Assembly: GCF_000223905.1 (NCBI RefSeq)
Contig: NC_015948.1
Span: forward strand, 2,294,001 to 2,358,000
Direction of reading: 5' to 3'
Source: Haloarcula hispanica ATCC 33960
Lineage (GTDB): Archaea > Halobacteriota > Halobacteria > Halobacteriales > Haloarculaceae
Length of the DNA: 64,000 nt
Part shown: one piece after another, positions 1 to 64,000 of the stretch
Layout of the letters: the number at the start of each line of letters is the position of its first letter
How positions within the stretch are numbered: position 1 is the stretch's first letter
Translations under genes and position numbers: made by a program
Notes under the pieces: generated by a model
The model's input: the letters and a program-made list of their open reading frames with translations, nothing else
Databases searched by the model: none
What the model was told of the DNA's origin: nothing

Positions 1-66
1 GAGCCGGACCGCTACATGGAGCCGGACGACGACCTCCCGCCGAGCGTGCGCGACGAAGCTGAGTGA
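1..66 (+). CDS. C-terminal tail of an unidentified gene (5' cut by window)
   Basis: Frame 1 is open from the first base to a TGA at 64-66 and encodes 21 residues ending in an acidic, proline-containing tail (PPSVRDEAE). Only the tail is present, so the product cannot be identified. The next gene starts 13 nt downstream on the same strand, so the two may be co-transcribed. Confidence 0.55.
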   Translation, partial: EPDRYMEPDDDLPPSVRDEAE

Positions 67-79
67 CACAGAGTGGGTT

Positions 80-922
80 GTGGTAGGGCCGAGAGCGACA
101 GGATTTTGCGACCCCGAGACGTTGATCGCGTACTGGATGACCACGCTTACCGGTGCGACACTGGCGGCCGCCGGCATCGACGCGGTGGCGCTCAAGCCGA
201 CAGAAGTGGACGTGTCGCGGGCGACAGACCTCGACATCGAGACGCTCGCAATTGACTACGAGGGGGCGGCCCACGTCCCAGAACCGGACATTATCGAGCG
301 ACTGGCATCGACCGCCGACGTACGCGTCACCACGCCAGTCCGGGCCGACGGCTTCGATCCGCTGGGAGACGACAGCGGGTTCGACGCGCTGCCGGCCGGT
401 GCGGGACACGTACTGGTCGCCGGCCACAGCGCGTATCTCTCGGAGGACGAGGCCGAACGGGCCGTCGCACCGCGGTTGCGGGCGGCCGTCGACGACGCCA
501 GCGACCCCTGGGTCGGCACCGAGGGCATCGAACGCCTCGCGCTGGCGGTCGGGGGCACGCAGTACGAACTCCTCTCCCGGACGACGGCCCGCGACGTGCG
601 GACGCTCCGGACGGCCGGCTTCGAGGGATCGATTGCCGTCTACGCCCCGCTGGTGCTCTCGAACAGCGAGGACGCGATGCTGGACGCCGTCGGCGACTAC
701 GCGGCCCGGCGCGGTCCGGTCCGGAACGCGCTGCCTGACGGTGCGCCGACGGACAGCCGAGCGACGGGTCGGGCCAGAGACGTACTCAAACAGGCCATCC
801 GCGACTACGCGCTCGTCGGCTCCGTCGAGACAGTCGCCGAGCGAACCGAGCGACTCCACGACATCGGCGTCGACACAATTGTCGGCTATCCGGCGCGTGG
901 GCTTGACCCCTTCCTCTCGTAA
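80..922 (+). CDS. Haloarchaeal conserved protein, luciferase-like/MER-fold relative
   Basis: 280 residues with a GTG start; no ATG or other start lies upstream in frame, so the start is well constrained. I do not recognise a characterised family. The last 40 residues (GSVETVAERTERLHDIGVDT followed by IVGYP) resemble the C-terminal segment of luciferase-like F420/flavin-dependent oxidoreductases such as methylene-H4MPT reductase, where a pattern G-[ST]-x-E-x-V-x-E-R-x-x-x-L-x-x-x-G-V-D precedes the last strand. That is weak family evidence only. The stop codon abuts the ATG of the next gene (FAD oxidoreductase), so translation of the two is probably coupled, which supports a shared redox or cofactor role (inference). 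Confidence 0.75.
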   Translation: MVGPRATGFCDPETLIAYWMTTLTGATLAAAGIDAVALKPTEVDVSRATDLDIETLAIDYEGAAHVPEPDIIERLASTADVRVTTPVRADGFDPLGDDSGFDALPAGAGHVLVAGHSAYLSEDEAERAVAPRLRAAVDDASDPWVGTEGIERLALAVGGTQYELLSRTTARDVRTLRTAGFEGSIAVYAPLVLSNSEDAMLDAVGDYAARRGPVRNALPDGAPTDSRATGRARDVLKQAIRDYALVGSVETVAERTERLHDIGVDTIVGYPARGLDPFLS

Positions 923-2026
923 ATGAACGTCGCCGTCGTCGGCGGCGGGGCCGTCGGTCTGTCGACCGCACTGACGCTGGGCCGTCACGGCGCGTCGGTC
1001 ACGGTGTTCGAACGCGATGAACTGGGCAGCGGTGCGAGCGGCCGCGCCGCCGGCCTCTGCTACGACGCCTTCGCCGACGACGTGGACGCGGCCGTCGCCG
1101 CGGACGCGATCACTCGCTACCGCGACCTGGACCTGTTCGAGCCCCAGCCCTACGTCTGGGTCGCACGAGACGAGAGCGACGCCGCGGCCGTCCGCGAGCA
1201 GATCGCGGGGATGCAGCGAAACGGCGTCGCGGTCGAAGCGCTCACGCCGGCGGAACTCGGCGACCGCTACCCGGCGCTGGACACGAGCGGCATCGAGGTG
1301 GCCGGCCTCGCCAGCGACGCCGGCGTGCTCGACCCGGACGCTGTGGTAGCCACGCTCGCCGAAACAGCCCGCGAAGCGGGCTCGACCATCGAAACGGAAA
1401 CCCCGGTCTCGCTCGCGTCGCCGACGACCGTCGAAACGCCGGACGAAACGCGGACGTTCGACGCGGTAGTGGTCGCGGCCGGCCCACAGACGAAGCCACT
1501 CGTTGCCGACATCGGCGTCTCGCTTGCGCTGAAAGCTTACCGGGCGCAGGCGCTCGTGACCGAGCCGGTCGACGCCGCGTTGCCATCGTTCTACGACGCG
1601 ACGCGTGAGTTCTACTGGCGGTCGAAAGCCGACGCGCTGCTGGTCGGCGACGGCGCACACGAGGTCGACCCGACGGAGTGGAACCCGGAGGCTGACGCCG
1701 AGTTCGTCACTCGGAGCCTCGACCGTGTCGAGCAGTCAACGGCGCTCTCGCCGGCTTGTGACCGAGCCTGGTCTGGTCTGTGTACAGCGACGCCAGACGG
1801 CGCGCCGCTGGCCGGGCAGGTCGCCGACGGGCTCTGGGTGGCGACCGGCTGGCAGGGCCACGGGCTCATGCGCGCGCCAGCGATGGGCGACTATCTCGCC
1901 GCAGACGTTCTCAATCGCCCGAATCCGCTCTCCGAGCATTTGCCCGACCGGGTCGACCCAACGCGGTTCGACGGCTCCGAAGAGTTCGCCGCGCTGGACG
2001 ACCCGACGCGTGACTGGGACGAGTAA
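923..2026 (+). CDS. FAD-dependent oxidoreductase, DAO (glycine/D-amino-acid oxidase) family
   Basis: 367 residues. The N-terminus holds the Rossmann dinucleotide motif VVGGGAVGLS (residues 4-13), followed by an acidic residue after the second strand (FERDELGSGASGRAAG), which is the usual ADP-binding layout of DAO-family flavoenzymes. The C-terminal DGLWVATGWQGHGLMRAPA matches the flavin-binding G-x-x-G-H-G end of this family. Length is normal for sarcosine/glycine oxidase-like enzymes, which oxidise amines with FAD. The substrate cannot be read from sequence. It starts at the base after the stop of the preceding gene, so the two form a coupled pair. Confidence 0.88.
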   Translation: MNVAVVGGGAVGLSTALTLGRHGASVTVFERDELGSGASGRAAGLCYDAFADDVDAAVAADAITRYRDLDLFEPQPYVWVARDESDAAAVREQIAGMQRNGVAVEALTPAELGDRYPALDTSGIEVAGLASDAGVLDPDAVVATLAETAREAGSTIETETPVSLASPTTVETPDETRTFDAVVVAAGPQTKPLVADIGVSLALKAYRAQALVTEPVDAALPSFYDATREFYWRSKADALLVGDGAHEVDPTEWNPEADAEFVTRSLDRVEQSTALSPACDRAWSGLCTATPDGAPLAGQVADGLWVATGWQGHGLMRAPAMGDYLAADVLNRPNPLSEHLPDRVDPTRFDGSEEFAALDDPTRDWDE

Positions 2027-2056
2027 ATGCGCTGTGAGAAAGTGTATACGCTCCAA

Positions 2057-2569
2057 TCAGGAGTCGTCTTCGCCCTCGTCAGCTGATTCGGCTTCGCCTT
2101 CGACATCGGTATTTGCATCCGCTTCGGTTCCCCCGTCAGTCCCGCTGTCGTCGGTTTCAACGCCCACATCCGTTGCCGCGTCCTCGTCGTGCCCAGGCTC
2201 AGCCTTCGGGACGCGGACGTGGAGCGTGCCGTTGCTCTTGAGTGTGGCCTGGGCCGTCTCCGGGTCGACAGCGGCGTCGCTCGGCAGGGTGACGCTTCCG
2301 TCGAGCGCGAGCCCGCGGCCGGGGTAGCGCATCTCGAAGCCCTCGTAGAAGTCACGGAAGCGGTCGATGCGGACCTCCACGCGGTCGTCGACGTACCGGA
2401 CCTGAATGTCCGACGCCGTCGTGCCGGGCGCGTCGAAGACGACGAGGTAGGCGTCGTCCGACTCCAGCAGGTCCGAGGCCAGCGGCTTGTTCTCCTGCAC
2501 CCGGCCGGCGGCCCGGCCGATGTTCTCGAAGATCGCGTCGCTGATCGAGGAGCCGATGTCCCGCATCAT
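2057..2569 (-). CDS. Hsp20/alpha-crystallin family small heat-shock protein
   Basis: 170 residues. An alpha-crystallin domain spans about residues 35-122, with the typical early segment (YLVVFDAPGTTASDIQVRY) and the terminal G-x-L-type strand (NGTLHVRVPK). Small heat-shock proteins hold unfolding proteins in soluble complexes without ATP. The C-terminal 45 residues are an Asp/Glu/Ser-rich tail with no I-x-I anchor, so oligomer assembly may differ from bacterial Hsp20 (inference). The ATG overlaps the stop of the small zinc protein upstream (ATGA), giving a two-gene operon. Confidence 0.88.
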   Translation of the reverse strand: MMRDIGSSISDAIFENIGRAAGRVQENKPLASDLLESDDAYLVVFDAPGTTASDIQVRYVDDRVEVRIDRFRDFYEGFEMRYPGRGLALDGSVTLPSDAAVDPETAQATLKSNGTLHVRVPKAEPGHDEDAATDVGVETDDSGTDGGTEADANTDVEGEAESADEGEDDS

Positions 2570-2724
2570 AGTTCCACTTCGTCGAGACAGTCCGTCCCGC
2601 CACAGTACGGACAGGAGAACGCCGCGAGTTCGACATCGTCCGGCATATCGTACGTGTAGTGCATCTCGAACATGTCGAGTTCGCAGCTGTCGTCCGTGCA
2701 GACGACCTCCATAGTGGCTGGCAT
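2566..2724 (-). CDS. Small zinc-ribbon-like haloarchaeal protein
   Basis: 52 residues starting MPATMEVVC. Two cysteine pairs (CTDDSC near the N-terminus, CPYCGG and a further Cys near the C-terminus) suggest a single zinc-binding knuckle. The reading frame runs open further upstream to 2985, but that extension has no coherent character, so I place the start at 2724; an ATG at 2712 is also possible. It looks like a member of a haloarchaeal family of about 50-residue zinc proteins of unknown role. It overlaps the Hsp20 start by 4 nt. Confidence 0.75.
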   Translation of the reverse strand: MPATMEVVCTDDSCELDMFEMHYTYDMPDDVELAAFSCPYCGGTDCLDEVEL

Positions 2725-2829
2725 ACTATTCCGTTGGTCCGTCGGGGACAAACCCCTTACGGACGGGGAAGGGGCCACCCCGTTCGTGCCAGTCCCAACA
2801 TTGATACCGTCACCGGCGTACTCGGGTGT

Positions 2830-3627
2830 ATGAGTAAACGCGTCCTCGGGGTGGATTTCAGCGGCGCAGCGACCGCTGGCGACGCGCTCTGGGTCACCGA
2901 GGCGATCCCGACGGAAGACGGGCTGACGATTCAACGGTGCTACCGCGGGACGGACGAATGGGGCCGGGACCGTGAAGCGGCTCACGCTGGCCTTTTCGAT
3001 CGCATCACCGACGATGATGTGGGCGCTGTCGGGCTGGATTTCCCGTTCAGTCTGCCACAGGCGCTGCTTGACGCGCAGTGCGGGGGGACCTGGGACGGCT
3101 TCGTCGACTGGCTTGCGAGCGGTAGCGGCCCGACTGACCCGGGGTCACTCTCAGAGGCGTGCCGGCACACCGCGGAGATGGCGACCGGCAACCGGGACCT
3201 GCGCCGGGAGACGGATTTCCGCCGCGGGGCGCTGTGTCCCTACACGAATCGGACGCGCAGTATGACCTTCTACGGCGTCCGGGACGTACTCGGAAAACTG
3301 CGAGACGACGACGCGACAGCCGTCGTGCCGATGCAGGGCTGGGATGCCGACACGCTGGTCGCGGAGGTGTACCCCGCGGCGACGTTCGGCTGGCTGGGCT
3401 GCTACCGCGAGGGGTACAAGAACGTCGATGACCCCCGGCAGCGCCGAGAGGCAAACGTCGCAGCGGTCGAAGCCTGTAGCGTTACGGTCGGCGATCACCG
3501 CGACACCTACCTCGGGAACCACGACGCGCTGGACTCGCTGGCCGCCGTGGTTTCGGCGGGCCGGCTGGCCGACGGTGCCGGACCGCCCGTCTCGGGTCCC
3601 GACAGTGAAGGCTGTATCTACGTTTGA
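2830..3627 (+). CDS. DUF429 family protein (RNase H-like fold)
   Basis: 265 residues starting MSKRVLGVDFSGAATAGDAL. The opening G-[VI]-D-[FW]-S-G-A is the family hallmark of DUF429, predicted to be an RNase H-like nuclease domain, with further acidic positions in GLDFPFSLP and VYPAATF. No function is established. The frame is open upstream to 2659, overlapping the divergent zinc-protein gene; the ATG at 2830 is preferred because homology to the family begins there. Confidence 0.82.
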   Translation: MSKRVLGVDFSGAATAGDALWVTEAIPTEDGLTIQRCYRGTDEWGRDREAAHAGLFDRITDDDVGAVGLDFPFSLPQALLDAQCGGTWDGFVDWLASGSGPTDPGSLSEACRHTAEMATGNRDLRRETDFRRGALCPYTNRTRSMTFYGVRDVLGKLRDDDATAVVPMQGWDADTLVAEVYPAATFGWLGCYREGYKNVDDPRQRREANVAAVEACSVTVGDHRDTYLGNHDALDSLAAVVSAGRLADGAGPPVSGPDSEGCIYV

Positions 3628-3696
3628 CGACGCAGTGAAGTCACCGTCTCCGGGTCGAAGCCCGGCATATATCAGTTTCCGGACCAACTAGCGTCT

Positions 3697-5619
3697 ATGC
3701 CTGACGACCAGGGCGGCTTCGAGGGCGTCCGCGAGAACGTCGACGGCCACCCGATGGTCAACCTCGTCGGCTACGCCACCCCCTACTGGCTCCGTCTGCT
3801 CGTCGGCATTCTGGCGGCGTTCTGTACCCGGTTCGCCCGCCTCGTGCCGCCGATAATCGTCGCCGCGGCCATCGACCGTGTCGTCCTCAGCAGCGGCGAG
3901 CCGGGGCTGCTGACGGATGCCGGCCTGTTGCCGCCCGGCCAAATCACGGGCGAAGCCGCCCGTATCGCGTTCCTCCAGCGGCTGGTCGCCATCGCAGCCA
4001 TCGCCTATCTCCTTCGGTCGGCGACGCGCTTTGCCTCCAGATATCTCCTCCAGTCGAGCGCCCAGAAGATACAGCGGGACCTCCGGAACGACACCTACGA
4101 CCACCTGCAACACCTCTCGCTGTCCTTCTTTGCGAACCACCAGACCGGCGGGATGATGTCGATACTCAACAGCGACATCAACCGGCTGGAATCGTTCCTC
4201 AACACGGAGTTCCGCCAGATGATTCGGGTGGTGGCGACCGTCGGCGGTATCGCGGTCATCCTCTATCGGTACTCTCCGAAACTGGCGCTCATCGCGCTCG
4301 GCCCGGTGCCACTCATCGGCATCGCCAGCGGCTTCTTCCTCACCTGGATCGAGCCGAAATACCGCTCCATCCGCCAGACAGTGTCCCGGCTCAACACCCG
4401 GTTAGAGAACAACCTCAGCGGCGCGCCAGTCATCAAAGCGTTCGACCGCTACGACTTCGAGCGCAAGCGGGTGACCGACCAGAGCCAGGAGTATCACGAC
4501 CAGAAGGTAGCCGCCCTGCGTATCCGCCGGGCCTTTTTCGCCGGCCTGCGACTGCTTACTGGTATCGCGTTCGTCCTGATTCTGTACGTCGCCGGGATGG
4601 ACTTCATCACGGCTCCCGAGAGCGAAGCGGCGCTGTCGACCGGGGCGTTTGCCCTGTTTTTCCTGTATATCCGCCGGCTGTACTCGCCGATGCGCCGAAT
4701 CGGGCGCTCCGCAAACAAGTACCAGCTCGCCAAGTCCAGCGCCGAGCGCGTGTTCGGGCTGCTGGGTCAGGACCCCGAAGTCACCGACCCCGCAGACCCG
4801 TACGAACCCGACAACATCGACGGGTCGGTCGAGTTCGACGACGTGACGTTCGGCTACGGTGACGAACCGCCGGTCGTCCGCGACGTGTCGCTTGACGTGC
4901 CCGATGGCGCGACAATCGGCCTTGCTGGGGCGACCGGAGCCGGCAAATCGACCTTGCTGAAACTGGTGCCGCGGTTCCACGACGTGGATGCTGGTGCGGT
5001 CCGGGTGGATGGCGTCGACGTGCGCGAGTACGGCCTCCAGAGCCTCAGGGGCGAAATCGCCATCGTCGAACAACAGCCGTACCTGTTCTCGGGGACCGTC
5101 GCCGAGAACATCGCCTACGGCGACCACGAGGTACTCGACGCCGAACAGTTGGACGAGGAGACCGAAGAGGTCGGCTGGGAGACCGCACGCGACCGTGTCC
5201 GCGATGCGGCGAAAGCCGCACAGGCCCACGAGTTCATTCAAGACTTGCTGGATGGGTACGACACGCAGATCGGCGAGCGGGGCATCAAACTCTCGGGCGG
5301 CCAGCGGCAGCGGGTCGCCATCGCTCGCGCTCTGCTGAACGACCCCGAGATCATCATCTTCGACGAGGCGACCAGCGACGTGGACACGGAGACGGAAGAC
5401 CGGATTCAGGAGAGCATCGAACAGTTGGTCGCGGACCGCACCGCCTTCGTCATCGCCCACCGCCTCTCGACAATTCAGGACGCGGACCGTATTGTCGTGA
5501 TGGACGACGGGGAAATCGTCGAACGGGGTAGCCACGCTGACCTGCTCGCGGCCGACGGCGATTACGCCGATCTCTGGCACGCCCAGGCCGACGACCGAAC
5601 GGTCAGCGCCGACAACTGA
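3697..5619 (+). CDS. ABC-type exporter, fused permease-ATPase (ABCB/MsbA-like)
   Basis: 640 residues, a half-transporter that would act as a dimer in the cytoplasmic membrane. Residues about 20-335 form the six-helix exporter domain. The nucleotide-binding domain follows with Walker A GATGAGKST (about 411-419), Q-loop EQQPYLF, signature LSGGQRQRVAIARALL (about 531), Walker B IIIFDEATSDVD and the H-loop IAHRLSTI. An acidic insert (DEETEEVG) lies between Q-loop and signature. A TATA-like ATATAT at 3666-3671 is 26-31 nt upstream of the ATG, fitting a leaderless mRNA. Substrate is unknown; lipid, peptide or drug export are all possible. Confidence 0.93.
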   Translation: MPDDQGGFEGVRENVDGHPMVNLVGYATPYWLRLLVGILAAFCTRFARLVPPIIVAAAIDRVVLSSGEPGLLTDAGLLPPGQITGEAARIAFLQRLVAIAAIAYLLRSATRFASRYLLQSSAQKIQRDLRNDTYDHLQHLSLSFFANHQTGGMMSILNSDINRLESFLNTEFRQMIRVVATVGGIAVILYRYSPKLALIALGPVPLIGIASGFFLTWIEPKYRSIRQTVSRLNTRLENNLSGAPVIKAFDRYDFERKRVTDQSQEYHDQKVAALRIRRAFFAGLRLLTGIAFVLILYVAGMDFITAPESEAALSTGAFALFFLYIRRLYSPMRRIGRSANKYQLAKSSAERVFGLLGQDPEVTDPADPYEPDNIDGSVEFDDVTFGYGDEPPVVRDVSLDVPDGATIGLAGATGAGKSTLLKLVPRFHDVDAGAVRVDGVDVREYGLQSLRGEIAIVEQQPYLFSGTVAENIAYGDHEVLDAEQLDEETEEVGWETARDRVRDAAKAAQAHEFIQDLLDGYDTQIGERGIKLSGGQRQRVAIARALLNDPEIIIFDEATSDVDTETEDRIQESIEQLVADRTAFVIAHRLSTIQDADRIVVMDDGEIVERGSHADLLAADGDYADLWHAQADDRTVSADN

Positions 5620-5855
5620 GACTGCGTCTGTTCGGCCGCCGCCGGTACTGGGTCAGCAGCGCCGAGATGCCCTAGTACCGTCGAGAACCCATTGAGTAGC
5701 CCGTTAAGCCCGGTCCACACCAACCAGCGTGAGCCGCTGGAGGGACGCATACTAAGTGCACATTAGTCCCGCTTTGCGTCTGTGATAGTGGTACTTGATA
5801 ACAGTGCCTTCGAAAGAGATACTTTCTCATATGCACTACAGAGATATTATCGCTC

Positions 5856-5869
5856 TTTTTAATACATAT
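5856..5869 (+). promoter_or_regulatory. TATA box of the nhaC gene
   Basis: The AT-rich stretch TTTTTAATACATAT is centred about 30 nt upstream of the GTG at 5892, in an otherwise G+C-rich context. This is the haloarchaeal TATA spacing for a leaderless transcript. Confidence 0.6.
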
Positions 5870-5891
5870 GAGTTATTAGGTCGGCGTAAGC

Positions 5892-7346
5892 GTGACATCA
5901 CTCACTCTCGAACCGCTGACGTACGAGGACATCCCGTCGGAGCGCCGTCCCGGGGTACTCCAAGCGTTGGTCCCCGTACTCGGTGTCGTTCTGTTCCTCG
6001 GCATCGGGTCCGGGTATCTGAAGCTGGCCCCACACGGGCCGTTGCTCTGGAGCATCGTGCTGACTGGCGCAGTCGGGAAATACTGGCTCGGCTACTCGTG
6101 GGACGACCTCTACGAGGGGCTCGCGGACAGTCTGCTGATGGGACTGCAGGCTATTCTCATTCTGTTCGTTATCTACGGGCTCATCGCGACGTGGGTCAGC
6201 GCGGGGACTATTCCCGGGCTGATGTACTACGGGCTCTCGATACTGACACCGGACGTGTTCCTGCCGGCGACAGCGCTGCTTGCGATGGTCGTCGCGTTCT
6301 CCATCGGATCGTCCTGGACGACGGCTGGCACCCTCGGCGTGGCCTTCATCGGCATCGGCTCCGGTCTCGGCGTGCCAACACCGATGACTGCCGGTGCCAT
6401 CCTCTCGGGTGCCTACGCGGGCGACAAACAGTCCCCCCTCTCGGATACGACGAACCTCGCGGCCGCCGTGACGAACACCGACCTCTACGACCACATCCGG
6501 GCGATGCGCAACGGGACCGTCCTGGCGTTTGGCCTCTCAGTCCTGCTCTACGCTGCGCTGGGGCTGCGTACTGTCGGTGAAATCCCGGACGGGCGCGTCG
6601 CCGAGATACAGGGCGCACTCGCGGGCAGCTACGACCTCTCGGTGCTGGTACTTCTCCCGCTCGTCGTCACCTTCGGGCTGGCGCTGTACGGGATCCCCGC
6701 GCTCCCGACGCTGGTCGCCGGGGTCTTTGCCGGGACCTTCACGACCATCTTCGTTCAGGGCCGGTCGTTCACTGCCGCCTGGACCGTCTTTCTCGACGGG
6801 ACGGCCCCTGAAACGGGGATGGACCTCGTGAACGACCTGCTGGCAAGCGGTGGCATCTCGGGGTCGGCCTGGACGATTGCCGTCGTCGTCGCGGCTCTCA
6901 GTCTCGGTGGGCTCCTTGAGCGGACCGGCGTCCTCGCCGTGCTCGCACACCATCTCGCAACTGCTGTCCGCGGCCCGCGCAGCTTAGTCGTCGGGACCGG
7001 CGTTTCGGCCATCTTCGTCAACGCCTTCTCGGCCCAGCAGTACATGAGCATCGTCGTCCCCGGACTCACACTACGGAACCTCTATGACGAGTACGGTCTG
7101 GCCAGCGACGACCTCTCACAGGCTATCGAGTCCGCCGGAACCCCGACCGGCGCGCTCTTCCCGTGGCACGCCGGTGCCGTCTATATGTCCGCAGTCTTCG
7201 GAGTCGGAACGCTTGCCTACGCCCCGTACTACTTCTTCGCGTTCCTCTCGCCGCTGATCCTGTTTGCGACAACGCTGTTCGGTGGTCGGTACGACGGGTC
7301 CAAGCAAACTGATTCAGCTACGTCATCCGCTGTCGCGGACGACTGA
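5892..7346 (+). CDS. nhaC: Na+/H+ antiporter, NhaC family
   Basis: 484 residues, GTG start. About eleven hydrophobic segments occupy most of the chain, separated by short charged loops. The half-repeats contain the NhaC-type glycine/serine-rich stretches (AFSIGSSWTTAGTLGVAFIG, then GAILSGAYAGDKQSPLSDTTN), which carry the conserved Asp and Asn typical of the transport site. NhaC proteins exchange external protons for cytoplasmic sodium, a core need in a halophile. The gene is monocistronic, with its own TATA box 30 nt upstream. Confidence 0.92.
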   Translation: MTSLTLEPLTYEDIPSERRPGVLQALVPVLGVVLFLGIGSGYLKLAPHGPLLWSIVLTGAVGKYWLGYSWDDLYEGLADSLLMGLQAILILFVIYGLIATWVSAGTIPGLMYYGLSILTPDVFLPATALLAMVVAFSIGSSWTTAGTLGVAFIGIGSGLGVPTPMTAGAILSGAYAGDKQSPLSDTTNLAAAVTNTDLYDHIRAMRNGTVLAFGLSVLLYAALGLRTVGEIPDGRVAEIQGALAGSYDLSVLVLLPLVVTFGLALYGIPALPTLVAGVFAGTFTTIFVQGRSFTAAWTVFLDGTAPETGMDLVNDLLASGGISGSAWTIAVVVAALSLGGLLERTGVLAVLAHHLATAVRGPRSLVVGTGVSAIFVNAFSAQQYMSIVVPGLTLRNLYDEYGLASDDLSQAIESAGTPTGALFPWHAGAVYMSAVFGVGTLAYAPYYFFAFLSPLILFATTLFGGRYDGSKQTDSATSSAVADD

Positions 7347-7405
7347 GTTCGTCTGCCCCCGGGTGATTCTGTCACTGCATCATCCCCTCCAGAAGTGCTG
7401 CCAGC

Positions 7406-7744
7406 CTACACCCGTTCGACAGTGAGATCACGGTCTTCACAGAACGTTTCGAGCCGCCGCCTGACCTTTCGGGCTTCCTCGGATTCACGACCGCTCGTAT
7501 TGGCTGTCAGTCCGGATCCACCGCCGCCCGCGATGATCGTCACCTCGCAAGTTGTCTCATCTATTAGCTCCAGCACGGTCGTCGCCTGTACCTCAGTGAG
7601 TTCCATGCGGTAGTGGTTCTCCGTAACCGCCACAACGAACCCGTTGCCGTCATACAGCTCGCGGGAATCTTCGGCGATATCGTGGAACGCTCTGGGCAGC
7701 GTGCTGGCCCCTTCGCCACGGACCGTAAATTCGACCCGTTCCAT
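7406..7744 (-). CDS. Conserved hypothetical haloarchaeal protein
   Basis: 112 residues starting MERVEFTVRGEG; an upstream ATG at 7759 would add five residues. The chain is acidic with a beta-rich N-terminal half, a central glycine run (IIAGGGGSGLTANTSGRES) and a charged helical C-terminus (EEARKVRRRLETFCEDRDL). No motif points to a function. It is convergent with nhaC and divergent from the radical SAM gene. It has haloarchaeal composition and looks like a genuine gene. Confidence 0.6.
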   Translation of the reverse strand: MERVEFTVRGEGASTLPRAFHDIAEDSRELYDGNGFVVAVTENHYRMELTEVQATTVLELIDETTCEVTIIAGGGGSGLTANTSGRESEEARKVRRRLETFCEDRDLTVERV

Positions 7745-7892
7745 ACACATCCATGGCACGGGCTGGGAGAAAGTGATTTTGTACCATGGGTGGCCGTGGT
7801 GCTGACTACGCCCTCTTTAGCTCGCACATGACCGTTCCTGTTTCCACGGCCGACCAGACACGGTTTTAGGCATCGAACGTCAAGCGAGGGGT

Positions 7893-9611
7893 ATGACTGA
7901 CCCCGAGACGCTCGACGTGACCATCGTCGACGGCTACGTCGACGAGCCCGCACACTTCGGGGTGCCGCCGTACATCTCGACGTACCCGCGGTACGCCGCC
8001 GGCGCGCTCGTCGATGCCGGCGTCCCCCGCAAGCAGATAACGTATCACACTATCGACGAACTCCGGGAGGACAACGCAGTCTGGCGAGACGTTGAGGCCG
8101 CCGACCTCATGGTGTACGTCGGCGGGATGACCGTCCCCGGCAAGTACGTCGGTGGGACGCCGGCCGAACCCGACGAGGTACGGGAACTCGCGTGGACGGC
8201 CGACGGGACTTCCATCATGGGCGGTCCGGTCCGATTCGGCGTCGGCGAGGCCAACGAGGGCGCGAGCGAGACGGCCCGCGACGACCTCGATTTCGACTTC
8301 CTGGCGATGGCGGACGTCGAGGCCGCAGTGTTCGACCTCGTGGACTCCGGCCTGGAGGGGTTCAACGACCGGTACCGTGACATCGAAGAGGAGACACGGT
8401 GGGCCCGCGCCGGCGCGTTCGTTGTCGAACAGCATCCGAACCACCCTGACTACCTCATCTGCGAGATGGAGACTTCCCGGGGCTGTCCGTACCGGTGTTC
8501 CTTCTGTACGGAGCCGATGTACGGCAACCCGGACTTCCGGCCGCCCGAGAGTGTTGTCGATGAAGTCGATGCCCTCTCGGACCGCGGCGTGAAGCACTTC
8601 CGACTGGGCCGGCAGGCCGATATCCTGGCCTACGGCGGTGACGGTGAGGCACCGAATCCCGACGCCCTGCGGCGGCTCTACGGCGGTATCCGCGACGTTG
8701 CGCCGGACCTTGAGACGCTGCATCTCGACAATATGAATCCCATCACGGTTGTGAAGTGGCCCGAGAAGGCTCGCGAGGGGATTCGCATCATCGCCGAGCA
8801 CAACACGCCCGGCGACACCGCCGCGTTCGGCCTGGAGTCGGCCGACCCGAACGTGATGAGCGACAACAACCTCAACGTCACCGCCGACCAGTGTTTCGAG
8901 GCGGTGAAAATCGTCAACGAGGTGGCTGGCTGGCGACCCGGAGGAGATAAAGACACTGCCCCCAACTTTGGCGACGACGCCGCTCGGCGGCTCCCCAAAC
9001 TCCTGCCCGGTATCAATCTCGTCCACGGGCTGAAAGGCGAGACGCGGGAGACCTTCGAGCACAACAAGCGGTTCCTCCAGCGGGTGTACGACGAGGGGCT
9101 CATGCTCCGGCGGGTGAACATCCGGCAGGTGATGGCCTTCGAGGGGACCGACATGGCCGACACCGGCGCAGAAATCGCTAAGGACCACAAACAACTGTTC
9201 AAGCAGTACAAACAGGAGGTCCGTGAGACCATCGATAACCCGATGCTCCAGCGGGTCGCACCACCGGGGACGGTACTCCCCGACGTGCATCTGGAGTATC
9301 ATCAGGACGGCAAGACGTTCGGCCGACAACTTGGGACCTACCCGCTCCTCGTGGGCATCCCTGGCGAGCGCGAACTCGGCAGCGTCGTCGACATCGCAGT
9401 CACCGACCACGGCTATCGGTCGGTCACCGGCGTTCCCTACCCACTTGATCTCAACAGCGCGTCGATGAACGAACTCACCGCGATTCCCGGTATCGGCCGG
9501 AGCACCGCCGGCGACGTGGTGGTAAACAGACCCTACGAGTCGGTCGGAGATATCGACGTCGCGTCAATCGAGCGGTTCGCAACCACCCAGTCGCAGGAAG
9601 GCGCTGACTAA
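7893..9611 (+). CDS. Radical SAM enzyme with C-terminal helix-hairpin-helix (COG1031 type)
   Basis: 572 residues. The radical SAM cluster motif CPYRCSFC (C-x3-C-x2-C, about residues 197-204) follows a roughly 190-residue N-terminal domain. The C-terminus carries a ComEA-like helix-hairpin-helix (LNSASMNELTAIPGIGRSTA, about residues 522-541), normally a DNA- or RNA-backbone-binding element. This architecture defines the archaeal COG1031 family, whose reaction is unknown. It would use a [4Fe-4S] cluster and S-adenosylmethionine. A TATA-like GGTTTTAGG at 7862-7870 lies about 27 nt upstream of the ATG. Confidence 0.9.
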   Translation: MTDPETLDVTIVDGYVDEPAHFGVPPYISTYPRYAAGALVDAGVPRKQITYHTIDELREDNAVWRDVEAADLMVYVGGMTVPGKYVGGTPAEPDEVRELAWTADGTSIMGGPVRFGVGEANEGASETARDDLDFDFLAMADVEAAVFDLVDSGLEGFNDRYRDIEEETRWARAGAFVVEQHPNHPDYLICEMETSRGCPYRCSFCTEPMYGNPDFRPPESVVDEVDALSDRGVKHFRLGRQADILAYGGDGEAPNPDALRRLYGGIRDVAPDLETLHLDNMNPITVVKWPEKAREGIRIIAEHNTPGDTAAFGLESADPNVMSDNNLNVTADQCFEAVKIVNEVAGWRPGGDKDTAPNFGDDAARRLPKLLPGINLVHGLKGETRETFEHNKRFLQRVYDEGLMLRRVNIRQVMAFEGTDMADTGAEIAKDHKQLFKQYKQEVRETIDNPMLQRVAPPGTVLPDVHLEYHQDGKTFGRQLGTYPLLVGIPGERELGSVVDIAVTDHGYRSVTGVPYPLDLNSASMNELTAIPGIGRSTAGDVVVNRPYESVGDIDVASIERFATTQSQEGAD

Positions 9612-9679
9612 CAGCCGGTTTGGTCCCGAAAGCATACCGAACGGAAAGTACTTTTCACTCCGGGGATGACCAAGAGCGT

Positions 9680-11497
9680 ATGACTGCGGTCGAGGTGAGC
9701 GTCGTTCTCCCTGCCTACAACGAGGCAGACACCATCGAGCAGACGGTCTCGATAACGCTGGAGACGCTCGCCTCGTTTCTCCCCGAAGACGCGTACGAAG
9801 TCATCGTCGCGGAGGACGGCTGCTCGGACCGCACACCCGAAATCGCGACGCGACTCGCGAACGAGGACAGTCGGATCCGACACGTCCACAGCGACGACCG
9901 CCTCGGACGCGGCGGCGCGTTAGAGTACGCCTTCGACCAGGCCGACGGCGACACACTGGTGTATTTCGATACCGATCTGGCGACGGATATGTCGCATCTC
10001 GAAGAACTGGTCAACGCCGTCCGAATCGACGGCTACGACGTGGCGACGGGGTCACGGTGGATGCCCGAAAACCGAGCCGACCGGCCCGCAAAGCGTGGCA
10101 TTCCGAGCTTCGGCTATAACACGCTCGTTCGGACGGTCCTCCGCTCGGATCTTAAGGACCATCAGTGCGGGTTCAAGTCGTTCGACCGGCAGGCACTGGA
10201 AACGCTGTTACCCATCGTTCAGGACGAGCACTGGTTCTGGGACACGGAACTGCTCGTGAAGGCCCAGCGCAACGGCTATCGGGTGAAGGAGTTCCCCGTC
10301 GACTGGACGCCGAAGGGCGATTCGAAGGTCGACATCGTCCGGGACGTGTTTGGCATGGGCAGTCAGATACTCCGGACCTTCTGGGAACTGTCGGTTAGCC
10401 CCCGGATTACACGCGAGGTGTCGCTCGGCGCGGGGACGATGCTGGTCGTCGTCGCACTCCTGTTGATGACGCAGTATCTCGACCCCGACCGCGTGCTCGC
10501 GGAGATGGCGGGCGCAGCGCCGGAAATCGTCGCGCTGAGCGCCGTCGTCTATGCCGTCTCGTGGCCGCTCCGGGGTATTCGCTACCGGGACATCCTCGTC
10601 TCGATGGGGTATCGGGAGCGGTGGGGCTTCCTGACGGGTGCAATATTTATCAGCCAGACCGGGAATCTCGTGTTTCCGGCGCGGGCCGGTGATGCGGTTC
10701 GGGCGTACGTCATCAAGGCCCGGCGTTCGATTCCGTACCCCTCCGGGTTCGCGTCGCTGGCCGTCGAGCGCGTGTTCGACCTGCTGACGATCACGCTGCT
10801 TGCCGGCGTCGTCATGATCGGGCTGGCTGTAACGGGGTCGGCCGAGCAGTTGCTGACCGCGCTGACTGGTGATACCGTCGGCGGCGACGCGGCCAGCAGC
10901 GGGCGAACTGCCGTGGCCGTGGCCAGCGGCGTCGGCCTCGCGGCGATCGGGGCGGTGGTGGCTATCGTCGCCAGTGCCCGGAGCGACCGGAACTTCGTCC
11001 GGGCGGTCATCGGGCGGCTGAGCAGCGACTCCTACGCCGACTACGTCGCCGGCGTCATCGAAGGGTTCGTCGGCGACGTACAGACGGTGGCTGCCGACGG
11101 GTCGGCCTTCACCCGTGTCGGCATCGGAAGCCTCCTCATTTGGACGTTCGACGTGATAACGGCCCTGATCGTCTTCGCGGCCTTCGGATACAGCCTGACG
11201 CCGTCGCTGGTGGCCGTTGGCTTCTTCGCGGTCAGCGTCGGGAACCTCGCAAAGGTCCTGCCGCTGACGCCCGGCGGTGTCGGCCTCTACGAGGGTGCGT
11301 TCACCGTCATCGTCGCGTCCCTGACGCCGGTCGGCGTCGCCGCGGCTATCGGCGTCGCTATCGTCGACCATGCGGTCAAGAACGTCGTCACCATCATCGG
11401 CGGCGTCGCATCGATGGCCTGGCTCAACGTCTCACTGACGACGGCCGTCGAGGAGTCCCAGTCCGCCGACGCTATCGAACCGGAAACAAACGACTGA
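9680..11497 (+). CDS. aglD: AglD-like glycosyltransferase fused to a UPF0104-type membrane domain
   Basis: 605 residues. The N-terminal half is a GT2/dolichol-phosphate-mannose-synthase-like domain (SVVLPAYNEADTIEQTV; acidic cluster YFDTDLATDMSHLEE). From about residue 250 the protein becomes a multi-pass membrane domain of the lysylphosphatidylglycerol-synthetase/UPF0104 kind, ending in PLTPGGVGLYEG and a further helix. This fusion matches AglD of Haloferax volcanii, which charges dolichol phosphate with mannose for S-layer N-glycosylation. The start at 9680 is chosen over 9620 because a TATA-like GTACTTTT lies about 28 nt upstream. Paralogues of this architecture exist, so the exact sugar is uncertain. 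Confidence 0.82.
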   Translation: MTAVEVSVVLPAYNEADTIEQTVSITLETLASFLPEDAYEVIVAEDGCSDRTPEIATRLANEDSRIRHVHSDDRLGRGGALEYAFDQADGDTLVYFDTDLATDMSHLEELVNAVRIDGYDVATGSRWMPENRADRPAKRGIPSFGYNTLVRTVLRSDLKDHQCGFKSFDRQALETLLPIVQDEHWFWDTELLVKAQRNGYRVKEFPVDWTPKGDSKVDIVRDVFGMGSQILRTFWELSVSPRITREVSLGAGTMLVVVALLLMTQYLDPDRVLAEMAGAAPEIVALSAVVYAVSWPLRGIRYRDILVSMGYRERWGFLTGAIFISQTGNLVFPARAGDAVRAYVIKARRSIPYPSGFASLAVERVFDLLTITLLAGVVMIGLAVTGSAEQLLTALTGDTVGGDAASSGRTAVAVASGVGLAAIGAVVAIVASARSDRNFVRAVIGRLSSDSYADYVAGVIEGFVGDVQTVAADGSAFTRVGIGSLLIWTFDVITALIVFAAFGYSLTPSLVAVGFFAVSVGNLAKVLPLTPGGVGLYEGAFTVIVASLTPVGVAAAIGVAIVDHAVKNVVTIIGGVASMAWLNVSLTTAVEESQSADAIEPETND

Positions 11498-11760
11498 GCG
11501 CATTCTGACGCGCCCCGAAATAGCACTCCGTCGCTACTGGGATTGCGCTGGTAATACTCGGGACAGTACAACAGCACTCTACTGAGATTGCTCTTCTAGA
11601 GTAACAATTGAAACGATGTCCACACTGATCACACTGCCGTCCTGCGATCCGGTGTGCATTGATTTTCAGTGGCTACTGTAGCTACCAGTCTCCAGAGCGG
11701 CGTATTTCTTTACTAATATTATAAATAAGGGCCCTTTCACCAACAACGTTAATTATAATA

Positions 11761-11778
11761 GTTAATATTATACAATAC
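11761..11778 (+). promoter_or_regulatory. TATA region upstream of the Tat-exported lipase-like gene
   Basis: GTTAATATTATACAATAC is centred about 31 nt before the ATG at 11800. A second AT stretch (TATTATAAATAAG) lies at 11716-11728. The whole gap 11498-11799 is unusually AT-rich for this genome. I see no gene in it. Confidence 0.55.
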
Positions 11779-11799
11779 GGAAAACTACGCAGTTCTGCT

Positions 11800-12720
11800 A
11801 TGTTTCAACGTAGCATACAATCGAGCGAACTGGGCAGGCAAACGCGACGCAGTTTCCTCAAGGCCTCGACCGGTGCTGTGGCATCGGTAGCAGCACTCGG
11901 TACGAGTGGCGCTGTACGGGGCGGCAAGTTCGGCGGTGATGACGGAGAGTACACAGCTCCAGCGGAGTTCCCACTCGTTTCGACGCGTGATCAGTTCACT
12001 GACGACGCTGAACTGAAGTCCGAGTATACAGAGACAGAGTACGAAACAGTGGGGGATTGGGAGTCGACCCGGGCCAGCGACGATACGGAACTCGTCATCT
12101 TCGTCCACGGCTGGAGTCTCGGAGAGACGGATGCCAGAAACGCCGCCTACACCTGCCAGATCGGGCTTGAAGAGAACGAGTACGACCAGTTCACCGTGGG
12201 GTTCACCTGGGATGCCGATAAGGGCGACGGCATCGGCTGGAGCGAGGGTGTCGCCATCGCCAAACAGAACGGTCCGAAGCTCGCACAGTGGGTTGCCGAC
12301 CACAACGACAGCGGTGGGCTTCCAGTCCGGGTAATCGGACATTCGCTCGGCGCAAAGGTGGCTGTTGAAACGATGGCGTCGCTTCACGAGCGTGGACGCG
12401 AAGACGCAGTCGAGTCGGTGACGTTACTGGGTGGCGCTATCGGTGAATCCGTCGTTGAGCTCGACGAGGCATACGGCGAGTCCATCGAGTACGCCACCAC
12501 GTCCTTCGACAACTTCCACAAGGACGACGACGCGGTGCTGGGGACTGCATTCAGTGCTGCCGAGTGGGCGGAAGCGGTCGGTGAAACGGGTGTGCAGAGT
12601 CCCGATGACGCCCCCGAGAACTACACCGAGCACGATGTAACAGAAACCGTTGCGGACCACAATTCATACTACGAGCCTGGCGAAGGGTGTCTGCCCACTG
12701 TCGTTGAGACGTTCGAGTAG
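11800..12720 (+). CDS. Tat-exported alpha/beta-hydrolase (lipase-like)
   Basis: 306 residues. The N-terminus has a twin-arginine signal (RRSFLK about residues 22-27, then an Ala/Val-rich core), so the folded enzyme should be exported. The mature part contains an oxyanion-hole HG (VIFVHGWSLG) and the nucleophile elbow GHSLG (Ser about residue 182), typical of esterases and lipases. Possible catalytic acids and histidines follow, including one near VADHNSYYE. No lipobox Cys is present, so it is probably secreted rather than anchored. The AT-rich, apparently leaderless promoter suggests independent control. Substrate is unknown. Confidence 0.85.
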   Translation: MFQRSIQSSELGRQTRRSFLKASTGAVASVAALGTSGAVRGGKFGGDDGEYTAPAEFPLVSTRDQFTDDAELKSEYTETEYETVGDWESTRASDDTELVIFVHGWSLGETDARNAAYTCQIGLEENEYDQFTVGFTWDADKGDGIGWSEGVAIAKQNGPKLAQWVADHNDSGGLPVRVIGHSLGAKVAVETMASLHERGREDAVESVTLLGGAIGESVVELDEAYGESIEYATTSFDNFHKDDDAVLGTAFSAAEWAEAVGETGVQSPDDAPENYTEHDVTETVADHNSYYEPGEGCLPTVVETFE

Positions 12721-12976
12721 AGAGGGACGTGGCGGCGGTGACGCTACCAGTTGTATACGATTATAACCGGGTTGTGGGAAATCAGTCAAAAATACCCGGC
12801 AGCTATTATATGAATGGTCATGCGACTAATGCACAAACGTGGGTTTCGTGACGTGTATCGGTGGTCTCCATGACAATACCGGAATGTTTTAATGACTTTC
12901 GTTCGAATACAGTGTTACCGACTGCCTCCGGGTTCTGTGATGTCTCCCACCCGGTGAGCACCCGCCTTCGCAACCA

Positions 12977-13942
12977 ATGAGTGAACACACACGGACGCGA
13001 CAGCAACACGAGGAACAGACGACTGAGTCGACGGAATCGGAGAGCACTGCGTGCCCGGAGTGCAGTGGCTCGCTCGTCATCGACGACGAACACGGCGAAA
13101 CGGTCTGTGAGGACTGTGGCCTCGTCGTCGAGTCCGACGAAATCGACCGCGGCCCCGAGTGGCGCGCATTCGACTCCAGCGAGAAAGACGAGAAGTCCCG
13201 CGTCGGCGCACCGACGACGAACATGATGCACGACAAGGGCCTCTCGACGAACATTGACTGGCGCGACAAGGACGCCTACGGCAACTCCCTCTCTGGCAAA
13301 CAACGCCAGAAGATGCAGCGTCTCCGCAAGTGGAACGAGCGGTTCCGCACTCGCGACTCCAAGGAGCGCAACCTCAAGCAGGCCCTCGGTGAAATCGACC
13401 GTATGGCCTCCGCGCTCGGACTGCCAGAAAACGTCCGCGAGACGGCCAGCGTCATCTACCGCCGCGCGCTGGACGAGGACCTGCTCCCCGGCCGCTCCAT
13501 CGAGGGCGTCTCGACGGCCTCCGTCTACGCCGCCGCCCGACAGGCTGGCGTCCCACGCTCGCTCGACGAGATTACGGAGGTCTCCCGCGTCGAGAAGAGC
13601 GAAATCGCCCGGACCTACCGCTACGTCGTCCGCGAACTCTCGCTCGAAGTCCGCCCCGCGGACCCCGAGAGCTACGTCCCGCGGTTTGCCTCCTCGCTGG
13701 AACTGTCTGACGAGGCCGAACACCGCGCCCGCCAGCTCCTCCAGAACGCCAAGGAACAGGGCGTCCACTCCGGCAAGTCCCCGGTCGGCCTCGCCGCCGC
13801 CGCAGTGTACGCGGCCGCCCTGCTGACCAACGAGAAGACGACCCAGGCTGCCGTCTCCGAGGTCGCCGACATCTCCGAGGTCACCATCCGCAACCGCTAC
13901 CACGAACTGCTGGAAGCCGAGCAGGACCTCCCCGTCGCGTAA
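12977..13942 (+). CDS. tfb: Transcription initiation factor IIB (TFB)
   Basis: 321 residues. The zinc ribbon uses Cys26, Cys29, Cys44 and Cys47 (CPECSGS and CEDCG), followed by the B-reader/linker region (WRAFDSSEKDEKSRVGAPTT) and two cyclin-like repeats (about residues 125-210 and 220-310) that bind TBP and the BRE. TFB recruits RNA polymerase to TATA promoters. Haloarchaea carry several TFB paralogues; which one this is cannot be told here. The 256-nt upstream gap holds a TATA-like TGTTTTAATG near 12885, giving a leader of roughly 60 nt. Confidence 0.96.
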   Translation: MSEHTRTRQQHEEQTTESTESESTACPECSGSLVIDDEHGETVCEDCGLVVESDEIDRGPEWRAFDSSEKDEKSRVGAPTTNMMHDKGLSTNIDWRDKDAYGNSLSGKQRQKMQRLRKWNERFRTRDSKERNLKQALGEIDRMASALGLPENVRETASVIYRRALDEDLLPGRSIEGVSTASVYAAARQAGVPRSLDEITEVSRVEKSEIARTYRYVVRELSLEVRPADPESYVPRFASSLELSDEAEHRARQLLQNAKEQGVHSGKSPVGLAAAAVYAAALLTNEKTTQAAVSEVADISEVTIRNRYHELLEAEQDLPVA

Positions 13943-14027
13943 GCTCGGTATTTGCGTTGGATCGCTGTGAGAATCAGTTTTTGATTGATGTTTCAAGCGG
14001 AGTATTTGCTACTGCAGCGGACAGTCT

Positions 14028-14151
14028 GAACAGCCAGAAAGCCCCGGCCGGCTGAACTCGGGGGACTCGCTGTGGTCCTCGCTCGCCATGCTCACTGCGG
14101 TCCTTACTTCGTCCGCCTTCGTTCAGCCGCCCGCCCCTTTCAGTCCCACCC
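14028..14151 (-). repeat. Hairpin repeat element, copy 1 (minus orientation)
   Basis: On the minus strand the element starts with GGGTGGGACTGAAAGGGG (14151-14134) and ends with GGGGCTTTCTGGCTGTT (14045-14029). Between them, imperfect 13-bp inverted arms (14045-14057 with 14121-14133, one mismatch) enclose a variable loop. It faces copy 2 across 24 nt. The stretch 13943-14393 has no credible gene apart from these two elements. Confidence 0.75.
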
Positions 14152-14175
14152 GATGTCAGATGGCCAATCAGCTAC

Positions 14176-14288
14176 GGGTGGGAGTGAAAGGGGCCGACCC
14201 GCTCCGGGAACCTCAGCGATGTAAGCACCTACTGGAGCGCAACGAGCCGGGGGACCGAAGCGGGTCGGGAGCTTTCTGGCTGTTTTCG
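14176..14288 (+). repeat. Hairpin repeat element, copy 2 (plus orientation)
   Basis: It starts with GGGTGGGAGTGAAAGGGG (14176-14193) and ends with GGGAGCTTTCTGGCTGTTTT (about 14267-14286). Perfect 10-bp arms CCGACCCGCT (14194-14203) and AGCGGGTCGG (14259-14268) would fold into a hairpin with a loop of about 55 nt. The flanks match copy 1 and the 53.7-kb locus, while the stem sequence differs, so structure is kept while sequence varies. Confidence 0.75.
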
Positions 14289-14393
14289 GACGGTATTTCA
14301 AAATAAGGCACGGCCACCACAGAGCGACACACATCAACGACTCCCCCGACCGATAACCGCAAGACTAGAGTCGTCTCATCTGCTGGGACCGGT

Positions 14394-15422
14394 ATGGAGA
14401 CGACACACCGGGTTCGAACCGGTGACGCCCGTACGCTTGAGTGTCCCGACGACAGCGTCGAATTGGTGGTCACGTCCCCTCCGTACCCGATGATCGAGAT
14501 GTGGGACGACATCTTCGCGGACCTGGACCCCGACATCGGGGCGGCGCTGGACCGCGGCGACGGTGACCGAGCGTTCACACTGATGCACGACGTGCTCGAT
14601 GCGGTCTGGGCAGAGCTGAAACGCGTGCTGGTTCCCGGCGGCATCGCCTGCATCAACGTCGGGGACGCGACGCGGTCCCTGGAGGACGGCTTCCGCTCCT
14701 ACCCCAACCACGCCGAAATAACCAACCGGCTGACCGACCACGGCCTGCGCGCGCTGCCGGATATCCTGTGGCGCAAACCGACCAACAGCGGCGCGAAGTT
14801 CATGGGCTCGGGGATGGTGCCGCCGAACGCCTATCCGACCCTGGAACACGAGCACATCCTCGTGTTCCGCAACGGGGAGCGCCGCCGCCTCGAACCCGGC
14901 GCGGACCGTCGCTACGAGAGCGCCTATTTTTGGGAGGAACGCAACGAGTGGTTCTCCGACCTCTGGGAACTGCCCGGCGAGACGCAGGGCATCGACGACG
15001 GGCTCCGGGACCGCTCGGGTGCCTTCCCGCTGACCGTGCCATACCGGCTCATCTCGATGTTCTCGGTGTACGGTGACACCGTACTCGACCCGTTCCTCGG
15101 GACCGGGACGACGACGCTGGCAGCGATGGTCACCGGCCGGAACTCGGTCGGAGTGGACCGCGACCCGGACCTGCTGTCGGCGCTCGAAGACCGGGTCGCG
15201 GCCGCCCCGGAACGCTCTCGGACCATCGCTCAGGAGCGCCTCGCCGACCACCGCTCGTGGGTGGAACAACGGCGTGCCGACGGGAAAGAGCCGGGCTACG
15301 AGGCCGAACAGTACGACTTCGCGGTCAATACGAAACAGGAGCAACGGATTCAGTTCTACGCGGTCGACTCCGTCACGACGACCGATGACGGCTTCCGGAC
15401 CGCCCACGAGCCGGTCGAGTAA
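14394..15422 (+). CDS. zim: Orphan DNA methyltransferase, N4-cytosine/TSPPY class (Zim/CTAG type)
   Basis: 342 residues. The catalytic motif TSPPY (residues 27-31) comes before the SAM-binding motif DPFLGTGTT (about 232-240), the permuted order of beta-class amino-methyltransferases; SPPY is usual for N4-cytosine or N6-adenine enzymes. Size, order and the absence of a restriction gene nearby match the conserved haloarchaeal CTAG methylase Zim; that specificity is inferred from family resemblance. A segment GAKFMGSGMVPPNAYPTLEH follows the catalytic part. The gene stands alone between the hairpin repeats and aroD. Confidence 0.85.
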   Translation: METTHRVRTGDARTLECPDDSVELVVTSPPYPMIEMWDDIFADLDPDIGAALDRGDGDRAFTLMHDVLDAVWAELKRVLVPGGIACINVGDATRSLEDGFRSYPNHAEITNRLTDHGLRALPDILWRKPTNSGAKFMGSGMVPPNAYPTLEHEHILVFRNGERRRLEPGADRRYESAYFWEERNEWFSDLWELPGETQGIDDGLRDRSGAFPLTVPYRLISMFSVYGDTVLDPFLGTGTTTLAAMVTGRNSVGVDRDPDLLSALEDRVAAAPERSRTIAQERLADHRSWVEQRRADGKEPGYEAEQYDFAVNTKQEQRIQFYAVDSVTTTDDGFRTAHEPVE

Positions 15423-15458
15423 GCGCGGCTTTTTGTGTGGCTCCGTCGAAGCCGACCT

Positions 15459-16148
15459 ATGGACTTCGAGTCGTTCACCCTGCTCGCCGCCACAGACGAC
15501 CTCGGGGTGGAGCCGGCCGCCCGCGCTGACGCCGACGGGCTGGAGCTACGGATGGATTTCTCCGACGAGCCGCTGGCACAATTGGACGCCTACGACGGCG
15601 ACCTCCCGATACTCGTCACGAACCGGCCGACGTGGGAGGGTGGCGAGGCCGCCGACACCGCGGGCCGCCTCGACGCGCTCGAAACCGCGCTCGAACACGA
15701 CGCCGTGACGGCCGTCGACCTCGAACTCGCGGCGCTTGCGGGGGCTGGCGACCACGATGCCGGCCGCGTCGCCGACGCTGCCCGCGACCGCGGCGCGTCT
15801 GTCGTCGTCTCGACGCACAACTTCGAGTCGACGCCGGACCGCGACAACATCGTGAGTCGACTCGAACGGGCCTGTGCTCACGGTGACGTGGGGAAAATGG
15901 CCAGCACAGCCCAGTCGCCGGACGACGTACTGGCGATGCTCGGGGCGACCCGCGAAATGACTGCCAGAGGCGAGCAGGTCGCCACGATGTGTATGGGTGC
16001 AGCCGGTCGTCACTCCAGAGCCGTCGCCCCTGTGTATGGCTCCCGCATCGGCTACGCACCGGTCGACCCCGCTGACGCAACCGCGCCGGGGCAGTACGAC
16101 CTCGCGACGCTCCGGACGCTGGTCGGACAGCTACAGAGCGACACCTGA
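15459..16148 (+). CDS. aroD: 3-dehydroquinate dehydratase, type I
   Basis: 229 residues. It converts 3-dehydroquinate to 3-dehydroshikimate through a Schiff base. Expected catalytic residues are visible: the ELR-type motif (LELRMDF, residues 28-34), His120 (STHNFES) and the Schiff-base Lys146 (GKMASTAQSPDD). The C-terminal SRAVAPVYGSRIGYAP supplies the substrate-binding Arg. Start 15459 is preferred over the GTG at 15435 because a TATA-like GCTTTTTGTG lies 27 nt upstream. The archaeal DHQ synthase, which makes its substrate, is encoded 540 nt downstream on the opposite strand. Confidence 0.95.
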   Translation: MDFESFTLLAATDDLGVEPAARADADGLELRMDFSDEPLAQLDAYDGDLPILVTNRPTWEGGEAADTAGRLDALETALEHDAVTAVDLELAALAGAGDHDAGRVADAARDRGASVVVSTHNFESTPDRDNIVSRLERACAHGDVGKMASTAQSPDDVLAMLGATREMTARGEQVATMCMGAAGRHSRAVAPVYGSRIGYAPVDPADATAPGQYDLATLRTLVGQLQSDT

Positions 16149-16232
16149 ACCGGTGGCCGCCGGTCACGGGGTTTTCCTCCGGACGGTGATCCTTCGGAAG
16201 ATATAGGGGTATGCGAGACGGATTCGCGGAGT

Positions 16233-16649
16233 ATGACTGACACAGGACGCAAGCGGCCGTTACTGGCCGTGGTGCTTGCGTTCATCTTCCCTGGGTTGGG
16301 ACACTTCTACCTCCGCAAGTGGGGACGGGGACTGCTGTGGCTCGGATTATTGTTCATGCTGTCGGTGGTGTTCGTCGTCACTGGCGCTATCGACCCCGTC
16401 ACCCAGTTGAGCCTAGAGGCTATCTCGTCGTCGTATCAGTCCAGACCCACCGAGGTGACAATCGGTTCGGTCGTGATCACGACGCTCAACGTCGTCGACG
16501 CCTACTGGGTCGCGGTCAACGAGAACCAGACACAGGAGGTCGAAGCCGGTATGACGTGTCCGAACTGCGGCAAGGAACTCGACGAGGACATCGATTTCTG
16601 TCACTGGTGTACAACGCAACTGGAACCGGTCGAGGCGGACCAGCAGTAA
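16233..16649 (+). CDS. Small membrane protein with C-terminal zinc ribbon
   Basis: 138 residues. The first 55 hold two hydrophobic segments (LLAVVLAFIFPGLGHFYL and LLWLGLLFMLSVVFVVTGA) resembling the TM2-type start 'FPGLGHFYL' of small membrane proteins. A third, weaker segment follows (SVVITTLNVVDAYWVAV), and the C-terminus is a double-CxxC zinc ribbon (CPNCGKEL ... CHWC). A TATA-like GATATAGG sits about 30 nt before the ATG. The role is unknown; the ribbon would face the cytoplasm if the N-terminus is outside (inference). Confidence 0.75.
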   Translation: MTDTGRKRPLLAVVLAFIFPGLGHFYLRKWGRGLLWLGLLFMLSVVFVVTGAIDPVTQLSLEAISSSYQSRPTEVTIGSVVITTLNVVDAYWVAVNENQTQEVEAGMTCPNCGKELDEDIDFCHWCTTQLEPVEADQQ

Positions 16650-16685
16650 CCTCCGGCTTGCGGTCCGTTCCGGGCCGAAGCCGGC

Positions 16686-17852
16686 TTACTTCTCGATGAT
16701 ACTTTCTTCGATCCGCTCGCCGAAGTGCGTCGCCGTGTCCTCGTGGTAGATGAGGATTTCGTCACCGGGTTCGAGGTTCGTGACGGCAGTTCGCCCGTCC
16801 CGGGTGTGGACTTTGATGGTCTCGGCGTTCTGGAGCAGCGTCTCGATGCGGTCGCCGTCCTCGGTTTCGGCCTGCACGCGGAACATCGGACGCTTCTCTA
16901 TCTTCGCGCGGCCGACGATGGCCTCGCGAGTGTGCCCGTCTGCGTCGACGATCTGTACCTCGTCGCCGGACTGGAGTTCCGAGAGGTACTTCGTGCCGCC
17001 GTCGGGGGTCCGGACGTAGGCGTGGACCGCGCCAGCGTTGACGCGGAACGGCCTGCTGGCGACGTAGGGGGATTCAGCCGTCTCGGCGTGGACGAAAAAG
17101 AGCCCACGGGCCATCGAGCCGACGAGCATCCCTTCGTCGTGTTCCATCAGGCTGCCCGTGTCGATGCAGACGCGGTCAGCGGAGCCGGTCTGCTCGATAG
17201 CGGTGACCTCGGCGTACTCCAGGTCGAGCGATTCCCGCCCCATCTCGTCACGGACCTCGACCGTCTTGCGGATTTCGTCGAGGTCGTCGGTGTCCAGCAG
17301 GACGCCGTCAGCCCCGATTTCCAGCGTCTCGTAGGCCGTTCGTGCGTCCTCAGCGGTCCGGACACCGGCGATGAGGTCCGTCTCCTCGCCGACCCGGGCG
17401 ATGAGGTTTTCGAGCGGAATGATCTGCCAGTTCTCGCCGATGACGATAGTGAAGTCGGCTTCGGCGGCGACCGCCTCGGCGAAGGCCTCGTAGTCCTCGT
17501 CGAAGATGCGGACGTAGCCGCCGTCGGGGGCGGCCCCGTTCTGCCGGAGCGTCGAGAGGTCCGCGGAGCCGGAGAAATCAGACGGGAGGTCGACCGTGCC
17601 GTCGCCCTCACCGTCTTTGCCGACGATGGTCGCATCGGCCCCCGAGTCCTCCGCCTCGGCCTCCATGACGTGGACGTCGCCATTAGTGAACGCGGCGATG
17701 TTTATTTCTCCGAGTTCCGAGGCGCGGTCGACATCTTCCTCGTCGACCAGTACCCAGTCGACGCCGGCCTCGATACCGGCGGTTATCCGTCGCTTGCGTG
17801 TCTCCCAGTCGCCGACTTCGCTGTCGGCCTTGAGCCAGACGCTTCGAGTCAT
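16686..17852 (-). CDS. aroB': 3-dehydroquinate synthase II (archaeal type)
   Basis: 388 residues, the usual length of archaeal DHQ synthase II, which oxidatively deaminates and cyclises 2-amino-3,7-dideoxy-threo-hept-6-ulosonate to 3-dehydroquinate with NAD. The family start (MTRSVWLKAD) and the conserved C-terminal blocks (GSLMEHDEGMLVGSMARGLF, RPFRVNAGAVHAYV, TKYLSELQSGDEV) are all present. It is the second step of the archaeal shikimate entry route. The first enzyme is encoded just upstream on the same strand and the third is aroD at 15459. Confidence 0.95.
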   Translation of the reverse strand: MTRSVWLKADSEVGDWETRKRRITAGIEAGVDWVLVDEEDVDRASELGEINIAAFTNGDVHVMEAEAEDSGADATIVGKDGEGDGTVDLPSDFSGSADLSTLRQNGAAPDGGYVRIFDEDYEAFAEAVAAEADFTIVIGENWQIIPLENLIARVGEETDLIAGVRTAEDARTAYETLEIGADGVLLDTDDLDEIRKTVEVRDEMGRESLDLEYAEVTAIEQTGSADRVCIDTGSLMEHDEGMLVGSMARGLFFVHAETAESPYVASRPFRVNAGAVHAYVRTPDGGTKYLSELQSGDEVQIVDADGHTREAIVGRAKIEKRPMFRVQAETEDGDRIETLLQNAETIKVHTRDGRTAVTNLEPGDEILIYHEDTATHFGERIEESIIEK

Positions 17853-18080
17853 ACGCCCACGTGTGCGACGGCGGGGCTTGAACGTGGCGGATTGTGGGAT
17901 TGAGCGACGCTTCGGGTGGTTGTGAGCCCGCCGGCAGGGAGTGGTCTCAAATAAACGGGACCGCCGCGGCTGTGTTCAGAGCCGGTCGGCCCGACGGGTG
18001 GTGACAGTGTGACCGGGCTAGCTGTCGCTATCGGAACGTCCAGCGTCGCAAAACCGATTCGCAGACGGCCTGCTCGGACC

Positions 18081-18884
18081 TCAGGCCTCGACGGCCAGTC
18101 CGGCCTCGCGAAGCGCTTCCTCGGTGGTGGCGTCGTCGTGGACGACGGCGGAGACGGCACGGGCAATCTTCTCCGGTTCGTCGTGCTGGAAAATAGAGCG
18201 GCCCATCGAGACGCCGGACGCCCCGGCGTCCATCGTTCCCCGGACCATACGAACGGTGTCTTCGTCAGTTCCTTTCGAGCCGCCGGCGATGACCACTGGC
18301 AGCGACGTGGACTCGACGACGTGCTGGAAGGTCTCGGCGGAACCGGTGTAGCCGGTCTTGACGATATCCGCGCCAAGTTCCTCGGCCAGCCGGACGGCGT
18401 GGCCGACGGACTGGTTGTAGTCCTCGTTCTCGGAGTCGATGTCGGGGCCGCGGGCGTAGGCCATCGCCAGCACCGGCAGGCCGTACTGGCTGGCCTCGGT
18501 CGTCAGTTCGGAGAGTTCCTCGATCTGTTCGGGTTCGTACTGGCTGCCGACGTTGATGTGGAACGAGACGGCGTCGGCCCCGGCGCGGATGGCGTCTTCG
18601 ACCGTGCCGGTCACCCGTTTGTCCTGTTCGTCCGGGCCGATAGTAGTAGAGCCGTTGAGATGCGTGATGTAGCCCGCGTCGTTCTTGTTCGGGTGGACTC
18701 GCCCGGCGATACCCCGCTGGGTGAGGACGGCGTCCGCGCCGCCGCTAGTGACCGCGTCGATAGTCGATTCGATGTCTTTGAGGCCCTTTACGGCCCCCAT
18801 TGTGATGCCGTGGTCCATCGGGATGATGACGTATGTGTCGTCTGTCCCGATGCGTTCGAGTCGTGCGCGTTTTCCTGCAGTCAT
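18081..18884 (-). CDS. aroA': 2-amino-3,7-dideoxy-D-threo-hept-6-ulosonate synthase
   Basis: 267 residues of the DhnA/class I aldolase family. PMDHG (residues 22-26) and Lys176 in ADIVKTGYTG, the expected Schiff-base lysine, are present, as is the phosphate-binding AGGSKGTDED. The enzyme condenses aspartate semialdehyde with a 6-deoxy-5-ketofructose phosphate to start the archaeal dehydroquinate route. The family also contains fructose-bisphosphate aldolases, but the adjacent DHQ synthase II gene strongly favours this role. It lies 26 nt after trpA on the same strand, probably in the trpCBA transcript. Confidence 0.92.
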   Translation of the reverse strand: MTAGKRARLERIGTDDTYVIIPMDHGITMGAVKGLKDIESTIDAVTSGGADAVLTQRGIAGRVHPNKNDAGYITHLNGSTTIGPDEQDKRVTGTVEDAIRAGADAVSFHINVGSQYEPEQIEELSELTTEASQYGLPVLAMAYARGPDIDSENEDYNQSVGHAVRLAEELGADIVKTGYTGSAETFQHVVESTSLPVVIAGGSKGTDEDTVRMVRGTMDAGASGVSMGRSIFQHDEPEKIARAVSAVVHDDATTEEALREAGLAVEA

Positions 18885-18910
18885 GATATGAGACAGTGTG
18901 GCAAGTACGA

Positions 18911-19792
18911 TTATGTGCGTTCCGGTTGCGGTCGTTCTGCCGCGCCCCGGAGCGCACCGTCTTTGAGTTCACGAGCCTTCGCTTCGAGCCGGTCGGCCAC
19001 TTCGTCGACTGGGTCGCCGTTCTCGTGACCCTCGGCCACGATATCGACCAGCGCGGAGCCGACGATAACACCGTCAGCGCCGGCAGAAACGATTCGCTCG
19101 GCGTGGTCACCCGTCTTGATGCCGAACCCGACGGCCTTGGGCACGTCCCAGTCCGAGAGCCGGGCCAGCGATTCCTCGGTGGCGTCGTCCACGTCCTCGC
19201 GCGCGCCGGTGACGCCCAGGCGCGCCTGGACGTACACGTAGCCCGACACCTGTTCGAGCATCCGTTCGAGTCGGTCGCCTTTCGTCGTCGGCGCGACGAT
19301 GAACACCAGGTCGAGACCGAACTCGTCGCAGGCCTGGCGGAGCGGGGCAGCCTCCTCGGCGGGCAGGTCCGGAACGACGAGGCCCTCGATGCCGACCGCG
19401 GCGGCCTTCTCGACGAACGGTCGGGGACCCTGGCTCGCGGTTTCACCGCTCGCGTTTTCCGAGTCGCTTCGCGACTCGCTATCTCCCTCACCATACTGAT
19501 AGATGAGATTGTAGTATGTCATACACACCAGCGGCACGTCGACGTCGAGATCCTCGACGAACTCGAAGAAGCGGTCGGGCGTCATCCCGGCTTCCAGCGA
19601 GCGGACGATAGCGTTCTGGATGGTCTTGCCCTCCGCGATTGGCTCGGAGAACGGCAGGCCGAGTTCGATGACGTCTGCCCCGCCGCGGGCCAGCGCCTCG
19701 ACGTACTCCAGTGAGGCCTCGTAGCTCGGATCGCCGGCCGCGAGGTACGGGACGAAGGCGGGCTCGTCGGCAAAGGCGCGTTCGAGGCCCAT
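18911..19792 (-). CDS. trpA: Tryptophan synthase alpha subunit
   Basis: 293 residues. It cleaves indole-3-glycerol phosphate and passes indole to TrpB. The active-site segment [17 protein letters not shown] contains Glu43, equivalent to E. coli Glu49. The position of catalytic Asp60 is Glu54 here, and the following Pro is Lys. A roughly 20-residue acidic insert ([17 protein letters not shown]) sits in the loop after the fourth strand. The start codon overlaps the trpB stop by one base (TGATG), so the two are translationally coupled. Confidence 0.95.
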
Positions 19793-21102
19793 CAGAGGCC
19801 ACCTCCGCCGACCCGCTCGAAGATGGACATGTCCGGCGCGATGTCGAGGTCGCGCTTGCTCGTCTCCTCGATGACCGTTTCGAGGTCCTTGTCGCCGCGG
19901 CCGGAGACGTTGACGATGACGGTGTCACCGACCTCGTCGTGGTGCTCTTCGAGATAGCCGAAGGCGTGGGCCGTCTCCAGGGCCGGGATGATACCCTCGT
20001 CCTGGGAGAGCCGGTGGAACGCCTCCAGCGCTGCGTCGTCGTCGACGTTGACCGGCGTGACGCGGTCCTCGTCGACGAGGTGGGCCAGTTCCGGGCCGAC
20101 ACCGGCGTAGTCAAGCCCCGCGGACACGGAGTGGGATTCCATGATCTGGCCGTCCGAGTCCTGCAGGAGCTTCGTGCGCGCACCGTGAAGAACGCCCTCG
20201 TCGCCAGTCGAGAGGGTGGCGGAGTTGGGCGCGACGCCCTCCTCCTCGTCGACCTGGAGCGAGGAGCCGCCGGCCTCGACGGCGTAGAGGTCGACACGGT
20301 CTCGCGGCTCGTCGTCGCTCGACTGTTCCGGGGAGCGTGGCTCCCCGTCATCGTCGACGAAATGGGCAAACGTGCCCATCGTGTTCGACCCGCCGCCGGC
20401 ACAGGCGAGGACCGAATCGGGCAGCCCGCCGGTCTTCTCGATGGCCTGCTCGCGGGCCTCCTCGGAGATGACCGCCTGGAAGTCCCGAACCATCTTCGGG
20501 AACGGGTGCGGCCCGACGATGCTCCCGATGACGTAGTGGGTGTTCTCGACGGTGGTCGCCCAGTCCCGCATCGTCTCGGAAATGGCCTCCTTCAGCGTGC
20601 CGCGGCCGACGGTCACCGGATTCACTTCGGACCCGTTGATGCGCATCCGGAACACGTTGGGACGCTGGCGCGCGATGTCAGTCTCGCCCATGTAGATCTC
20701 ACAGGGCATGTCCAGATGGGCCGCCGCCATCGCCGTCGCCGTGCCGTGCTGGCCGGCCCCCGTCTCGGCGATGATGCGCTCCTTGCCCATGTACTTCGCC
20801 AGCAGCACCTGGCCCAGCGCGTTGTTGAGCTTGTGCGCGCCGCCATGCAGCAGATCCTCGCGCTTGAGATACACGTCCGTGTCGTACCGGGCCGAGAGCT
20901 GGTCCGCGTACTGTAGCGGCGTCGGTCGGCCGCCGAAGTCGGCCAGCCGCTCCCGGAACTCGTCCATGAAGCCGTCCTCGTTTTCGAGCACGTACCGCTG
21001 GTAGGCGTCTGTCAGCTCCTCGATAGCTGGCATCAGCGCCTCGGGCACGTACTGTCCACCGTACTCACCGAACTTGGGGTCGTGTGCGTCGTCAGTACTC
21101 AT
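19792..21102 (-). CDS. trpB: Tryptophan synthase beta subunit
   Basis: 436 residues, slightly longer than bacterial TrpB because of acidic inserts such as [18 protein letters not shown] lysine is Lys91 ([13 protein letters not shown]); the PLP-phosphate glycine loop is [10 protein letters not shown]; the conserved TGAGQHGTA is intact. It condenses indole with serine. Its ATG overlaps the trpC stop (ATGA) and its stop overlaps the trpA start, giving a tight trpC-trpB-trpA operon. It is of the TrpB1 type that pairs with TrpA. Confidence 0.97.
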
Positions 21103-21914
21103 GTGTCTGTAGTCGTCGTTTCAACCGCATCAGTGTCCGCATCTGTTAGTCGCCGCGTGTTCGCTTCCACGTCCGTCGCCGCGTCGTGGTCCATGATCGC
21201 CGAGCCGATCAGCAGCGCGTCCGCACCGGCGTCGCGCATCCGTGTAACGTCGTCCGGCGTCTGTATGCCGCTTTCCGCAATGAGTGTGACGCCGTCCGGG
21301 ACTTCGGGCGCGACGGCTTCGAACGTTCCGAGGTCGACCTCCAGCTCCGCGAGGTCGCGGTTGTTGACGCCGATGATGTCCGCGCCCGCGCCAAGTGCTT
21401 TCTCGACCTCTGCCGCGGTGTGGGTCTCCACGAGGACCTGGAAACCGCGCTCGCGCGCGGCCGTGAGGAGATCAGCAAGGTCGTCGGTCCCGTCCGCTTC
21501 GAGAAAGCGGACGATGAGCAGGACGACGTCCGCTTCGACGACGTCCAGCTGGCTCTCGTGGAGGACGAAGTCTTTCCGCAGGACGGGCACGTCGACGGCG
21601 TCGCGGACCCGTTCGAGCGTCGCCGCCGACCCGCCGAAGTGGTCCGGCTCGGTCAGCACGGACAGCGCCGCTGCGCCGCCCGCAACCATCTGTCGAGCGA
21701 GGTCGACCGGGTCGTCGGTCCGCTCACCGTCCGCGGTCGGGCTCGTAGGCTTGATCTCCGCGATGACCGGCGTCCGCCCAGCATTCTCGGCCGCTTCGAA
21801 GGCATCGGCCAGCGACCGGGGTGTCACCGAGACCCGGTCTCCGCCGCCACCGCGCTCCCGCGCCGCGTCGAGAATCGACTGGACCGCTGGTGCAATCTCC
21901 TCACTGTAGTCCAT
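21099..21914 (-). CDS. trpC: Indole-3-glycerol-phosphate synthase
   Basis: 271 residues. The segment [14 protein letters not shown] (Lys55) carries the catalytic lysine; [12 protein letters not shown] and [15 protein letters not shown] are the other conserved strands, and [13 protein letters not shown] the late phosphate-binding part. It converts carboxyphenylaminodeoxyribulose phosphate to indole-3-glycerol phosphate, the substrate of TrpAB. First gene of the trpCBA operon; its ATG is about 30 nt from a TATA-like element overlapped by TGTACA boxes. The other trp genes (E, G, D, F) are not in this window. Confidence 0.96.
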
Positions 21915-21927
21915 TACTGAACACTAA

Positions 21928-21949
21928 CGTACAGAAGTGTACATAAGAG
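21928..21949 (-). promoter_or_regulatory. trpCBA promoter with two TGTACA-like boxes
   Basis: Reading the minus strand, CTCTTATGTACA (21949-21938) provides a TATA-like element about 30 nt from the trpC ATG. It overlaps one TGTACA (21943-21938), and a second box, TGTACG, lies one helical turn downstream (21933-21928). TGTACA is the consensus bound by the tryptophan repressor TrpY in Methanothermobacter. Whether a TrpY-like protein acts here is inference. Confidence 0.45.
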
Positions 21950-22043
21950 TTGCCCTATTATCTCAGGGGACGCAGAACGCAATAGTTCCTCGCGTTGTCA
22001 AACAGGCCACAGTTCTATATTGTTCCGCGGTGCATGTTCACAT

Positions 22044-22541
22044 ATGTCGTTCCAGACAGCCATCCGGCCGGCCGAATCGGTGGACATCGCGGATATACGG
22101 CGGATCGCCAGGACCACATGGCATACCGTGTACGACGACATCCTCGGAGCAGAAACCGTGGAAGAGCACCTCAAAGAGGGGTATGCGCCGCCGCTATTGG
22201 AGCAGATGATCGAACTCGAAGAGGTCGGCCTGTTCGTCTCGACGGCCGACGACGACGTGGTGGCGTACATGAGCTGTGGGATGACGGACGCGACCGGCTT
22301 CGGCGACCTTGATCTGTACGTCCACCCGGACTACTGGGGGGAAGGTATCGGGACGAAGCTGCTGCATCGCGGGGAACAGCACTTGCACGAGCTCTCCGTG
22401 CGGAAAATCCGCGACGAGGTGCTGGCCGAGAACGAGGTTGGGAACGCGTTCTACCGCGCACACTTCGAGAAGGTCGGCGAGCGGACGACCGAGGTCGGCG
22501 GACAGGAACACCCCGTCAACGTGTACGAGCGGCGATTGTAA
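22044..22541 (+). CDS. GNAT family N-acetyltransferase
   Basis: 165 residues. The acetyl-CoA pyrophosphate-binding motif appears as YWGEGIGTKLL (Q/R-x-x-G-x-G/A type) after the strand DLDLYVHPD, followed by the motif-B region VLAENEVGNAFYRAHFEKVG. Acceptor unknown. Start 22044 is chosen over the upstream ATG at 22020 because the TATA-like TTCTATATTG lies about 28 nt upstream. It is divergent from trpC and monocistronic. Confidence 0.88.
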   Translation: MSFQTAIRPAESVDIADIRRIARTTWHTVYDDILGAETVEEHLKEGYAPPLLEQMIELEEVGLFVSTADDDVVAYMSCGMTDATGFGDLDLYVHPDYWGEGIGTKLLHRGEQHLHELSVRKIRDEVLAENEVGNAFYRAHFEKVGERTTEVGGQEHPVNVYERRL

Positions 22542-22641
22542 ACGCCGGCTCGCATTCGCAGCCCGCAGTACGTGTGTGACTCACACGCTCTCGTAGCTCG
22601 TGTAACAGCGTTTAAGCCGCTGAAACCGCTTCATCGGTGCA

Positions 22642-23829
22642 ATGAGCTACAAGATCGGACTCGTCGGCAAGCCCTCTGTCGGCAAGTCCACGTTTTTCAA
22701 TGCGGCGACGATGAACGACGTGCCCGAGGGCGCGTACCCGTTCACGACAATCGACCCTTCGATGGGCGAGGCGTACGTCCGCGTCGACTGCGCGGCCCCG
22801 GAATTCGATCACACCTGCACCCCGAATCACGGCTACTGTACCGAGGGCGTCCGGTTCGTCCCGACGAAACTCGTGGACGTGGCCGGCCTCGTCCCCGGCG
22901 CACACGAGGGGAAGGGACTGGGGAACCAGTTCCTCACGGACTTAAACGAGGCCGACGTGCTCGTCCACGTCGTCGACTTCACCGGCGAAACGGACCTGGA
23001 AGGAGAACCCACCGAGGACCACGACCCGCGCGAGGACATCGACTTCCTCGAAGACGAACTGGATATGTGGTATCTCGACATCTTAGAGAAGGGTATCGAG
23101 CGCTACCGCTCGGGCTATCACGGCGAGGACAAGGCCATCGAAGACGACCTCGCCGAGCAGATGTCGGCGTTCAAGATCAACGCCGACGAGATTAAACAGG
23201 TCGTACTCGCACTGGGCCTGGAACTCGACCCCGACACCTGGGACGACGAGGACAGAGAGGCACTCGCTCGGGAAATCCGCATCCGGACCAAGCCGATGCT
23301 CATCGCGGCGAACAAGATGGACACCCCGGAGGCTCAGGCGAACTGGGAACCGATCACCGAGGACCCGGAGTACGAGCACCTCACGTTCGTCCCCGTCTCG
23401 GCCCACGCCGAGAAGGCGCTGAAAAACGGCAACGAGCAGGGCGTACTCGACTACCGGCCCGGCGACGAAGATTTCACCGTGACGGCGGACCTGCCCGAGG
23501 AGAAGGCCGCGGGGCTGGAACAGATCCGGGAGTTCGTTACCGAGTTCGGCGGCACTGGCGTCCAGCAGGCGCTGGAAACCGCGCTGTTCGAGGAACTGGG
23601 CGCAATCGCGGTGTTCCCCGGCGCTCGCAAGCCACAGGAGGACGGCACCTTCCTGCAGGACTGTTTCGTCCTCCCCGACGGGTCGACCGCCGAGGACTTC
23701 GCGTACTTCCTGCACACCGATATCGGCGAGGGATTCCTCCACGCCCACGACGTGCGCACCGAGCGACAGATCGGTGCTGACACCGAACTCGACCACCGCG
23801 ACGTGGTCGAAATTACGACAACGAACTGA
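22642..23829 (+). CDS. ychF: YchF/OLA1-type P-loop NTPase
   Basis: 395 residues, full length for archaeal YchF. G1 is GKPSVGKST, the switch region TKLVDVAGLVPGAHEG has the family's DxxG, the G4 position is NKMD, and a helical insertion and C-terminal TGS domain (SEDFAYFLHTDIGEGFLHA-like region) follow. YchF proteins bind ATP or GTP and associate with ribosomes in stress responses. An archaeal feature is the short Cys-containing insert CTPNHGYC. GTTTAAGCC, about 28 nt upstream of the ATG, fits a leaderless TATA promoter. Confidence 0.94.
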   Translation: MSYKIGLVGKPSVGKSTFFNAATMNDVPEGAYPFTTIDPSMGEAYVRVDCAAPEFDHTCTPNHGYCTEGVRFVPTKLVDVAGLVPGAHEGKGLGNQFLTDLNEADVLVHVVDFTGETDLEGEPTEDHDPREDIDFLEDELDMWYLDILEKGIERYRSGYHGEDKAIEDDLAEQMSAFKINADEIKQVVLALGLELDPDTWDDEDREALAREIRIRTKPMLIAANKMDTPEAQANWEPITEDPEYEHLTFVPVSAHAEKALKNGNEQGVLDYRPGDEDFTVTADLPEEKAAGLEQIREFVTEFGGTGVQQALETALFEELGAIAVFPGARKPQEDGTFLQDCFVLPDGSTAEDFAYFLHTDIGEGFLHAHDVRTERQIGADTELDHRDVVEITTTN

Positions 23830-23955
23830 CACCGCAAAACTCACCGCTGATACTCCGAGGGTGCGATTTTTCATGGGACGGGAGTGAACGTGTCACATGC
23901 ACCCCGAAAGGTCCAGTTCCGTAGTCTGTTTGGCCCCTGTCTTGAGGTGGTTTCG

Positions 23956-25596
23956 ATGACGACGGCAGATGATGCGACGGGCCCGCTCGGCCGACTCATG
24001 CTTGCGGTCGGTACTGTGCCGATGACAATCGAGCCGTACCTGCCGACGCCGCTCCGTCGGACGTTCAGCGTCCGTGTGTTCCTGCTGGCAGCAATGTCGA
24101 TCGTGGGCGCACCGGCGCTGGCTATCGTGCTGTTTTCCTCCGTGACAGCCGCCGCGGTGTTCATCGGGTTTGTCGTCGCCGTGACCGGGTTTCTGGGCTA
24201 CTGTGAGATGTACCGCGCGATAATCGAGATCAACCGAAAGGCGACGGCAGTCGACAACGGCCAGTACGACATCGACTTCGGCGTCGACCGGATCGACGAG
24301 GTCGGAGACGCATACACGAAACTCGAACGGGCCGCGGCCTCGCTCGGCCGGAACATCGAGGAGGCAAACGAAGCCCAGGAACGCGCCGAGGAAGCGCGCG
24401 AAGCAGCCGAAGCGGCCCGTGAAACCGCGGAGTCCGAGCGCAGTGAGATGGAGGCGCTGAGCAGTCACCTCGAACTGAAAGCGACCCAGTACCGGACGAC
24501 GCTCGACGAGGCGGCCGACGGCGACCTGACCGCACGCGTCGACACCGACAGCATCAGTGACGCCATGGCGGCCGTCGGGACCGCGATCAACGGGACGCTG
24601 GCTGCCCTCGAGACTGCCATCGGCAGCGGCCAGTCGACCTCGACACATATCGCAACCGAGAGCGAAACCGTGTTGACTGACGGTCAGCAGGTCCGTGACG
24701 AAACGCAGTCCGTGGCCGACACCGCGTCCGACATCGCGGACGGAGCAGAAACCCAGCGCCAGCAGCTAGACGACGCGGCGAGCGAACTCAGCGACCTCTC
24801 GGCAACCGTCGAGGAAATGGCCTCCTCCGTGGCAGAGATCGCCGACCAGAGCAACACTGCCGCAGACCTCGGCCGAGATGCACAGCAGTCCTCGTCGGAA
24901 GCCCAGAGCGCCGTCGACGAGATCCGACACCACTCGACGAGCGCCGCGAGCGAGGTCCAGCAACTCGACGACATCGCCGAAGACATGGCCGAGATCGTCG
25001 AAGTCATCGACGGCATCGCCGAGGAGACGAACATGCTCGCGCTGAACGCCTCCATCGAAGCTGCGCGTGCCGGCCAGGCAGGCTCGGGCTTTGCCGTCGT
25101 CGCGGACGAAATCAAACAGCTTGCGACCGAGACACAGGCCGCCACCGCCGATGTGGAGGACCTCATCGGCTCGCTGCGGTCCCAGGTCGGGACGTCCGTC
25201 GACGCCATGGAGACGATGGAAGACGCTGTCGACCGCGGAAGCAACACTATCTCCGAGACCATTACGACGCTTGAAGACGTGGTCGACGCCACTGTCGATG
25301 TCAACGGCGGCATCCAGGAGATCGACCGGGCGACCGACCAGCAGGCGACCAGCGCGCAGGAAGTCGTGCGGATAATCGACGACATCAACGATATCGCCGG
25401 TGACACCGCAACCGACGCCCGTGAGATGGCCACCACGGTCGATCAGCAGGGCCAGACCGTTGCCGGGATGGTCGACTCGGTGGAGCGGTTCGCCGACGAC
25501 GCCGACACGCTCCACGACGAACTCTCACAGTTCGAGACCGCCGAGACCGACGTCGTGGACACGCCCGCCGGCCCCGGCTCCGCTACGGGTGACTGA
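23956..25596 (+). CDS. Methyl-accepting transducer without extracellular sensor domain
   Basis: 546 residues from [15 protein letters not shown] codons further upstream give an alternative 570-residue form. Two hydrophobic segments (about residues 38-57 and 60-82) are joined by a minimal loop, so there is no periplasmic ligand domain. A HAMP-like segment and a long coiled coil ([20 protein letters not shown]) follow, then a signalling domain with the conserved hairpin tip [20 protein letters not shown]. It would pass signals to CheA/CheW. It could sense membrane state or pair with another membrane sensor. No partner gene is adjacent. Confidence 0.88.
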
Positions 25597-25659
25597 GACG
25601 AACTGGGTACCCGTATCCCAGTCGCGCCAGCCAACAATGCCGTCCAACGGTTTGGAACT

Positions 25660-26199
25660 CTACAGCAGGAGGTGCGCCAGCAAGGCAATGATGGCAACTT
25701 TCTTGACGAGAATAACACCGATAATCAGTTGCGTCGTCGATAGCGCCCGGACGCGCTCGATGCCCCGCCGGAGGAACGCGGGCGACTGGGCGAGTTCACG
25801 CACCAGCAGCCGTACCTCCGCGCGGAACGTCTCGACCGCCGACCCCTCGCCGTCAGTGTAGGCGGCTTCCGGCCGGGGCAGCCACTGCGACCCCGTGTAT
25901 TCGAGTTCGACCAGCGACCCCTCCAGATAACTTGCCTGCTCGAACTGCAGGCCGTTGGCTTCACAGAGGCGCTCGACCTTGGCGATGTCGCGGTCGCTGT
26001 TCAGGTCGTACCGCCGCTGTATCGGGTCGGTCGCCCAGTCGAACTGGAACCGACAGACGAGTTCGCTCTCGCCGACCCACACGTCGACGATTTCGGCCAG
26101 TTCGACCGTGCCGGCCGTCTCTTTCCGCTTTTTCTGGAGGTGCTCGTACTCGGTGGGGGACTCCATCGAGGCCGTCACCTGGGACTCCGTCTCGGGCAT
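25660..26199 (-). CDS. Conserved hypothetical protein with C-terminal membrane anchor
   Basis: 179 residues starting MPETESQVTAS. Residues about 15-110 form a charged, probably beta-rich domain (VELAEIVDVWVGESELVCRF). The C-terminus ends in a single hydrophobic helix (TTQLIIGVILVKKVAIIALLAHLLL region, interrupted by KK), so it is probably a tail-anchored cytoplasmic domain. A TATA-like ACGTATAGTG about 39 nt upstream of this ATG excludes the upstream ATG at 26232. No function can be assigned. Confidence 0.68.
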   Translation of the reverse strand: MPETESQVTASMESPTEYEHLQKKRKETAGTVELAEIVDVWVGESELVCRFQFDWATDPIQRRYDLNSDRDIAKVERLCEANGLQFEQASYLEGSLVELEYTGSQWLPRPEAAYTDGEGSAVETFRAEVRLLVRELAQSPAFLRRGIERVRALSTTQLIIGVILVKKVAIIALLAHLLL

Positions 26200-26304
26200 A
26201 CCTTCTCGACACGAGTGTTCGGCTGACGACACTATACGTTTTCTCCCGCTTGAACGGTTGGAACTCCGTAACCGGGGCGAAACGAGGACCTGCCAACGAG
26301 ACAG

Positions 26305-26904
26305 TCAGATATCCACCGGACACCCGTTGATCTCGCCGCCGCGCATCCCTTCGGCGAGCCAGTAGATAGAGAGGGTCAATACCGCGAGCGCCAGCAGCGC
26401 GAATTCCAGCCCATCCAGTGGCAGAAACAGCAGCGAGGTCGAGACGCCGAGTAGTGACAGCAGGCCCAGCAGGACCGCCGACCCACAGGCCGCACAGCCC
26501 GCGCCGAGCGTTCCGAGGACGACACCCGCGACGCCCGCGCCGCCCTGCTGGAGGTCGAGGCCGTGTTCGCGGAAGTGGTAGGTCACCAGCCCGATGTCGA
26601 TACCGGTGAGGGCGGCGACGACGACCAGCAGGATTCCCTGTGCAGGGTTGAACGACGTGCCGACGAACGGGTACAGCTCCCCGAGCACGCGCAGTCGGCT
26701 GGCGAGCGGGAGCGACCCACCGACCACGAGGTCCAGCACCAGCGGGACGTTCAGCGAGACGACGAACAGCGTCAGCGAGACGATTGCGGCGATCACGGCG
26801 ACTGCCGCGTAGACTGGCAGCGTGAGCACGAGCCTGACCGTCCGGCCCATGAGCCGCCAGTCCCCGCGCGTCGTCGGCAGGCGGAGCCCCTCTGCGGTGC
26901 TCAT
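26305..26904 (-). CDS. Multi-pass membrane protein with intramembrane Cys pair
   Basis: 199 residues with about five hydrophobic segments. In the fourth region the sequence LGTLGAGCAACGSAVLLGL places two cysteines (C-A-A-C) in a glycine-rich helix or re-entrant loop, and another Cys lies near the C-terminus (NGCPVDI). The ATG overlaps the stop of the DsbA-like lipoprotein gene by 4 nt (ATGA), so the two are co-expressed. The Cys pair and the partner suggest a thiol-redox role, by analogy with CcdA/VKOR-type partners; this is inference, and no family is recognised with certainty. Confidence 0.78.
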   Translation of the reverse strand: MSTAEGLRLPTTRGDWRLMGRTVRLVLTLPVYAAVAVIAAIVSLTLFVVSLNVPLVLDLVVGGSLPLASRLRVLGELYPFVGTSFNPAQGILLVVVAALTGIDIGLVTYHFREHGLDLQQGGAGVAGVVLGTLGAGCAACGSAVLLGLLSLLGVSTSLLFLPLDGLEFALLALAVLTLSIYWLAEGMRGGEINGCPVDI

Positions 26905-27557
26905 CCGTCGTGCTCTCCCAGCGCCTCCGCGATGAGTTCGTAGCTGACGCTCCCGTTGACCTTCGTCACGAACTCGCCGTCCTCGAACAGCAGGATAATC
27001 GGCGTCGTCTCACCCAATCCGGCGTCCTCGGCCGCCTGGATATCGGCCTGAACGGCGTCATCGTGGGCACGGTTTCGGGCGTCGCTTGCGACCGCCTCGC
27101 CGTCTACCTCGGTCTCCTCGGTGAGAAACGTCGCCGTCCGCGCCAGAACGTTGTCCGGGTCGAACGACGACTGCTCGGCGAAGTAGTGATCGAACAGCGA
27201 CCAGTACGCCTCGCTGTCGCGGGCGAACGTCGATTCCAGCGCCTGCGTCGCTGGCTCACCCCAGGGATAGATCACGGGGTAGGTCCGGACGACGTACGCG
27301 CCTTTGCCCGCGTCCACGATGTTCTCCCGAATGTCCGGCAGCGTGTTCTCGTGGAAGCGGCGACACGTAGGACAGGAGGGGTCTTCGAACGCCAGGATGA
27401 CGTGGCCGCCCAGTTCGCCGCGGCGGGGCTGGGCGTCGAGGTCGGCGGCCGCCGGGTGGCTGTCGACGGATTCGACGCTGTCCGCCTCGCTACTGCACCC
27501 AGCGACTGCGCCGACGACACCCACCCCGGAAAGTGCTAGAAAGCGTCGTCTGTTCAT
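26901..27557 (-). CDS. DsbA/thioredoxin-fold Tat lipoprotein
   Basis: 218 residues. A twin-arginine signal with lipobox (NRRRFLALSGVGVVGAVAGC) directs export and lipid anchoring outside the membrane. The mature part has a thioredoxin fold with active site CPTC (FEDPSCPTCRRFHENTL), a helical insertion, and the cis-Pro region TTPIILLFEDGE. This fits DsbA-like disulfide oxidoreductases (thioredoxin_4). The downstream membrane protein overlaps it by 4 nt and may recycle its cysteines. A separate DsbB gene is at 41629. Confidence 0.9.
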   Translation of the reverse strand: MNRRRFLALSGVGVVGAVAGCSSEADSVESVDSHPAAADLDAQPRRGELGGHVILAFEDPSCPTCRRFHENTLPDIRENIVDAGKGAYVVRTYPVIYPWGEPATQALESTFARDSEAYWSLFDHYFAEQSSFDPDNVLARTATFLTEETEVDGEAVASDARNRAHDDAVQADIQAAEDAGLGETTPIILLFEDGEFVTKVNGSVSYELIAEALGEHDG

Positions 27558-27853
27558 ATACGACTGGTTGGCCCGCGTTGGTTTAGCGTTTGTTCCACTA
27601 TGTGGCCACGATGAGTAACCGTCTTGTCGCCAGCGGCGGTAGCATCTGCCGGCCGATGACGACGACTCACGGGGCCGAACCGGGGTGACTCCCCAGTGGT
27701 GACGAGCCCTATGAGTGCCGAGGCCGCTATTTTTGACGGTAGAAGTTGTCTCTGGGGCAGTCTGGTTGTGGCCACAGTAGACATAGGCCCCGGTCAGGGC
27801 TGCGCCGGACTGGCAGACGCGGATTTATGAACGGTGCCGAGCAAACGTATAGT

Positions 27854-28105
27854 ATGGCCGCCGAAATTTCCGACCGTGTTCGAGAAATCGCGGAGGCCCG
27901 CGGCCTTCCGGAGTCCGAAGTGTTCGCGCGGGCACTCGAACGCGGGCTCGAAGACCTGTGGGAGGACCTCGTGCTCGCACAGTACCTCGATGGGGAACTC
28001 GACCGCGAGGAAGCCATCGAGCACGTCGGGCGGACGAAAGTCGAGCGAGCGGAGCGAGAGCGTGAGGTCGTCGAGGAAGACGTTGACTGGGGCTTGAACG
28101 CGTGA
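27854..28105 (+). CDS. Antitoxin-like protein of a type II TA pair
   Basis: 83 residues starting MAAEISDRVREIAEARGLPE. The N-terminal half reads as a short helix-turn-helix/RHH-like segment and the C-terminal half is strongly charged (RAEREREVVEEDVDW), a common antitoxin design; it resembles the UPF0175 antitoxin family. A TATA-like GATTTATGAAC lies about 27 nt upstream. The stop overlaps the GTG of the PIN-domain gene by 4 nt (GTGA). It would bind and neutralise that toxin and autoregulate the promoter (family-based inference). Confidence 0.75.
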   Translation: MAAEISDRVREIAEARGLPESEVFARALERGLEDLWEDLVLAQYLDGELDREEAIEHVGRTKVERAEREREVVEEDVDWGLNA

Positions 28106-28572
28106 CGCCTGCGGCCGTTTCGGACGCAGGACCGCTCATTCACCTCGCCGAAAGCGGTTCACTCGAACTGCTCTCGACGTTTGACACGCTCCTTGTCCCG
28201 GAGACGGTTTACGAGGAGGTCGACGCCGGTGGTGTTCCGGACGGGGTGGTCGACCTCTCGTACGAACTCGTCGAAGCCGACGAAAGCCGAGTCGGAACTG
28301 AGGAACTGGACGCCGGAGAATGCGCCGCGATTGCGGTCGCAATAGAGCGGGGCGTTGTTCTTCTAACCGACGATCTCGCCGCCCGAGAGACAGCATCCGA
28401 CGCGGGCGTCGAAGTACGCGGTTCTATCGGCGTTATCGCGCTCGGGTATGGTCGCGGATTGCTCGACAGAGACGAAGCGGCATCCCGTATGCGAGCACTC
28501 CAGCGTGAGACGAGTCTTTTCGTGACCGAGGCGGTTGTGGAGCGCGGCATCCAGATGCTGGACGAACAGTAA
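28102..28572 (+). CDS. PIN-domain toxin-like protein (DUF3368/VapC relative)
   Basis: 156 residues, GTG start overlapping the antitoxin stop. Acidic PIN active-site residues are visible: Asp in AVSDAGPLIHLA, Glu in VPETVYEEVD, the ELDAGECAAIAVA block and Asp-Asp in LLTDDLAARETA. PIN proteins are Mg-dependent RNases, and the DUF3368 branch is usually paired with UPF0175 antitoxins. All expected acidic residues seem intact, so the module may be functional. Confidence 0.82.
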   Translation: MTPAAVSDAGPLIHLAESGSLELLSTFDTLLVPETVYEEVDAGGVPDGVVDLSYELVEADESRVGTEELDAGECAAIAVAIERGVVLLTDDLAARETASDAGVEVRGSIGVIALGYGRGLLDRDEAASRMRALQRETSLFVTEAVVERGIQMLDEQ

Positions 28573-28885
28573 CGGGATGAGTGGACTCTATAGACGCTGT
28601 AAACACATTCACTATGGATAGATTGTGAGTCTTGAGTGCCGAGGCTCTTACCCCAACTGGTAGCTGCAGCTGACGACCGTTTGCCACGGGTATCTCTGCG
28701 GTTCGGTTGCAACTGACATGATCTGGATCTGGGACGACAGCGACTGCGATGACTCTCCTGTAGAGAGTCCCTCTGTGGAGATCCCCAACAGCTAGGGACT
28801 AAATTGTACACGATTTTATTGTTTTGCTATCAATGTTGATATTCTCGGCAACGGTTTTTTGACTATCATTAGCTCAGGTTGAGCA
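28573..28885. other. Non-coding gap before cosB with a short hairpin
   Basis: No credible gene. It contains a perfect 7-bp inverted repeat GACTCTC-ctgta-GAGAGTC at 28751-28769 and an AT-rich stretch at 28800-28862 (ACGATTTTATTGTTTTGCTA and a T6 run) that probably holds the cosB promoter. Confidence 0.45.
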
Positions 28886-29905
28886 ATGATAGATGAGAGA
28901 GGAGAGCCATGGACTGGGAGCCGGCGACGGTTACTCGGGATGCTCGCAACTGGCGGAACAGCCACGCTGGTCGGCTGTTCGACTGGCGGAGAGACGGAAT
29001 CAAGTACAGCCGAAAGTGGGGGCGAAGCCGCCGGGTCGACCGACGGCTCGCTGTCAGTCGTTGTCAGTTCGAAAGGCTACACAGAGCAGTTGAACCTCGG
29101 GTACATCGCCTACGAATTGCTCGCCAACAACACGGGTGTGAGTCTTGTGGACGAAACCGGCTTCGGCGGGAACGCTGCACACGCCGAAGCGTATCAGGCC
29201 GGCGACATCCACGCGTACTACGATTACATGGGGTCACTGTGGGCTGCGCACCCGCCCAAGCACGACGAAGCCGACTTCGAGACACCTGACGAGCAGTACG
29301 AAGCGCTGAAGTCCGAGATGGAGTCGGAACACCCGATACGGATTCTCGACCGTGCGGACTGGCAGAACACATGGGCCGTGTTCATCCGCGAGGACGCTAT
29401 CGAAGGGACCAGTATCGAGACAATCAGTGACCTCGCCGGTTACGTCAACGACGGGAACTACGACATTAGACCGGCGTTTGGCGACGGATTCAGGACTCGT
29501 AGCGACGGCTTCGATGCTTTGCTTGAATACTACGGGTTTGAGGGCGAGCATGTGGAGCGCTGGGAGGCAGAACAGGAGTTCATCGAGGCGGCGTCGGCGC
29601 AGGCGGCTGGCACGGCCGTCGACGAAGGCTACGCCGATCTCAGCTTCGGGTACAGCACCAGCGCGTGGCTCACAACCGTTGAAGACATCGTGTACCTCGA
29701 TGACGACCGGAACTTCTGGCCGTTTTTCCACCCGGTCGGCGTCGTTCACGAGGACGTCGCGACGGACGCCGTGGTGTCGGCGCTGAACAAGATGCCGGAC
29801 GCCATTCCGGACGCGAAAACGATGCAAGAGCTGAACAGTCACGCAACCGAGGTCGGCAGCCAGCAGGCGGTTGTTGACCACCTCACGGCCAACGGCTTCA
29901 TCTGA
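28886..29905 (+). CDS. cosB: Compatible-solute binding lipoprotein (CosB/OpuAC-like)
   Basis: 339 residues. A Tat lipoprotein signal (SRRRLLGMLATGGTATLVGC) and a Ser/Glu/Gly-rich linker precede an OpuAC-type substrate-binding domain (SVVVSSKGYTEQLNLGYIAY; YQAGDIHAYYDYMGSLWA), which in other organisms binds glycine betaine, choline or osmoprotectants. There is no ABC permease or ATPase nearby. Instead a transducer gene starts 6 nt downstream. This is the arrangement of Halobacterium CosB-CosT, a chemotaxis receptor for compatible solutes, so the protein probably serves chemotaxis rather than transport. Confidence 0.87.
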   Translation: MIDERGEPWTGSRRRLLGMLATGGTATLVGCSTGGETESSTAESGGEAAGSTDGSLSVVVSSKGYTEQLNLGYIAYELLANNTGVSLVDETGFGGNAAHAEAYQAGDIHAYYDYMGSLWAAHPPKHDEADFETPDEQYEALKSEMESEHPIRILDRADWQNTWAVFIREDAIEGTSIETISDLAGYVNDGNYDIRPAFGDGFRTRSDGFDALLEYYGFEGEHVERWEAEQEFIEAASAQAAGTAVDEGYADLSFGYSTSAWLTTVEDIVYLDDDRNFWPFFHPVGVVHEDVATDAVVSALNKMPDAIPDAKTMQELNSHATEVGSQQAVVDHLTANGFI

Positions 29906-29911
29906 ATCAGT

Positions 29912-32344
29912 ATGGAAGAATCTACAGCACATTCAGGCGACGGTGACGACGAATCAGCAGACGCGACAGCGTCAGCGGCCTCGGACACGACAGCGCTGGA
30001 GCGAGTGAAAGCCGTTGCGCTGCTGCCAGTCCGGTCGTACCTCGTCAAGTTCGCTGTTGCGTTGCTCGTGATCGTGGTACTCATCGCGGCCGGCGGGTTC
30101 TGGGTGCAGGGGAACGCAACTGCCACACTCGAAGACGACACGGCACAACAGCTCGTACAGGAGGTCAACGCCGAGTCCGGCCTGTTGAACGAGTGGATTG
30201 AGCGCAACGAACGGCCGGTGCTCGTCGCGTCAAACAATCCGCTGCTCGGTTTCAACGCGACGCGCGAAGACCAGCAGGCCTACACGGAACGGCTCGCCGC
30301 GGATGAGCTCCAGTCCGACCGCGTCGCTGCCGTCCACCTTGCAGACCCCACTGTCGGCACAGCGGGGGAGGCAAGGATTGTGGCGAGTACTGACGAAACG
30401 CTCCGCGGAACGCGTGTCACATCGGACGCACATCCGTGGGTCGACCGGACTCGGTCTATCGGCCGCGACACAGTGGTTTCATCGAACCCGTACACGAACG
30501 CGAACGGCAAGCGAGTGGTCAGTTCGATGAGTGTCGCCGCCGACTTCACGCACGTACTCGTGGTCGAGTACGACGCCAGCGACCTGAGCAAGCAGTTCAG
30601 CACTGGTATCGACGGGACGTTCACACAGGTGGTCCGCCCGACATCGAGTTCGACTGAGGTGTTGTTCTCCGACGCCGGCACCGATGCCGTCGGACAGCCG
30701 TACATCCCGAACCAGTCACAGTCCGACATCCCGGAGATCAGCACGGCTACCGAACAGGGCACCTTTACCGACACGCCAGCGAAGGACGCAGTGCTTGACA
30801 CCGACCACGTCGCCGCGTACGCGACCATCCCCGGCACAAACTGGGTCGTCATCAAGCACACGCCTGCGGCGAACGCGTTCGCGCTGAGCGAGCAGATTCG
30901 GACCGATATCCTAGCGTTCATCCTGCTCGCGCTCGGTGGCGTTGTCGTCGTGGGTGGAACGATTGGACGGAACACGGCGACATCCGTGCAACAGCTCTCT
31001 GCGGCCGCTACTGCCATCGAGCAGGGAGAGTACAATGTCGACGTTTCGAGCTCTCGCCGGGACGAAATCGGTCAGTTGTTCACGTCTATCGGGAGCATGC
31101 GCGACGCACTCGTCTCGAAAATCGACGAAGCCGAGGCTGCCCGTGAGCAAGCAACAGACGCCCAGGAGGAGGCGGAAGAAGAGCGAGCCCGCGCCGAGCA
31201 GGCAAAGGAAGAGGCTGAGACGCTCGCGGCGGAACTCGAACAGCAAGCAGAGGTATACAGCGACGTGATGGAAGCGTGCGCGGACGGTGACCTGACCCGG
31301 CGTCTCCCCGAAAGCGAGACCGACAACGAGGCGATGGCGGCTATCGCGTCGTCGTTCAACGATATGCTCGCACAGTGGGAACGCACTATCGTCGACATTC
31401 AGGAGTTCGCGGAGACTGTCACAGCCGCCAGCGAGGAGGCCGAAGTCGGGGCGACTGACGCCGAGCGTGCGAGCGGCGAGGTCAGCGAATCGGTTCAGGA
31501 GATCGCGGCTGCCGCCGACGAGCAACGCGATATGCTGGACACAGTCTCGGGAGAGATGACTGACCTTTCGGCAGCTATCGAAGAGGTAGCTGCGTCCGCT
31601 GACTCGGTTGCGGAGCACTCGAACCAGACCGCTGACGTCGCCCGAAAGGGCGAAGACACGGCCAGAGACGCGCTCGAAAGTTCACGCAGAGTACAGGAGG
31701 CAATCGACACGACTGTCGAGAACGTCGAACAGTTAGACGAGCAGATGGCGGAAATCAGCACCATCGTCGAGCTGATCGCCGACATCGCCGAGCAGACGAA
31801 TATGCTCGCGCTGAACGCGAACATCGAAGCTGCTCGTGCCGACAAAGACGGCGAAGGGTTCGCCGTCGTGGCCGACGAAGTCAAGGAACTCGCCGGGGAA
31901 ACGCAGGCATCGGCGACCGAAATAGAGCAACTCATTACCGATGTCCAGTCCCAGACGGAGACGACTGTCGACGAGGCCAGAGTCGCTGAGGAGTCGATGG
32001 AAGCAGGCATCAGTGCGGTCGAAGAGGTCATGGAAGCGTTCACAGAAGTGTCGGAGTACGCCGACAAAACGGACGCCGGCGTCCAGGGGATCAGCGACAC
32101 CACTGACGATCAGGCCGCCAGTACTGAAGAAGCGGTATCGATGACCGAGGAAGTCGCCGACCTCAGTGAATCCACTGCCGATGAGGTACAGAGCGTGTCC
32201 GCCGCCGCAGAGGAGCAGGCGGCCTCGATGTCGGAGATCAACGACAGTATCAAATCGCTGAGCGGGCAGGCCGAGCAGCTCAAGGCGCTCCTGTCGGAGT
32301 TTGACGTCGCTGTCGACGAAACCGAGCGATCCCGAGACCGCTGA
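29912..32344 (+). CDS. cosT: Methyl-accepting transducer, CosT-like
   Basis: 810 residues. TM1 lies at about 42-62 ([19 protein letters not shown]), a large extracellular Cache-type domain at about 63-325, TM2 at about 330-350 ([17 protein letters not shown]), then HAMP, a coiled coil and the signalling domain whose tip reads [20 protein letters not shown]. It starts 6 nt after the solute-binding lipoprotein gene, so the binding protein probably docks on the Cache domain and the receptor drives taxis to compatible solutes (as CosT/Htr5 in Halobacterium). The assignment to CosT rather than BasT rests on the OpuAC-type partner. Confidence 0.87.
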
Positions 32345-32611
32345 TCGACAACAGCGTGAGCACAGACTGACGCTCGGAGCGGTTCGGCACACGCGTTTTC
32401 CTGTACCGTTTCGCCGCGTGTATCCACCACAACGCGCAACGCGTCCCAGTACGAGCAGTGATGGAGTCGCAATCCGCGTTGCAGGGACGGCGTGAACCGC
32501 CTCGGCCTGCTCCGCCTGTGGATGTTCGTCGAGCGGCTCCGACCTCGCCGGTCGGTTTCGGCGCGTGGGAATCCCCAGTACGCCTTTATTTTGGTCGGGC
32601 GAGCAACACAT

Positions 32612-33256
32612 ATGAGCGTCATCTGTGAGTTCGAGTTGCAGTCCGCGGATATGCCGCTGTGTGCGGTCGCTGCCGAACTGGACACCCGGCTGATCGTCGA
32701 CACCGTCGTCTCCGGAACGACCGCGGAGCCGGCACTCGTATTCTCCGCGACAGGCGTCGAACCGGATGCCCTCGAATCGGCGTTGCTCGGCGACGAGTCC
32801 GTCGTGGAGTTTGTCGCCATGGACTCGGCTATCGTCGAGTCCCGCTATCGGGTCGTCCTCGATACGGACTACGTCGAGATGTACACCCAGCTCGTCGACC
32901 GGCAGACGTATCCGATGGGTGCGCTCGTGACCGAACACGGGTGGAAGGTGAGTACGCAGTTCGCCGACAGAGCGGACCTCGAAGCGTTCCGGGATGCCTG
33001 TCAGTCCAGCAGCGTCACGTTCCGCCCGCACCGGCTCTGTGAGACAGAACATGGCGGCGATGACTACGGACTCTCCGCCCCACAGCGGGAGGCACTGCTA
33101 GCAGCCCATCGGCAGGGATACTTCACCGTCCCTCGCGAGGCAGACCTGACGGACCTTTCAGCGGAACTCGACGCGACCACGTCCGCGATCTCGGAGCGTC
33201 TCCGTCGTGGGACGGACCAGCTGATCGACCACACGATTGCCAGCTCCGAACAGTGA
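32612..33256 (+). CDS. HTH-10 (bacterio-opsin activator-like) regulator
   Basis: 214 residues from MSVICEFELQSADMPL. The C-terminal HTH-10 domain is clear: LSAPQREALLAAHRQGYFTV, then P-R-E-A-D-L-T-D-L-S-A-E-L-D, and the recognition helix TSAISERLRRG. The N-terminal 150 residues are the usual haloarchaeal Bat-type module of unknown ligand. A TATA-like CCTTTATTTTGG about 24 nt upstream supports this start over 32492. Targets are unknown; nearby candidates are cosBT (upstream) and ohyA (downstream). Brp/CrtI genes lie 4.5 kb away. Confidence 0.9.
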   Translation: MSVICEFELQSADMPLCAVAAELDTRLIVDTVVSGTTAEPALVFSATGVEPDALESALLGDESVVEFVAMDSAIVESRYRVVLDTDYVEMYTQLVDRQTYPMGALVTEHGWKVSTQFADRADLEAFRDACQSSSVTFRPHRLCETEHGGDDYGLSAPQREALLAAHRQGYFTVPREADLTDLSAELDATTSAISERLRRGTDQLIDHTIASSEQ

Positions 33257-33301
33257 CAGCGGGCTACCCGGAGCGCGGCTATGTCGGCGAGATGTCCCCT
33301 C

Positions 33302-33309
33302 TTATAAAT
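33302..33309 (+). promoter_or_regulatory. TATA box of the oleate hydratase gene
   Basis: TTATAAAT is a near-ideal archaeal TATA box about 70 nt upstream of the ohyA ATG, predicting a start site near 33330 and a leader of about 45 nt, unlike most genes here, which look leaderless. Confidence 0.5.
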
Positions 33310-33375
33310 TGCTGTACATATGCTGGCAACGGTTAGGGCTGAGACTTGCGTAGCACTACATGACGGTGACCCAAT

Positions 33376-34965
33376 ATGACCATCCACCAGCACCCACACG
33401 TCACTGACCGCGACGCACACTTCGTCGGCGGCGGTATTGCCTCCCTCGCTGGGGCGGCGTTCCTCGTACGGGACGGCAATATGCCCGGCGAAAACATCCA
33501 TGTCTACGAAAAGCTGGACGTCGTCGGTGGCGCGATGGACGGCGCTGGCGACCCGGACGAGGCCTACCTGATCCGGGGCGGCAGGATGTTCAACTATCCG
33601 GCGTACGAATGTACGTGGGACCTCTTCGAGTCCATCCCGTCGCTCGAAGACGACTCGCGGTCGGTCAAAGACGTGATGGACGAGTTCAACGAAGCGCACC
33701 CCTCGTACGCGAAAACGCGGCTGATGCACGAGGGCGAACGGATCGACGCGGGCGAGTACGGACTGACGAGCCAGCATCGACAGTCGATAGCTCGGTTGCT
33801 CCTCACGCCCGAACCGCGACTCGGTGACACGCGCATCGAAGAGTGGTTCGACGAGTCGTTCCTGGAGACGAACTTCTGGTACGTCTGGGCGACGATCTTC
33901 GCGTTCCAGCCGTGGCACAGCGTCGCCGAAGTCCGGCGGTACATGTACCGGTTCCTGCACGAGTTCCCGCGCCTGCACACCATGGAAGGTATCGACCGGA
34001 CGAAGTACAACCAGTACGACTCGATGATCCTCCCGCTCCGGCGCTGGCTCGAAGACAGGGGCGTCTCCTTCGAGTACGGCCACGAGGTGACCGATATGGA
34101 TATCGTCCCGTCGCGGACGGGGCGTACCGTCGAGCGGCTCTACTGTGAGACCGACAGCGGCACCGAGACGGTCCCCGTCGAGCCGTCCGACCTCGTGTTC
34201 ATGACGAACGGGTCGATGACCGACGGCTCGTCCATCGGCGGGATGGACGAGGCCCCAGAACTGAACGAGACCGGGGCGTCGTGGGAGCTGTGGAAGTCCA
34301 TCGCCGAGGACAACCCACAGTTCGGCAACCCGTCGGTGTTCGCGGACAACGTCACGGAGACGAAGTGGGAGTCGTTCACCGTCACCCTGCACAACACCGA
34401 CTTGTTCGACCACATCGTCGACTTCACGAACGAGGAACCGGGCAACGGGCTCGTCACCTACCTCGGGTCGAACTGGCTGTTGTCGACGGTCGTCGCCGCA
34501 CAGCCCCACTTCGCGAACCAGCCGGACGACGTGAAGGTGTTCTGGGGCTACGCGCTGTTCCCGGACCGCGAGGGGAACTACGTGGAGAAACCGATGTCCG
34601 AGTGTACCGGCCGGGAGATCCTCCAAGAGCTGTGTTACCACCTGCAGTGCGAGGACCGGCTCCCGGGGCTACTCGACGACGTGACCTGCATCCCGGCGAT
34701 GATGCCGTTCATCACGGCGCACTTCCAGCCCCGGGAGCCCGGTGACCGACCCGAAGTCGTTCCTGACGGGTCGAACAATCTGGCGTTCCTCGGACAGTAC
34801 GCCGAACAGCCACGGGACGTGGTGTTCACCGTCGAGTACTCGGTCCGGTCGGCGATGACCGCCGTCTACGAGATGCTCGACCTCGACCGGGAAGTCCCCC
34901 CGGTGACCAAACACTACCGGAAGCCCGGTGTCATCGCGGACACTGTCCGCGCCGCGTACCGCTGA
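33376..34965 (+). CDS. ohyA: Oleate hydratase (MCRA family), FAD-binding
   Basis: 529 residues. It shows the family's N-terminal FAD motif HFVGGGIASLAGAAFL (about residues 15-30), the acidic end of strand two (VYEKLDVVGGAMDG), and the RGGR loop followed by the YECTWDLFESIPSLED block. The downstream MTNGSMTDGSS and the terminal VVFTVEYSVRSAMTAVYEML also match. The family hydrates the cis double bond of oleic acid to 10-hydroxystearate. The Glu of the bacterial RGGREM loop is Met71 here. Length is closer to the short, monomeric type. It has its own promoter with a leader. Confidence 0.9.
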   Translation: MTIHQHPHVTDRDAHFVGGGIASLAGAAFLVRDGNMPGENIHVYEKLDVVGGAMDGAGDPDEAYLIRGGRMFNYPAYECTWDLFESIPSLEDDSRSVKDVMDEFNEAHPSYAKTRLMHEGERIDAGEYGLTSQHRQSIARLLLTPEPRLGDTRIEEWFDESFLETNFWYVWATIFAFQPWHSVAEVRRYMYRFLHEFPRLHTMEGIDRTKYNQYDSMILPLRRWLEDRGVSFEYGHEVTDMDIVPSRTGRTVERLYCETDSGTETVPVEPSDLVFMTNGSMTDGSSIGGMDEAPELNETGASWELWKSIAEDNPQFGNPSVFADNVTETKWESFTVTLHNTDLFDHIVDFTNEEPGNGLVTYLGSNWLLSTVVAAQPHFANQPDDVKVFWGYALFPDREGNYVEKPMSECTGREILQELCYHLQCEDRLPGLLDDVTCIPAMMPFITAHFQPREPGDRPEVVPDGSNNLAFLGQYAEQPRDVVFTVEYSVRSAMTAVYEMLDLDREVPPVTKHYRKPGVIADTVRAAYR

Positions 34966-35066
34966 GAGAGTCGACGGCGGTACGGGCGCGGAGATTCCAG
35001 CACTTTAGTACGGTGACGGAGATGGGTGTGTATGAACACACCGCCGCTCGCCGTCCGGGGGCTGCG

Positions 35067-36401
35067 ATGGTAAACCTCGCGCTCTCGGCGGCACAGCTCG
35101 TCTTGGCGCTGGTACTCGTGGGACTGAACGGCTTTTTCGTCGCCGCGGAGTTCGCCTTCGTTCGCGTTCGCGGCACCTCTGTCGAACAGCTCGCTGACGA
35201 GGGGAAAGCCGGTGCGGGCTCGCTCCAGGCAGTGATGGCGGACTTGGACAACTACCTCGCGGTGACCCAGCTCGGGATTACGCTCGCCTCGCTGGGGCTG
35301 GGGTGGGTCGGTGAGCCCGCCGTGGCGGCGCTGCTGGAACCTGTTCTGGCACCGATACTGCCGGAGACCCTCCTCCACCTCGTGGCGTTCGCGATTGGGT
35401 TTACAATCATCACGTTCCTCCACGTCGTCTTCGGCGAACTCGCACCGAAGACGTTCGCGATTGCCCAGACCGAGCGGCTCTCACTGTTGCTCGCACCGCC
35501 GATGAAGCTGTTTTACTACCTGTTCTATCCTGGTATCGTCGTCTTCAACGGCTCGGCGAACGCCTTCACGCAACTGCTCGGCGTCCCGCCGGCCTCGGAA
35601 ACAGACGAGACGCTCGGCGAGCGTGAGATACGCCGGGTGCTGGCTCGGTCCGGCGAAGAGGGGAACATCGACGCGGCGGAGGTCGACATGATAGAGCGCG
35701 TGTTCGACCTCGACGATACGGTGGTCCGGGAGGTCATGGTCCCGCGCCCCGACGTCGTGAGCGTGCCGGCCGACGCCACGCTGTCGGATATCCGGGCAGT
35801 CGTTTTCGACGAGGGACACACCCGCTATCCGGTGGTCGATGCCGACGACAGCGACCAGATCGTCGGGTTCATCGACGTCAAGGACGTGCTACGGGCCGGC
35901 GAGGAAGGCAACGGGAACACGACTGCCGGCGATATCGCCCACGAGATACCGGTCGTCCCGGAGACGACCGCTATCAACGACCTCCTGTTGCAGTTCCGGC
36001 AAGACCGCCGGCAGATGGCCGCGGTCATCGACGAATGGGGGTCGCTCGAAGGCATCGCGACCATCGAGGACGTGGTCGAGGCCGTCGTCGGCGACCTGCG
36101 CGACGAGTTCGACGTCGACGGCCGCGAACACGCCATCCGCAAGCGAAGCGACGGGAGCTACGACGCCGACGGCGGCGTCCCGCTGTCGACAGTCAGTGAG
36201 GCCCTCGGTGTCGACCTCGACAGCGACGCAGTCGAAACCGTCGGCGGGCTGGTACTGAGTCACCTCGACCGCGCGCCGGAAGTCGGCGATACCGCCGAAG
36301 CGGCCGGACACGCGTTCGAGGTGACAAGCGTCGACGGAACCCGTATCTCGACGGTTCGGATTCGAGCGAACGACGGCGACGACTCGCCGTCGACTGAGTG
36401 A
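35067..36401 (+). CDS. CNNM/HlyC-CorC family membrane protein with CBS pair
   Basis: 444 residues. A DUF21 membrane domain of four helices (about 1-150) is followed by two CBS motifs (about 190-320; EVMVPRPDVVSVP, RYPVVDADDSDQIVGFIDVKDVL) and a CorC_HlyC transporter-associated domain at the C-terminus. Relatives handle Mg2+ or Co2+ efflux and bind adenine nucleotides at the CBS pair. Start choice is uncertain: 35013 (GTG) and 35022 (ATG) are in frame; 35067 begins directly before the first helix. A 13-codon ORF at 35032-35073 overlaps this start. Confidence 0.85.
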   Translation: MVNLALSAAQLVLALVLVGLNGFFVAAEFAFVRVRGTSVEQLADEGKAGAGSLQAVMADLDNYLAVTQLGITLASLGLGWVGEPAVAALLEPVLAPILPETLLHLVAFAIGFTIITFLHVVFGELAPKTFAIAQTERLSLLLAPPMKLFYYLFYPGIVVFNGSANAFTQLLGVPPASETDETLGEREIRRVLARSGEEGNIDAAEVDMIERVFDLDDTVVREVMVPRPDVVSVPADATLSDIRAVVFDEGHTRYPVVDADDSDQIVGFIDVKDVLRAGEEGNGNTTAGDIAHEIPVVPETTAINDLLLQFRQDRRQMAAVIDEWGSLEGIATIEDVVEAVVGDLRDEFDVDGREHAIRKRSDGSYDADGGVPLSTVSEALGVDLDSDAVETVGGLVLSHLDRAPEVGDTAEAAGHAFEVTSVDGTRISTVRIRANDGDDSPSTE

Positions 36402-36515
36402 GCACCGTTCGGACTGTCGGCCGAGTGGGTGACTCGCACACGGTCTGCTGTCCGTCTTTCGAGAATGTCGCCATCACGGATGGCGAGTATCCCGTCGCAG
36501 TCACAGCCACCAATC

Positions 36516-37706
36516 TCAGAAGAACTCGCCTAAGTAGACGGATTCGGGCTGGAAAACGTCTGCGAGCGGGCCGCGGACCGAGTCGTCGAACATCTCCAGC
36601 CCGGCCAGGCGTTCAGCGGCGTCGACGCCGTGCGTCCCGACGGCCAGTTGTGAGAGCGTCGCAATGTTGACGGCCACATCGGCTTTCGAGTCGCTGGCTG
36701 GAAGCGGGTCGACCGTCGCAGTGCCGCCGTTCACTGACAGCCGGAACAGGCCGTCGTTGCGGTCAAGCAGCGGATCGTTCACCGAGAGCGTGCAGTCGAG
36801 GTCGCCCCCGGGCCAGTCGAGGCGTTCGAGGTAGTCCACGTCGGTGAGCCGAACCATCGGCCCGGCTTCGACCGTGCAGTCGACCGCCCCGGGGTCGTCG
36901 ACGCGATGGAAGAGGTCAGTATCAGGCGGTAGCTGGAGCGTGACGCGATCTATCTGTGCGCCGTGATGCCCGAGGAACGCAAACAGCGCGCGGCGGGCCT
37001 CCTCGTCGGCGGCCGCGAACTGTGTGGCCGAGAGCGTGCGGTCGGCATCGTCCGCGACGGTGTACACGACGTACCCACGGAGGTCACCGTTGCGTTCGTA
37101 ACCGTAGCAGTACGGGACGCCGTCGTCGTCCCAGTCGGCGAGCGTCCGCTCGCGCCACCACGCTTCTGAGCGGCGGAGCGAGAGCGCCGTCCCGGCGGCT
37201 GAAGCGGACTCAACCTGACGGAGACGCTCCCAGTCGTCGGCGTCGAGGCGGACCATTTGTCCGGCGGTGTCGTGGTCTGGAAGTGCCGACGGCGGCAGAT
37301 CGAAGCGGCGATATGTGTTCGCCGTGCTCCAGCCCAGGCGGCGGTAGAACGGCGTCGAGAACGGCCAGAGGGTGACGAACCCGACATCGGCCTCGCGGTA
37401 CTCGTGTAAGGCGTGCCGACAGAGGTCGGCGGCGTATCCCTGCCCGCGGTGTTCGGGCGGCGTCGCAACCGCGCCGAGGCCGCCGACCGTCGCCGCTTCG
37501 CCGCGAACGGTTGTATCGAGATAGTAGAGCTTGCAGACCGCACGAAGGCCGTCACCGTCGTAGAGGCCTCGCTGGTCGAACAGCGACGGCGGCCAGTCGC
37601 TATCGGGGTCCGGCGTCACCGGACCCGTTTCGGGCGCAAACGCGTACTGGAGCATCCGCTGACAGGCTTCGCGGTCAGTCGTCGGGACAGGGCGGAATTC
37701 GGACAT
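36516..37706 (-). CDS. Eis-like GNAT acetyltransferase with SCP2-like C-terminal domain
   Basis: 396 residues. The N-terminal GNAT part contains VATPPEHRGQGYAADLCRHAL (acetyl-CoA loop R-G-x-G-x-A), followed by FSTPFYRRLGW. A second GNAT-like region and a C-terminal sterol-carrier-like domain complete the architecture of the Eis family, whose mycobacterial member acetylates amines at several positions. The substrate here is unknown. Convergent with the CNNM gene. Confidence 0.85.
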   Translation of the reverse strand: MSEFRPVPTTDREACQRMLQYAFAPETGPVTPDPDSDWPPSLFDQRGLYDGDGLRAVCKLYYLDTTVRGEAATVGGLGAVATPPEHRGQGYAADLCRHALHEYREADVGFVTLWPFSTPFYRRLGWSTANTYRRFDLPPSALPDHDTAGQMVRLDADDWERLRQVESASAAGTALSLRRSEAWWRERTLADWDDDGVPYCYGYERNGDLRGYVVYTVADDADRTLSATQFAAADEEARRALFAFLGHHGAQIDRVTLQLPPDTDLFHRVDDPGAVDCTVEAGPMVRLTDVDYLERLDWPGGDLDCTLSVNDPLLDRNDGLFRLSVNGGTATVDPLPASDSKADVAVNIATLSQLAVGTHGVDAAERLAGLEMFDDSVRGPLADVFQPESVYLGEFF

Positions 37707-37785
37707 ACCGACGCAGGCGTTCGCCAGCTACAGAAACCTAGTCATCTGTGGACCGACGCCGTGGCTGTCTCCGAATACTGCGCCG

Positions 37786-38850
37786 TCACGGCACGTACCA
37801 GATACCCCGGTCACGGTCGAGGACCGACCCGACGATGATGTGCGGGAGCGCGACGATACTGATGAACACGCTCCAAAACGCCACCGCGCCGGGGAGCAGG
37901 TCGCTCGCCCCCAGTGGGTTCGGGAACGCCCAGTAGACGGCGGCGAGGACGCCGAAGGTGGCCAGCGCCCCGACGACGAGGACGACCCAGGCGCGCAGTG
38001 CGACGGTCGAGGCGTCCGCGCCGCCGAGCAGGTCCCAGCGCTCGTCGCCGACCGGCTCTTGTTCCACGGATGCCGTCCGCGCCACCTGCCGAGCGGAGTA
38101 CCAGAATGGGAAGTACAGGCCAACGGCGACGAGGACCGGGACAGACGCGAAGAATACCGCAAGGAGCAACGATTCTCCGGCGTCGATAAGCCAGGAACGG
38201 CCGCCGCCGCGCACGTATCCCAGCACGATATGTGCCGTTAGGGCGAGCCCGTAGCCCGACCCGATGACGAGCCGGGTTGTGTCGAATGACCCTGCGTACG
38301 ACGAGAGGGCACCGGGTTCGACGAGGCCGACCATCAACGAACTGAACGCGTGGAACGTCTCCGGCCAGAACACGATGGGGACGAGCATCACCGCGCCGCC
38401 GCGGACGGTCGCCGCCAGACCGCGCTGGAACCGGGTCTGGAGGTGCTCGGTCCCGCTCGTGGCTTCCAGCACCTGTAGGCCGCCGATTCCGCCCTTCGCC
38501 ATGGCGACGGTCAGCGCCAGCGCGAGGCCAGCGACTGGCGCAACGAGGAACAGGCCGACGAACCCGCCGATAGCCGCCAGATACACCGCGACGTAGCGCC
38601 AGCGAAACGAGGGGCGACGGCGGCGGAGGTTCTCGAAGTGCTCGTACCCGCCGTGGGGGAGATTGAGCGCGACCATCCCGACGAGATACACCACCATCTG
38701 GGCCCGGAGCGGAACCCTGACGCCGACGGTGCCGAGGAGACCGAACGTGACGGCGAGTACCAGCAGGCTCGCCCGCGAGAGCCAGAGCGACGGATGGCGG
38801 TCGGTGTCCCGATGCCGCTGCCAGACGGACCCCAGGCCGGTCGTGGGCAT
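37786..38850 (-). CDS. brp: Brp/Blh-type beta-carotene 15,15'-dioxygenase
   Basis: 354 residues, mostly hydrophobic with about nine membrane segments. The family histidines expected to bind iron are visible in LNLPHGGYEHFE, GTEHLQ, LTAHIVLGY and ALPHIIVGSVLDRDRG. Brp/Blh cleaves beta-carotene to two retinal molecules for rhodopsins. The gene is divergent from crtI, separated by 149 nt. A TATA-like AATAAACG (38876-38883; read TTTATT on the minus strand) lies about 28 nt from the ATG. No opsin gene is in this window. Confidence 0.88.
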   Translation of the reverse strand: MPTTGLGSVWQRHRDTDRHPSLWLSRASLLVLAVTFGLLGTVGVRVPLRAQMVVYLVGMVALNLPHGGYEHFENLRRRRPSFRWRYVAVYLAAIGGFVGLFLVAPVAGLALALTVAMAKGGIGGLQVLEATSGTEHLQTRFQRGLAATVRGGAVMLVPIVFWPETFHAFSSLMVGLVEPGALSSYAGSFDTTRLVIGSGYGLALTAHIVLGYVRGGGRSWLIDAGESLLLAVFFASVPVLVAVGLYFPFWYSARQVARTASVEQEPVGDERWDLLGGADASTVALRAWVVLVVGALATFGVLAAVYWAFPNPLGASDLLPGAVAFWSVFISIVALPHIIVGSVLDRDRGIWYVP

Positions 38851-38999
38851 ATCGTGGCCCTAGGGAAATACTCACAATAAACGAGACAAGCGATTCCAGC
38901 GAACTGGGAACGGCCCAGTGGATTAATGATGACAGTGTCTGTTGTGAGGTCTTGAGAATCCAGACAACCCTTTTTCAGTCATAGTCGCTAGCGGCTGCT

Positions 39000-40523
39000 A
39001 TGCGTGATGGCCTCCCTCGCGACCGGACGGTGACCGTCGTCGGCGGCGGCTTCGGCGGCCTCTCGGCCGCGTGCTATCTGGCCGACGCCGGGGCCGACGT
39101 GCGACTGCTCGAACGCCACGACCGCCTCGGCGGGCACGCGGGCGTCCTCGAACGCGACGGCTTCCGGTTCGACACCGGTCCGTCGTGGTATCTGATGCCC
39201 GACGTGTTCGAGCGCTTCTTCGGCCACTTCGACCGCGAGCCCGCGGACTACTACGAACTGGAGCGACTGGACCCCCAGTACCGGGTGTTCTGGAAGGACG
39301 GCGATCGCGTGACGATGCGGCCGAACCGCGAGAACGCCCGCGAGGTGTTCGAGTCCTACGAGGAGGGGGCCGGCGATGCGCTAGCCGAGTACCTCGACCG
39401 GGCCGAACAGAACTACGAACTGGCGATGAACCGGGTCGTCTACGAGGGCCGCGAGCGGTTGCGGGACTACGTCGACACCGACCTCCTCCCGCTCGCGCCG
39501 CGGGCGCGGCTGTTCGGCTCGATGGACGACTACGTGGGCCGCTACATCGACCACCCGAAGCTCCGGCAGCTGCTCGAATACACGCTGGTGTTTCTCGGCG
39601 GCGCGCCACACAACACCCCGGCGCTGTACAGCATCATGAGCCACGTCGACCTGAACATGAACGTGTTCTACCCGGAGGGCGGCATCGCCGGCGTCGTCGA
39701 CAGCCTCGGGTCGCTGGCTCGCGAACTCGGCGTCGACGTCCAGACCGGGACCGAGGTCCAGCACATCGCCGGCGAGGCGGGGGCGTTCGAACTGACCACC
39801 AAGGACGGCGTCGTCGGCTCCGACATCGTCGTCAGCAACGCCAACCCCGCATACACCGAGCAGCACCTGCTCGACCCCGCCGCGCGTGACCACGATACCG
39901 AGTACTGGGACGACCAGACCTACGCGCCGTCCGCGTTCATGCTGTATCTCGGCGTCGAGGGCGACGTGGAGCCGCTGGCGCATCACTCGCTGGTGCTGCC
40001 GACGGACTGGGACGGCCACTTCGAGCAGATATTCGACCGCCCGGCGTGGCCCGACGACCCCGCCTACTACCTGTCGGTTACGTCGAAGACCGACGAGACG
40101 GTCGCCCCGGACGACCACCACGCCGTCGTCGTTCTCGTCCCCATCGCGCCGGGGCTCAACGACGGCCCCGACATCCGCAAGGAATACCGGGAGTTCGTGC
40201 TGGACGACCTCGCCAAACAGACCGGTGTGGACCTCCGTGACCGCATTGTCGTCGAGGAGTCGGCCTGCGTGAGCGAATTCGCCGAGCGCTTCGGCGACCC
40301 GCAGGGGACGGCGCTCGGACTGGCCCACACGCTGTTCCAGACCGGGCCGCTTCGCCCCGGCCACCGCGCCGGCCTCGAGGGGCTCTACTACACCGGGGCC
40401 TACACGACCCCCGGTATCGGGATGCCGATGTGTCTCATCAGCGGCGAACACACCGCCCGCGATATCATCGAGGACAGCCCGTTCGAGACGAAACAGGACC
40501 GTTCGGCCTCGACGGCGGACTGA
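39000..40523 (+). CDS. crtI: Phytoene desaturase-type carotenoid oxidoreductase
   Basis: 507 residues, normal for CrtI. The FAD motif VVGGGFGGLSAACYLADAG lies at residues 13-31, followed by LLERHDRLGGHAGVLERDGF. The C-terminal LYYTGAYTTPGIGMPMCLIS is the conserved carotenoid-dehydrogenase end. It would desaturate phytoene toward lycopene, or act as a related desaturase in bacterioruberin synthesis; sequence alone does not separate these. Divergent from brp. Confidence 0.9.
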   Translation: MRDGLPRDRTVTVVGGGFGGLSAACYLADAGADVRLLERHDRLGGHAGVLERDGFRFDTGPSWYLMPDVFERFFGHFDREPADYYELERLDPQYRVFWKDGDRVTMRPNRENAREVFESYEEGAGDALAEYLDRAEQNYELAMNRVVYEGRERLRDYVDTDLLPLAPRARLFGSMDDYVGRYIDHPKLRQLLEYTLVFLGGAPHNTPALYSIMSHVDLNMNVFYPEGGIAGVVDSLGSLARELGVDVQTGTEVQHIAGEAGAFELTTKDGVVGSDIVVSNANPAYTEQHLLDPAARDHDTEYWDDQTYAPSAFMLYLGVEGDVEPLAHHSLVLPTDWDGHFEQIFDRPAWPDDPAYYLSVTSKTDETVAPDDHHAVVVLVPIAPGLNDGPDIRKEYREFVLDDLAKQTGVDLRDRIVVEESACVSEFAERFGDPQGTALGLAHTLFQTGPLRPGHRAGLEGLYYTGAYTTPGIGMPMCLISGEHTARDIIEDSPFETKQDRSASTAD

Positions 40524-40641
40524 CGCCGTGGCTTTCGGTTCGTCGTTTGTGTGGACCGTCCGAGTCACAACATGATACTGTAACGCACAGACCGCAGCCC
40601 AGCCTCGAACGGTTTATTGTCCCGCTTCAGGTAACGGGGGC

Positions 40642-41190
40642 ATGGAGAAGCTCCGCGAGTCGCTGCACGAAGCCCCGATCATCGACAAGGACGGATACTC
40701 CTACCTGGTCCACCCGCTCAGCAACGGCGTCCCGATGCTGGAGCCGGAACTCCTCCGCGAGGTCGTCGTCGGCGTGACGCGGGCGGCCGACCTCGACGTG
40801 GACAAGATCGTCGCGCCGGAGGCGATGGGTATCCACATCGCGACCGCGCTCTCGCTCCAGACGGACATTCCGCTCGTGGTCATCCGCAAGCGTTCCTACG
40901 GCCTCGACGACGAGGTCCCGCTGCACAAGACCACCGGCTACTCCGAGTCGGAGATGTTCATCAACGACATCGAGGCGGGCGACGACCTGCTCATCGTCGA
41001 CGACCTGCTCTCGACCGGCGGCACGATGGCCTCCATCTGCGAGGCGCTCGACGATATCGGGGCGGATATCTCAGACATCGTCGTCGTCTTCCGGAAACAG
41101 GGCGAGTCAGCGCTTGACGACACCGACTACGAAGTGACCAGCCTGCTCGATATCTCGGTCGATCAGAACGGCGTCACCATCCACGACTGA
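40642..41190 (+). CDS. hpt: Purine phosphoribosyltransferase-like protein (HGPRTase-like)
   Basis: 182 residues. The PRPP-binding loop LLIVDDLLSTGGTMAS is typical of type I PRTases, and VAPEAMGIHIATALSLQT and VVIRKRSYGLDDEVPL match the archaeal hypoxanthine/adenine PRTase-like family. It salvages purine bases to nucleotides, with hypoxanthine/guanine or adenine as possible substrates. GGTTTATTG about 27 nt upstream fits a leaderless TATA promoter. Confidence 0.9.
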   Translation: MEKLRESLHEAPIIDKDGYSYLVHPLSNGVPMLEPELLREVVVGVTRAADLDVDKIVAPEAMGIHIATALSLQTDIPLVVIRKRSYGLDDEVPLHKTTGYSESEMFINDIEAGDDLLIVDDLLSTGGTMASICEALDDIGADISDIVVVFRKQGESALDDTDYEVTSLLDISVDQNGVTIHD

Positions 41191-41208
41191 GAAGACTGCT
41201 GTCCCTGT

Positions 41209-41511
41209 TTACGCCTGCTCGACAGCGGCGGCCATGTGCTCTCGGGCTTCCTCGGGCGTCATCCCGCGAACGCCACACGCACAGGAGAGCAGTTCGGGGT
41301 CGGTCAGGTCGTCGACCTCCTCGGCGCTGGCCCGTTCGAGCGCGTCGTCCGCGGCGTCGTAGTCGAAGGTCACCCGATATGTGACCTGTGCCACCCCCTC
41401 GATCTGGTGGGACTCGTCGGGGTCCGGGTTCGCGATGGCCTCGGCGTGCTCTTCCTGCATTGCGGACTTCCACTGTTCGAGGTTCGCCTCGGGGTCCGAA
41501 TCGTCGGGCAT
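41209..41511 (-). CDS. Small acidic conserved protein with CxC near C-terminus
   Basis: 100 residues starting MPDDSDPEANLEQWKS. A helical N-terminus (AMQEEHAEAIANPDPDE) is followed by a beta segment (VAQVTYRVTFDYD) and a C-terminal LSCACGVRGMTPEEAREHMA. The frame is open further upstream to 41889, but that part overlaps dsbB and has no protein character. Function unknown. It is divergent from dsbB, with 117 nt between them. Confidence 0.7.
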   Translation of the reverse strand: MPDDSDPEANLEQWKSAMQEEHAEAIANPDPDESHQIEGVAQVTYRVTFDYDAADDALERASAEEVDDLTDPELLSCACGVRGMTPEEAREHMAAAVEQA

Positions 41512-41628
41512 ACGCTGGCTGTCGGCGGCAGGCCTGAAAAAGCGAGCGCTGGCGCTCCGGTCAAGCGGGAGCCGAGAAAGAGGGCGACTCTCGGAACGCT
41601 TTTTCCGCCAGCAAACGCTGGCTTCCCT

Positions 41629-42048
41629 GTGGGCGATTCTCGATCCGATTCCGACCGAGCCCGGTTCCTGTTGGCCGCGGCGACTACCGTCGCCACCGTT
41701 GCGACGGCCGGCAGCCTCTATCTCTCGCTGGGCCTCGGGCTGACCCCCTGTCGGCTCTGCTGGTATCAGCGAATCCTCATGTATCCGCTGGTGGTCGTCC
41801 TCGGCGTCGCCGCCGTCGAGAACCGGCCCGGTGTCGTCCGGACGGCGCTGCCGCTGGCGGTGCCGGGGGCCGCCATCGCGGCCTACCACTCCTGGCTGCA
41901 GGTAAGCCAGACCACTTGCGGTCTCGGGGCGGTTAGCTGTGCCCAGATACAGTACCGGGTGTTCGGCCTGACCGTGCCGAACCTCTCGCTGACGGCGTTT
42001 CTCCTAGTGACCGGGCTGGTCGTCGCGGCGTCCGTGAAGCGGTCGTAG
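41629..42048 (+). CDS. dsbB: DsbB-family disulfide bond formation membrane protein
   Basis: 139 residues with a GTG start immediately before GDSRSDSDRARFLL. Four membrane helices; the first periplasmic pair is CRLCWYQR (C-x2-C), the DsbB hallmark, and the second loop has cysteines in TTCGLGAVSCAQIQYR. DsbB passes electrons from DsbA-like proteins to quinones. The longer reading frame from 41236 lies antisense to the small acidic gene and is rejected. A possible in vivo partner is the DsbA-like lipoprotein at 26901. Confidence 0.9.
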   Translation: MGDSRSDSDRARFLLAAATTVATVATAGSLYLSLGLGLTPCRLCWYQRILMYPLVVVLGVAAVENRPGVVRTALPLAVPGAAIAAYHSWLQVSQTTCGLGAVSCAQIQYRVFGLTVPNLSLTAFLLVTGLVVAASVKRS

Positions 42049-42110
42049 AGTACCGGTCAGCCTTCGCCGCGACCAAACCCCTTTTTCGGGTAGCCCCGCG
42101 TGGCTCCGGT

Positions 42111-43142
42111 ATGGAATACACCAGACTCGGTTCGACCGGAACGACGGTTTCACAGCTGTGTTTCGGCACCTGGCGCTTCGGCCGGGAGACCGGCGGCGTC
42201 GTCGAAACCGACCGCGAGGAGGCCCACGAACTGCTGGACGCGGCGTGGGAGCGGGGCATCAACTTCATCGACACCGCCAACGTCTACGGCAACCCCAACG
42301 GGACCAGCGAGGAATACATCGGCGAGTGGCTCGACGACTACGACCGTGAGGACTTTGTCATCGCCTCGAAGGTGTACTTCCCCTTCGACGGTCGCGGCGA
42401 GCCCGGCCCCAACGACTCTGGTCTCGGCCGCAAGCACATCCGCGCACAGATCGAGGGGACGCTGGACCGCCTCGACACGGACTATCTCGACCTCTACTAC
42501 ATCCACCGCTGGGACGAGCACAGCGACATCGAGGAGACGCTGTCGACGCTCGACGACCTCGTCCGCGCGGGCAAGGTCCACCACCTCGGCGCGTCGACGA
42601 TGGCCGCCTGGCAACTGACCAAGGCCCTCTGGAAGAGCGACGTCGAGGACTACGAACGCTTCGAGGTGACACAGCCGCTCTTCCACGCCGGCTACCGCGA
42701 TGACGTGAAAGACTACCTCGATGTGTGTGCCGATCAGGACATCGCTGTCTGTCCGTACTCGCCGCTGGCCGGCGGCTTCCTCACGGGCAAGTACGAGCGC
42801 ACGGACGACGACGACCCGACGGCCTTCGAGGGGCCGGAAGGCTCCCGAGGCTCGCTGTCCGACCGCTTCGAGGATTTCTACCTCTCGGAGCGCGGCTGGC
42901 ACGTCCTCGACGAACTCCGCGCCGTCGCGGACGAACTCGACGCCACCCCCGCCCAGGTCGCGCTCCGCTGGCTCATCGAACAGCCGGATATCACCTGCGT
43001 CCCCATCGTCGGCGCGCGCACCGTCGACCAGCTCGACGAGAACGTCGGCGCGGCCGACATCTCGCTGTCCGACGACCAGTTCAACCGGATTGTGAGTGCC
43101 CGCTACGCCGAGAACGGCGAGCGCTGGGGCCACCGGGCGTAA
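42111..43142 (+). CDS. Aldo/keto reductase
   Basis: 343 residues. The AKR barrel signature is complete: FIDTANVYGN (Asp and Tyr of the tetrad), VIASKVYFP (Lys), YYIHRWDEHSDIEETL (His), and the NADP-binding end VPIVGARTVDQLDEN. Similar to the YghZ/potassium-channel-beta-type branch that reduces aldehydes. Substrate unknown; not obviously in an operon. Confidence 0.93.
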   Translation: MEYTRLGSTGTTVSQLCFGTWRFGRETGGVVETDREEAHELLDAAWERGINFIDTANVYGNPNGTSEEYIGEWLDDYDREDFVIASKVYFPFDGRGEPGPNDSGLGRKHIRAQIEGTLDRLDTDYLDLYYIHRWDEHSDIEETLSTLDDLVRAGKVHHLGASTMAAWQLTKALWKSDVEDYERFEVTQPLFHAGYRDDVKDYLDVCADQDIAVCPYSPLAGGFLTGKYERTDDDDPTAFEGPEGSRGSLSDRFEDFYLSERGWHVLDELRAVADELDATPAQVALRWLIEQPDITCVPIVGARTVDQLDENVGAADISLSDDQFNRIVSARYAENGERWGHRA

Positions 43143-43255
43143 TCGGGATACAAACTGACCGAACCGCGTTGTAGTCGGGATAGTCCGCTGTCGTTCGGAG
43201 GAGACTGCGATATACTCCTGAGCCGGTCGGAACTCCCGGCCGACTGCCGACGGCC

Positions 43256-44569
43256 CTACGATGCCGATTTGCTGGCCCTGTCACCGGACGCAGTCACTGC
43301 CTCAGGCGCAATCGCCCCGAACAGCCAGACTGCGCCGCCAGCGACGAGAAACAGGCCGCCAAGCGCCGCAACTGCTGTGGTCGCCGTGGTTGCATCCGCC
43401 GCCACCCCAGCAGCAAGTGCCAGCGGCGTCCGGAGAGCCATATACGACATCGAGACCGCTGATAGCAACGTCGCCCGCCCGACCGCCTCGACATGGTCGT
43501 TAATATACCCGTTTGCGATGGGCTGGACCAGCGGCTTCGCGGTTCGGACTGTCGCGAACGTCGGTAGTGCCACCAGCGCAATCCACAGCGGTACCACGAG
43601 CGCGACAGCCGTCAGGGCTGGCACGACGATCACGGCTTTGCGGACGCCGAGACGGGCCTCAATTGCGCCGGCGTAGTAGCCGCCAGCGGACGAGACTGCT
43701 GTCAGGGCGGCGTACAGCACACCCAGTCCGAGCGCGAGCGCCGCGCCGGCCTCACCTGCTCGCGCCGCCGCGATCGGACCACCAGCGGGGACCTCTACGC
43801 CGAGAGTGGCGACGTACGACCCCAGCGTCTCGACCGCCATCGGCTGGACGTAGGTGTGAGAAACGCTCAACACGGCATAGAACAGTCCGATGTACAGTAT
43901 CAGTGCTCGGAGCGGCGGTCGAGCCAGATGCGTGCGGATGACGGCGACGGTTTCCAGCGGATCGAGACGGTCGCCGGAGTCAGAGTCACCACCCCGGTCT
44001 GCGTACTGCCGGTTCTTCGGCAATGAAAGCAGTGCGACGGACCCGAGGCTATTGAAACCGACCGCAGCAACGAACGGATAGATCGGGTCCAGCCCGTACA
44101 GCAGGCCACCGACAACCATTGAGACTGCCGCAGTCCAGTTCTGCATCGCGTCACCCCGGCCGCGGATATGGCTGAACTGCCCGCTATCGAGTCGTTCAGA
44201 GAGTGTATCGTACAGCCACGCATCCATACTCCCCGAGCGTAACGTCAGCGCCAGCGCCCACAGTGCATAGAGGAAGCCGTACCAGAGAAACCCCGAAGCG
44301 AGAACGAAGCCTGCGAGTGAGGTAACGGTGAACAGCACGCTGAGAAGGAGGCTCGCACGCCGCCCGAGCCTGTCACCGACGTAGCCTGTTGGTATCTCGC
44401 CGACGACTGACAGCGCCGAACAGACCGCTGAGAGGACACCGACCTGTGTGAACGTCAGTGTTCGCAGGAGAAACAAGGTGAAAATGGGAGTTATGAATCC
44501 GACCGAAATCGTGGCACGGTACAGGTAGTACCGGCGCACTAACCCACGGTCGGATACCGGTCCGAACAT
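43256..44569 (-). CDS. MFS transporter
   Basis: 437 residues, twelve predicted helices. The MFS loop 2-3 motif appears as GYVGDRLGRRASLLLS. A hydrophilic central loop (NRQYADRGGDSDSGDRLDPLE) separates two six-helix halves. No substrate can be read; drug or metabolite efflux is common for orphan members. Convergent with the aldo/keto reductase gene. Confidence 0.88.
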   Translation of the reverse strand: MFGPVSDRGLVRRYYLYRATISVGFITPIFTLFLLRTLTFTQVGVLSAVCSALSVVGEIPTGYVGDRLGRRASLLLSVLFTVTSLAGFVLASGFLWYGFLYALWALALTLRSGSMDAWLYDTLSERLDSGQFSHIRGRGDAMQNWTAAVSMVVGGLLYGLDPIYPFVAAVGFNSLGSVALLSLPKNRQYADRGGDSDSGDRLDPLETVAVIRTHLARPPLRALILYIGLFYAVLSVSHTYVQPMAVETLGSYVATLGVEVPAGGPIAAARAGEAGAALALGLGVLYAALTAVSSAGGYYAGAIEARLGVRKAVIVVPALTAVALVVPLWIALVALPTFATVRTAKPLVQPIANGYINDHVEAVGRATLLSAVSMSYMALRTPLALAAGVAADATTATTAVAALGGLFLVAGGAVWLFGAIAPEAVTASGDRASKSAS

Positions 44570-44688
44570 ACGGACGTTGTCACTTTCTGGGGACTAAAGC
44601 ACTTCCTGAAACGTGATTCAGTACGATTTTTGACAGGAGAGTGCAGATATCAGCACCCAACGATAGTATTGCAGGGTACTGTGAAGCG

Positions 44689-45522
44689 TTAGACCGTTTC
44701 CGATGGGTCGGTGACCTCGTCAGCGGCCGGATACACGCCGACCTGGTCGCAGTGGCCCGCCAGCGGGCAGGCGTCGGGGTCGTCCAAACAGGCCGGCTTC
44801 CGGGCGCTACAGTACTCCCGGCCGAACTGGATCATCGCGGTATGTCCGAAGCCGCATTTCTCCCCAGGGACGTCGCGTTCCAGATACTCGCGGACAGTCT
44901 CGTGGTCGGCGTCGGGCGGGGCCAGCCCCATCCGGCGGGCGATGCGGTGGACGTGTGTATCGACGGGGAACACACCGCCGCGACCGCCCGCGAACAGCAG
45001 GACGCAGTCGGCGGTCTTCGGGCCGACGCCGTTCATGTCGAGCAGCGTTGACCGCACCTTCTCGGGGTCGCTGTCGCGGACGAACTCGTCGAAGCCCGCT
45101 TCGCCGCCGTACTCCTCGCAGATACGCTGAGCGAGGGCGATGATGCGCTCGGACTTCTGGTTGTAGAGCCCGGCTGAGGAGATGGTCTCGGCGAGTTCGG
45201 GCTGGTCGGCGTCGGCCAGCGCGCGGGCGAGGTCAGCATCGGTGCCGCCACCGCTCGCAGCCCCGCCGCCGCTCCCGTACCGCGCCATCAATTCGTCGTG
45301 GGCCGGCTGGCTCGCCTTGTCGGAGGTGTTCTGGCTGAGAATCGTCCGGACCAGGCACTCGAAGGCGTCCCGGCCGCCGTAGGTCTTCGTCCAGTACATT
45401 TCGCCGAGGCGGTCCACGATAGCTTCGGCCCGCGTCCCAGCCGTTTCCGGGTCGAACGTGGCTGACTGGCCGCCGCCAGCGGTCCCGCCGCTGATGTTCT
45501 CCGCTGGTTCCTCGTCGCTCAT
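44689..45522 (-). CDS. nth: Endonuclease III-type DNA glycosylase/lyase
   Basis: 277 residues from MSDEEPAEN. The HhH-GPD core is intact: helix-hairpin-helix LLDMNGVGPKTADCVLLFAG with the catalytic Lys, and VDTHVHRIARRMGL with the catalytic Asp. The [4Fe-4S] cysteines are C-x6-C-x6-C-x5-C (YCSARKPACLDDPDACPLAG then HC); bacterial enzymes have x2 in the middle, so there is a 4-residue acidic insert. It removes oxidised pyrimidines and cuts the abasic site. An acidic/glycine loop (GSGGGAASGGGTD) interrupts the N-terminal part. Start 45522 is preferred to 45585. Confidence 0.93.
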   Translation of the reverse strand: MSDEEPAENISGGTAGGGQSATFDPETAGTRAEAIVDRLGEMYWTKTYGGRDAFECLVRTILSQNTSDKASQPAHDELMARYGSGGGAASGGGTDADLARALADADQPELAETISSAGLYNQKSERIIALAQRICEEYGGEAGFDEFVRDSDPEKVRSTLLDMNGVGPKTADCVLLFAGGRGGVFPVDTHVHRIARRMGLAPPDADHETVREYLERDVPGEKCGFGHTAMIQFGREYCSARKPACLDDPDACPLAGHCDQVGVYPAADEVTDPSETV

Positions 45523-45901
45523 ATCCAGTGCCAGGGCCGGCGGACTCAAAACGCCTACCCCGAACCGTTCGCATGACGGCGGCATCGCTTCTTCGCCGTC
45601 GCTATCGTCGTCAATGGTATGATGAACGGGAGTGATTGGCGGCGGGACCTATCCGGGCCGAGCGTCATCACAAAAGTGCTGATACAGACGATGTGAGATG
45701 GGTTCTCGTACTCTCCAGACACCATCCGCTGGGCGGACCGATAGTTCCGGTGTGGTCCACAGCAAAGGACCTGAAATGGGGCGTCCTTGGGGCGAGACGC
45801 CCACGGGACAGACACGAAAAACTCGTGGCGCGCGGCGACGGGCTATGCCCACGGTGGTCGTCGCCGCGAAAGATGGTCGAGACTGACAGGTCAATACCCG
45901 G

Positions 45902-46018
45902 TCACGTCCTGACTCTCACCTCCTGTAGGGCGGCGTTTGCGCGGACGACAGGGACGGCAGTACCCGACTCGCTACGGCGACAGATATCCCGTCTCGATGT
46001 GGCCTGTTCGTCCGGCAT
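45902..46018 (-). pseudogene. 38-codon ORF or decayed Tat-substrate gene behind a DtxR-type box
   Basis: The ORF starts MPDEQATSRRDICRRSESG. MPDEQATSRRD looks like the n-region of a haloarchaeal twin-arginine signal, but no hydrophobic core follows in frame; the +1 frame is more hydrophobic. This suggests the 5' remnant of a frameshifted, deleted exported protein. Alternatively it is a genuine micro-protein. Its promoter closely resembles that of the halocyanin gene: GGCATACA before a TTTAGG/CCTAAA palindrome 7 nt from the ATG, with an AT-rich TATA region at about 46042-46051. Confidence 0.35.
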
Positions 46019-46025
46019 ACAATTG

Positions 46026-46041
46026 TTTAGGCTACCCTAAA
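46026..46041 (-). promoter_or_regulatory. DtxR/IdeR-type palindrome before the 38-codon ORF
   Basis: TTTAGGCTACCCTAAA has perfect 6-nt arms (TTTAGG/CCTAAA), matching the half-sites of DtxR-family metal-regulator boxes (TTAGG...CCTAA). It lies between the TATA-like stretch and the ATG at 46018, where a bound repressor would block initiation. Confidence 0.5.
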
Positions 46042-46089
46042 ATACAAAAAGCCATCGGTTTCTAGGCGGGCCAAAAAGTAGAGCGTCGA

Positions 46090-48558
46090 TTACTCCTCGA
46101 CGATGACGGTGCCAACCATCCCCGCGGCTTCGTGCGGAATACAGACGTAGCCGTGCTCGCCAGCCGTCTCGAACGTGTGAACGTAACTCTGGCCGGACTG
46201 CACTGCCCCTTCCCCGTTCTCCCATCCCTTGCGTGCGGCCGACTCGCTCTCGAATCCGCCGGAGGCCCAGTAGGTCGCGTCCGACGGGATTTCGTCCGCC
46301 ACAGCGGTGACCGAGTGCGGTTCGCCGCCGACGTGTTCCCAGGCGACTTTATCGCCGACGCTGACAGTGAGTTCTTCCGGCGCATACGCCACTGCTTCCA
46401 TGTCGACGACGTGGTCGGCGTCGTCGGGAACGCCCTCAACGACGTTCGGGCCGCCGGACAGCGACGTCTCAGTCTCTTCGGACTCCTCGCTACCGTGGCC
46501 TCCGGACCCGCTCGGGGCGCTGTCGACAGCGCCGACGACAGCGAACTGCGCGGTTCGCGTCGCATCTGCAAGCACTGTCGGGTCCCCGTCGCCGTTCGTA
46601 AGCCCTTGCGAGTAGTCGCTCAACGCAGCCTCGAAGTTCTCGTAGGCGTCGTGGTCCGCTTCCTCCAGCATCTCGTGAACCCGTGCTTCCTCGAACGTCG
46701 CGAAGACGTCCTGCACGATGGCCGTCGCGGCCTCACCGTTGCCGCCGGCGCTCCCGGCGATGGCGTACGCCGCCGCGATGGCCTCGTCGTTGAACGCTGT
46801 CGCCGCGCTGGTGACATCCCCACCGTCCTGAGCGGCGGCACGAACGTCGGAAAGCGTCGATTCGAAGCTCTCGTAGATTTCCCCGTCGGCTTCTTCCAGC
46901 GCCTCGTGGAAGCCCGCCGCGCCGCTCTCGAAGTGGGCGAAGGTATCCTGGATGACGGTCGCCGCGCGGTCGGTTTCCGACAGCGCCGCGAGGCCGGCCG
47001 CGTCGAAGGCCCGCCCGATCATGTAGTCCGCCTCCGCTCCGCTGGCGACAGCCGTCGACAGGGCCGCTTCGAAGTCAAGCAAGGCCTGCTGGACCCCGTC
47101 GTGATGGGTCGCCACGGCTTCGCTGTCGTCGTTCTCGTAGGCCGACTGGAGTGCCACGAGGTGTTCCTCTTCGAAGCGATGGTAGAGGTCCTCGCTCTCG
47201 TGCTCCATCGTCTCGTGGAAGCCGAGTTCGTTCTCCTCGAAGCGGGCGAACACGTCTGAGACGATAGTCGCCGCGCTGTCGGCGTCGCCGAGGCGATACA
47301 GTTCGCGAGCGTCCGCAATGCGCGCACGGAAGAAGGCGGACTCCAGCGCCGCCCGGGCGTCCTCGCCGCCGACCAGCGCTTCGATACCAGTCACGAGGTT
47401 CGTATCGACCGTTTCGACGGCGCTGTCGATGCCGTCCGCGCTCCCGTTCTCGATGGCACTGGAAAGGTCCTCCAGTCCGCCCTCGAAGGCTTCGTAGGCC
47501 TCGCCATCGGCCTCCTCCAGCGCGTCGTGCGCGTTCGCTCCCTCGAAGTGAGCGAAGACGTTCTCGACGGCCGTCGACGCTGCATCGGCCGCGTCGTTGG
47601 CGGCGAGCCAGTCCGCATCGGCAATCCGGGCACGGTAGCTGCTCAGCGTGACCGTGTGCGCGTACGCCTGCCCGGGACCGCCGGCGGACGCGAGTGCGGC
47701 CGCGTCCCAGCCGCGGGCCTGCATCGTCGCGAGGTGACCTGCACCAGCGACCGCCTCTTGCTGGACCAGCGCATACGCACCTGTGACAGTCGCATCGAGC
47801 GCGGCGCGGGCCTGTTCGGTGACACCGCTCGCGTCTTCACTGCCCGCGGCGGAACCGATGCCAGCCAGTGCGTTCTCGAAGGCTTCGTAGGACTCCGCGT
47901 CCGCAGTCTCTATTTTGCTGTACACCAGCGCATCCTCGAACGCGGTCATCGTCTCCTCCGCGATGGTAGCGGCCGCTTCGAAAGCGCCCAGCGTCCCGGC
48001 CATGGCGGCATTGCTCGCCCGACTACCCAGCACGAGCAGGTCCAGCACTCTGGTGGCCTGCTGTCCGGCAGCGGCCTGCTGCGCTGTCTGGAGGTGGCCC
48101 GACGCTTTGTCTGCGGCCGAGGCGGCTCCGGACACGTCGCCCTCGGACAGCGACGACTGGACGGACCCGAGCGCGTCCTCGAACCCCTCGTATGCCGACT
48201 CGGACGTGGCTTCTAGCTGTTCGTGGGCTCCGTACTCGCCCGACGCCCCCTCGAAGCGGGCGAAAACGCTCTGGGCGACAGTCGCCCCGGCACCGGGTGC
48301 GCCGGCCCGGCCCAGCGCGACGGCGTCGTACAGCCGCGCCCGGTAGACGTTCCACTCAGTCGCGACAGCGGTCATCGGCCCGACCGAGACGCCGCTTTCG
48401 TCCCCCTCGTCGGTTTCCGCACCCGTTACCTGTTCTGTCGCTGCTTCGGTATCAGCTGACGCCGTGTTCGGTTCGGACGACCCCTGGCTTGGACAGCCAG
48501 CAAGGAGTCCCGTCGCAGCGATCCCCACCGTCTTCAGCAAGTCGCGTCTCTGTGGCAT
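46090..48558 (-). CDS. Tat lipoprotein with six His/Glu-rich repeats and C-terminal halocyanin domain (DUF5059 type)
   Basis: 822 residues. The N-terminus is a Tat lipoprotein signal (QRRDLLKTVGIAATGLLAGC). The next about 650 residues contain six related helical units, each with VF[AT]xFE followed by H-E-x-[LM]-E and [YA]Y[EH]xFE (for example FAHFESGAAGFHEALEEADG). The last about 100 residues are a blue-copper halocyanin domain with ligands in GGEPHSVTAV and YVCIPHEAAGM (His, Cys, His, Met). It should sit on the outer face of the membrane and move electrons or metals. Two DtxR-type boxes upstream suggest iron or manganese control. Confidence 0.85.
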   Translation of the reverse strand: MPQRRDLLKTVGIAATGLLAGCPSQGSSEPNTASADTEAATEQVTGAETDEGDESGVSVGPMTAVATEWNVYRARLYDAVALGRAGAPGAGATVAQSVFARFEGASGEYGAHEQLEATSESAYEGFEDALGSVQSSLSEGDVSGAASAADKASGHLQTAQQAAAGQQATRVLDLLVLGSRASNAAMAGTLGAFEAAATIAEETMTAFEDALVYSKIETADAESYEAFENALAGIGSAAGSEDASGVTEQARAALDATVTGAYALVQQEAVAGAGHLATMQARGWDAAALASAGGPGQAYAHTVTLSSYRARIADADWLAANDAADAASTAVENVFAHFEGANAHDALEEADGEAYEAFEGGLEDLSSAIENGSADGIDSAVETVDTNLVTGIEALVGGEDARAALESAFFRARIADARELYRLGDADSAATIVSDVFARFEENELGFHETMEHESEDLYHRFEEEHLVALQSAYENDDSEAVATHHDGVQQALLDFEAALSTAVASGAEADYMIGRAFDAAGLAALSETDRAATVIQDTFAHFESGAAGFHEALEEADGEIYESFESTLSDVRAAAQDGGDVTSAATAFNDEAIAAAYAIAGSAGGNGEAATAIVQDVFATFEEARVHEMLEEADHDAYENFEAALSDYSQGLTNGDGDPTVLADATRTAQFAVVGAVDSAPSGSGGHGSEESEETETSLSGGPNVVEGVPDDADHVVDMEAVAYAPEELTVSVGDKVAWEHVGGEPHSVTAVADEIPSDATYWASGGFESESAARKGWENGEGAVQSGQSYVHTFETAGEHGYVCIPHEAAGMVGTVIVEE

Positions 48559-48566
48559 ACAGTCGA

Positions 48567-48580
48567 TTAGGCAGGCCTAA
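48567..48580 (-). promoter_or_regulatory. DtxR-type operator of the halocyanin-repeat gene, proximal box
   Basis: TTAGGCAGGCCTAA is a perfect palindrome apart from the central AG. It is 8 nt upstream of the ATG at 48558, overlapping the expected transcription start. DtxR/IdeR-family repressors recognise TTAGG...CCTAA half-sites. Confidence 0.6.
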
Positions 48581-48603
48581 AAGACTTAACAGCACCGGTT
48601 TTT

Positions 48604-48617
48604 CGGCGAGCCTAAAT
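48604..48617 (-). promoter_or_regulatory. DtxR-type operator, distal box
   Basis: TTCGGCGAGCCTAA matches the pattern TTAGGC-NN-GCCTAA with one mismatch and lies 37 nt centre-to-centre from the proximal box, upstream of the likely TATA region. Confidence 0.45.
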
Positions 48618-48634
48618 CCCTTCGTGGTTACACA

Positions 48635-49414
48635 TCATCTCAGTGATACGGAAACTGTGTCGCCGGTACTGACACCGAACGCTTCGTCGCCGCGGCCGCG
48701 GTTGACGGCGAGTTCGACGTTCCCATGGCTGCCAACAGTGACGAGTCGCTGGCCCTGGTCGACGGCGGCGTAGGCCCGTCGGACTGGTGCCTCAACGCCG
48801 TCGACCGAGACCACCCCGCCGAACCGCTCCGCAAGTACCGCACCGGGTATGTTCGTCACGGCGTTCCCGAAGTCATCGACGACGAGTACCTCGCCGGTCG
48901 CTCCGTCACCTTCGACTGCGGCTGCCGGGAACCGAAGGTCGACGTAGTCGTCGGTCGGCTCGATTTCGGGCCGTGTTTCAATGGTATCGACGCCGGTGTC
49001 GTGGACGGCCGCCGCGGCGGGCGCAAACACGTCCCGCCCGTGGAACGTCGTACTCGCCGGGTCGTCGTAGGCCCAGGTGAACACCTCGAACGCGTCCGGG
49101 GCGTCGTTCTCGGTTTCAGCCAGTTCGCGGGCGACTGGCAGGAGGACGCCGTTGTCAGGCCCCACGAGCGCGTGGTCGCCCGCACGGACGACGATGGCGT
49201 CTCTGTCGGTTCCGACGCCCGGGTCGACGACGACACAGTGGACTGCCGGCGGAAAGTACGGGAGCGTCTGCGTGAGCCAGAACGCCGCTGCCCGCACGTC
49301 CTGCCGTGGGAAATCGTGAGCGATATCCGCGATACGCGCGTCCGTCGCCCGACAGATGACGCCCTTCATCGCCGCCGGATACGGTGATCCGAAATCAGAG
49401 CTGAGCGTAATCAT
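48635..49414 (-). CDS. S-adenosyl-L-methionine hydrolase (DUF62/SAM hydroxide adenosyltransferase)
   Basis: 259 residues. The family start MITLSSDFGSPYPAAMKGV, the VVVDPGVGTDRD block, GPDNGVLLP and FHGRDVFAPAAA are all present. Members hydrolyse SAM to adenosine and methionine using an activated water (Asp/Arg/His triad), unlike the fluorinase and chlorinase relatives. The C-terminal beta domain includes VDDFGNAVTNIP. The ATG shares one base with the nadM stop, so it is coupled to nadM. Confidence 0.92.
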   Translation of the reverse strand: MITLSSDFGSPYPAAMKGVICRATDARIADIAHDFPRQDVRAAAFWLTQTLPYFPPAVHCVVVDPGVGTDRDAIVVRAGDHALVGPDNGVLLPVARELAETENDAPDAFEVFTWAYDDPASTTFHGRDVFAPAAAAVHDTGVDTIETRPEIEPTDDYVDLRFPAAAVEGDGATGEVLVVDDFGNAVTNIPGAVLAERFGGVVSVDGVEAPVRRAYAAVDQGQRLVTVGSHGNVELAVNRGRGDEAFGVSTGDTVSVSLR

Positions 49415-49980
49415 CAGTCGTCGAGGTCATCGATGGATTCGGTGACGGACTCGCCGCTGGCGGTGTATCGTTCGAGCGAGTCACTGTCTGAGACGTGCTG
49501 GAGTCGCTTGATGCCGTGGATCTCCTCGATGACTTCCACAACAGATGCCGGGACCCGGTCACGCCAGGACTCGTCGTCGATCATCCGCTGGCGGATCTCG
49601 CTGCCCTCCAGTCGGTCGCGGTCGAACATCGGCGACTGGCGGACCTCGATACCGGCCTCCTCGAACAAGCGGACGACAAGCGGATTGTTCGAGTACGCCA
49701 CGTCGAAGTCCGGGCACATACTCTCGACGTGGCTCACCCAGACGGCGTTGCGGTTGATGTCCTCAAGGGGGACGACATAAGTCGTCAGGTCGTACTCCGC
49801 GACGGCCTTCGTAATCATCATGATTCGCTCGCCGGCCGTGAAGGGGTCGTGAGTGGTGTGTGAATCGTCGGCGCTTCCGATGCCCAGGACGAGTTCGTCC
49901 ACCTCATCGGCGATACGTTCGACCATCGAGTGATGGCCGTTGTGGTAGGGCTGGAAGCGACCGATGTAGAACCCACGCAT
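49414..49980 (-). CDS. nadM: Nicotinamide-nucleotide adenylyltransferase, archaeal type
   Basis: 188 residues from MRGFYIGRFQPYHNGHH. The nucleotidyltransferase motif H-x-G-H is in PYHNGHH; the second motif is SEIRQRMIDDESWR (ISSTxIR equivalent). It joins NMN and ATP to NAD. The start is fixed by this N-terminal motif; the frame extends upstream to 50088 without homology. A TATA-like GTTTATC (plus GATAAAC at 50004-50010) is 27 nt upstream, so the mRNA is probably leaderless. Divergent from lonB. Confidence 0.93.
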   Translation of the reverse strand: MRGFYIGRFQPYHNGHHSMVERIADEVDELVLGIGSADDSHTTHDPFTAGERIMMITKAVAEYDLTTYVVPLEDINRNAVWVSHVESMCPDFDVAYSNNPLVVRLFEEAGIEVRQSPMFDRDRLEGSEIRQRMIDDESWRDRVPASVVEVIEEIHGIKRLQHVSDSDSLERYTASGESVTESIDDLDD

Positions 49981-50150
49981 ATTCCCCAGTGGGTGTGGTG
50001 GTTTGATAAACCCGACGACGCGGTACCGCCGGAATACAAGCACACCCAATTCGGGCGCTGTACTGCGGTTTCCGGGGTGTTGCAACAACCGACACGGGGA
50101 GAAAGTATATCAGTCGACAGGCCTTCCGTGAGTATGTTAGCAACGTTTGT

Positions 50151-52280
50151 ATGAGCGACAACACCGACACCGACGCGACTCCCGACCCTGACCGGGAGGC
50201 ATCCGACGCTGGGGAGGAAGAGGCGTCGACCAACGGGGCCAAACAGGACCCCGACGAACCCGCCTCTGAGCCCTCGGCCGACGAGCCATCCGACCCGTCC
50301 GAGGAGCGATGGGGCGGCGAGGGAGAAACGTCCGAAACGACACTCGGAAGCGATGTCCAAGTTGACGGCGAGTCCGAACTGGACGGAGACGAGGAGAATC
50401 TCCTCGGCGGTCTCGAAATCGAGTCGACCGCCGACATCGAAGTGCCAGACCGACTCGTCGACCAGGTCATCGGGCAGGACCACGCCCGTGACGTGATCAA
50501 GAAGGCGGCCAAACAGCGCCGCCACGTCATGATGATCGGCTCCCCCGGGACGGGGAAGTCGATGCTGGCGAAAGCGATGTCCCAACTGCTTCCGCGGGAG
50601 GAGCTGCAGGACGTTCTCGTCTATCACAATCCCGACGACGGCAACGAGCCGAAAGTTCGCACCGTCCCCGGCGGCAAAGGGGAACAGATCGTCGAGGCCC
50701 ACAAGGAGGAGGCCCGCAAGCGAAACCAGATGCGGACCTTCCTCATGTGGATCATCATCGCCATCGTCATCGGCTACGCCCTCATCCTCGTCCAGCAAGT
50801 CCTGCTGGGGATTCTCGCGGCCGGTGTCATCTATCTCGCGTTCCGCTACGGTTCGCGCGGTAGCGACGCGATGATCCCGAACCTGCTGGTCAACAACGCC
50901 AACCAGAAGACTGCGCCGTTCGAGGACGCGACGGGCGCTCACGCCGGCGCACTGCTGGGCGACGTTCGCCACGACCCGTTCCAGTCAGGCGGGATGGAGA
51001 CGCCGAGCCACGACCGCGTCGAACCCGGTGCCATCCACCAGGCCAACAAGGGCGTGCTGTTCGTCGACGAGATCAACACGCTCGACATCCGCAGCCAGCA
51101 GAAGCTGATGACGGCCATCCAGGAGGGCGAGTTCTCCATCACAGGCCAGTCCGAGCGCTCCTCGGGCGCGATGGTCCAGACCGAGCCCGTTCCCTGTGAC
51201 TTCATCATGATCGCGGCGGGGAACCTCGACGCGATGGAGAACATGCACCCCGCGCTGCGCTCCCGTATCAAGGGGTATGGGTACGAGGTGTACATGGACG
51301 ACACCATCGAGGACGACCCCGAGATGCGACGGAAGTACGCCCGGTTCATCGCCCAGGAGGTCGAGAACGACGGGCGGCTCCCGCACTTCACCGAGGAGGC
51401 CGTCCAGGAACTCATCCTGGAGGCCCGGCGTCGCGCCGGCCGCAAAGGCCACCTCAGCCTGAAGTTCCGTGACCTCGGTGGGCTGGTCCGCGTCGCCGGC
51501 GACATCGCCCGCGCCGAGGACCGCGACCGCACCGAGCGAGCGGACGTGCTACAGGCCAAACGCCGCTCCCGGTCCATCGAGCAACAGCTCGCGGACAACT
51601 ACATCGAGCGCCGCAAGGACTACGAGCTCACCGTCAACCAGGGCGACGTGGTCGGCCGCGTCAACGGGCTCGCCGTCATGGGCGAGGACAGCGGTATCGT
51701 CCTCCCTGTCATGGCCGAGGTCAGCCCATCACAGGGTCCCGGTCAGGTCATCGCCACCGGACAGCTCAAGGAGATGGCCGAGGAAGCCGTACAGAACGTC
51801 TCGGCGATTATCAAGAAGTTCTCCGACGAGGACATCTCCGAGAAGGACGTCCACATCCAGTTCGTTCAGGCCGGTGAGGGCGGCGTCGACGGCGACTCCG
51901 CCTCTATCACCGTCGCCACCGCGGTTATCTCCGCGATAGAAAACGTTCCGATCAAGCAAAACCTCGCCATGACCGGCTCACTGTCGGTCCGGGGCGACGT
52001 GCTCCCGGTCGGCGGCGTCACGCACAAGATCGAGGCGGCCGCCAAGTCCGGCCTCGATACGGTCATCATCCCCGAGGCGAACACGCAGGACGTGATGATC
52101 GAGGACGAGTACGAGGACATGATCGAGATCATCCCCGTCTCGCACATCTCTGAAGTCCTCGAAGTCGCCCTCGCCGGCGAAGCCGAGAAGGACTCGCTGG
52201 TCGACCGCCTCAAGTCCATCACGGGCAAGGCGCTCGATCACGAGGTCGGCCGGCAGAGCGGCAGCCCAAGTCCCCAATAG
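50151..52280 (+). CDS. lonB: Membrane-bound ATP-dependent protease LonB
   Basis: 709 residues. An acidic, disordered N-terminal 100 residues precede the AAA+ domain: Walker A GSPGTGKS, a membrane insertion of two helices (MWIIIAIVIGYALILVQQVL and LLGILAAGVIYLAFRYG) typical of archaeal LonB, and Walker B LFVDEIN. The C-terminal Ser-Lys protease has Ser583 (VDGDSASITVA) and Lys626 (THKIEAAAKSG). It is the essential quality-control and regulatory protease in Haloferax, where it controls carotenoid synthesis. A TATA-like AAAGTATATC lies about 45 nt upstream, giving a leader of about 15-20 nt. Confidence 0.96.
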   Translation: MSDNTDTDATPDPDREASDAGEEEASTNGAKQDPDEPASEPSADEPSDPSEERWGGEGETSETTLGSDVQVDGESELDGDEENLLGGLEIESTADIEVPDRLVDQVIGQDHARDVIKKAAKQRRHVMMIGSPGTGKSMLAKAMSQLLPREELQDVLVYHNPDDGNEPKVRTVPGGKGEQIVEAHKEEARKRNQMRTFLMWIIIAIVIGYALILVQQVLLGILAAGVIYLAFRYGSRGSDAMIPNLLVNNANQKTAPFEDATGAHAGALLGDVRHDPFQSGGMETPSHDRVEPGAIHQANKGVLFVDEINTLDIRSQQKLMTAIQEGEFSITGQSERSSGAMVQTEPVPCDFIMIAAGNLDAMENMHPALRSRIKGYGYEVYMDDTIEDDPEMRRKYARFIAQEVENDGRLPHFTEEAVQELILEARRRAGRKGHLSLKFRDLGGLVRVAGDIARAEDRDRTERADVLQAKRRSRSIEQQLADNYIERRKDYELTVNQGDVVGRVNGLAVMGEDSGIVLPVMAEVSPSQGPGQVIATGQLKEMAEEAVQNVSAIIKKFSDEDISEKDVHIQFVQAGEGGVDGDSASITVATAVISAIENVPIKQNLAMTGSLSVRGDVLPVGGVTHKIEAAAKSGLDTVIIPEANTQDVMIEDEYEDMIEIIPVSHISEVLEVALAGEAEKDSLVDRLKSITGKALDHEVGRQSGSPSPQ

Positions 52281-53108
52281 ATGCCCGAGTGGGCCGCGTT
52301 CGTCGGCCTGACGGGGTTTCTTTTAACCGCGCTTCTCGGTCTCGCACGGCTCTCGCAGGGAGCCGTACGGTCCGACGGCGGTGTCTCGTCGACAGTCGAC
52401 GGTACTTCGATGGCCACCGAACCCCAGGACCCGACTCTCCCACGCTTCGAGACACAACGGGCGGCGGCCCAGCGACGGCAGATGCAGGATACGCTCGCCC
52501 CAAGTGACCTCTCGACAGGGGCCTTACTTGCCAACGTCGCGTTCACGCAGGGGCTGTTCGGCGTGTTGCTGGTCGCTGGCGCGTTCTACTTCGAAATCCC
52601 GGCCAGTGCGTTCGGTATTACTGCGGACGCTCTCTCGACTGGACTGCCGGCGATAGCCGTCGGCATCGGCGCTGGCGTCGGGTTCTGGCTGGGCAACGAA
52701 CTCGCCGCGGCGCTGGCCGACGGCTTCGGCGTCGCCTTCGACGAGTCGCTGCGGGAACTGCTCGCCCCGGACTCGGCCGGCGGCTGGGTCGTCCTGCTGG
52801 GCGGTGTCCTGCCGGTCATCGCCATCGTCGAGGAACTCCTCTTCCGGGCGGCGGCTATCGGCGTTCCCGTAGCCGGCCTCGACGCGCCGGCGTGGGCGAT
52901 GGCCATCGTCGCCTCCGTCGCCTTCGCGCTGGGCCACGGTGCACAGGGTCGGATGGGCATCGTCGTCACCGGCACGCTGGGGCTGGCGCTCGCGGGCCTG
53001 TTCATCGCGACAAACAGCCTGCTCGCCGTCGTCGTCGCCCACTACCTCGTCAACGCCCTCGAACTGATCGTCCACGAGGGGCTGGGCGTCGACCGGCTCT
53101 GGGCCTAG
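52281..53108 (+). CDS. CPBP-family intramembrane metalloprotease
   Basis: 275 residues with about seven hydrophobic segments. The CPBP/Abi motifs are present: E-E-x-x-x-R as VEELLFRAAA (Glu184, Glu185), F-x-x-x-H as FALGHGAQG (His about 219) and H-x-x-x-N as HYLVNALEL. Relatives include the prenyl-CAAX protease Rce1 and bacteriocin-immunity proteins. It starts at the base after the lonB stop, so both membrane proteases are made from one transcript. Confidence 0.9.
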   Translation: MPEWAAFVGLTGFLLTALLGLARLSQGAVRSDGGVSSTVDGTSMATEPQDPTLPRFETQRAAAQRRQMQDTLAPSDLSTGALLANVAFTQGLFGVLLVAGAFYFEIPASAFGITADALSTGLPAIAVGIGAGVGFWLGNELAAALADGFGVAFDESLRELLAPDSAGGWVVLLGGVLPVIAIVEELLFRAAAIGVPVAGLDAPAWAMAIVASVAFALGHGAQGRMGIVVTGTLGLALAGLFIATNSLLAVVVAHYLVNALELIVHEGLGVDRLWA

Positions 53109-53575
53109 AGGCCCTCGATAGCGCGGAGTTTCTGCTCGACGGGCGGCGGCGCGGCGCTCGGTCCGTCACGGACTCTATGGTCCGGAATCAACAGCGGCAC
53201 GGGGTTCGCGGCCAGTGCCTTCCGGACCTGCGCAAGGTCGTCCTCGTCGTCGTCGTCCAGATCCGGCGTCATCCGCGCGACCTGTGCAACGGTGGCGTCC
53301 TCGCCGTACGGAATCTCTTGGACCGCTTCAAGCACTGTGCGCTGGTCCGTCGGGACGGTGAGGCCGACGGTGACGTCCGCGAAGTCGTCCTCGACCCCCT
53401 GAAGATACTCGTCGATGCGGTCGAGCAGCGCGTGGTCCGCCCCGGCGTCGTCCTCGGGCTGGGACGGAAACGACAGCGAGATGATCCGGTCGCCGGCCTC
53501 ACCGAGCTGGACGTACCGGTCGAGATACGACGACTCGCGGGCGTAGATTCCTGCGTCCCCGGTCGGTGCTTCCAT
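53105..53575 (-). CDS. MGMT-like protein lacking the alkyl-acceptor cysteine
   Basis: 156 residues. The C-terminal half matches the DNA-binding domain of O6-alkylguanine-DNA alkyltransferases (IPYGEDATVAQVARM, ALAANPVPLLIPDHRV). Where active enzymes have P-C-H-R-V, this protein has P-D-H-R-V (Asp132). The usual Glu near the C-terminus is not evident. It therefore cannot accept alkyl groups in the normal way and resembles alkyltransferase-like proteins, though those usually have Trp at this site. An acidic loop (LDDDDEDD) replaces part of the recognition region. Its stop overlaps the CPBP stop in a shared CTAG. Confidence 0.85.
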   Translation of the reverse strand: MEAPTGDAGIYARESSYLDRYVQLGEAGDRIISLSFPSQPEDDAGADHALLDRIDEYLQGVEDDFADVTVGLTVPTDQRTVLEAVQEIPYGEDATVAQVARMTPDLDDDDEDDLAQVRKALAANPVPLLIPDHRVRDGPSAAPPPVEQKLRAIEGL

Positions 53576-53651
53576 ACTAGCGTCGTCGGCCGGTCGCCCC
53601 TTCAACATTCGGCCTTGGATTGATTGAAGAGACAGACTGGGAAGCGATTTC

Positions 53652-53809
53652 GAACAGCCAGAAAGCCCGTTGGACAATCCAGGCTGGGTGGGACTGAAAG
53701 GGGCGAGGCGCTGGGCTACTACGACTCGCTGCGCCCTTCGCTCACTGCGTTCGCTCCAGTGCTTGCGTCGCCTCGTACGCCCAGCGCCTCGGGGCTTTCA
53801 GGCTCTTTG
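53652..53809 (+). repeat. Hairpin repeat element, second locus (complete copy plus terminal fragment)
   Basis: A reverse-oriented terminal fragment GAACAGCCAGAAAGCCC (53652-53668) is followed by a complete plus-oriented element: GGGTGGGACTGAAAGGGG (53686-53703), perfect 13-bp arms CGAGGCGCTGGGC (53704-53716) and GCCCAGCGCCTCG (53779-53791), and a diverged end GGGGCTTTCAGGCTCTTT. The flanks match the 14-kb elements; the stem sequence is different. No gene lies in 53576-53838. Confidence 0.75.
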
Positions 53810-53838
53810 AGGAAACACAACGAAAACGAGATCCGCCG

Positions 53839-54840
53839 TCAGTCCTGAACGGAGAGCACGCTGGGGTAGTCAGAGATGAGCCCGTCGACGCCGGCCCGGA
53901 CCAGTTCACGGGCCTGATACCACGTACTGATCGTCCAGACGTTCAGATCACGGCCTTCGTCGGCAGCGACGTCGACGAGGTCGATATCGCTCAGATTGGA
54001 CTCGATGTAGCCGTCGTCGTTGAAGAAGGGCGTTCCCTGAACCATGTTCCGAGGGACGTGCATCGCGTCACAGTCGTAGCGGCGGGTAATTTCCAGCCCC
54101 GCCTCGATGTCATTCCAGAAGAGGCAAGCGATGGGAATCGAGTCGTCGTAGTCGCGGACGGTCGCGAGCGCGGCCTCGTAGAACGACGAGACGAGGATGT
54201 CGTTGTCGTACTCGCTGACGAGGTCGAGCGCGCGCTCGGTGTAGGGCCGCCACACCGCTCGCTGCGCCGACAGCGCCTGGTCCGGCAGCGACTCAGCGAA
54301 ACGGAGGTCCTGACTGCCGGGGTTCTTGAACTCCAGATTGACGGCGACGCTCGGCGGAATCGAGTCCATGACCGTTTCGAGCGTCGGGACCGTCTCCCCG
54401 GTGCCGAGAACAGTCGCACTGGTCACAGTATCGGTGTCGGTCTCGAAGACGAGCCCGTCAGCGTCGGTCAGACCGCGCTCGCCGCCGTCACGCTCGGCCA
54501 GCCCGTCGTCGTGAAAGGTGACGAGCGTGCCGTCGGCCGTTGGCACGACATCGACCTCGATCATGTCGGCGCGTCGGTGGGCCGTCTGGGCTCCCGGACC
54601 GCCGAACGAGGACGCCTCGACGGCCAGTTCCGTGTTCTCCGGGTAGACGCCGGCGAATCCGCGGTGAGCGATGAGCGTCGTGTCGTCAGTCATCGCTTTG
54701 CGCTCGCTGTCGTCGGTGTCACTGTTGGTTGTGTCAGTATCATCCGATTCCTGGGGCGTTGCGCTCCCCACGAGTCCCGCGCTCGCCAGCGTCGCCGCTG
54801 TCCCTCCGACGAACGTCCGTCGGCCGATGTACCGTGACAT
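53839..54840 (-). CDS. glpQ: Tat-exported glycerophosphodiester phosphodiesterase
   Basis: 333 residues. A twin-arginine signal (IGRRTFVGGTAATLASAGLV) has no lipobox Cys, so the enzyme is probably secreted. GDPD motifs are clear: IAHRGFAGVYPENT (catalytic His/Arg, metal Glu), MIEVDVVPTADG and TFHDDGLAERDGG (second catalytic His), plus late NLEFKN. It splits glycerophosphodiesters to glycerol-3-phosphate and an alcohol; in an archaeon it may scavenge bacterial lipid head groups (inference). A Glu/Asp/Thr-rich linker separates signal and domain. Confidence 0.92.
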   Translation of the reverse strand: MSRYIGRRTFVGGTAATLASAGLVGSATPQESDDTDTTNSDTDDSERKAMTDDTTLIAHRGFAGVYPENTELAVEASSFGGPGAQTAHRRADMIEVDVVPTADGTLVTFHDDGLAERDGGERGLTDADGLVFETDTDTVTSATVLGTGETVPTLETVMDSIPPSVAVNLEFKNPGSQDLRFAESLPDQALSAQRAVWRPYTERALDLVSEYDNDILVSSFYEAALATVRDYDDSIPIACLFWNDIEAGLEITRRYDCDAMHVPRNMVQGTPFFNDDGYIESNLSDIDLVDVAADEGRDLNVWTISTWYQARELVRAGVDGLISDYPSVLSVQD

Positions 54841-54957
54841 GCTAGGTACGGCTGCCGAGCGGTTGTGAAAGACCGTTTATATGAGGGATATATGCCTCTC
54901 AGTAGACGTGCCCCACAATGTCCAGACCTGTCGCCGTCTACGGCGGCGTGGTCACGC

Positions 54958-55965
54958 TTACGCGCTGTGCCGCTCGCGGGCCGCGGCCACGACCAGCGGG
55001 AGTGTAATCGTCGCGTCGGCATACACCGAGACATTCCGGGCGTCCTTTTCAAGCTTCCCCCACGAGCGGGCCTCGTCGAGCGTCGCGCCGGAGAGGCCGC
55101 CGGTGTTCGATGGGTCCATCGTCAACTGGACGGCGTAGTCGTAGGCATCGGGCGAGACCAGCATCGTCTGGAGGACGTAGTTCTTCGGGACGCCGCCGCC
55201 GACGACCATCGCTCCCGCGCTATCGGCTTCGTATGCGATGTCCGTGATCTGTGTCATGTCCGCCAGCGCGTCGACGGTGAACTCGCTGGTCTGGGAGTAC
55301 ATCCACGCCTGCAGCCCCAGCACGGAGTCCTGAAAGGCCGGGCAGTACACCGGCACGTCGTTCTCGTAGGCCGCCGCCAGCACGCCAGCGTCCTCGGGCA
55401 CGTCCTCGCGCTCGTTGACCTCGCTGTTGGCTCGGCCCAGTTCCTCCGTCATGCGCTGGATCGAGACCGCGCCCTCGTCTTCCAGCGTCGAGAACACTTC
55501 GTCCCGGAGGTGGTTCTCGAACAGGGCGAAATGCTCCTGGGGGAGGTAGACGTTGTAGATCCGGTCGACGCCCTCGTCACGGAGCGTCTCGTCGTGTTCG
55601 CGCTCCGTTTGCCCCTCGGGTGTCACCTCGCCGTGGTGGTGCTTGCCGCCGATGGCCTCGATGCTGTCGTGGGTGCAGTTCGCGCCCGTCGTCACGAGTA
55701 CGTCGATGTGGCCGTCGCGGATGAGTTCGCTGACGATGGCCCGCATCCCGGTCGGGACCATCGCGCCGGCCAGCCCGAAGAAGGTCGTCACGTCGTCGTC
55801 GAGCATCTCGCTGTAGATGTCGACGGCCTCGTGGATGTCGTTCGCGCCGATGCCGGCCTCGCCGTAGCTGTCAGCCAGTTCGCCGACCGTCATTCCGGCC
55901 CGGGCTTCCGCGTGCCCGATCGGATCGTGATGGAACGTCTCCCGCTCGTCGGTGTGGTCGCTCAT
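54958..55965 (-). CDS. dys: Deoxyhypusine synthase
   Basis: 335 residues. Conserved parts include the NAD-binding VTTGANCTHDSIEAIG-like segment and the active-site Lys region LDEARSWGKLEK near the C-terminus. It transfers an aminobutyl group, or agmatine-derived group, to a lysine of IF5A. The target gene (eif5a) and an agmatinase-like gene are 6.5-7.5 kb away in this window. Divergent from azlC, with a 24-bp tandem repeat between them. Confidence 0.95.
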   Translation of the reverse strand: MSDHTDERETFHHDPIGHAEARAGMTVGELADSYGEAGIGANDIHEAVDIYSEMLDDDVTTFFGLAGAMVPTGMRAIVSELIRDGHIDVLVTTGANCTHDSIEAIGGKHHHGEVTPEGQTEREHDETLRDEGVDRIYNVYLPQEHFALFENHLRDEVFSTLEDEGAVSIQRMTEELGRANSEVNEREDVPEDAGVLAAAYENDVPVYCPAFQDSVLGLQAWMYSQTSEFTVDALADMTQITDIAYEADSAGAMVVGGGVPKNYVLQTMLVSPDAYDYAVQLTMDPSNTGGLSGATLDEARSWGKLEKDARNVSVYADATITLPLVVAAARERHSA

Positions 55966-56030
55966 TACAATGCAGTCGAATGGCGTCGGGTTTCAACGTC
56001 GTGGTTCGCCGTGACGGGTAGAGGCCGTTG

Positions 56031-56090
56031 TCGACGTGCCGTCACACACCGCGGACGGCCCATGCATCGACGTGCCGTCACACACCGCGG
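56031..56090. repeat. Two perfect 24-bp direct repeats between dys and azlC
   Basis: The 24-nt sequence beginning TCGACGTGCCGTCACACACC occurs at 56031-56054 and again at 56067-56090, identical over all 24 bases, with a 36-bp period. The spacer is GACGGCCCATGCA-like (12 nt). It lies in the divergent promoter region of dys and azlC. Confidence 0.8.
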
Positions 56091-56133
56091 CTGAAACGGA
56101 GGGCTTAGACGCCCCTGCGTTGGATTGGGAGCT

Positions 56134-56826
56134 ATGGATACTGCTGCGTTCAGGCGCGGCGTTCGGGATGTTGCGCCGCTGTTGCTAGGAATTATTCCGT
56201 TTGGCCTCGTTGCCGGCATCGCGACCGTCAACGCCGGACTGGGGCTGCCGACCGCAGTCGGGCTGTCGGTGGTCGTCTTCGCCGGCGCATCACAGCTCGC
56301 GGCGCTGGAACTGCTGGGACAGAACGCTCCGCTGACGGTCGTTGTCGCGACAGCCGTCGTCATCAACCTCCGGCTTCTGATGTACTCGGCGTCGATTGCC
56401 CCGTACTTTCGGGACTTCACTGGTCGGTGGAAGGCGGTGCTCGCCTACGTGTTGACCGACCAGGCGTACGCGCTGTCGGTCGCCAGCTACCGGTCGGACC
56501 GTGAGACGGACCGGAAGTGGTACTACCTCGGCGTCGCCGTGACGCTCTGGGCGGTGTGGCAGGTCACGACTATCGCGGGGGCGCTACTCGGGACCGGCGT
56601 CCCGGACGCCTGGGGTCTCGAATTCGCTATCCCGCTGGTCTTCCTCGCGATTCTGGTCCCTGCAATCGAGGACGCAGCGACCGGCATCGCCGCTGTCGTC
56701 GGTGGAACCGTCGCCGTCGTCGGCGCTGGCCTCCCGCTCAATCTCGGACTGCTCGTCGCGGCCGGGGTTGGCATCACGGCTGGCGTTCTCACGGAATCCG
56801 CCACGGGAGGGACCGATGGCGACTAA
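56134..56826 (+). CDS. azlC: AzlC-family branched-chain amino-acid exporter, large subunit
   Basis: 230 residues starting MDTAAFRRGVRDVAPLLLGI. The AzlC signature FGLVAGIATVNAGLG and GASQLAALELLGQNAP is present, with about six membrane helices. AzlC and AzlD form a two-component exporter. The stop overlaps the azlD start by 11 nt, so the two are translationally coupled. Confidence 0.92.
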   Translation: MDTAAFRRGVRDVAPLLLGIIPFGLVAGIATVNAGLGLPTAVGLSVVVFAGASQLAALELLGQNAPLTVVVATAVVINLRLLMYSASIAPYFRDFTGRWKAVLAYVLTDQAYALSVASYRSDRETDRKWYYLGVAVTLWAVWQVTTIAGALLGTGVPDAWGLEFAIPLVFLAILVPAIEDAATGIAAVVGGTVAVVGAGLPLNLGLLVAAGVGITAGVLTESATGGTDGD

Positions 56827-57145
56827 TTACGGCCCGGTTGAGATAGCCGGTGTCGTCGCTGTCATCGGCGTGTTGACCTACGCCTGTCGCCTCTCGTTCA
56901 TCGCGCTGTTCGGTCGGCTGGACGAAATTCCGCCGGTCGTCGAGCGGGTGTTGCGGTTCGTCCCCGCCGCCGTCCTCGCCGCGCTTGTTCTCCCCTCGTT
57001 CGTGACACTCGACGCCGGTAGTTTCGCCGCGGACAAGTTCGTCGCCGGAGCGCTCGCGGCAGGCGTCGCCTGGCGGACCGAGGACGTGTTCGCGACAATG
57101 GTGACCGGGATGGGCGTCCTCTGGGCCATCAGGTTCCTGCTGTAG
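56816..57145 (+). CDS. azlD: AzlD-family exporter, small subunit
   Basis: 109 residues starting MATNYGPVEIAG, with four hydrophobic segments and the AzlD-type LTYACRLSFIALFGRLDEIP and RFVPAAVLAALVLPS motifs. It overlaps azlC by 11 nt. Its stop is adjacent to the stop of the convergent SprT-like gene. Confidence 0.92.
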   Translation: MATNYGPVEIAGVVAVIGVLTYACRLSFIALFGRLDEIPPVVERVLRFVPAAVLAALVLPSFVTLDAGSFAADKFVAGALAAGVAWRTEDVFATMVTGMGVLWAIRFLL

Positions 57146-57709
57146 TCAGCTCAGTTCCAGCGAGGCCCCACAGCAGTCAGACCGGTACTGCTCGCGTCGC
57201 TCGACGAGCTTGCAGTCCTGATAGCGGCGGGCGACGAGGTCCCCACACGCCCCGCAGGTGAGGACGTGCTTGGGATCGGAGAAGGCCGGACAGTGGACGT
57301 CGGTGTCGAGCTGGTCGGCCCGTTCTTGAAACGCCCGGCCGTGGTCGGTCGTCCCGTCGCGCTGATATTGCTCGACGTGAATGAGTTCGTGGCGCAGTGT
57401 TGCCTCCCAGGCGTCCCGCTCGAAGGCCGAAAAGGCGTCCCAGGTCAGCGACACCGTACATCGAAGCGGGCGGCCGTCGCTCCCGTCGACGCTGTCCCAG
57501 TCGTACCGCTCGCCGACGGTGGCGTCGTCCAGTTTCGACCGCTTGACTGCGGCGGCCCGACGCTTGGCTCGGTGGGACACTGCCCAGTCGACGAGGTCGA
57601 ACCGAACCGAGACGCCCTGCTCGCGGCGGACCCCGCGACAGTACTGTTGCGACCAAGCGATGAGGTCCGCATCCGAGCTAACGCCCTCGAACGAAACGAC
57701 ATCTGCCAT
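57146..57709 (-). CDS. SprT-like zinc metalloprotease
   Basis: 187 residues. The metal motif H107-E108-x-x-H111 (RHELIHVEQY) and DHG (His123) are the SprT/Spartan arrangement, and a C-terminal zinc ribbon follows (CGACGDLVARRY and CCGASLEL). Spartan-type proteases remove DNA-protein crosslinks, and archaeal members are uncharacterised. A TTTCGA-rich region does not give a clear promoter; the Nif3 gene ends 4 nt upstream, so the two probably form an operon. Confidence 0.88.
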   Translation of the reverse strand: MADVVSFEGVSSDADLIAWSQQYCRGVRREQGVSVRFDLVDWAVSHRAKRRAAAVKRSKLDDATVGERYDWDSVDGSDGRPLRCTVSLTWDAFSAFERDAWEATLRHELIHVEQYQRDGTTDHGRAFQERADQLDTDVHCPAFSDPKHVLTCGACGDLVARRYQDCKLVERREQYRSDCCGASLELS

Positions 57710-57713
57710 CGCC

Positions 57714-58481
57714 TTAGAGGCCGGTCGGGCAGTCGATGTAGGTCGTCTCCAGCCCCCAGTCCTCGACGACGGTCTGGAGCGACTGAACGCCGAACGTCTC
57801 CGTCGCGTAGTGGCCGGCGAGAATGACGTGGAGTCCCTGCTCGCGCGCCTCGTGGAAGGCCTGCTGTTTCCCCTCGCCGGTGATGAGCACGTCGGCGTCC
57901 GTCTCGACCGCCTCTTGCAGCCAGTCGACGCCGCTGCCAGTGACGATGGCGACGTCCTCGACAGTCGACGGGCCGAAATCAAGCACTTGAATTGGCTGTC
58001 CGCCAGTATCCAGATTTCCTTCGAGGGTTTCGGCGAGTTCGGAGACCGTCTGTGGTTCTTGGAGGGAGCCACGCTGGCCGATGTGCTCGCCGCCCATCGA
58101 TCCGAACGGCGCACGGTTGTCGAGGTCCAGCAGGTCCGCGACGCCGGCGGCGTTGCCAAGCGATTGATGGCCGTCTAGCGGGAGATGCGCGACGTACAGC
58201 GCGAGGTCGTTGTCGATCAGCGGTGCGACCCGGCGGTAGTTGGTTTCCGTCACGCGCTCCATCCCGCCCCAGACGATACCGTGGTGGGTCACGAGCAGGT
58301 CAGCGCCCGCGTCGGCGGCGCGGTCGATGGTCTCGACGGCCGCATCTACTGCGAAAGCGACGTGCTCGACCGGCTGGCTCGCCGGCCCGACCTGCAGACC
58401 GTTCGGACTGGCGTCGATGTCGGCGTAGGCCTCGATGTCGAGTCTGTCGTCGAGACGCGTCGCGATGTCGCCTGCGTTCAT
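57714..58481 (-). CDS. Nif3-like dinuclear-metal protein
   Basis: 255 residues. Metal-binding motifs are the double His in LLVTHHGIVWGG, the Asp/His pair in VAHLPLDGH, and H-Y-A-T-E (ILAGHYATETFGV) near the C-terminus, typical of the NIF3 hexameric toroid. Function is uncertain; bacterial members are linked to GTP cyclohydrolase-like or nucleotide hydrolysis. Its stop is 4 nt from the SprT-like start. Confidence 0.92.
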   Translation of the reverse strand: MNAGDIATRLDDRLDIEAYADIDASPNGLQVGPASQPVEHVAFAVDAAVETIDRAADAGADLLVTHHGIVWGGMERVTETNYRRVAPLIDNDLALYVAHLPLDGHQSLGNAAGVADLLDLDNRAPFGSMGGEHIGQRGSLQEPQTVSELAETLEGNLDTGGQPIQVLDFGPSTVEDVAIVTGSGVDWLQEAVETDADVLITGEGKQQAFHEAREQGLHVILAGHYATETFGVQSLQTVVEDWGLETTYIDCPTGL

Positions 58482-58532
58482 GGCGCGGACTTCGAGATGA
58501 CCGGTGGTATGTTTTTCTCTACCGGCGACGGG

Positions 58533-59276
58533 CTACCCATCCGATTCGACCAGCTGGCCGTTTTCCTGACCGATGAGGTCCCGGTCCACCGCGGCGTCGA
58601 TGATGGCGTCGAACTGCTCCCCGTCGATGTCGTAGGCGTTGACCGCGACCTCGCGTATCTCCGCACGGTCGACGGGCATCTCGCGGTTCTGGAGGAGGCG
58701 CATCACCTTGTTGTACTCCAGTTTCGTCAGCGAGGGGCCGTCAGCGCTGTCGTCGCTGTCCGTACCGCGTTCGGTGTCCTCGCTCCCAGTGTTCGCCGCC
58801 GAGTCATTCGACTCGGTCGGTTCCGCCGCTTGTCCGTCCGTGGTGTCCGATGCCGCCGGGTTCGTCGCATCTGGCTTCGCAGTCGCCTCCGTCGTCGCCG
58901 CTGACTGCGCCGACCGTTCCTGTCCCGCCGCGCTCGCGCCGTCGTCGCCCAGCAGCGAGCCGTCATCGGCCGGCTCGACCACGCTGTCGGTGGTCGCCTG
59001 TGCGTCGCCTGCCGTCGTTCCAGAATCATCCAGTAGCCCCGGCGGCTCCGTGGTCCCGGCGTCGCCAGTCGTTTCCGCTGTCTCGCGGGCGTCCGCCTTC
59101 GCCGCCTCGACGGCCGGTTCGACGATGGTTGCGAGCTTCTCTCGGCAAGTCGAGCAGAGAACGACCGTCCCCTGCTTTTCGGCTTCCGGGTCCAGCGATT
59201 TCGGGATAATCGGATATTCGGAGAGCGAGACGTCGAGCGCGCCGCCACAGAAGTAACACGACGATAGCTGGTCCAT
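58533..59276 (-). CDS. Haloarchaeal zinc-finger protein with disordered acidic linker
   Basis: 247 residues. The N-terminus has a two-pair zinc site (CYFCGG and CSTCREKL), residues about 65-180 are a low-complexity Ala/Asp/Thr/Ser linker, and the C-terminal 70 residues are a compact domain (LTKLEYNKVMRLLQNREMPV, then AAVDRDLIGQENGQL) that looks winged-helix-like. The design suggests a nucleic-acid-binding or adaptor role; that is inference. The family is known only in haloarchaea, to my recollection. Confidence 0.8.
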   Translation of the reverse strand: MDQLSSCYFCGGALDVSLSEYPIIPKSLDPEAEKQGTVVLCSTCREKLATIVEPAVEAAKADARETAETTGDAGTTEPPGLLDDSGTTAGDAQATTDSVVEPADDGSLLGDDGASAAGQERSAQSAATTEATAKPDATNPAASDTTDGQAAEPTESNDSAANTGSEDTERGTDSDDSADGPSLTKLEYNKVMRLLQNREMPVDRAEIREVAVNAYDIDGEQFDAIIDAAVDRDLIGQENGQLVESDG

Positions 59277-59409
59277 GCTCTCAACCGAGATGGCCTGTTT
59301 ACTAAAAGACTACTTGCTGTGTCGGATGCCGAGCAAGTGGTGACGGCCACGGCGGTCCGAACAGCACTGACGCTGAGCGATTGTTTGCGGTGTATTATAA
59401 CGAAAACGC

Positions 59410-60381
59410 TCAGTTATCGAAGAATCCTCGGACCAGTCCAGCGACTTCATCACCTGGTTCCAGCCACGGCGTATGACCGTGTCCCGGGAGTTCGTGGAAC
59501 TCGGCGTCGGGCATCTTCTCGGCGACGGGGCGACCGACGTCAGGCGGATAGAAGGCGTCCTCCGTCCCCCAGACGAACTGCGTCGGGCAGTCGATTCCAA
59601 CGATTTCGTCCCTGATGTCGAACAACGGGTGGACACGGCCGTACGAGCCCTGTGCGGTCGCTAGCGACCGCTGGCTTTCCGGCCGGCCGGGCAGATCCTG
59701 GCCGGCGGCGAGCAGTTCGTAGAACACGTCCGGTATCGCTGCGGCGTCAACGACGTTGACCCGCTGCATCGACTGCCTCGCGTTCTCGACTGGGTCACCA
59801 CGGCTGAGCAGCCACAGCAACACCCGGTTGAGGCCACGAACCGTCAGCAGGCGAAACAGGAGCGGGAGGTCTCGCGAGACGCCGCCCGGCGCGCCGACCA
59901 GTTGCAGTCGGTCCACACGGTCGTGGTCGATTGCGAGCAGAAGCGACTGCAGGCCGCCGTGAGAGTTCCCGGCGACGTGGGGACGGTCGATAGCGAGGTC
60001 GTCGAGCAGTTCCAGCAAGTATGCGACCAGAAACGAACGGAGGTCCCGGTCCCGGTAGCTCGGCGCGGCTGAGAGGCCGAGGCCGGGCCGGTCGGGAGCG
60101 TACACGCGGTACTCGTCGGTGAGCGCCGGGACCAGCGGGAGCCACGTCGCTGCTGGCGTTCCGACACCGTGGAGCAGAAGTAGGGGGTCGCCGTCCTGAT
60201 TCCCACCGACCAGATAGTGAACGCGACCCGCGGCGTCCGTCTCGGTCACTCTGGACTCGACGGAATGGTCGTAGTGGTCCACAAGACGGGCCTGTGCGTC
60301 CGCGTATCGGCGCTCGGCCGGATGGGACCAGTCGTCTGGCGACAGCGCGCAGTCCTCGGAAACTGTGGTACTGCCACTCAT
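59410..60381 (-). CDS. Alpha/beta hydrolase
   Basis: 323 residues from MSGSTTVSEDC; upstream ATGs at 60408 and 60459 are possible. Triad residues: Ser in VAGNSHGGLQS, Asp in the late strand VWGTEDAFYPPD and His in ELPGHGHTPWLEP. The oxyanion loop is LLLHGVGTPAATW. It resembles epoxide hydrolase/haloperoxidase-like esterases; substrate unknown. Divergent from the amidohydrolase gene. Confidence 0.88.
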   Translation of the reverse strand: MSGSTTVSEDCALSPDDWSHPAERRYADAQARLVDHYDHSVESRVTETDAAGRVHYLVGGNQDGDPLLLLHGVGTPAATWLPLVPALTDEYRVYAPDRPGLGLSAAPSYRDRDLRSFLVAYLLELLDDLAIDRPHVAGNSHGGLQSLLLAIDHDRVDRLQLVGAPGGVSRDLPLLFRLLTVRGLNRVLLWLLSRGDPVENARQSMQRVNVVDAAAIPDVFYELLAAGQDLPGRPESQRSLATAQGSYGRVHPLFDIRDEIVGIDCPTQFVWGTEDAFYPPDVGRPVAEKMPDAEFHELPGHGHTPWLEPGDEVAGLVRGFFDN

Positions 60382-60485
60382 ACTCGAACTGTCCGGCGCC
60401 GTCCGCATCAGTCTACCGCGGCCAGTGCTACATGGCAAGATTGCGCCTCCATGAGACACATATAGCTCCGCTTCCTCGCACCCAC

Positions 60486-61511
60486 ATGGAGGCTATCGAA
60501 GGAACCGTCCTTGCCGGGCGGTCGTTCGAGCCGGTCCACGGCAGCGTTGTCGTCGAGGACGGCTACATAACGGCCATCGAGGAGACGTCCGAGCGCGAGA
60601 GCGACCACGACCGCATTGTCTTGCCGGCGTTCGTGAACGCCCACACGCACGTCGGCGACTCAGTCGCCAAGGAGGCCGCTGTCGGTCTTGGCTTGGAGGA
60701 GGCAGTGGTGCCACCGGACAGCCTGAAACACCAGCAGATCGCAGCGGCCGACGACGAGACGCTGATTGCCGCGATGCACCGCACACTTCGATTCATGCAG
60801 CGAACCGGCACCGCGGCGTTTCTCGACTTCCGGGAGTTCGGCGTCGACGGGGCACGGGCACTACGCGAGGCCGCCGAGGGACTCGATATCGAGGCCTTCA
60901 TCTTCGGGAGCGATGACACTGCGGTGCTGGACGTGGCCGACGGGTTCGGTGCCAGCGGCGCGAACGACGACGATTTCACCGCCCGGCGGACCGCCACCGA
61001 GGAGCGCGGGGCCCCGTTCGCTATCCACGCCGGCGAACCGGACGCCACTGACATACACCCGGCGCTGGATCTGGAGCCGGAGTTGCTGGTCCACATGGTC
61101 CATGCCGAAGCAGAACACCTCGAACGGGTGGCCGATCAGGACGTCCCTATCGCGGTCTGTCCCCGTGCGAACCGCGTCCTTGAGGTCGGCCGACCGCCGA
61201 TTGAGACGCTTCTGGAGTACACTGACGTGGCACTCGGGACTGATAATGTGATGCTCAATGCACCATCCATGTTCCGTGAGATGGAGTACACCGCGAAGAC
61301 GTTTGACCTCCCCTCGCGGACGGTGCTTCGGATGGCCACGACCGCTGGGGCCGAAGCGGTCGGCCTCGACTGCGGTGTCATCGAACCCGGCCGCCGGGCC
61401 GCACTGCTGGTCCTCGACGGCGACTCAGACAACCTCTCGGCTGTCGCCGACCCAGTCGACGCGGTTGTCCGGCGAGCGTCGCCGATGGACATCCACCGAG
61501 TTGTCTGCTGA
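60486..61511 (+). CDS. Amidohydrolase-family protein (cytosine/SAH deaminase-like)
   Basis: 341 residues. Metal ligands are seen in VNAHTHVGDS (H-x-H), IHAGE (His), MVHAEAEH (His) and LGTDN (Asp), the subgroup of TRZ/ATZ-type deaminases. Substrate is not readable; a guanine-, SAH- or cytosine-like base is possible. ATG 60486 is chosen because CACATATAGCTCC (60454-60466) places a TATA box about 26 nt upstream. Confidence 0.9.
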   Translation: MEAIEGTVLAGRSFEPVHGSVVVEDGYITAIEETSERESDHDRIVLPAFVNAHTHVGDSVAKEAAVGLGLEEAVVPPDSLKHQQIAAADDETLIAAMHRTLRFMQRTGTAAFLDFREFGVDGARALREAAEGLDIEAFIFGSDDTAVLDVADGFGASGANDDDFTARRTATEERGAPFAIHAGEPDATDIHPALDLEPELLVHMVHAEAEHLERVADQDVPIAVCPRANRVLEVGRPPIETLLEYTDVALGTDNVMLNAPSMFREMEYTAKTFDLPSRTVLRMATTAGAEAVGLDCGVIEPGRRAALLVLDGDSDNLSAVADPVDAVVRRASPMDIHRVVC

Positions 61512-61547
61512 AGCCGACGGCGAGAATATTCCCCGATACATCTCGGA

Positions 61548-62351
61548 TTAGCGCTGGTCCGCGTGGGCGAACACGAACGCCCGGAGGAGTTTCGCGGCCA
61601 GCGTCGCCGTCTGACCGTCGTCGCGGTCGTTGACCTCGACTACGTCGAAGCCGACGGTCTGCGGTGCGACGGCTCGGACCACGGTGTGCATCTCCCGCGG
61701 GTCGAGGCCGAACGGTTCCGGCGTCCCGGTGCCCGGCGCGAACCCGGGGTCGGCGGCGTCGATGTCGACTGAGAGGTACACCCGCTCGTCGTCGAACGCA
61801 GGCGACCAGTCGGCCACGTCCTCGGGCGGGACGACGGTCACGTCGGGTTCGTTCGCGCGGTCCCATTCGGCTTCCGAGCCAGTGCGTGCGCCCAGCACAA
61901 TCGCTTCGTCAGCCACCGAGAGCGCGTGGTGGGTCACCGTCGCGTGGGAGTACTCGTCGCCGGCGTAGGATTCGCGCAGGTCGAGATGCGCGTCCAGACA
62001 GACGAACACGTCTGGATCGAGCGCACGCACGCCGGCCACAGAGACGGTGTGTTCGCCGCCGACGACGAGCGGGACGGCCCCCTCGCTCTCGAAATCCGAG
62101 AGAGTGCCCTGGAGGAAAGTGAGGTACTCGGCAACGTCGGCCGTGGGGCCGATGTCGCCGTGATCGTAGACGGAACAGTCAGTGAAGTGCTGGTCGGTGC
62201 GGTGGTCGTAATCGTCGAACTGCTGGCCGAACTGGCGGACGCGGCGTGGGCCAAAGCGTGCACCGGGGCGAAACGACGTCGACGCGTCGAGTGGCGCGCC
62301 CACGAGCGCGTAGTCGGCCGCCCCGCGGTCGGCCCCCGCACCGGGCAACAT
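61548..62351 (-). CDS. speB: Agmatinase-like ureohydrolase linked to IF5A modification
   Basis: 267 residues. Mn-binding motifs of the arginase/agmatinase family are complete: GGEHTVS (His), DAHLD (Asp, His, Asp) and SVDIDAADP (two Asp). Classic agmatinases make putrescine; in Haloferax volcanii the homologue next to IF5A is required for hypusine-type modification, acting after agmatine is attached. It starts 2 nt after the eif5a stop, so the two are co-transcribed. Confidence 0.92.
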   Translation of the reverse strand: MLPGAGADRGAADYALVGAPLDASTSFRPGARFGPRRVRQFGQQFDDYDHRTDQHFTDCSVYDHGDIGPTADVAEYLTFLQGTLSDFESEGAVPLVVGGEHTVSVAGVRALDPDVFVCLDAHLDLRESYAGDEYSHATVTHHALSVADEAIVLGARTGSEAEWDRANEPDVTVVPPEDVADWSPAFDDERVYLSVDIDAADPGFAPGTGTPEPFGLDPREMHTVVRAVAPQTVGFDVVEVNDRDDGQTATLAAKLLRAFVFAHADQR

Positions 62352-62353
62352 CG

Positions 62354-62734
62354 TTACGAGCGTGTGATCTTGCGCTGTTCCTCGTACTGGAGGTACTCGA
62401 TTTCGTCGTCAGGCTGGAGGTCGATGTCCTCGGGGACCCGCATCGTGAACGTGTCGTAGGTGTCGAGGTCCATTACCTGGGCGTCGTTGCCGTCGGTCGA
62501 GACGACCTGCCCCTGCTTTCGGTTGACAATCGGGACCCAGACCTTCGCGTCGACGGGCTGGGACAGCGAGCGCTTCTTGCCGTCGAAAACGCCCTTGGCG
62601 TCGATGCGGGCCTTGGCGCTGCCGTGCTTGCCCGGCTTGGCCGTGCTGTAGGAGTTAATCTTACACGGCGTGTCTTCGATCATGACGTAGCTTCCCTCGT
62701 CGAGCTCTCGAACTTCGGTCTGCTCTCTTGCCAT
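62354..62734 (-). CDS. eif5a: Translation factor IF5A
   Basis: 126 residues. The modification site is Lys36 in [12 protein letters not shown] (hypusine loop K-x-G-K-H-G), and the N-terminal SH3-like and C-terminal OB domains are present. It relieves ribosome stalling after deoxyhypusine or hypusine modification. A TATA-like GTATAAACG (read on the minus strand) lies 28 nt upstream of the ATG, so the mRNA is probably leaderless. Confidence 0.97.
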
Positions 62735-62757
62735 ACCGCCGGATTACCCCTGTTTGG

Positions 62758-62766
62758 GTATAAACG
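62758..62766 (-). promoter_or_regulatory. TATA box of eif5a-speB operon
   Basis: GTATAAACG on the plus strand (CGTTTATAC on the minus strand) is 24-32 nt upstream of the IF5A start, the standard position for a leaderless transcript. Confidence 0.6.
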
Positions 62767-62917
62767 GTTTGGAATGCCGCAGGCCAGGTCCATCGCTGGG
62801 CTCGTCCGAAGAAACGAGTCCTCCAGCGCCCGGAACTCCTCGACAGCAGCCCGACTCCCACAGCAGTTCCCACGTCTACCCCCACAGTTCAAGTGAGCTT
62901 GCACTAACCACACAGAT

Positions 62918-63556
62918 GTGGCACTCTCGTTCGACCTGTTCGGGACGCTCGTAGCGGCAGACCGGCCGTCAGAGCCGTGGGACGCCATTGCGGAGACGCT
63001 TTCGGCCCAGTCGGTTCGGGTGCCGGACGACTGGGAGGACGCCTATCGCTCGGCCCACCGCGAGTACGACCGCGGCCGGGAAGCGCCGCTGGACGAACAC
63101 GTTCGACTGGCGCTTGCCAGCCGCGGAGTCGAGGTTGCCGAGGAGACGGCGACCGAGGTCGTCCTCGATGCCTTCGACAGCCCGGTGACGGTCCGCGAGG
63201 GAGCCATCGAAGCGCTGGACGCCGCAGCACAGCGTGGCCCGGTCGCTGTCTGTTCGAACTGCAGTGTCCCTGGATTGGTCGAGCGAACGCTGGAGCGAGC
63301 GGCCATCGAGAATCAGAGCGGCCACGCGTTCGACGCCGTCGTCACCAGCGTCGACTGCGGCTGGCGGAAACCGCACCAGCGCATCTTCGAGGTAACTGCT
63401 GACGCGCTCGACGCGGAGCTTTCTGACCTCGTCCACGTTGGCGACGACGCCCGAACGGACGGCGGCGCGGGCCGCGTGGGCGCGCAGTCGATGTTACTGG
63501 AAGACCACCCGCTACCGGCGATAGCCGAGAAGCTCCGGGAGGGAACGCTGTGTTGA
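62918..63556 (+). CDS. HAD-superfamily phosphatase-like hydrolase
   Basis: 212 residues, GTG start (no in-frame ATG upstream). Motif I is SFDLFGT (Asp6), motif II has Ser/Asn in AVCSNCSVP, motif III Lys in GWRKPHQRIF, motif IV GDDARTDGGAG. This is the HAD-IA subfamily. The GTG of cbiB overlaps its stop by 7 nt, so it is co-translated with a cobalamin gene and may act on a cobamide intermediate such as a phosphate ester (inference). Confidence 0.87.
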   Translation: MALSFDLFGTLVAADRPSEPWDAIAETLSAQSVRVPDDWEDAYRSAHREYDRGREAPLDEHVRLALASRGVEVAEETATEVVLDAFDSPVTVREGAIEALDAAAQRGPVAVCSNCSVPGLVERTLERAAIENQSGHAFDAVVTSVDCGWRKPHQRIFEVTADALDAELSDLVHVGDDARTDGGAGRVGAQSMLLEDHPLPAIAEKLREGTLC

Positions 63557-64000
63557 GCGCGCTGGCGGTGGCCGTCGCCGGCGGGCTGGAACTCGCAATC
63601 GGTGAGCCACCGACCCGATTGCATCCCGTTGCGTGGTTCGGACGACTCGTCGGGGCGGTCGACCGCGAGTGGGACCACCCGCTTGCGGTCGGGGCGCTCG
63701 CCGCGGCGCTGTTGCCGCTCGGAGCCGCCACGGTGGTCGGCGCGACTGTCGCGCTCGCCGCCGGCCGCGCGCCCCTCGCCGCCGTCGCGCTCGCCGGCCT
63801 CGCGCTGTTCCTGACCACGAGCCTCCGCAGTCTCCTCTCGACCGCTCGGGGCGTCATCGCCGACACCGAGGCCGACCTCGCGGCTGCTCGGGACGGGCTG
63901 CTCGCACTCGCTGGCCGCGACGCCAGCGCGCTCTCTGCGGGCGAGGTTCGCAGCGCCGCCGTCGAGAGCGCGTCGGAGAACCTCGCCGACGGCCTCGTCG
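63550..64000 (+). CDS. cbiB: Adenosylcobinamide-phosphate synthase CbiB (3' cut by window)
   Basis: GTG start at 63550 followed by LSALAVAVAGGLELAIGEPP. Family motifs are seen: PTRLHPVAWFGRLVG near the N-terminus and AAVESASENLADGLV at the window edge. CbiB joins aminopropanol phosphate to adenosylcobyric acid. The frame stays open to the last base; about 150 codons are present, roughly half of the protein. Confidence 0.92.
   Translation, partial: MLSALAVAVAGGLELAIGEPPTRLHPVAWFGRLVGAVDREWDHPLAVGALAAALLPLGAATVVGATVALAAGRAPLAAVALAGLALFLTTSLRSLLSTARGVIADTEADLAAARDGLLALAGRDASALSAGEVRSAAVESASENLADGLV

Follow-up and report, generated by a model that had tools for sequence, protein, structure and literature searches.

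The window analysed here is a stretch of 64,000 nucleotides from Haloarcula hispanica ATCC 33960, the genome of which is made up of three replicons. Between the genes for a transcription factor B (12977–13942, PF00382) and a DNA methylase (14394–15422, PF01555) it carries a pair of elements (14029–14284), consisting of two hairpins of about 115 nt arranged head to head. Read on its own strand, each half runs from GGGTGGGACT-GAAAG-GGG-C to GGGG-CTTTC-TGGCTGTT, and between the two a variable arm and its complement flank a loop region. The left half (14029–14151, minus strand) contains a head, P1, a GGG/GGG loop, the 13-bp P2, internal helices, P2′ and a tail, and is matched by our covariance model, R1, with 132.9 bits (E 2.1e-26); the right half (14176–14284, plus strand) scores 89.0 bits (E 7e-17). 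The left head, GGGTGGGACTGAAAGGGGC (14133–14151, minus strand), is an exact match and the right head, GGGTGGGAGTGAAAGGGGC (14176–14194, plus strand), has one mismatch. At the outer ends, the left tail, GGGGCTTTCTGGCTGTT (14029–14045, minus strand), is an inverted repeat of the right tail, GGAGCTTTCTGGCTGTT (14268–14284, plus strand, one mismatch), and the two heads are separated by a spacer of 24 nt (14152–14175) for which the family consensus is palindromic and GTAGCCGGTTGGCCAACCGGCTAC-like. An inverted-repeat search found the heads to be complementary over 20 nt at 95% and the tails over 17 nt at 94%.

A third copy lies at 53653–53807 on the plus strand, with an inverted outer tail (53653–53669), a left side that is half-deleted, a head (53686–53704), a body and a tail (53791–53807). 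Its hairpin (53686–53807) matches R1 on both strands, with 73.2 bits on the minus and 55.6 bits on the plus strand, because the body lies inverted between the arms of its stem. A similar case is found at locus L239, where the internal body is flipped between the stem arms and the model again matches both strands. When allowing up to three mismatches, the 17-nt head core occurs three times in the window compared to 0.17 expected. Of the 148 family genomes, 93 contain the head with no more than one mismatch, in up to 158 copies, and none contains the reversed control pattern; on the basis of these two counts chance is excluded for the window elements.

From outside in, the fold consists of an invariant clamp GAAAG/CTTTC, a GGG/GGG internal loop, the 13-bp P2, a loop GAA/GA, P3 with a conserved C.C or A.C mismatch, a loop GA/A, P4, a loop AA/RCA, P5 and a variable terminal hairpin, the whole ranging from 109 to 190 nt in length. 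By folding energy alone the two halves stand out only modestly (z = −1.35 for the left and −2.33 for the right half), and the case for the fold therefore rests on covariation. For P2 we considered 173 elements for which head and tail were the sole selection criteria; their arms pair at 91.1% overall, compared to 53.9% with shuffled partners. Arm positions 19–31 pair in 87–99% of these elements, and positions 20–31 in 87–97%, with an abrupt drop at position 32 (29%). For the inner helices we aligned 33 diverse elements by sequence only (alignment A1) and tested covariation without a structure; the top corrected signals reach 61, compared to a shuffled maximum of 21, and nearly all are nested Watson–Crick pairs. 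In A1, 96.9% of cells pair and 23 of 32 pairs change on both sides, with a covariation score of 0.599 against 0.170 ± 0.012 for shuffled alignments and at most 0.084 for slid structures. The corresponding values for 138 distinct copies found by the model (A3) are 97.1%, 27 of 32, and 0.602 against 0.159 ± 0.006. Since P2 pairing played a part in the choice of the A1 members and the model was used to align A3, the unbiased support for the fold is the arm pairing in the 173 elements for P2 and the structure-free covariation in A1 for P3–P6. A conserved multi-helix fold is thus strongly supported by covariation, as would be expected of a structured non-coding RNA.

The original prediction, made from sequence alone, was that two elements with common ends lie in opposite orientation across 24 nt, that their arms differ in letters and still pair, and that this reflects selection on structure, either of a transcribed RNA or of a mobile hairpin. 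The first part held, with heads, tails and spacer all found where it had placed them, and the second held and proved general in the elements selected by head and tail only. The third is supported by covarying stems together with conserved flanks in many copies, which was the check it had proposed. Copies without paired arms, which would have refuted it, did not turn up.

The mismatches within P2 show which strand carries the fold. Read on the strand of the G-rich head, G.T outnumbers A.C in the P2 arm by 103 to 20, and by 50 to 13 when only one stem per cluster is counted (112 clustered stems), the detection being symmetric for the two kinds. The excess peaks at the innermost two pairs; when the count is restricted to the outer ten, it is 24 to 12 (p 0.065). 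Across all helices the counts are 152 and 35, with the caveat that the RNA model is itself biased to G.U. Either a cruciform in double-stranded DNA or template switching would predict equal numbers, and the excess therefore means that it is the fold of the G-rich-head strand that is maintained, though the data do not distinguish RNA from single-stranded DNA. There is no TATA-like enrichment upstream of the head, and thus no promoter of its own was detected for the head strand. One candidate, TTCAGATA...TATCTGAA in a single MAG subfamily, is symmetric at both ends and was rejected as being more like terminal repeats. Among 131 copies identified independently of the head sequence, the G tracts are conserved. 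We also considered a G-quadruplex (GGG-N-GGG-ACT-GAAAG-GGG...GGG), which remains speculation, with about one tenth of heads having just two Gs in the second tract.

With R1, 203 of 245 Halobacteriales genomes, representing 65 of 74 genera, are found to carry the element; since at most 14 candidates were scored per genome, the counts obtained with R1 are lower bounds. No genome outside the order matched in a phylum-wide sample, in which all 39 positive genomes lie within Halobacteriales. Carriers include Halobaculum, Haloparvum, Haladaptatus, Natrinema, Natronococcus, Halorussus and Haloglomus. The H. hispanica genome has 21 head matches with up to three mismatches, of which about 19 are genuine as judged by tail or arms, and several form head-to-head pairs with heads 42–44 nt apart. 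Well-assembled members of one genus range from 1 to 79 heads (at most one mismatch), and the maximum of 158 comes from a partial genome of the family, making more than 150 copies in one genome possible. This spread implies that gains or losses are frequent. A viral or plasmid origin was rejected, as the head was not found in IMG/VR contigs or phage records and matches few haloarchaeal plasmids. The repeat family is large, apparently undescribed and present in most haloarchaea. Some copies on the second replicon and in relatives (L019, L020, L121, L195 and L216) share an upstream sequence of about 100 nt and have a different body with a ACGCCGCTGGCG stem, constituting a separate subfamily.

The element is confined to intergenic regions: among 111 copies placed on gene maps from a self-trained gene caller, none overlaps a gene at a coding density of 77%. 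The tail side faces a gene start in 70 cases compared to 41 for the opposite (p 0.008), at a median distance of 107 nt, and between tandem genes the sense direction is not significantly favoured (25 to 17, p 0.28). Spacers measure 22–27 nt in 74 of 84 pairs. In 57 of the 84, a C-type stem is joined to a G-type stem, and paired stems differ more than random, sharing the first base at a rate of 0.23 compared to 0.44 expected, possibly as if identical halves were unstable or useless.

Outside the tails lie linkers of 27–87 nt that end in CTAG, a tetranucleotide enriched about 11-fold at 20–90 nt from the tail. It is found on both sides in 30 of 118 units, which is above independence (odds ratio 3.6, p 0.001), and stands in one triplet phase in 84 of 98 linkers. 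From the tail to the in-phase stop (C-TAG, C-TGA or C-TAA), purine, any base and pyrimidine recur in the linker with a three-base rhythm that ceases exactly at that stop; each third base is a pyrimidine at 78% in the CTAG class, and the rhythm is also present in separate data sets. Protein coding through the linker was rejected, as the three codon positions diverge equally in nine pairs of orthologous linkers and a premature stop occurs in one linker. The right linker of the window pair (14285–14368, plus strand) runs to a CTAG at 14365–14368 in the triplet phase common to most family members; an in-phase TAA occurs earlier, and the assignment is weak. The rhythm, for which we have no explanation, can be seen in this linker and at L022, L025, L120 and L213. 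In a subfamily from MAG QS_9_67_17 (L074, L081, L092, L094, L098 and L119) CTAG is replaced by outer ends TGTTCAGATA ... TATCTGAA(C)A, which are like terminal inverted repeats.

The two CTAGs could represent a 4-bp target duplication; this remains only a possibility, as none of the sites compared was a clean empty one with a single CTAG. The insertion sequence IS870 is reported to require a CTAG target to form the stop codon of its open reading frame (title cited in PMC6471742), which suggests descent from a CTAG-targeting transposon. The orphan methylase at 14394–15422 (PF01555) may belong to the haloarchaeal CTAG methylase family (HVO_0794 type, PMC6471742). If so, a CTAG methylase adjoins a CTAG-bounded element.

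Comparison between species shows that the units are remodelled in place. For instance, the unit at site S8 is inverted in the sister species G007, with 323 nt matching at 99.1% on the opposite strand and unchanged flanks. Between G000:C3:2446875-2447203 (L025) and L343 in G007, the whole head-to-head unit is reversed in place at 99% identity with the same flanks. Other units are stable: S5 has one difference in 337 nt and S10 is identical over 137 nt in G007, with flanks that differ by 4–10%. S2 and S6 appear to be inverted and exchanged relative to G007, on weaker similarity. In genomes G029 and G030, S5 is a remnant that has lost its hairpin between two AG dinucleotides, and S6 is missing from both and from G037, possibly by deletion. 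The L254 site is filled in five species with differing contents, apparently in opposite order in G027 and G031, and is empty in G015 and G016; the empty versions of L252 in relatives (G012 and G017) lack a junction CTAG. The comparisons thus show that units are inverted in place, lose a half, have their bodies replaced and are present or absent at a given site. Single hairpins in Haloarcula look mostly like pairs minus one half. Some sites are filled in five species with flanking genes that are approximately 10–20% divergent, which suggests long vertical retention. As inversion, loss of a half and flipping of the body would follow naturally from inverted repeats, no dedicated recombinase need be invoked.

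Searches for known families were negative. The best Rfam match in 13900–14420 is at 16 bits, which is chance level, with no family above its gathering threshold, and a known RNA was thus rejected. The sole Rfam match in the whole window is the C/D-box RNA sR-tMet at 27651–27725 (RF02163, 72.5 bits). The open-access papers that we searched describe neither the sequence nor the repeat; subscription papers were not covered. A match to a known non-coding RNA or transposon would have counted against the original prediction, and none was found in Rfam or with the one published PATE compared (below). Its statement that no described family could be named agrees with the absence of the element from Rfam and from the literature searched, and the spread is far wider than it could have shown. 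The entire multi-helix fold of about 120 nt, the favoured strand, and the inversions and body swaps between species go beyond it.

REP, BIME and REPIN hairpins are read on one strand, have conserved sequence 5′ of the hairpin foot and frequently form head-to-head pairs of two types. Like the haloarchaeal elements they are extragenic, have many copies and occur as inverted pairs, and the C-type and G-type mixture described above is a further likeness. However, the REP/REPIN palindrome is 20–40 nt, whereas the haloarchaeal hairpin is three to five times longer and has several covarying helices. In addition, the RAYT transposase (Y1 HUH) expected for such a system is missing from many copy-rich genomes: a search for Y1_Tnp (PF01797, IS200-type) gave no candidates in G015 (24 heads), and G089 (158 heads) and G146 (43 heads) were not among the matching genomes. 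With no tie to copy number, a Y1/REP transposase acting in trans was rejected, and by Y1 content the element is not a REP/RAYT system.

A second comparison is with the PATEs of Haloquadratum and Halorubrum, which are transposase-free and have near-terminal palindromes, outside which lie 20–50 bp of heterogeneous sequence and then a terminal oligonucleotide that is conserved, with core deletions between repeats (PMC3119063, PMC10544981). The haloarchaeal element also has no internal transposase gene, the 256-nt window unit having no room for one, and its heterogeneous linker followed by CTAG resembles the anatomy described in PMC3119063; deletions between repeats are a further likeness. PATE palindromes, however, derive from IS605-type ends, whereas the hairpins here are mutually inverted and have an RNA-grade fold. 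With filters off, R1 gave at most 7.2 bits against the PATE region of virus HRTV-DL1 (one PATE compared, and none from Haloquadratum), so that the element is not the PATE of HRTV-DL1. MITEs of CTAG-targeting insertion sequences (e.g. IS870, PMC6471742) likewise have CTAG at each outer end, with C-TAG in phase, but no related transposon was identified for the hairpin repeat and its linkers are unlike in every copy. Integron attC sites are recombining sites with a conserved single-strand fold, variable stem letters and one preferred strand. They resemble the element in these respects, purely as a works-like analogy: no integrase or cassette array is known for the haloarchaeal repeat, and its conserved boxes and internal loops differ. 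We thus regard the element as an interspersed hairpin repeat of the REP/BIME or PATE kind with a much richer fold, apparently undescribed.

Our main reading is a non-autonomous, CTAG-associated, intergenic mobile hairpin repeat of Halobacteriales that is partly vertically retained, to which we assign a probability of roughly 0.46, little different from the toss of a coin. In this reading the unit would be built around the palindromic spacer, from which head, body, tail, linker and CTAG follow outwards on one side and head′, body′, tail′, linker and CTAG on the other, with each half forming a long, imperfect hairpin on the strand of its own G-rich head. The invariant parts (the GGG-Y-GGG-ACT head, the GAAAG/CTTTC clamp, the GGG/GGG loop and the purine-rich internal loops) would be recognised in trans by a protein of the host or of a transposon, which we infer to read the single-stranded fold, and the helices would be required just as helices, allowing their letters to drift by compensated steps. 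Copies would spread by transposition into CTAG, the flanking CTAGs being the inferred target duplication, and inversion and half loss would arise from the inverted repeats themselves. Against this reading, so elaborate a covarying fold with conserved internal loops exceeds the usual needs of transposon ends. No transposase or reader protein was found, the transposase search having covered Y1_Tnp.

The main rival, against which we lean slightly, is a functional structured RNA: the head strand would be transcribed and its fold of about 115 nt bound by an RNA-binding protein, and would protect mRNA ends, form a processing site or act in regulation. Transcription is inferred, without expression data, and would probably come by read-through from neighbouring genes because no promoter of its own is seen; the pair would then provide one half in sense for either direction of transcription. 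In favour are the covariation in every internal helix together with the conserved internal loops, the G.U-type pairs outnumbering A.C on one strand, the tail side facing gene starts, and the two units that are near-identical between sister species within more divergent flanks. However, there is no TATA-like enrichment upstream of the head, the sense preference between tandem genes is not significant, and zero to more than 150 copies at species-specific positions would be unusual in RNA genes. The mobile-repeat and structured-RNA readings could both hold.

Less well supported is a DNA-architecture or insulator site, that is, an extruded cruciform or protein-bound palindrome in intergenic double-stranded DNA. 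The palindromic spacer, the strict intergenic position and the frequent location between promoters speak for it, but a cruciform uses both strands equally, which the excess of G.T over A.C contradicts, many copies are single hairpins and some close relatives have almost no copies; we consider it unlikely. A bolder reading, also improbable, is a new class of element that joins a hairpin read in its single-stranded state to a linker of strict three-base steps ending in CTAG. The linker would consist of R-N-Y repeats, stop-free in phase and variable in letters and length, and its reader would be a triplet-stepping agent, e.g. a ribosome on a sequence-free open frame or a RadA-type filament. If this were true, hairpin, linker and CTAG would form one recombining or translated machine unlike known repeats. 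Finally, the inversions and half deletions are evidence that inverted arms interact, but the view that template switching (quasi-palindrome correction) keeps the arms alike without selection, with covariation as a mutational by-product, is very unlikely given that correction would not favour G.T over A.C, conserve internal loops and an exact 13-bp length, or maintain the fold over 65 genera.

A multi-copy fold that spans an order, shows tRNA-grade covariation and is described neither in Rfam nor in the papers searched would rank among the most abundant structured elements of haloarchaea. It lies upstream of genes in model organisms such as H. hispanica and remodels intergenic regions by in-place inversion and half loss. 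With it, a genetic system is at hand in which to study how cells recognise single-strand structure and why CTAG, which is rare in haloarchaeal genomes, stays beside the element.

Two further repeats were seen in association with the family. A second module, GAGTCGG(C/T)TGGGGAGG..GTGTGGCTG..GCGGT, lies upstream of the head at L037, L071, L080, L090, L174 and others. It is found ahead of many single elements (22 of 178), often stands behind another long hairpin with a variable stem, and is possibly a second hairpin family. In addition, the interiors of L021, L028, L033 and L036 contain small perfect hairpins with 3-nt loops (e.g. CGGGAGACC-TTC-GGTCTCCCG) at varied insertion points, which resemble a nested miniature repeat.

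Follow-up and report, generated by a model that had tools for sequence, protein, structure and literature searches.

Described systems and the place of this locus

EfeO and EfeM are extracytoplasmic proteins that combine a cupredoxin with helical bundles whose metal sites use His, Glu, Tyr and Asp, as the relevant passages of PMC9174327 describe. The FtrB/P19-type systems, in the excerpts available on them, likewise place a copper domain in an iron-uptake setting. At the level of RNA, RyhB is an iron-sparing small RNA. The haloarchaeal locus described here encodes a predicted lipoprotein that resembles EfeO and EfeM in its extracytoplasmic setting and in the union of a cupredoxin with helical bundles, but differs from EfeO in having no M75 match, in comprising six bundles rather than two and in carrying its copper domain at the C-terminus. 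M75/imelysin (PF09375) gave no match in the protein at E up to 1 and none in the genome, and the FTR1 permease (PF03239) gave 0 matches in the genome while four control genomes were positive; the genome thus lacks the partners usual for a cupredoxin iron system, which sets the locus apart from EfeUOB/Ftr systems, with their M75 and FTR1 components, and from FtrB/P19-type systems, with their Ftr1 permease. By analogy, the protein would work like bacterial EfeO without being its relative.

Within the haloarchaea the PF16502 (DUF5059) family, to which the protein belongs by a full-length match above the curated cut-off, includes the hcpE-hcpG-like halocyanins HVO_1228 and HFX_RS06015. In the passages available from the literature, HVO_1228 (as 'DUF5059 domain') is up by 4.2 log2 in a CRISPRi strain targeting endA, where it ranks in the top ten of the up-regulated genes alongside siderophore/iuc genes (PMC7714728); under the name hcpE it stands at -2.92 log2 in a table that also contains iucA and further iron genes, where cas1 itself is at -7.63 (PMC9051519). 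The Hfx. mediterranei homologue HFX_RS06015 is given DUF5059 and blue-copper domains and the UniProt label hcpG (PMC9240420), while another source applies hcpG to HVO_2150 instead (PMC8305020), and on the evidence of these excerpts the hcp names are unstable for the family. HVO_1228 has no occurrence in the available main text of a paper on the Hfx. volcanii iron-starvation proteome (PMC11349517), and the open-access passages that name either DUF5059 or HVO_1228 give no function for them. The original prediction held that the role of the domain is not described; this agrees with the passages searched, although Pfam already lists the domain as DUF5059, so that the family is known and its function unexplained. 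The literature passages on the family describe neither its repeat units and invariant sites nor its control by boxes or the insertion of a three-unit block.

The lipoprotein gene and its copper domain

The window is a stretch of 64,000 nucleotides from Haloarcula hispanica ATCC 33960 (contig NC_015948.1, positions 2,294,001 to 2,358,000), and all coordinates below count from its first letter. The predicted lipoprotein gene is real: an open reading frame encoding 822 residues occupies 46090..48558 on the reverse strand and begins with a Tat-type/lipobox signal (residues 1-22, 48493..48558, reverse strand; MPQRRDLLKTVGIAATGLLAGC) in which R4, R5, A20, G21 and the lipobox Cys22 are invariant in 28 of 28. 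Residues 64-682 match PF16502 with 909.3 bits across profile positions 1-619 of 619 (cut-off 25 bits), and residues 718-821 match Copper-bind (PF00127) with 56.4 bits (cut-off 21.2). Of 293 Halobacteriales genomes, 70 carry DUF5059 above the cut-off and 71 have it at E up to 0.001. Two DUF5059 matches are broken into two frames (G118:C3:234210-236077 and G086:C38:7174-8960), possibly by frameshifts or as decaying copies.

The type-1 copper (cupredoxin) domain spans about residues 704-822 (46093..46449, reverse strand), as delimited by Pfam, structure match and alignment, and its ligands H748, C806, H809 and M814 are present in all 54 long homologues; in the short members of the family introduced below, the methionine position is a methionine in only two of six. 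The domain superposes on plastocyanin 2plt with Z 14.8 and an rmsd of 1.1 over 91 aligned residues. NCBIfam rates this part as plastocyanin/halocyanin-like, below curated cut-offs, and for the halocyanin subfamily TIGR03102 the score is 35.3 bits under a curated cut-off of 93.8. The copper part was initially called a halocyanin; it is a blue-copper domain, but it falls outside that narrow subfamily.

Six related helical units

The region between signal and copper domain consists of six related units of about 100 residues whose starts are recognisable in the sequence. On the reverse strand they comprise unit 1 (residues 61-165, 48064..48378) and unit 2 (residues 166-265, 47764..48063), both from profiles, alignment and model; unit 3 (residues 296-396, 47371..47673), unit 4 (residues 397-499, 47062..47370) and unit 5 (residues 500-605, 46744..47061), from model and alignment; and helices B-D of unit 6 (about residues 606-681, 46516..46743), from alignment, model and the short family members. 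Single-unit profiles built from other species each locate the full set of six units in the window protein, the weakest with an i-E of 2.9e-7, while among 200 shuffles per profile 7 to 13 gave an i-E below 0.01, the best 1.6e-4. Some profiles give a seventh weak match at about 266-308 (i-E 0.0009-0.009), inside the shuffle range. Four weak matches of the unit outside DUF5059, among 294 genomes of the phylum, were rejected as chance; from their sequences we take them to be a DnaK, a HEAT-repeat protein, a GNAT-like protein and an arginyl-tRNA synthetase.

A short DUF5059 form of about 500 residues occurs in six genomes (G145, G220, G140, G009, G276 and G288; loci L067-L072). As these proteins match only profile positions of about 1-236 and 541-619, retaining units 1, 2 and 6, units 3-5 look like one block inserted into, or lost from, a three-unit protein, and the first helix of unit 6 is probably formed by residues 268-291.

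The original prediction of metal-binding-type helical bundles called for a structure prediction, and the models bear out the bundles. Units 3-5 modelled alone with AlphaFold form three confident four-helix bundles, one per unit (pLDDT 96.9, pTM 0.94), and a full-length AlphaFold2 model from 28 sequences has confident helical and copper parts, with an overall pLDDT of 84.7 and a low pTM of 0.51. Against the PDB, the matches listed for the full model concern the cupredoxin part only, and Foldseek searches with the three-unit model came back empty at E up to 0.001, both for the PDB and for viral models. VIA-align of the same model returned a designed helical protein (Z 13.7), PsbQ (up to 13.0), catenin/vinculin and cytochrome c', a level of Z common for generic helical bundles, and fold relatives of the units are accordingly not claimed; M75/imelysin is absent among the VIA-align rows listed, which neither include nor exclude the M75 fold. 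Unit profiles run against PDB sequences gave two designed proteins, with EccA3, methionyl-tRNA ligase and cytochrome b562 at E above 0.1.

Invariant residues and putative metal sites

Between residues 61 and 682, 65 of 622 positions are identical across 54 distinct long homologues, among them 17 Glu, 11 Phe, 8 His, 7 Ala, 6 Leu, 6 Tyr, 4 Arg, 3 Asp and 3 Gly. Many of these fall into a recurrent row of Glu, His, Glu (+4), Tyr (+11) and Glu (+15), which is complete in 54 of 54 homologues in unit 1 (E103-H112-E116-Y123-E127), unit 3 (E339-H344-E348-Y355-E359), unit 4 (E441-H448-E452-Y459-E463) and unit 5 (E544-H551-E555-Y562-E566); in unit 6, E632 is kept in 53 of 54 and the remaining positions in all. 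Unit 2 is degenerate, with Tyr213 in place of His: the long homologues have His in 23 cases and Tyr in 23 of 54, and the short forms have His in six of six. The six units originally predicted are all there, but the assertion that each of them carries the motifs is slightly wrong because unit 2 has lost its His here, and the element at the heart of the conserved row in the other five is H-x3-E, not HExxE. On an ideal helix, the angular spread of the His, Glu, Tyr and Glu of one unit stays within 60 degrees. Such rows suggest buried or ligand residues, and the invariance makes metal binding by the helical units plausible.

Ferritin-like di-iron proteins have two ExxH motifs and two Glu in one four-helix bundle. 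Compared with this arrangement the window protein has, as read from its sequence alone, ExxH in unit 4 only and in one copy (E463-x2-H466), accompanied by H485; both His residues are invariant additions to the row of that unit.

The same residues could in principle serve packing. In a structural or docking protein the Glu, His, Tyr and Arg would be there for packing and for salt bridges in a halophilic helical repeat, with no metal in the units, and the conserved Arg and Asp of helix A (R73, R75, D314, D416) could indeed pair with Glu; that no natural metal protein stands out in the PDB sequence search fits this as well. What weighs against it is that His is the most selectively conserved residue of the region, with 8 of 16 invariant as compared with 17 of 65 Glu, 7 of 146 Ala, 3 of 47 Asp and 0 of 44 Ser. 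Salt bridges alone rarely fix His, and we consider a purely structural role decidedly unlikely.

Paired metal boxes and the iron regulon

Upstream of the gene stand two metal boxes, located by box search: a proximal box TTAGGCAGGCCTAA with 0 mismatches (48567..48580) and, 35 bp further upstream, a distal box TTCGGCGAGCCTAA with 1 mismatch (48602..48615). Both had been predicted as DtxR-type boxes, one perfect and one with a single mismatch, and both are conserved; two further box-like sites downstream of the gene, treated below, had been missed. With start codons chosen by a lipobox rule and position windows fixed after inspecting the data, the proximal TTAGGN4CCTAA (at most 1 mismatch) precedes the start codon at -23 to -16 in 59 of the 60 distinct homologues and the distal box at -58 to -49 in 50, both occurring together in 49 with a spacing of 34-37 bp; the sample comprised 78 loci (L009-L086), 77 of them with a DUF5059 ORF, reduced to 60 distinct proteins by dropping identical ones. 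Shuffled upstream regions contained the proximal box in 0 of 12000 cases. The six short forms have the proximal box in six cases and the distal one in a single case.

In the Haloarcula hispanica genome the perfect box occurs 23 times, as against once for a reversed control pattern. Ten proteins encoded beside other boxes were scanned (several further box sites have no clear gene or fall outside the scan), and these comprise four siderophore-type binding proteins of the Peripla_BP_2 family, one IucA_IucC/FhuF protein, one Fe_dep_repress protein, a class-III aminotransferase that NCBIfam assigns as diaminobutyrate transaminase, a member of another solute-binding family, a glutamine synthetase and a pyridine-nucleotide oxidoreductase. 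The pattern is that of a haloarchaeal DtxR/Idr-type regulon, a conserved operator common to iron and siderophore genes. A DtxR-type regulator gene (L193 2753-3298, forward strand; G000:C2 near 270218) begins beside a perfect box, which suggests that this regulator is autoregulated. Iron control of the lipoprotein gene is well supported by the conserved box pair, by its sharing with the siderophore genes of the genome and by the co-variation of HVO_1228 in the published passages cited above, and the metal control that had been predicted is upheld on the same grounds.

Across 293 genomes, and with one below-cut-off genome removed from each list, DUF5059 and IucA_IucC occur together in 34, DUF5059 only in 36, IucA_IucC only in 54 and neither in 169, an association with an odds ratio of 3.0 (Fisher p 1.7e-4, without kinship correction). 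Since 36 of the 70 DUF5059 carriers are without IucA_IucC, the protein is more than an accessory to this route of siderophore production. A survey of the homologue loci, in which many ORF calls are spurious high-GC frames, found no recurrent neighbour gene (operon partner) beyond near kin.

A proposed function in surface iron capture

We favour, tentatively and at somewhat less than an even chance, an extracellular iron-starvation protein that captures or oxidises iron with copper redox help, in an EfeO-like manner. When iron is plentiful a DtxR-family repressor of the Idr type would keep the gene off, and when it is scarce the protein would be made. Five units would each bind a metal ion, most likely iron, through the Glu-His-Glu(-Tyr-Glu) row, with unit 4, given its extra ExxH pair and His, as the most promising site of a ferroxidase-like centre with two metals. 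The copper domain may then exchange electrons with the bound iron, bringing it to the right oxidation state for capture at the membrane, and the captured iron would be handed on to an iron/siderophore uptake system.

The iron boxes and the copper ligands invariant in the long forms would also suit an iron-sparing electron carrier, that is, an extra copper carrier replacing iron-containing ones, with the helical units acting as its spacer or as an arm that docks onto respiratory complexes. A spacer, however, needs no identical Glu/His/Tyr rows in five units, and other cupredoxin-like regions in the genome match the copper domain, which also counts against this explanation; we think it unlikely. 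The repeated Glu/His sites might alternatively belong to a general surface buffer or store for Mn, Zn or Cu, in which the copper domain would be one more site without redox chemistry; the look-alikes of the units include PsbQ, one entry of which contains Zn, a type of helical-bundle match that is often generic at such Z. Yet the boxes match those of siderophore genes, pointing to iron, and a pure store needs no invariant type-1 copper site; we hold a general store to be improbable.

A candidate RNA under its own box

Downstream of the protein gene lies a putative second promoter with a perfect box TTAGGCTACCCTAA (46027..46040, box search) and, at the same 35 bp spacing, a distal partner with 2 mismatches (46062..46075, read by eye), which has a one-mismatch form in L027, L043 and L017. 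A perfect box stands at the matching place after the stop codon in every Haloarcula locus listed. The stretch that follows (45750..46026, reverse strand), delimited by conservation and folding, is a candidate iron-controlled RNA that appears to be under the same switch as the protein. Past the box, 12 other Haloarcula genomes are 87-96% identical to the window over 334-381 nt, G227 is 74% identical, and variation climbs sharply after about 45750. The stretch folds better than most of its shuffles (z -2.58; 4 of 200 equally good), and no tRNA was found in it. As a candidate it resembles RyhB and IsrR, the latter as far as the available passages go, in following an iron-type repressor box and in its compact stems; it differs from them in its archaeal host, in its unrelated sequence and in matching no Rfam family at E up to 1.

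Its structured core (45802..45889, reverse strand; covariance model R1 and pair counts) consists of a long stem with a ACCGTGGGCA loop, followed by a CACGA hairpin and TCTGTCCC. A model trained without L031 and L044 recovers both (33.5 bits, E 6.8e-7), and over 293 genomes it gives matches in 18. The exact core pattern is present in 17 of the 293 genomes with no control matches; these are 16 of the 18 genus members listed (own genome included) and G269. In the pair counts 96.4% of cells are paired, compared with at most 58% in slid versions, and two pairs have compensatory changes, a number that 4 of 500 shuffles reach. The support for the structure is moderate, since the sequences had been aligned with that structure in view, most of the pairs are invariant and an outer one is broken in 8 of 12.

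A match in G267 (28.7 bits) lies at a locus without a box and was taken as chance. The distant haloarchaeon G269 has a match of 29.1 bits (L156, G269:C1:813500-820500, positions 3219-3255, reverse strand) with no metal box (L137), in which one stem pair is changed from G-C to A-U; the gene just upstream of this stem-loop presumably encodes a superoxide dismutase. G269 also has a DUF5059-like match that is short, lies below the cut-off and contains a stop.

The RNA and the protein gene part company in one Haloarcula genome. G244 has no DUF5059 match but retains the RNA core (near 3602-3706 of L155, G244:C1:1042000-1050000) behind a box pair of 35 bp spacing, one box perfect and the other with a single mismatch; by our own reading the locus is syntenic, with neighbouring genes as in the window. 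As the candidate RNA persists with its boxes in the same neighbourhood without the protein gene, it would be the more durable part of the locus.

Within the RNA an open frame of 38 codons (45902..46018, reverse strand; codon comparison) starts with an ATG 8 nt past the box. With L014 and L031 excluded, its codon differences are 26 synonymous and 32 not, as against 10/49 and 17/42 in the other frames, a difference that mildly favours coding among close Haloarcula; by eye, the predicted small protein has no similarity in the divergent L031 and G244. The reverse complement of a conserved 13-nt tail of the RNA has no perfect genomic match beyond itself, and with at most 1 mismatch it has 8 sites (one of them itself) against 4 in the control, nothing among them being clear as a target.

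Implications for haloarchaeal iron biology

The candidate RNA is the most novel part of the locus, the protein family being known but unexplained. Taken together, the locus might be a two-product iron-starvation module, in which a multi-bundle iron-capture/oxidation lipoprotein with a copper relay is joined, immediately behind it, by an independently controlled regulatory RNA with its own DtxR-type box pair, an archaeal counterpart of RyhB and IsrR; we hold this to be possible, if on balance doubtful. The literature searched holds no report of an archaeal iron-sparing regulatory RNA, and if the RNA is real, archaea would have one. The permease-linked cupredoxin iron systems compared here depend on FTR1, and in a genome without FTR1 the locus offers a candidate for iron capture at the cell surface. 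Both parts occur in genetically tractable hosts: Haloferax volcanii carries the protein, and Haloarcula hispanica carries the protein together with the candidate RNA.
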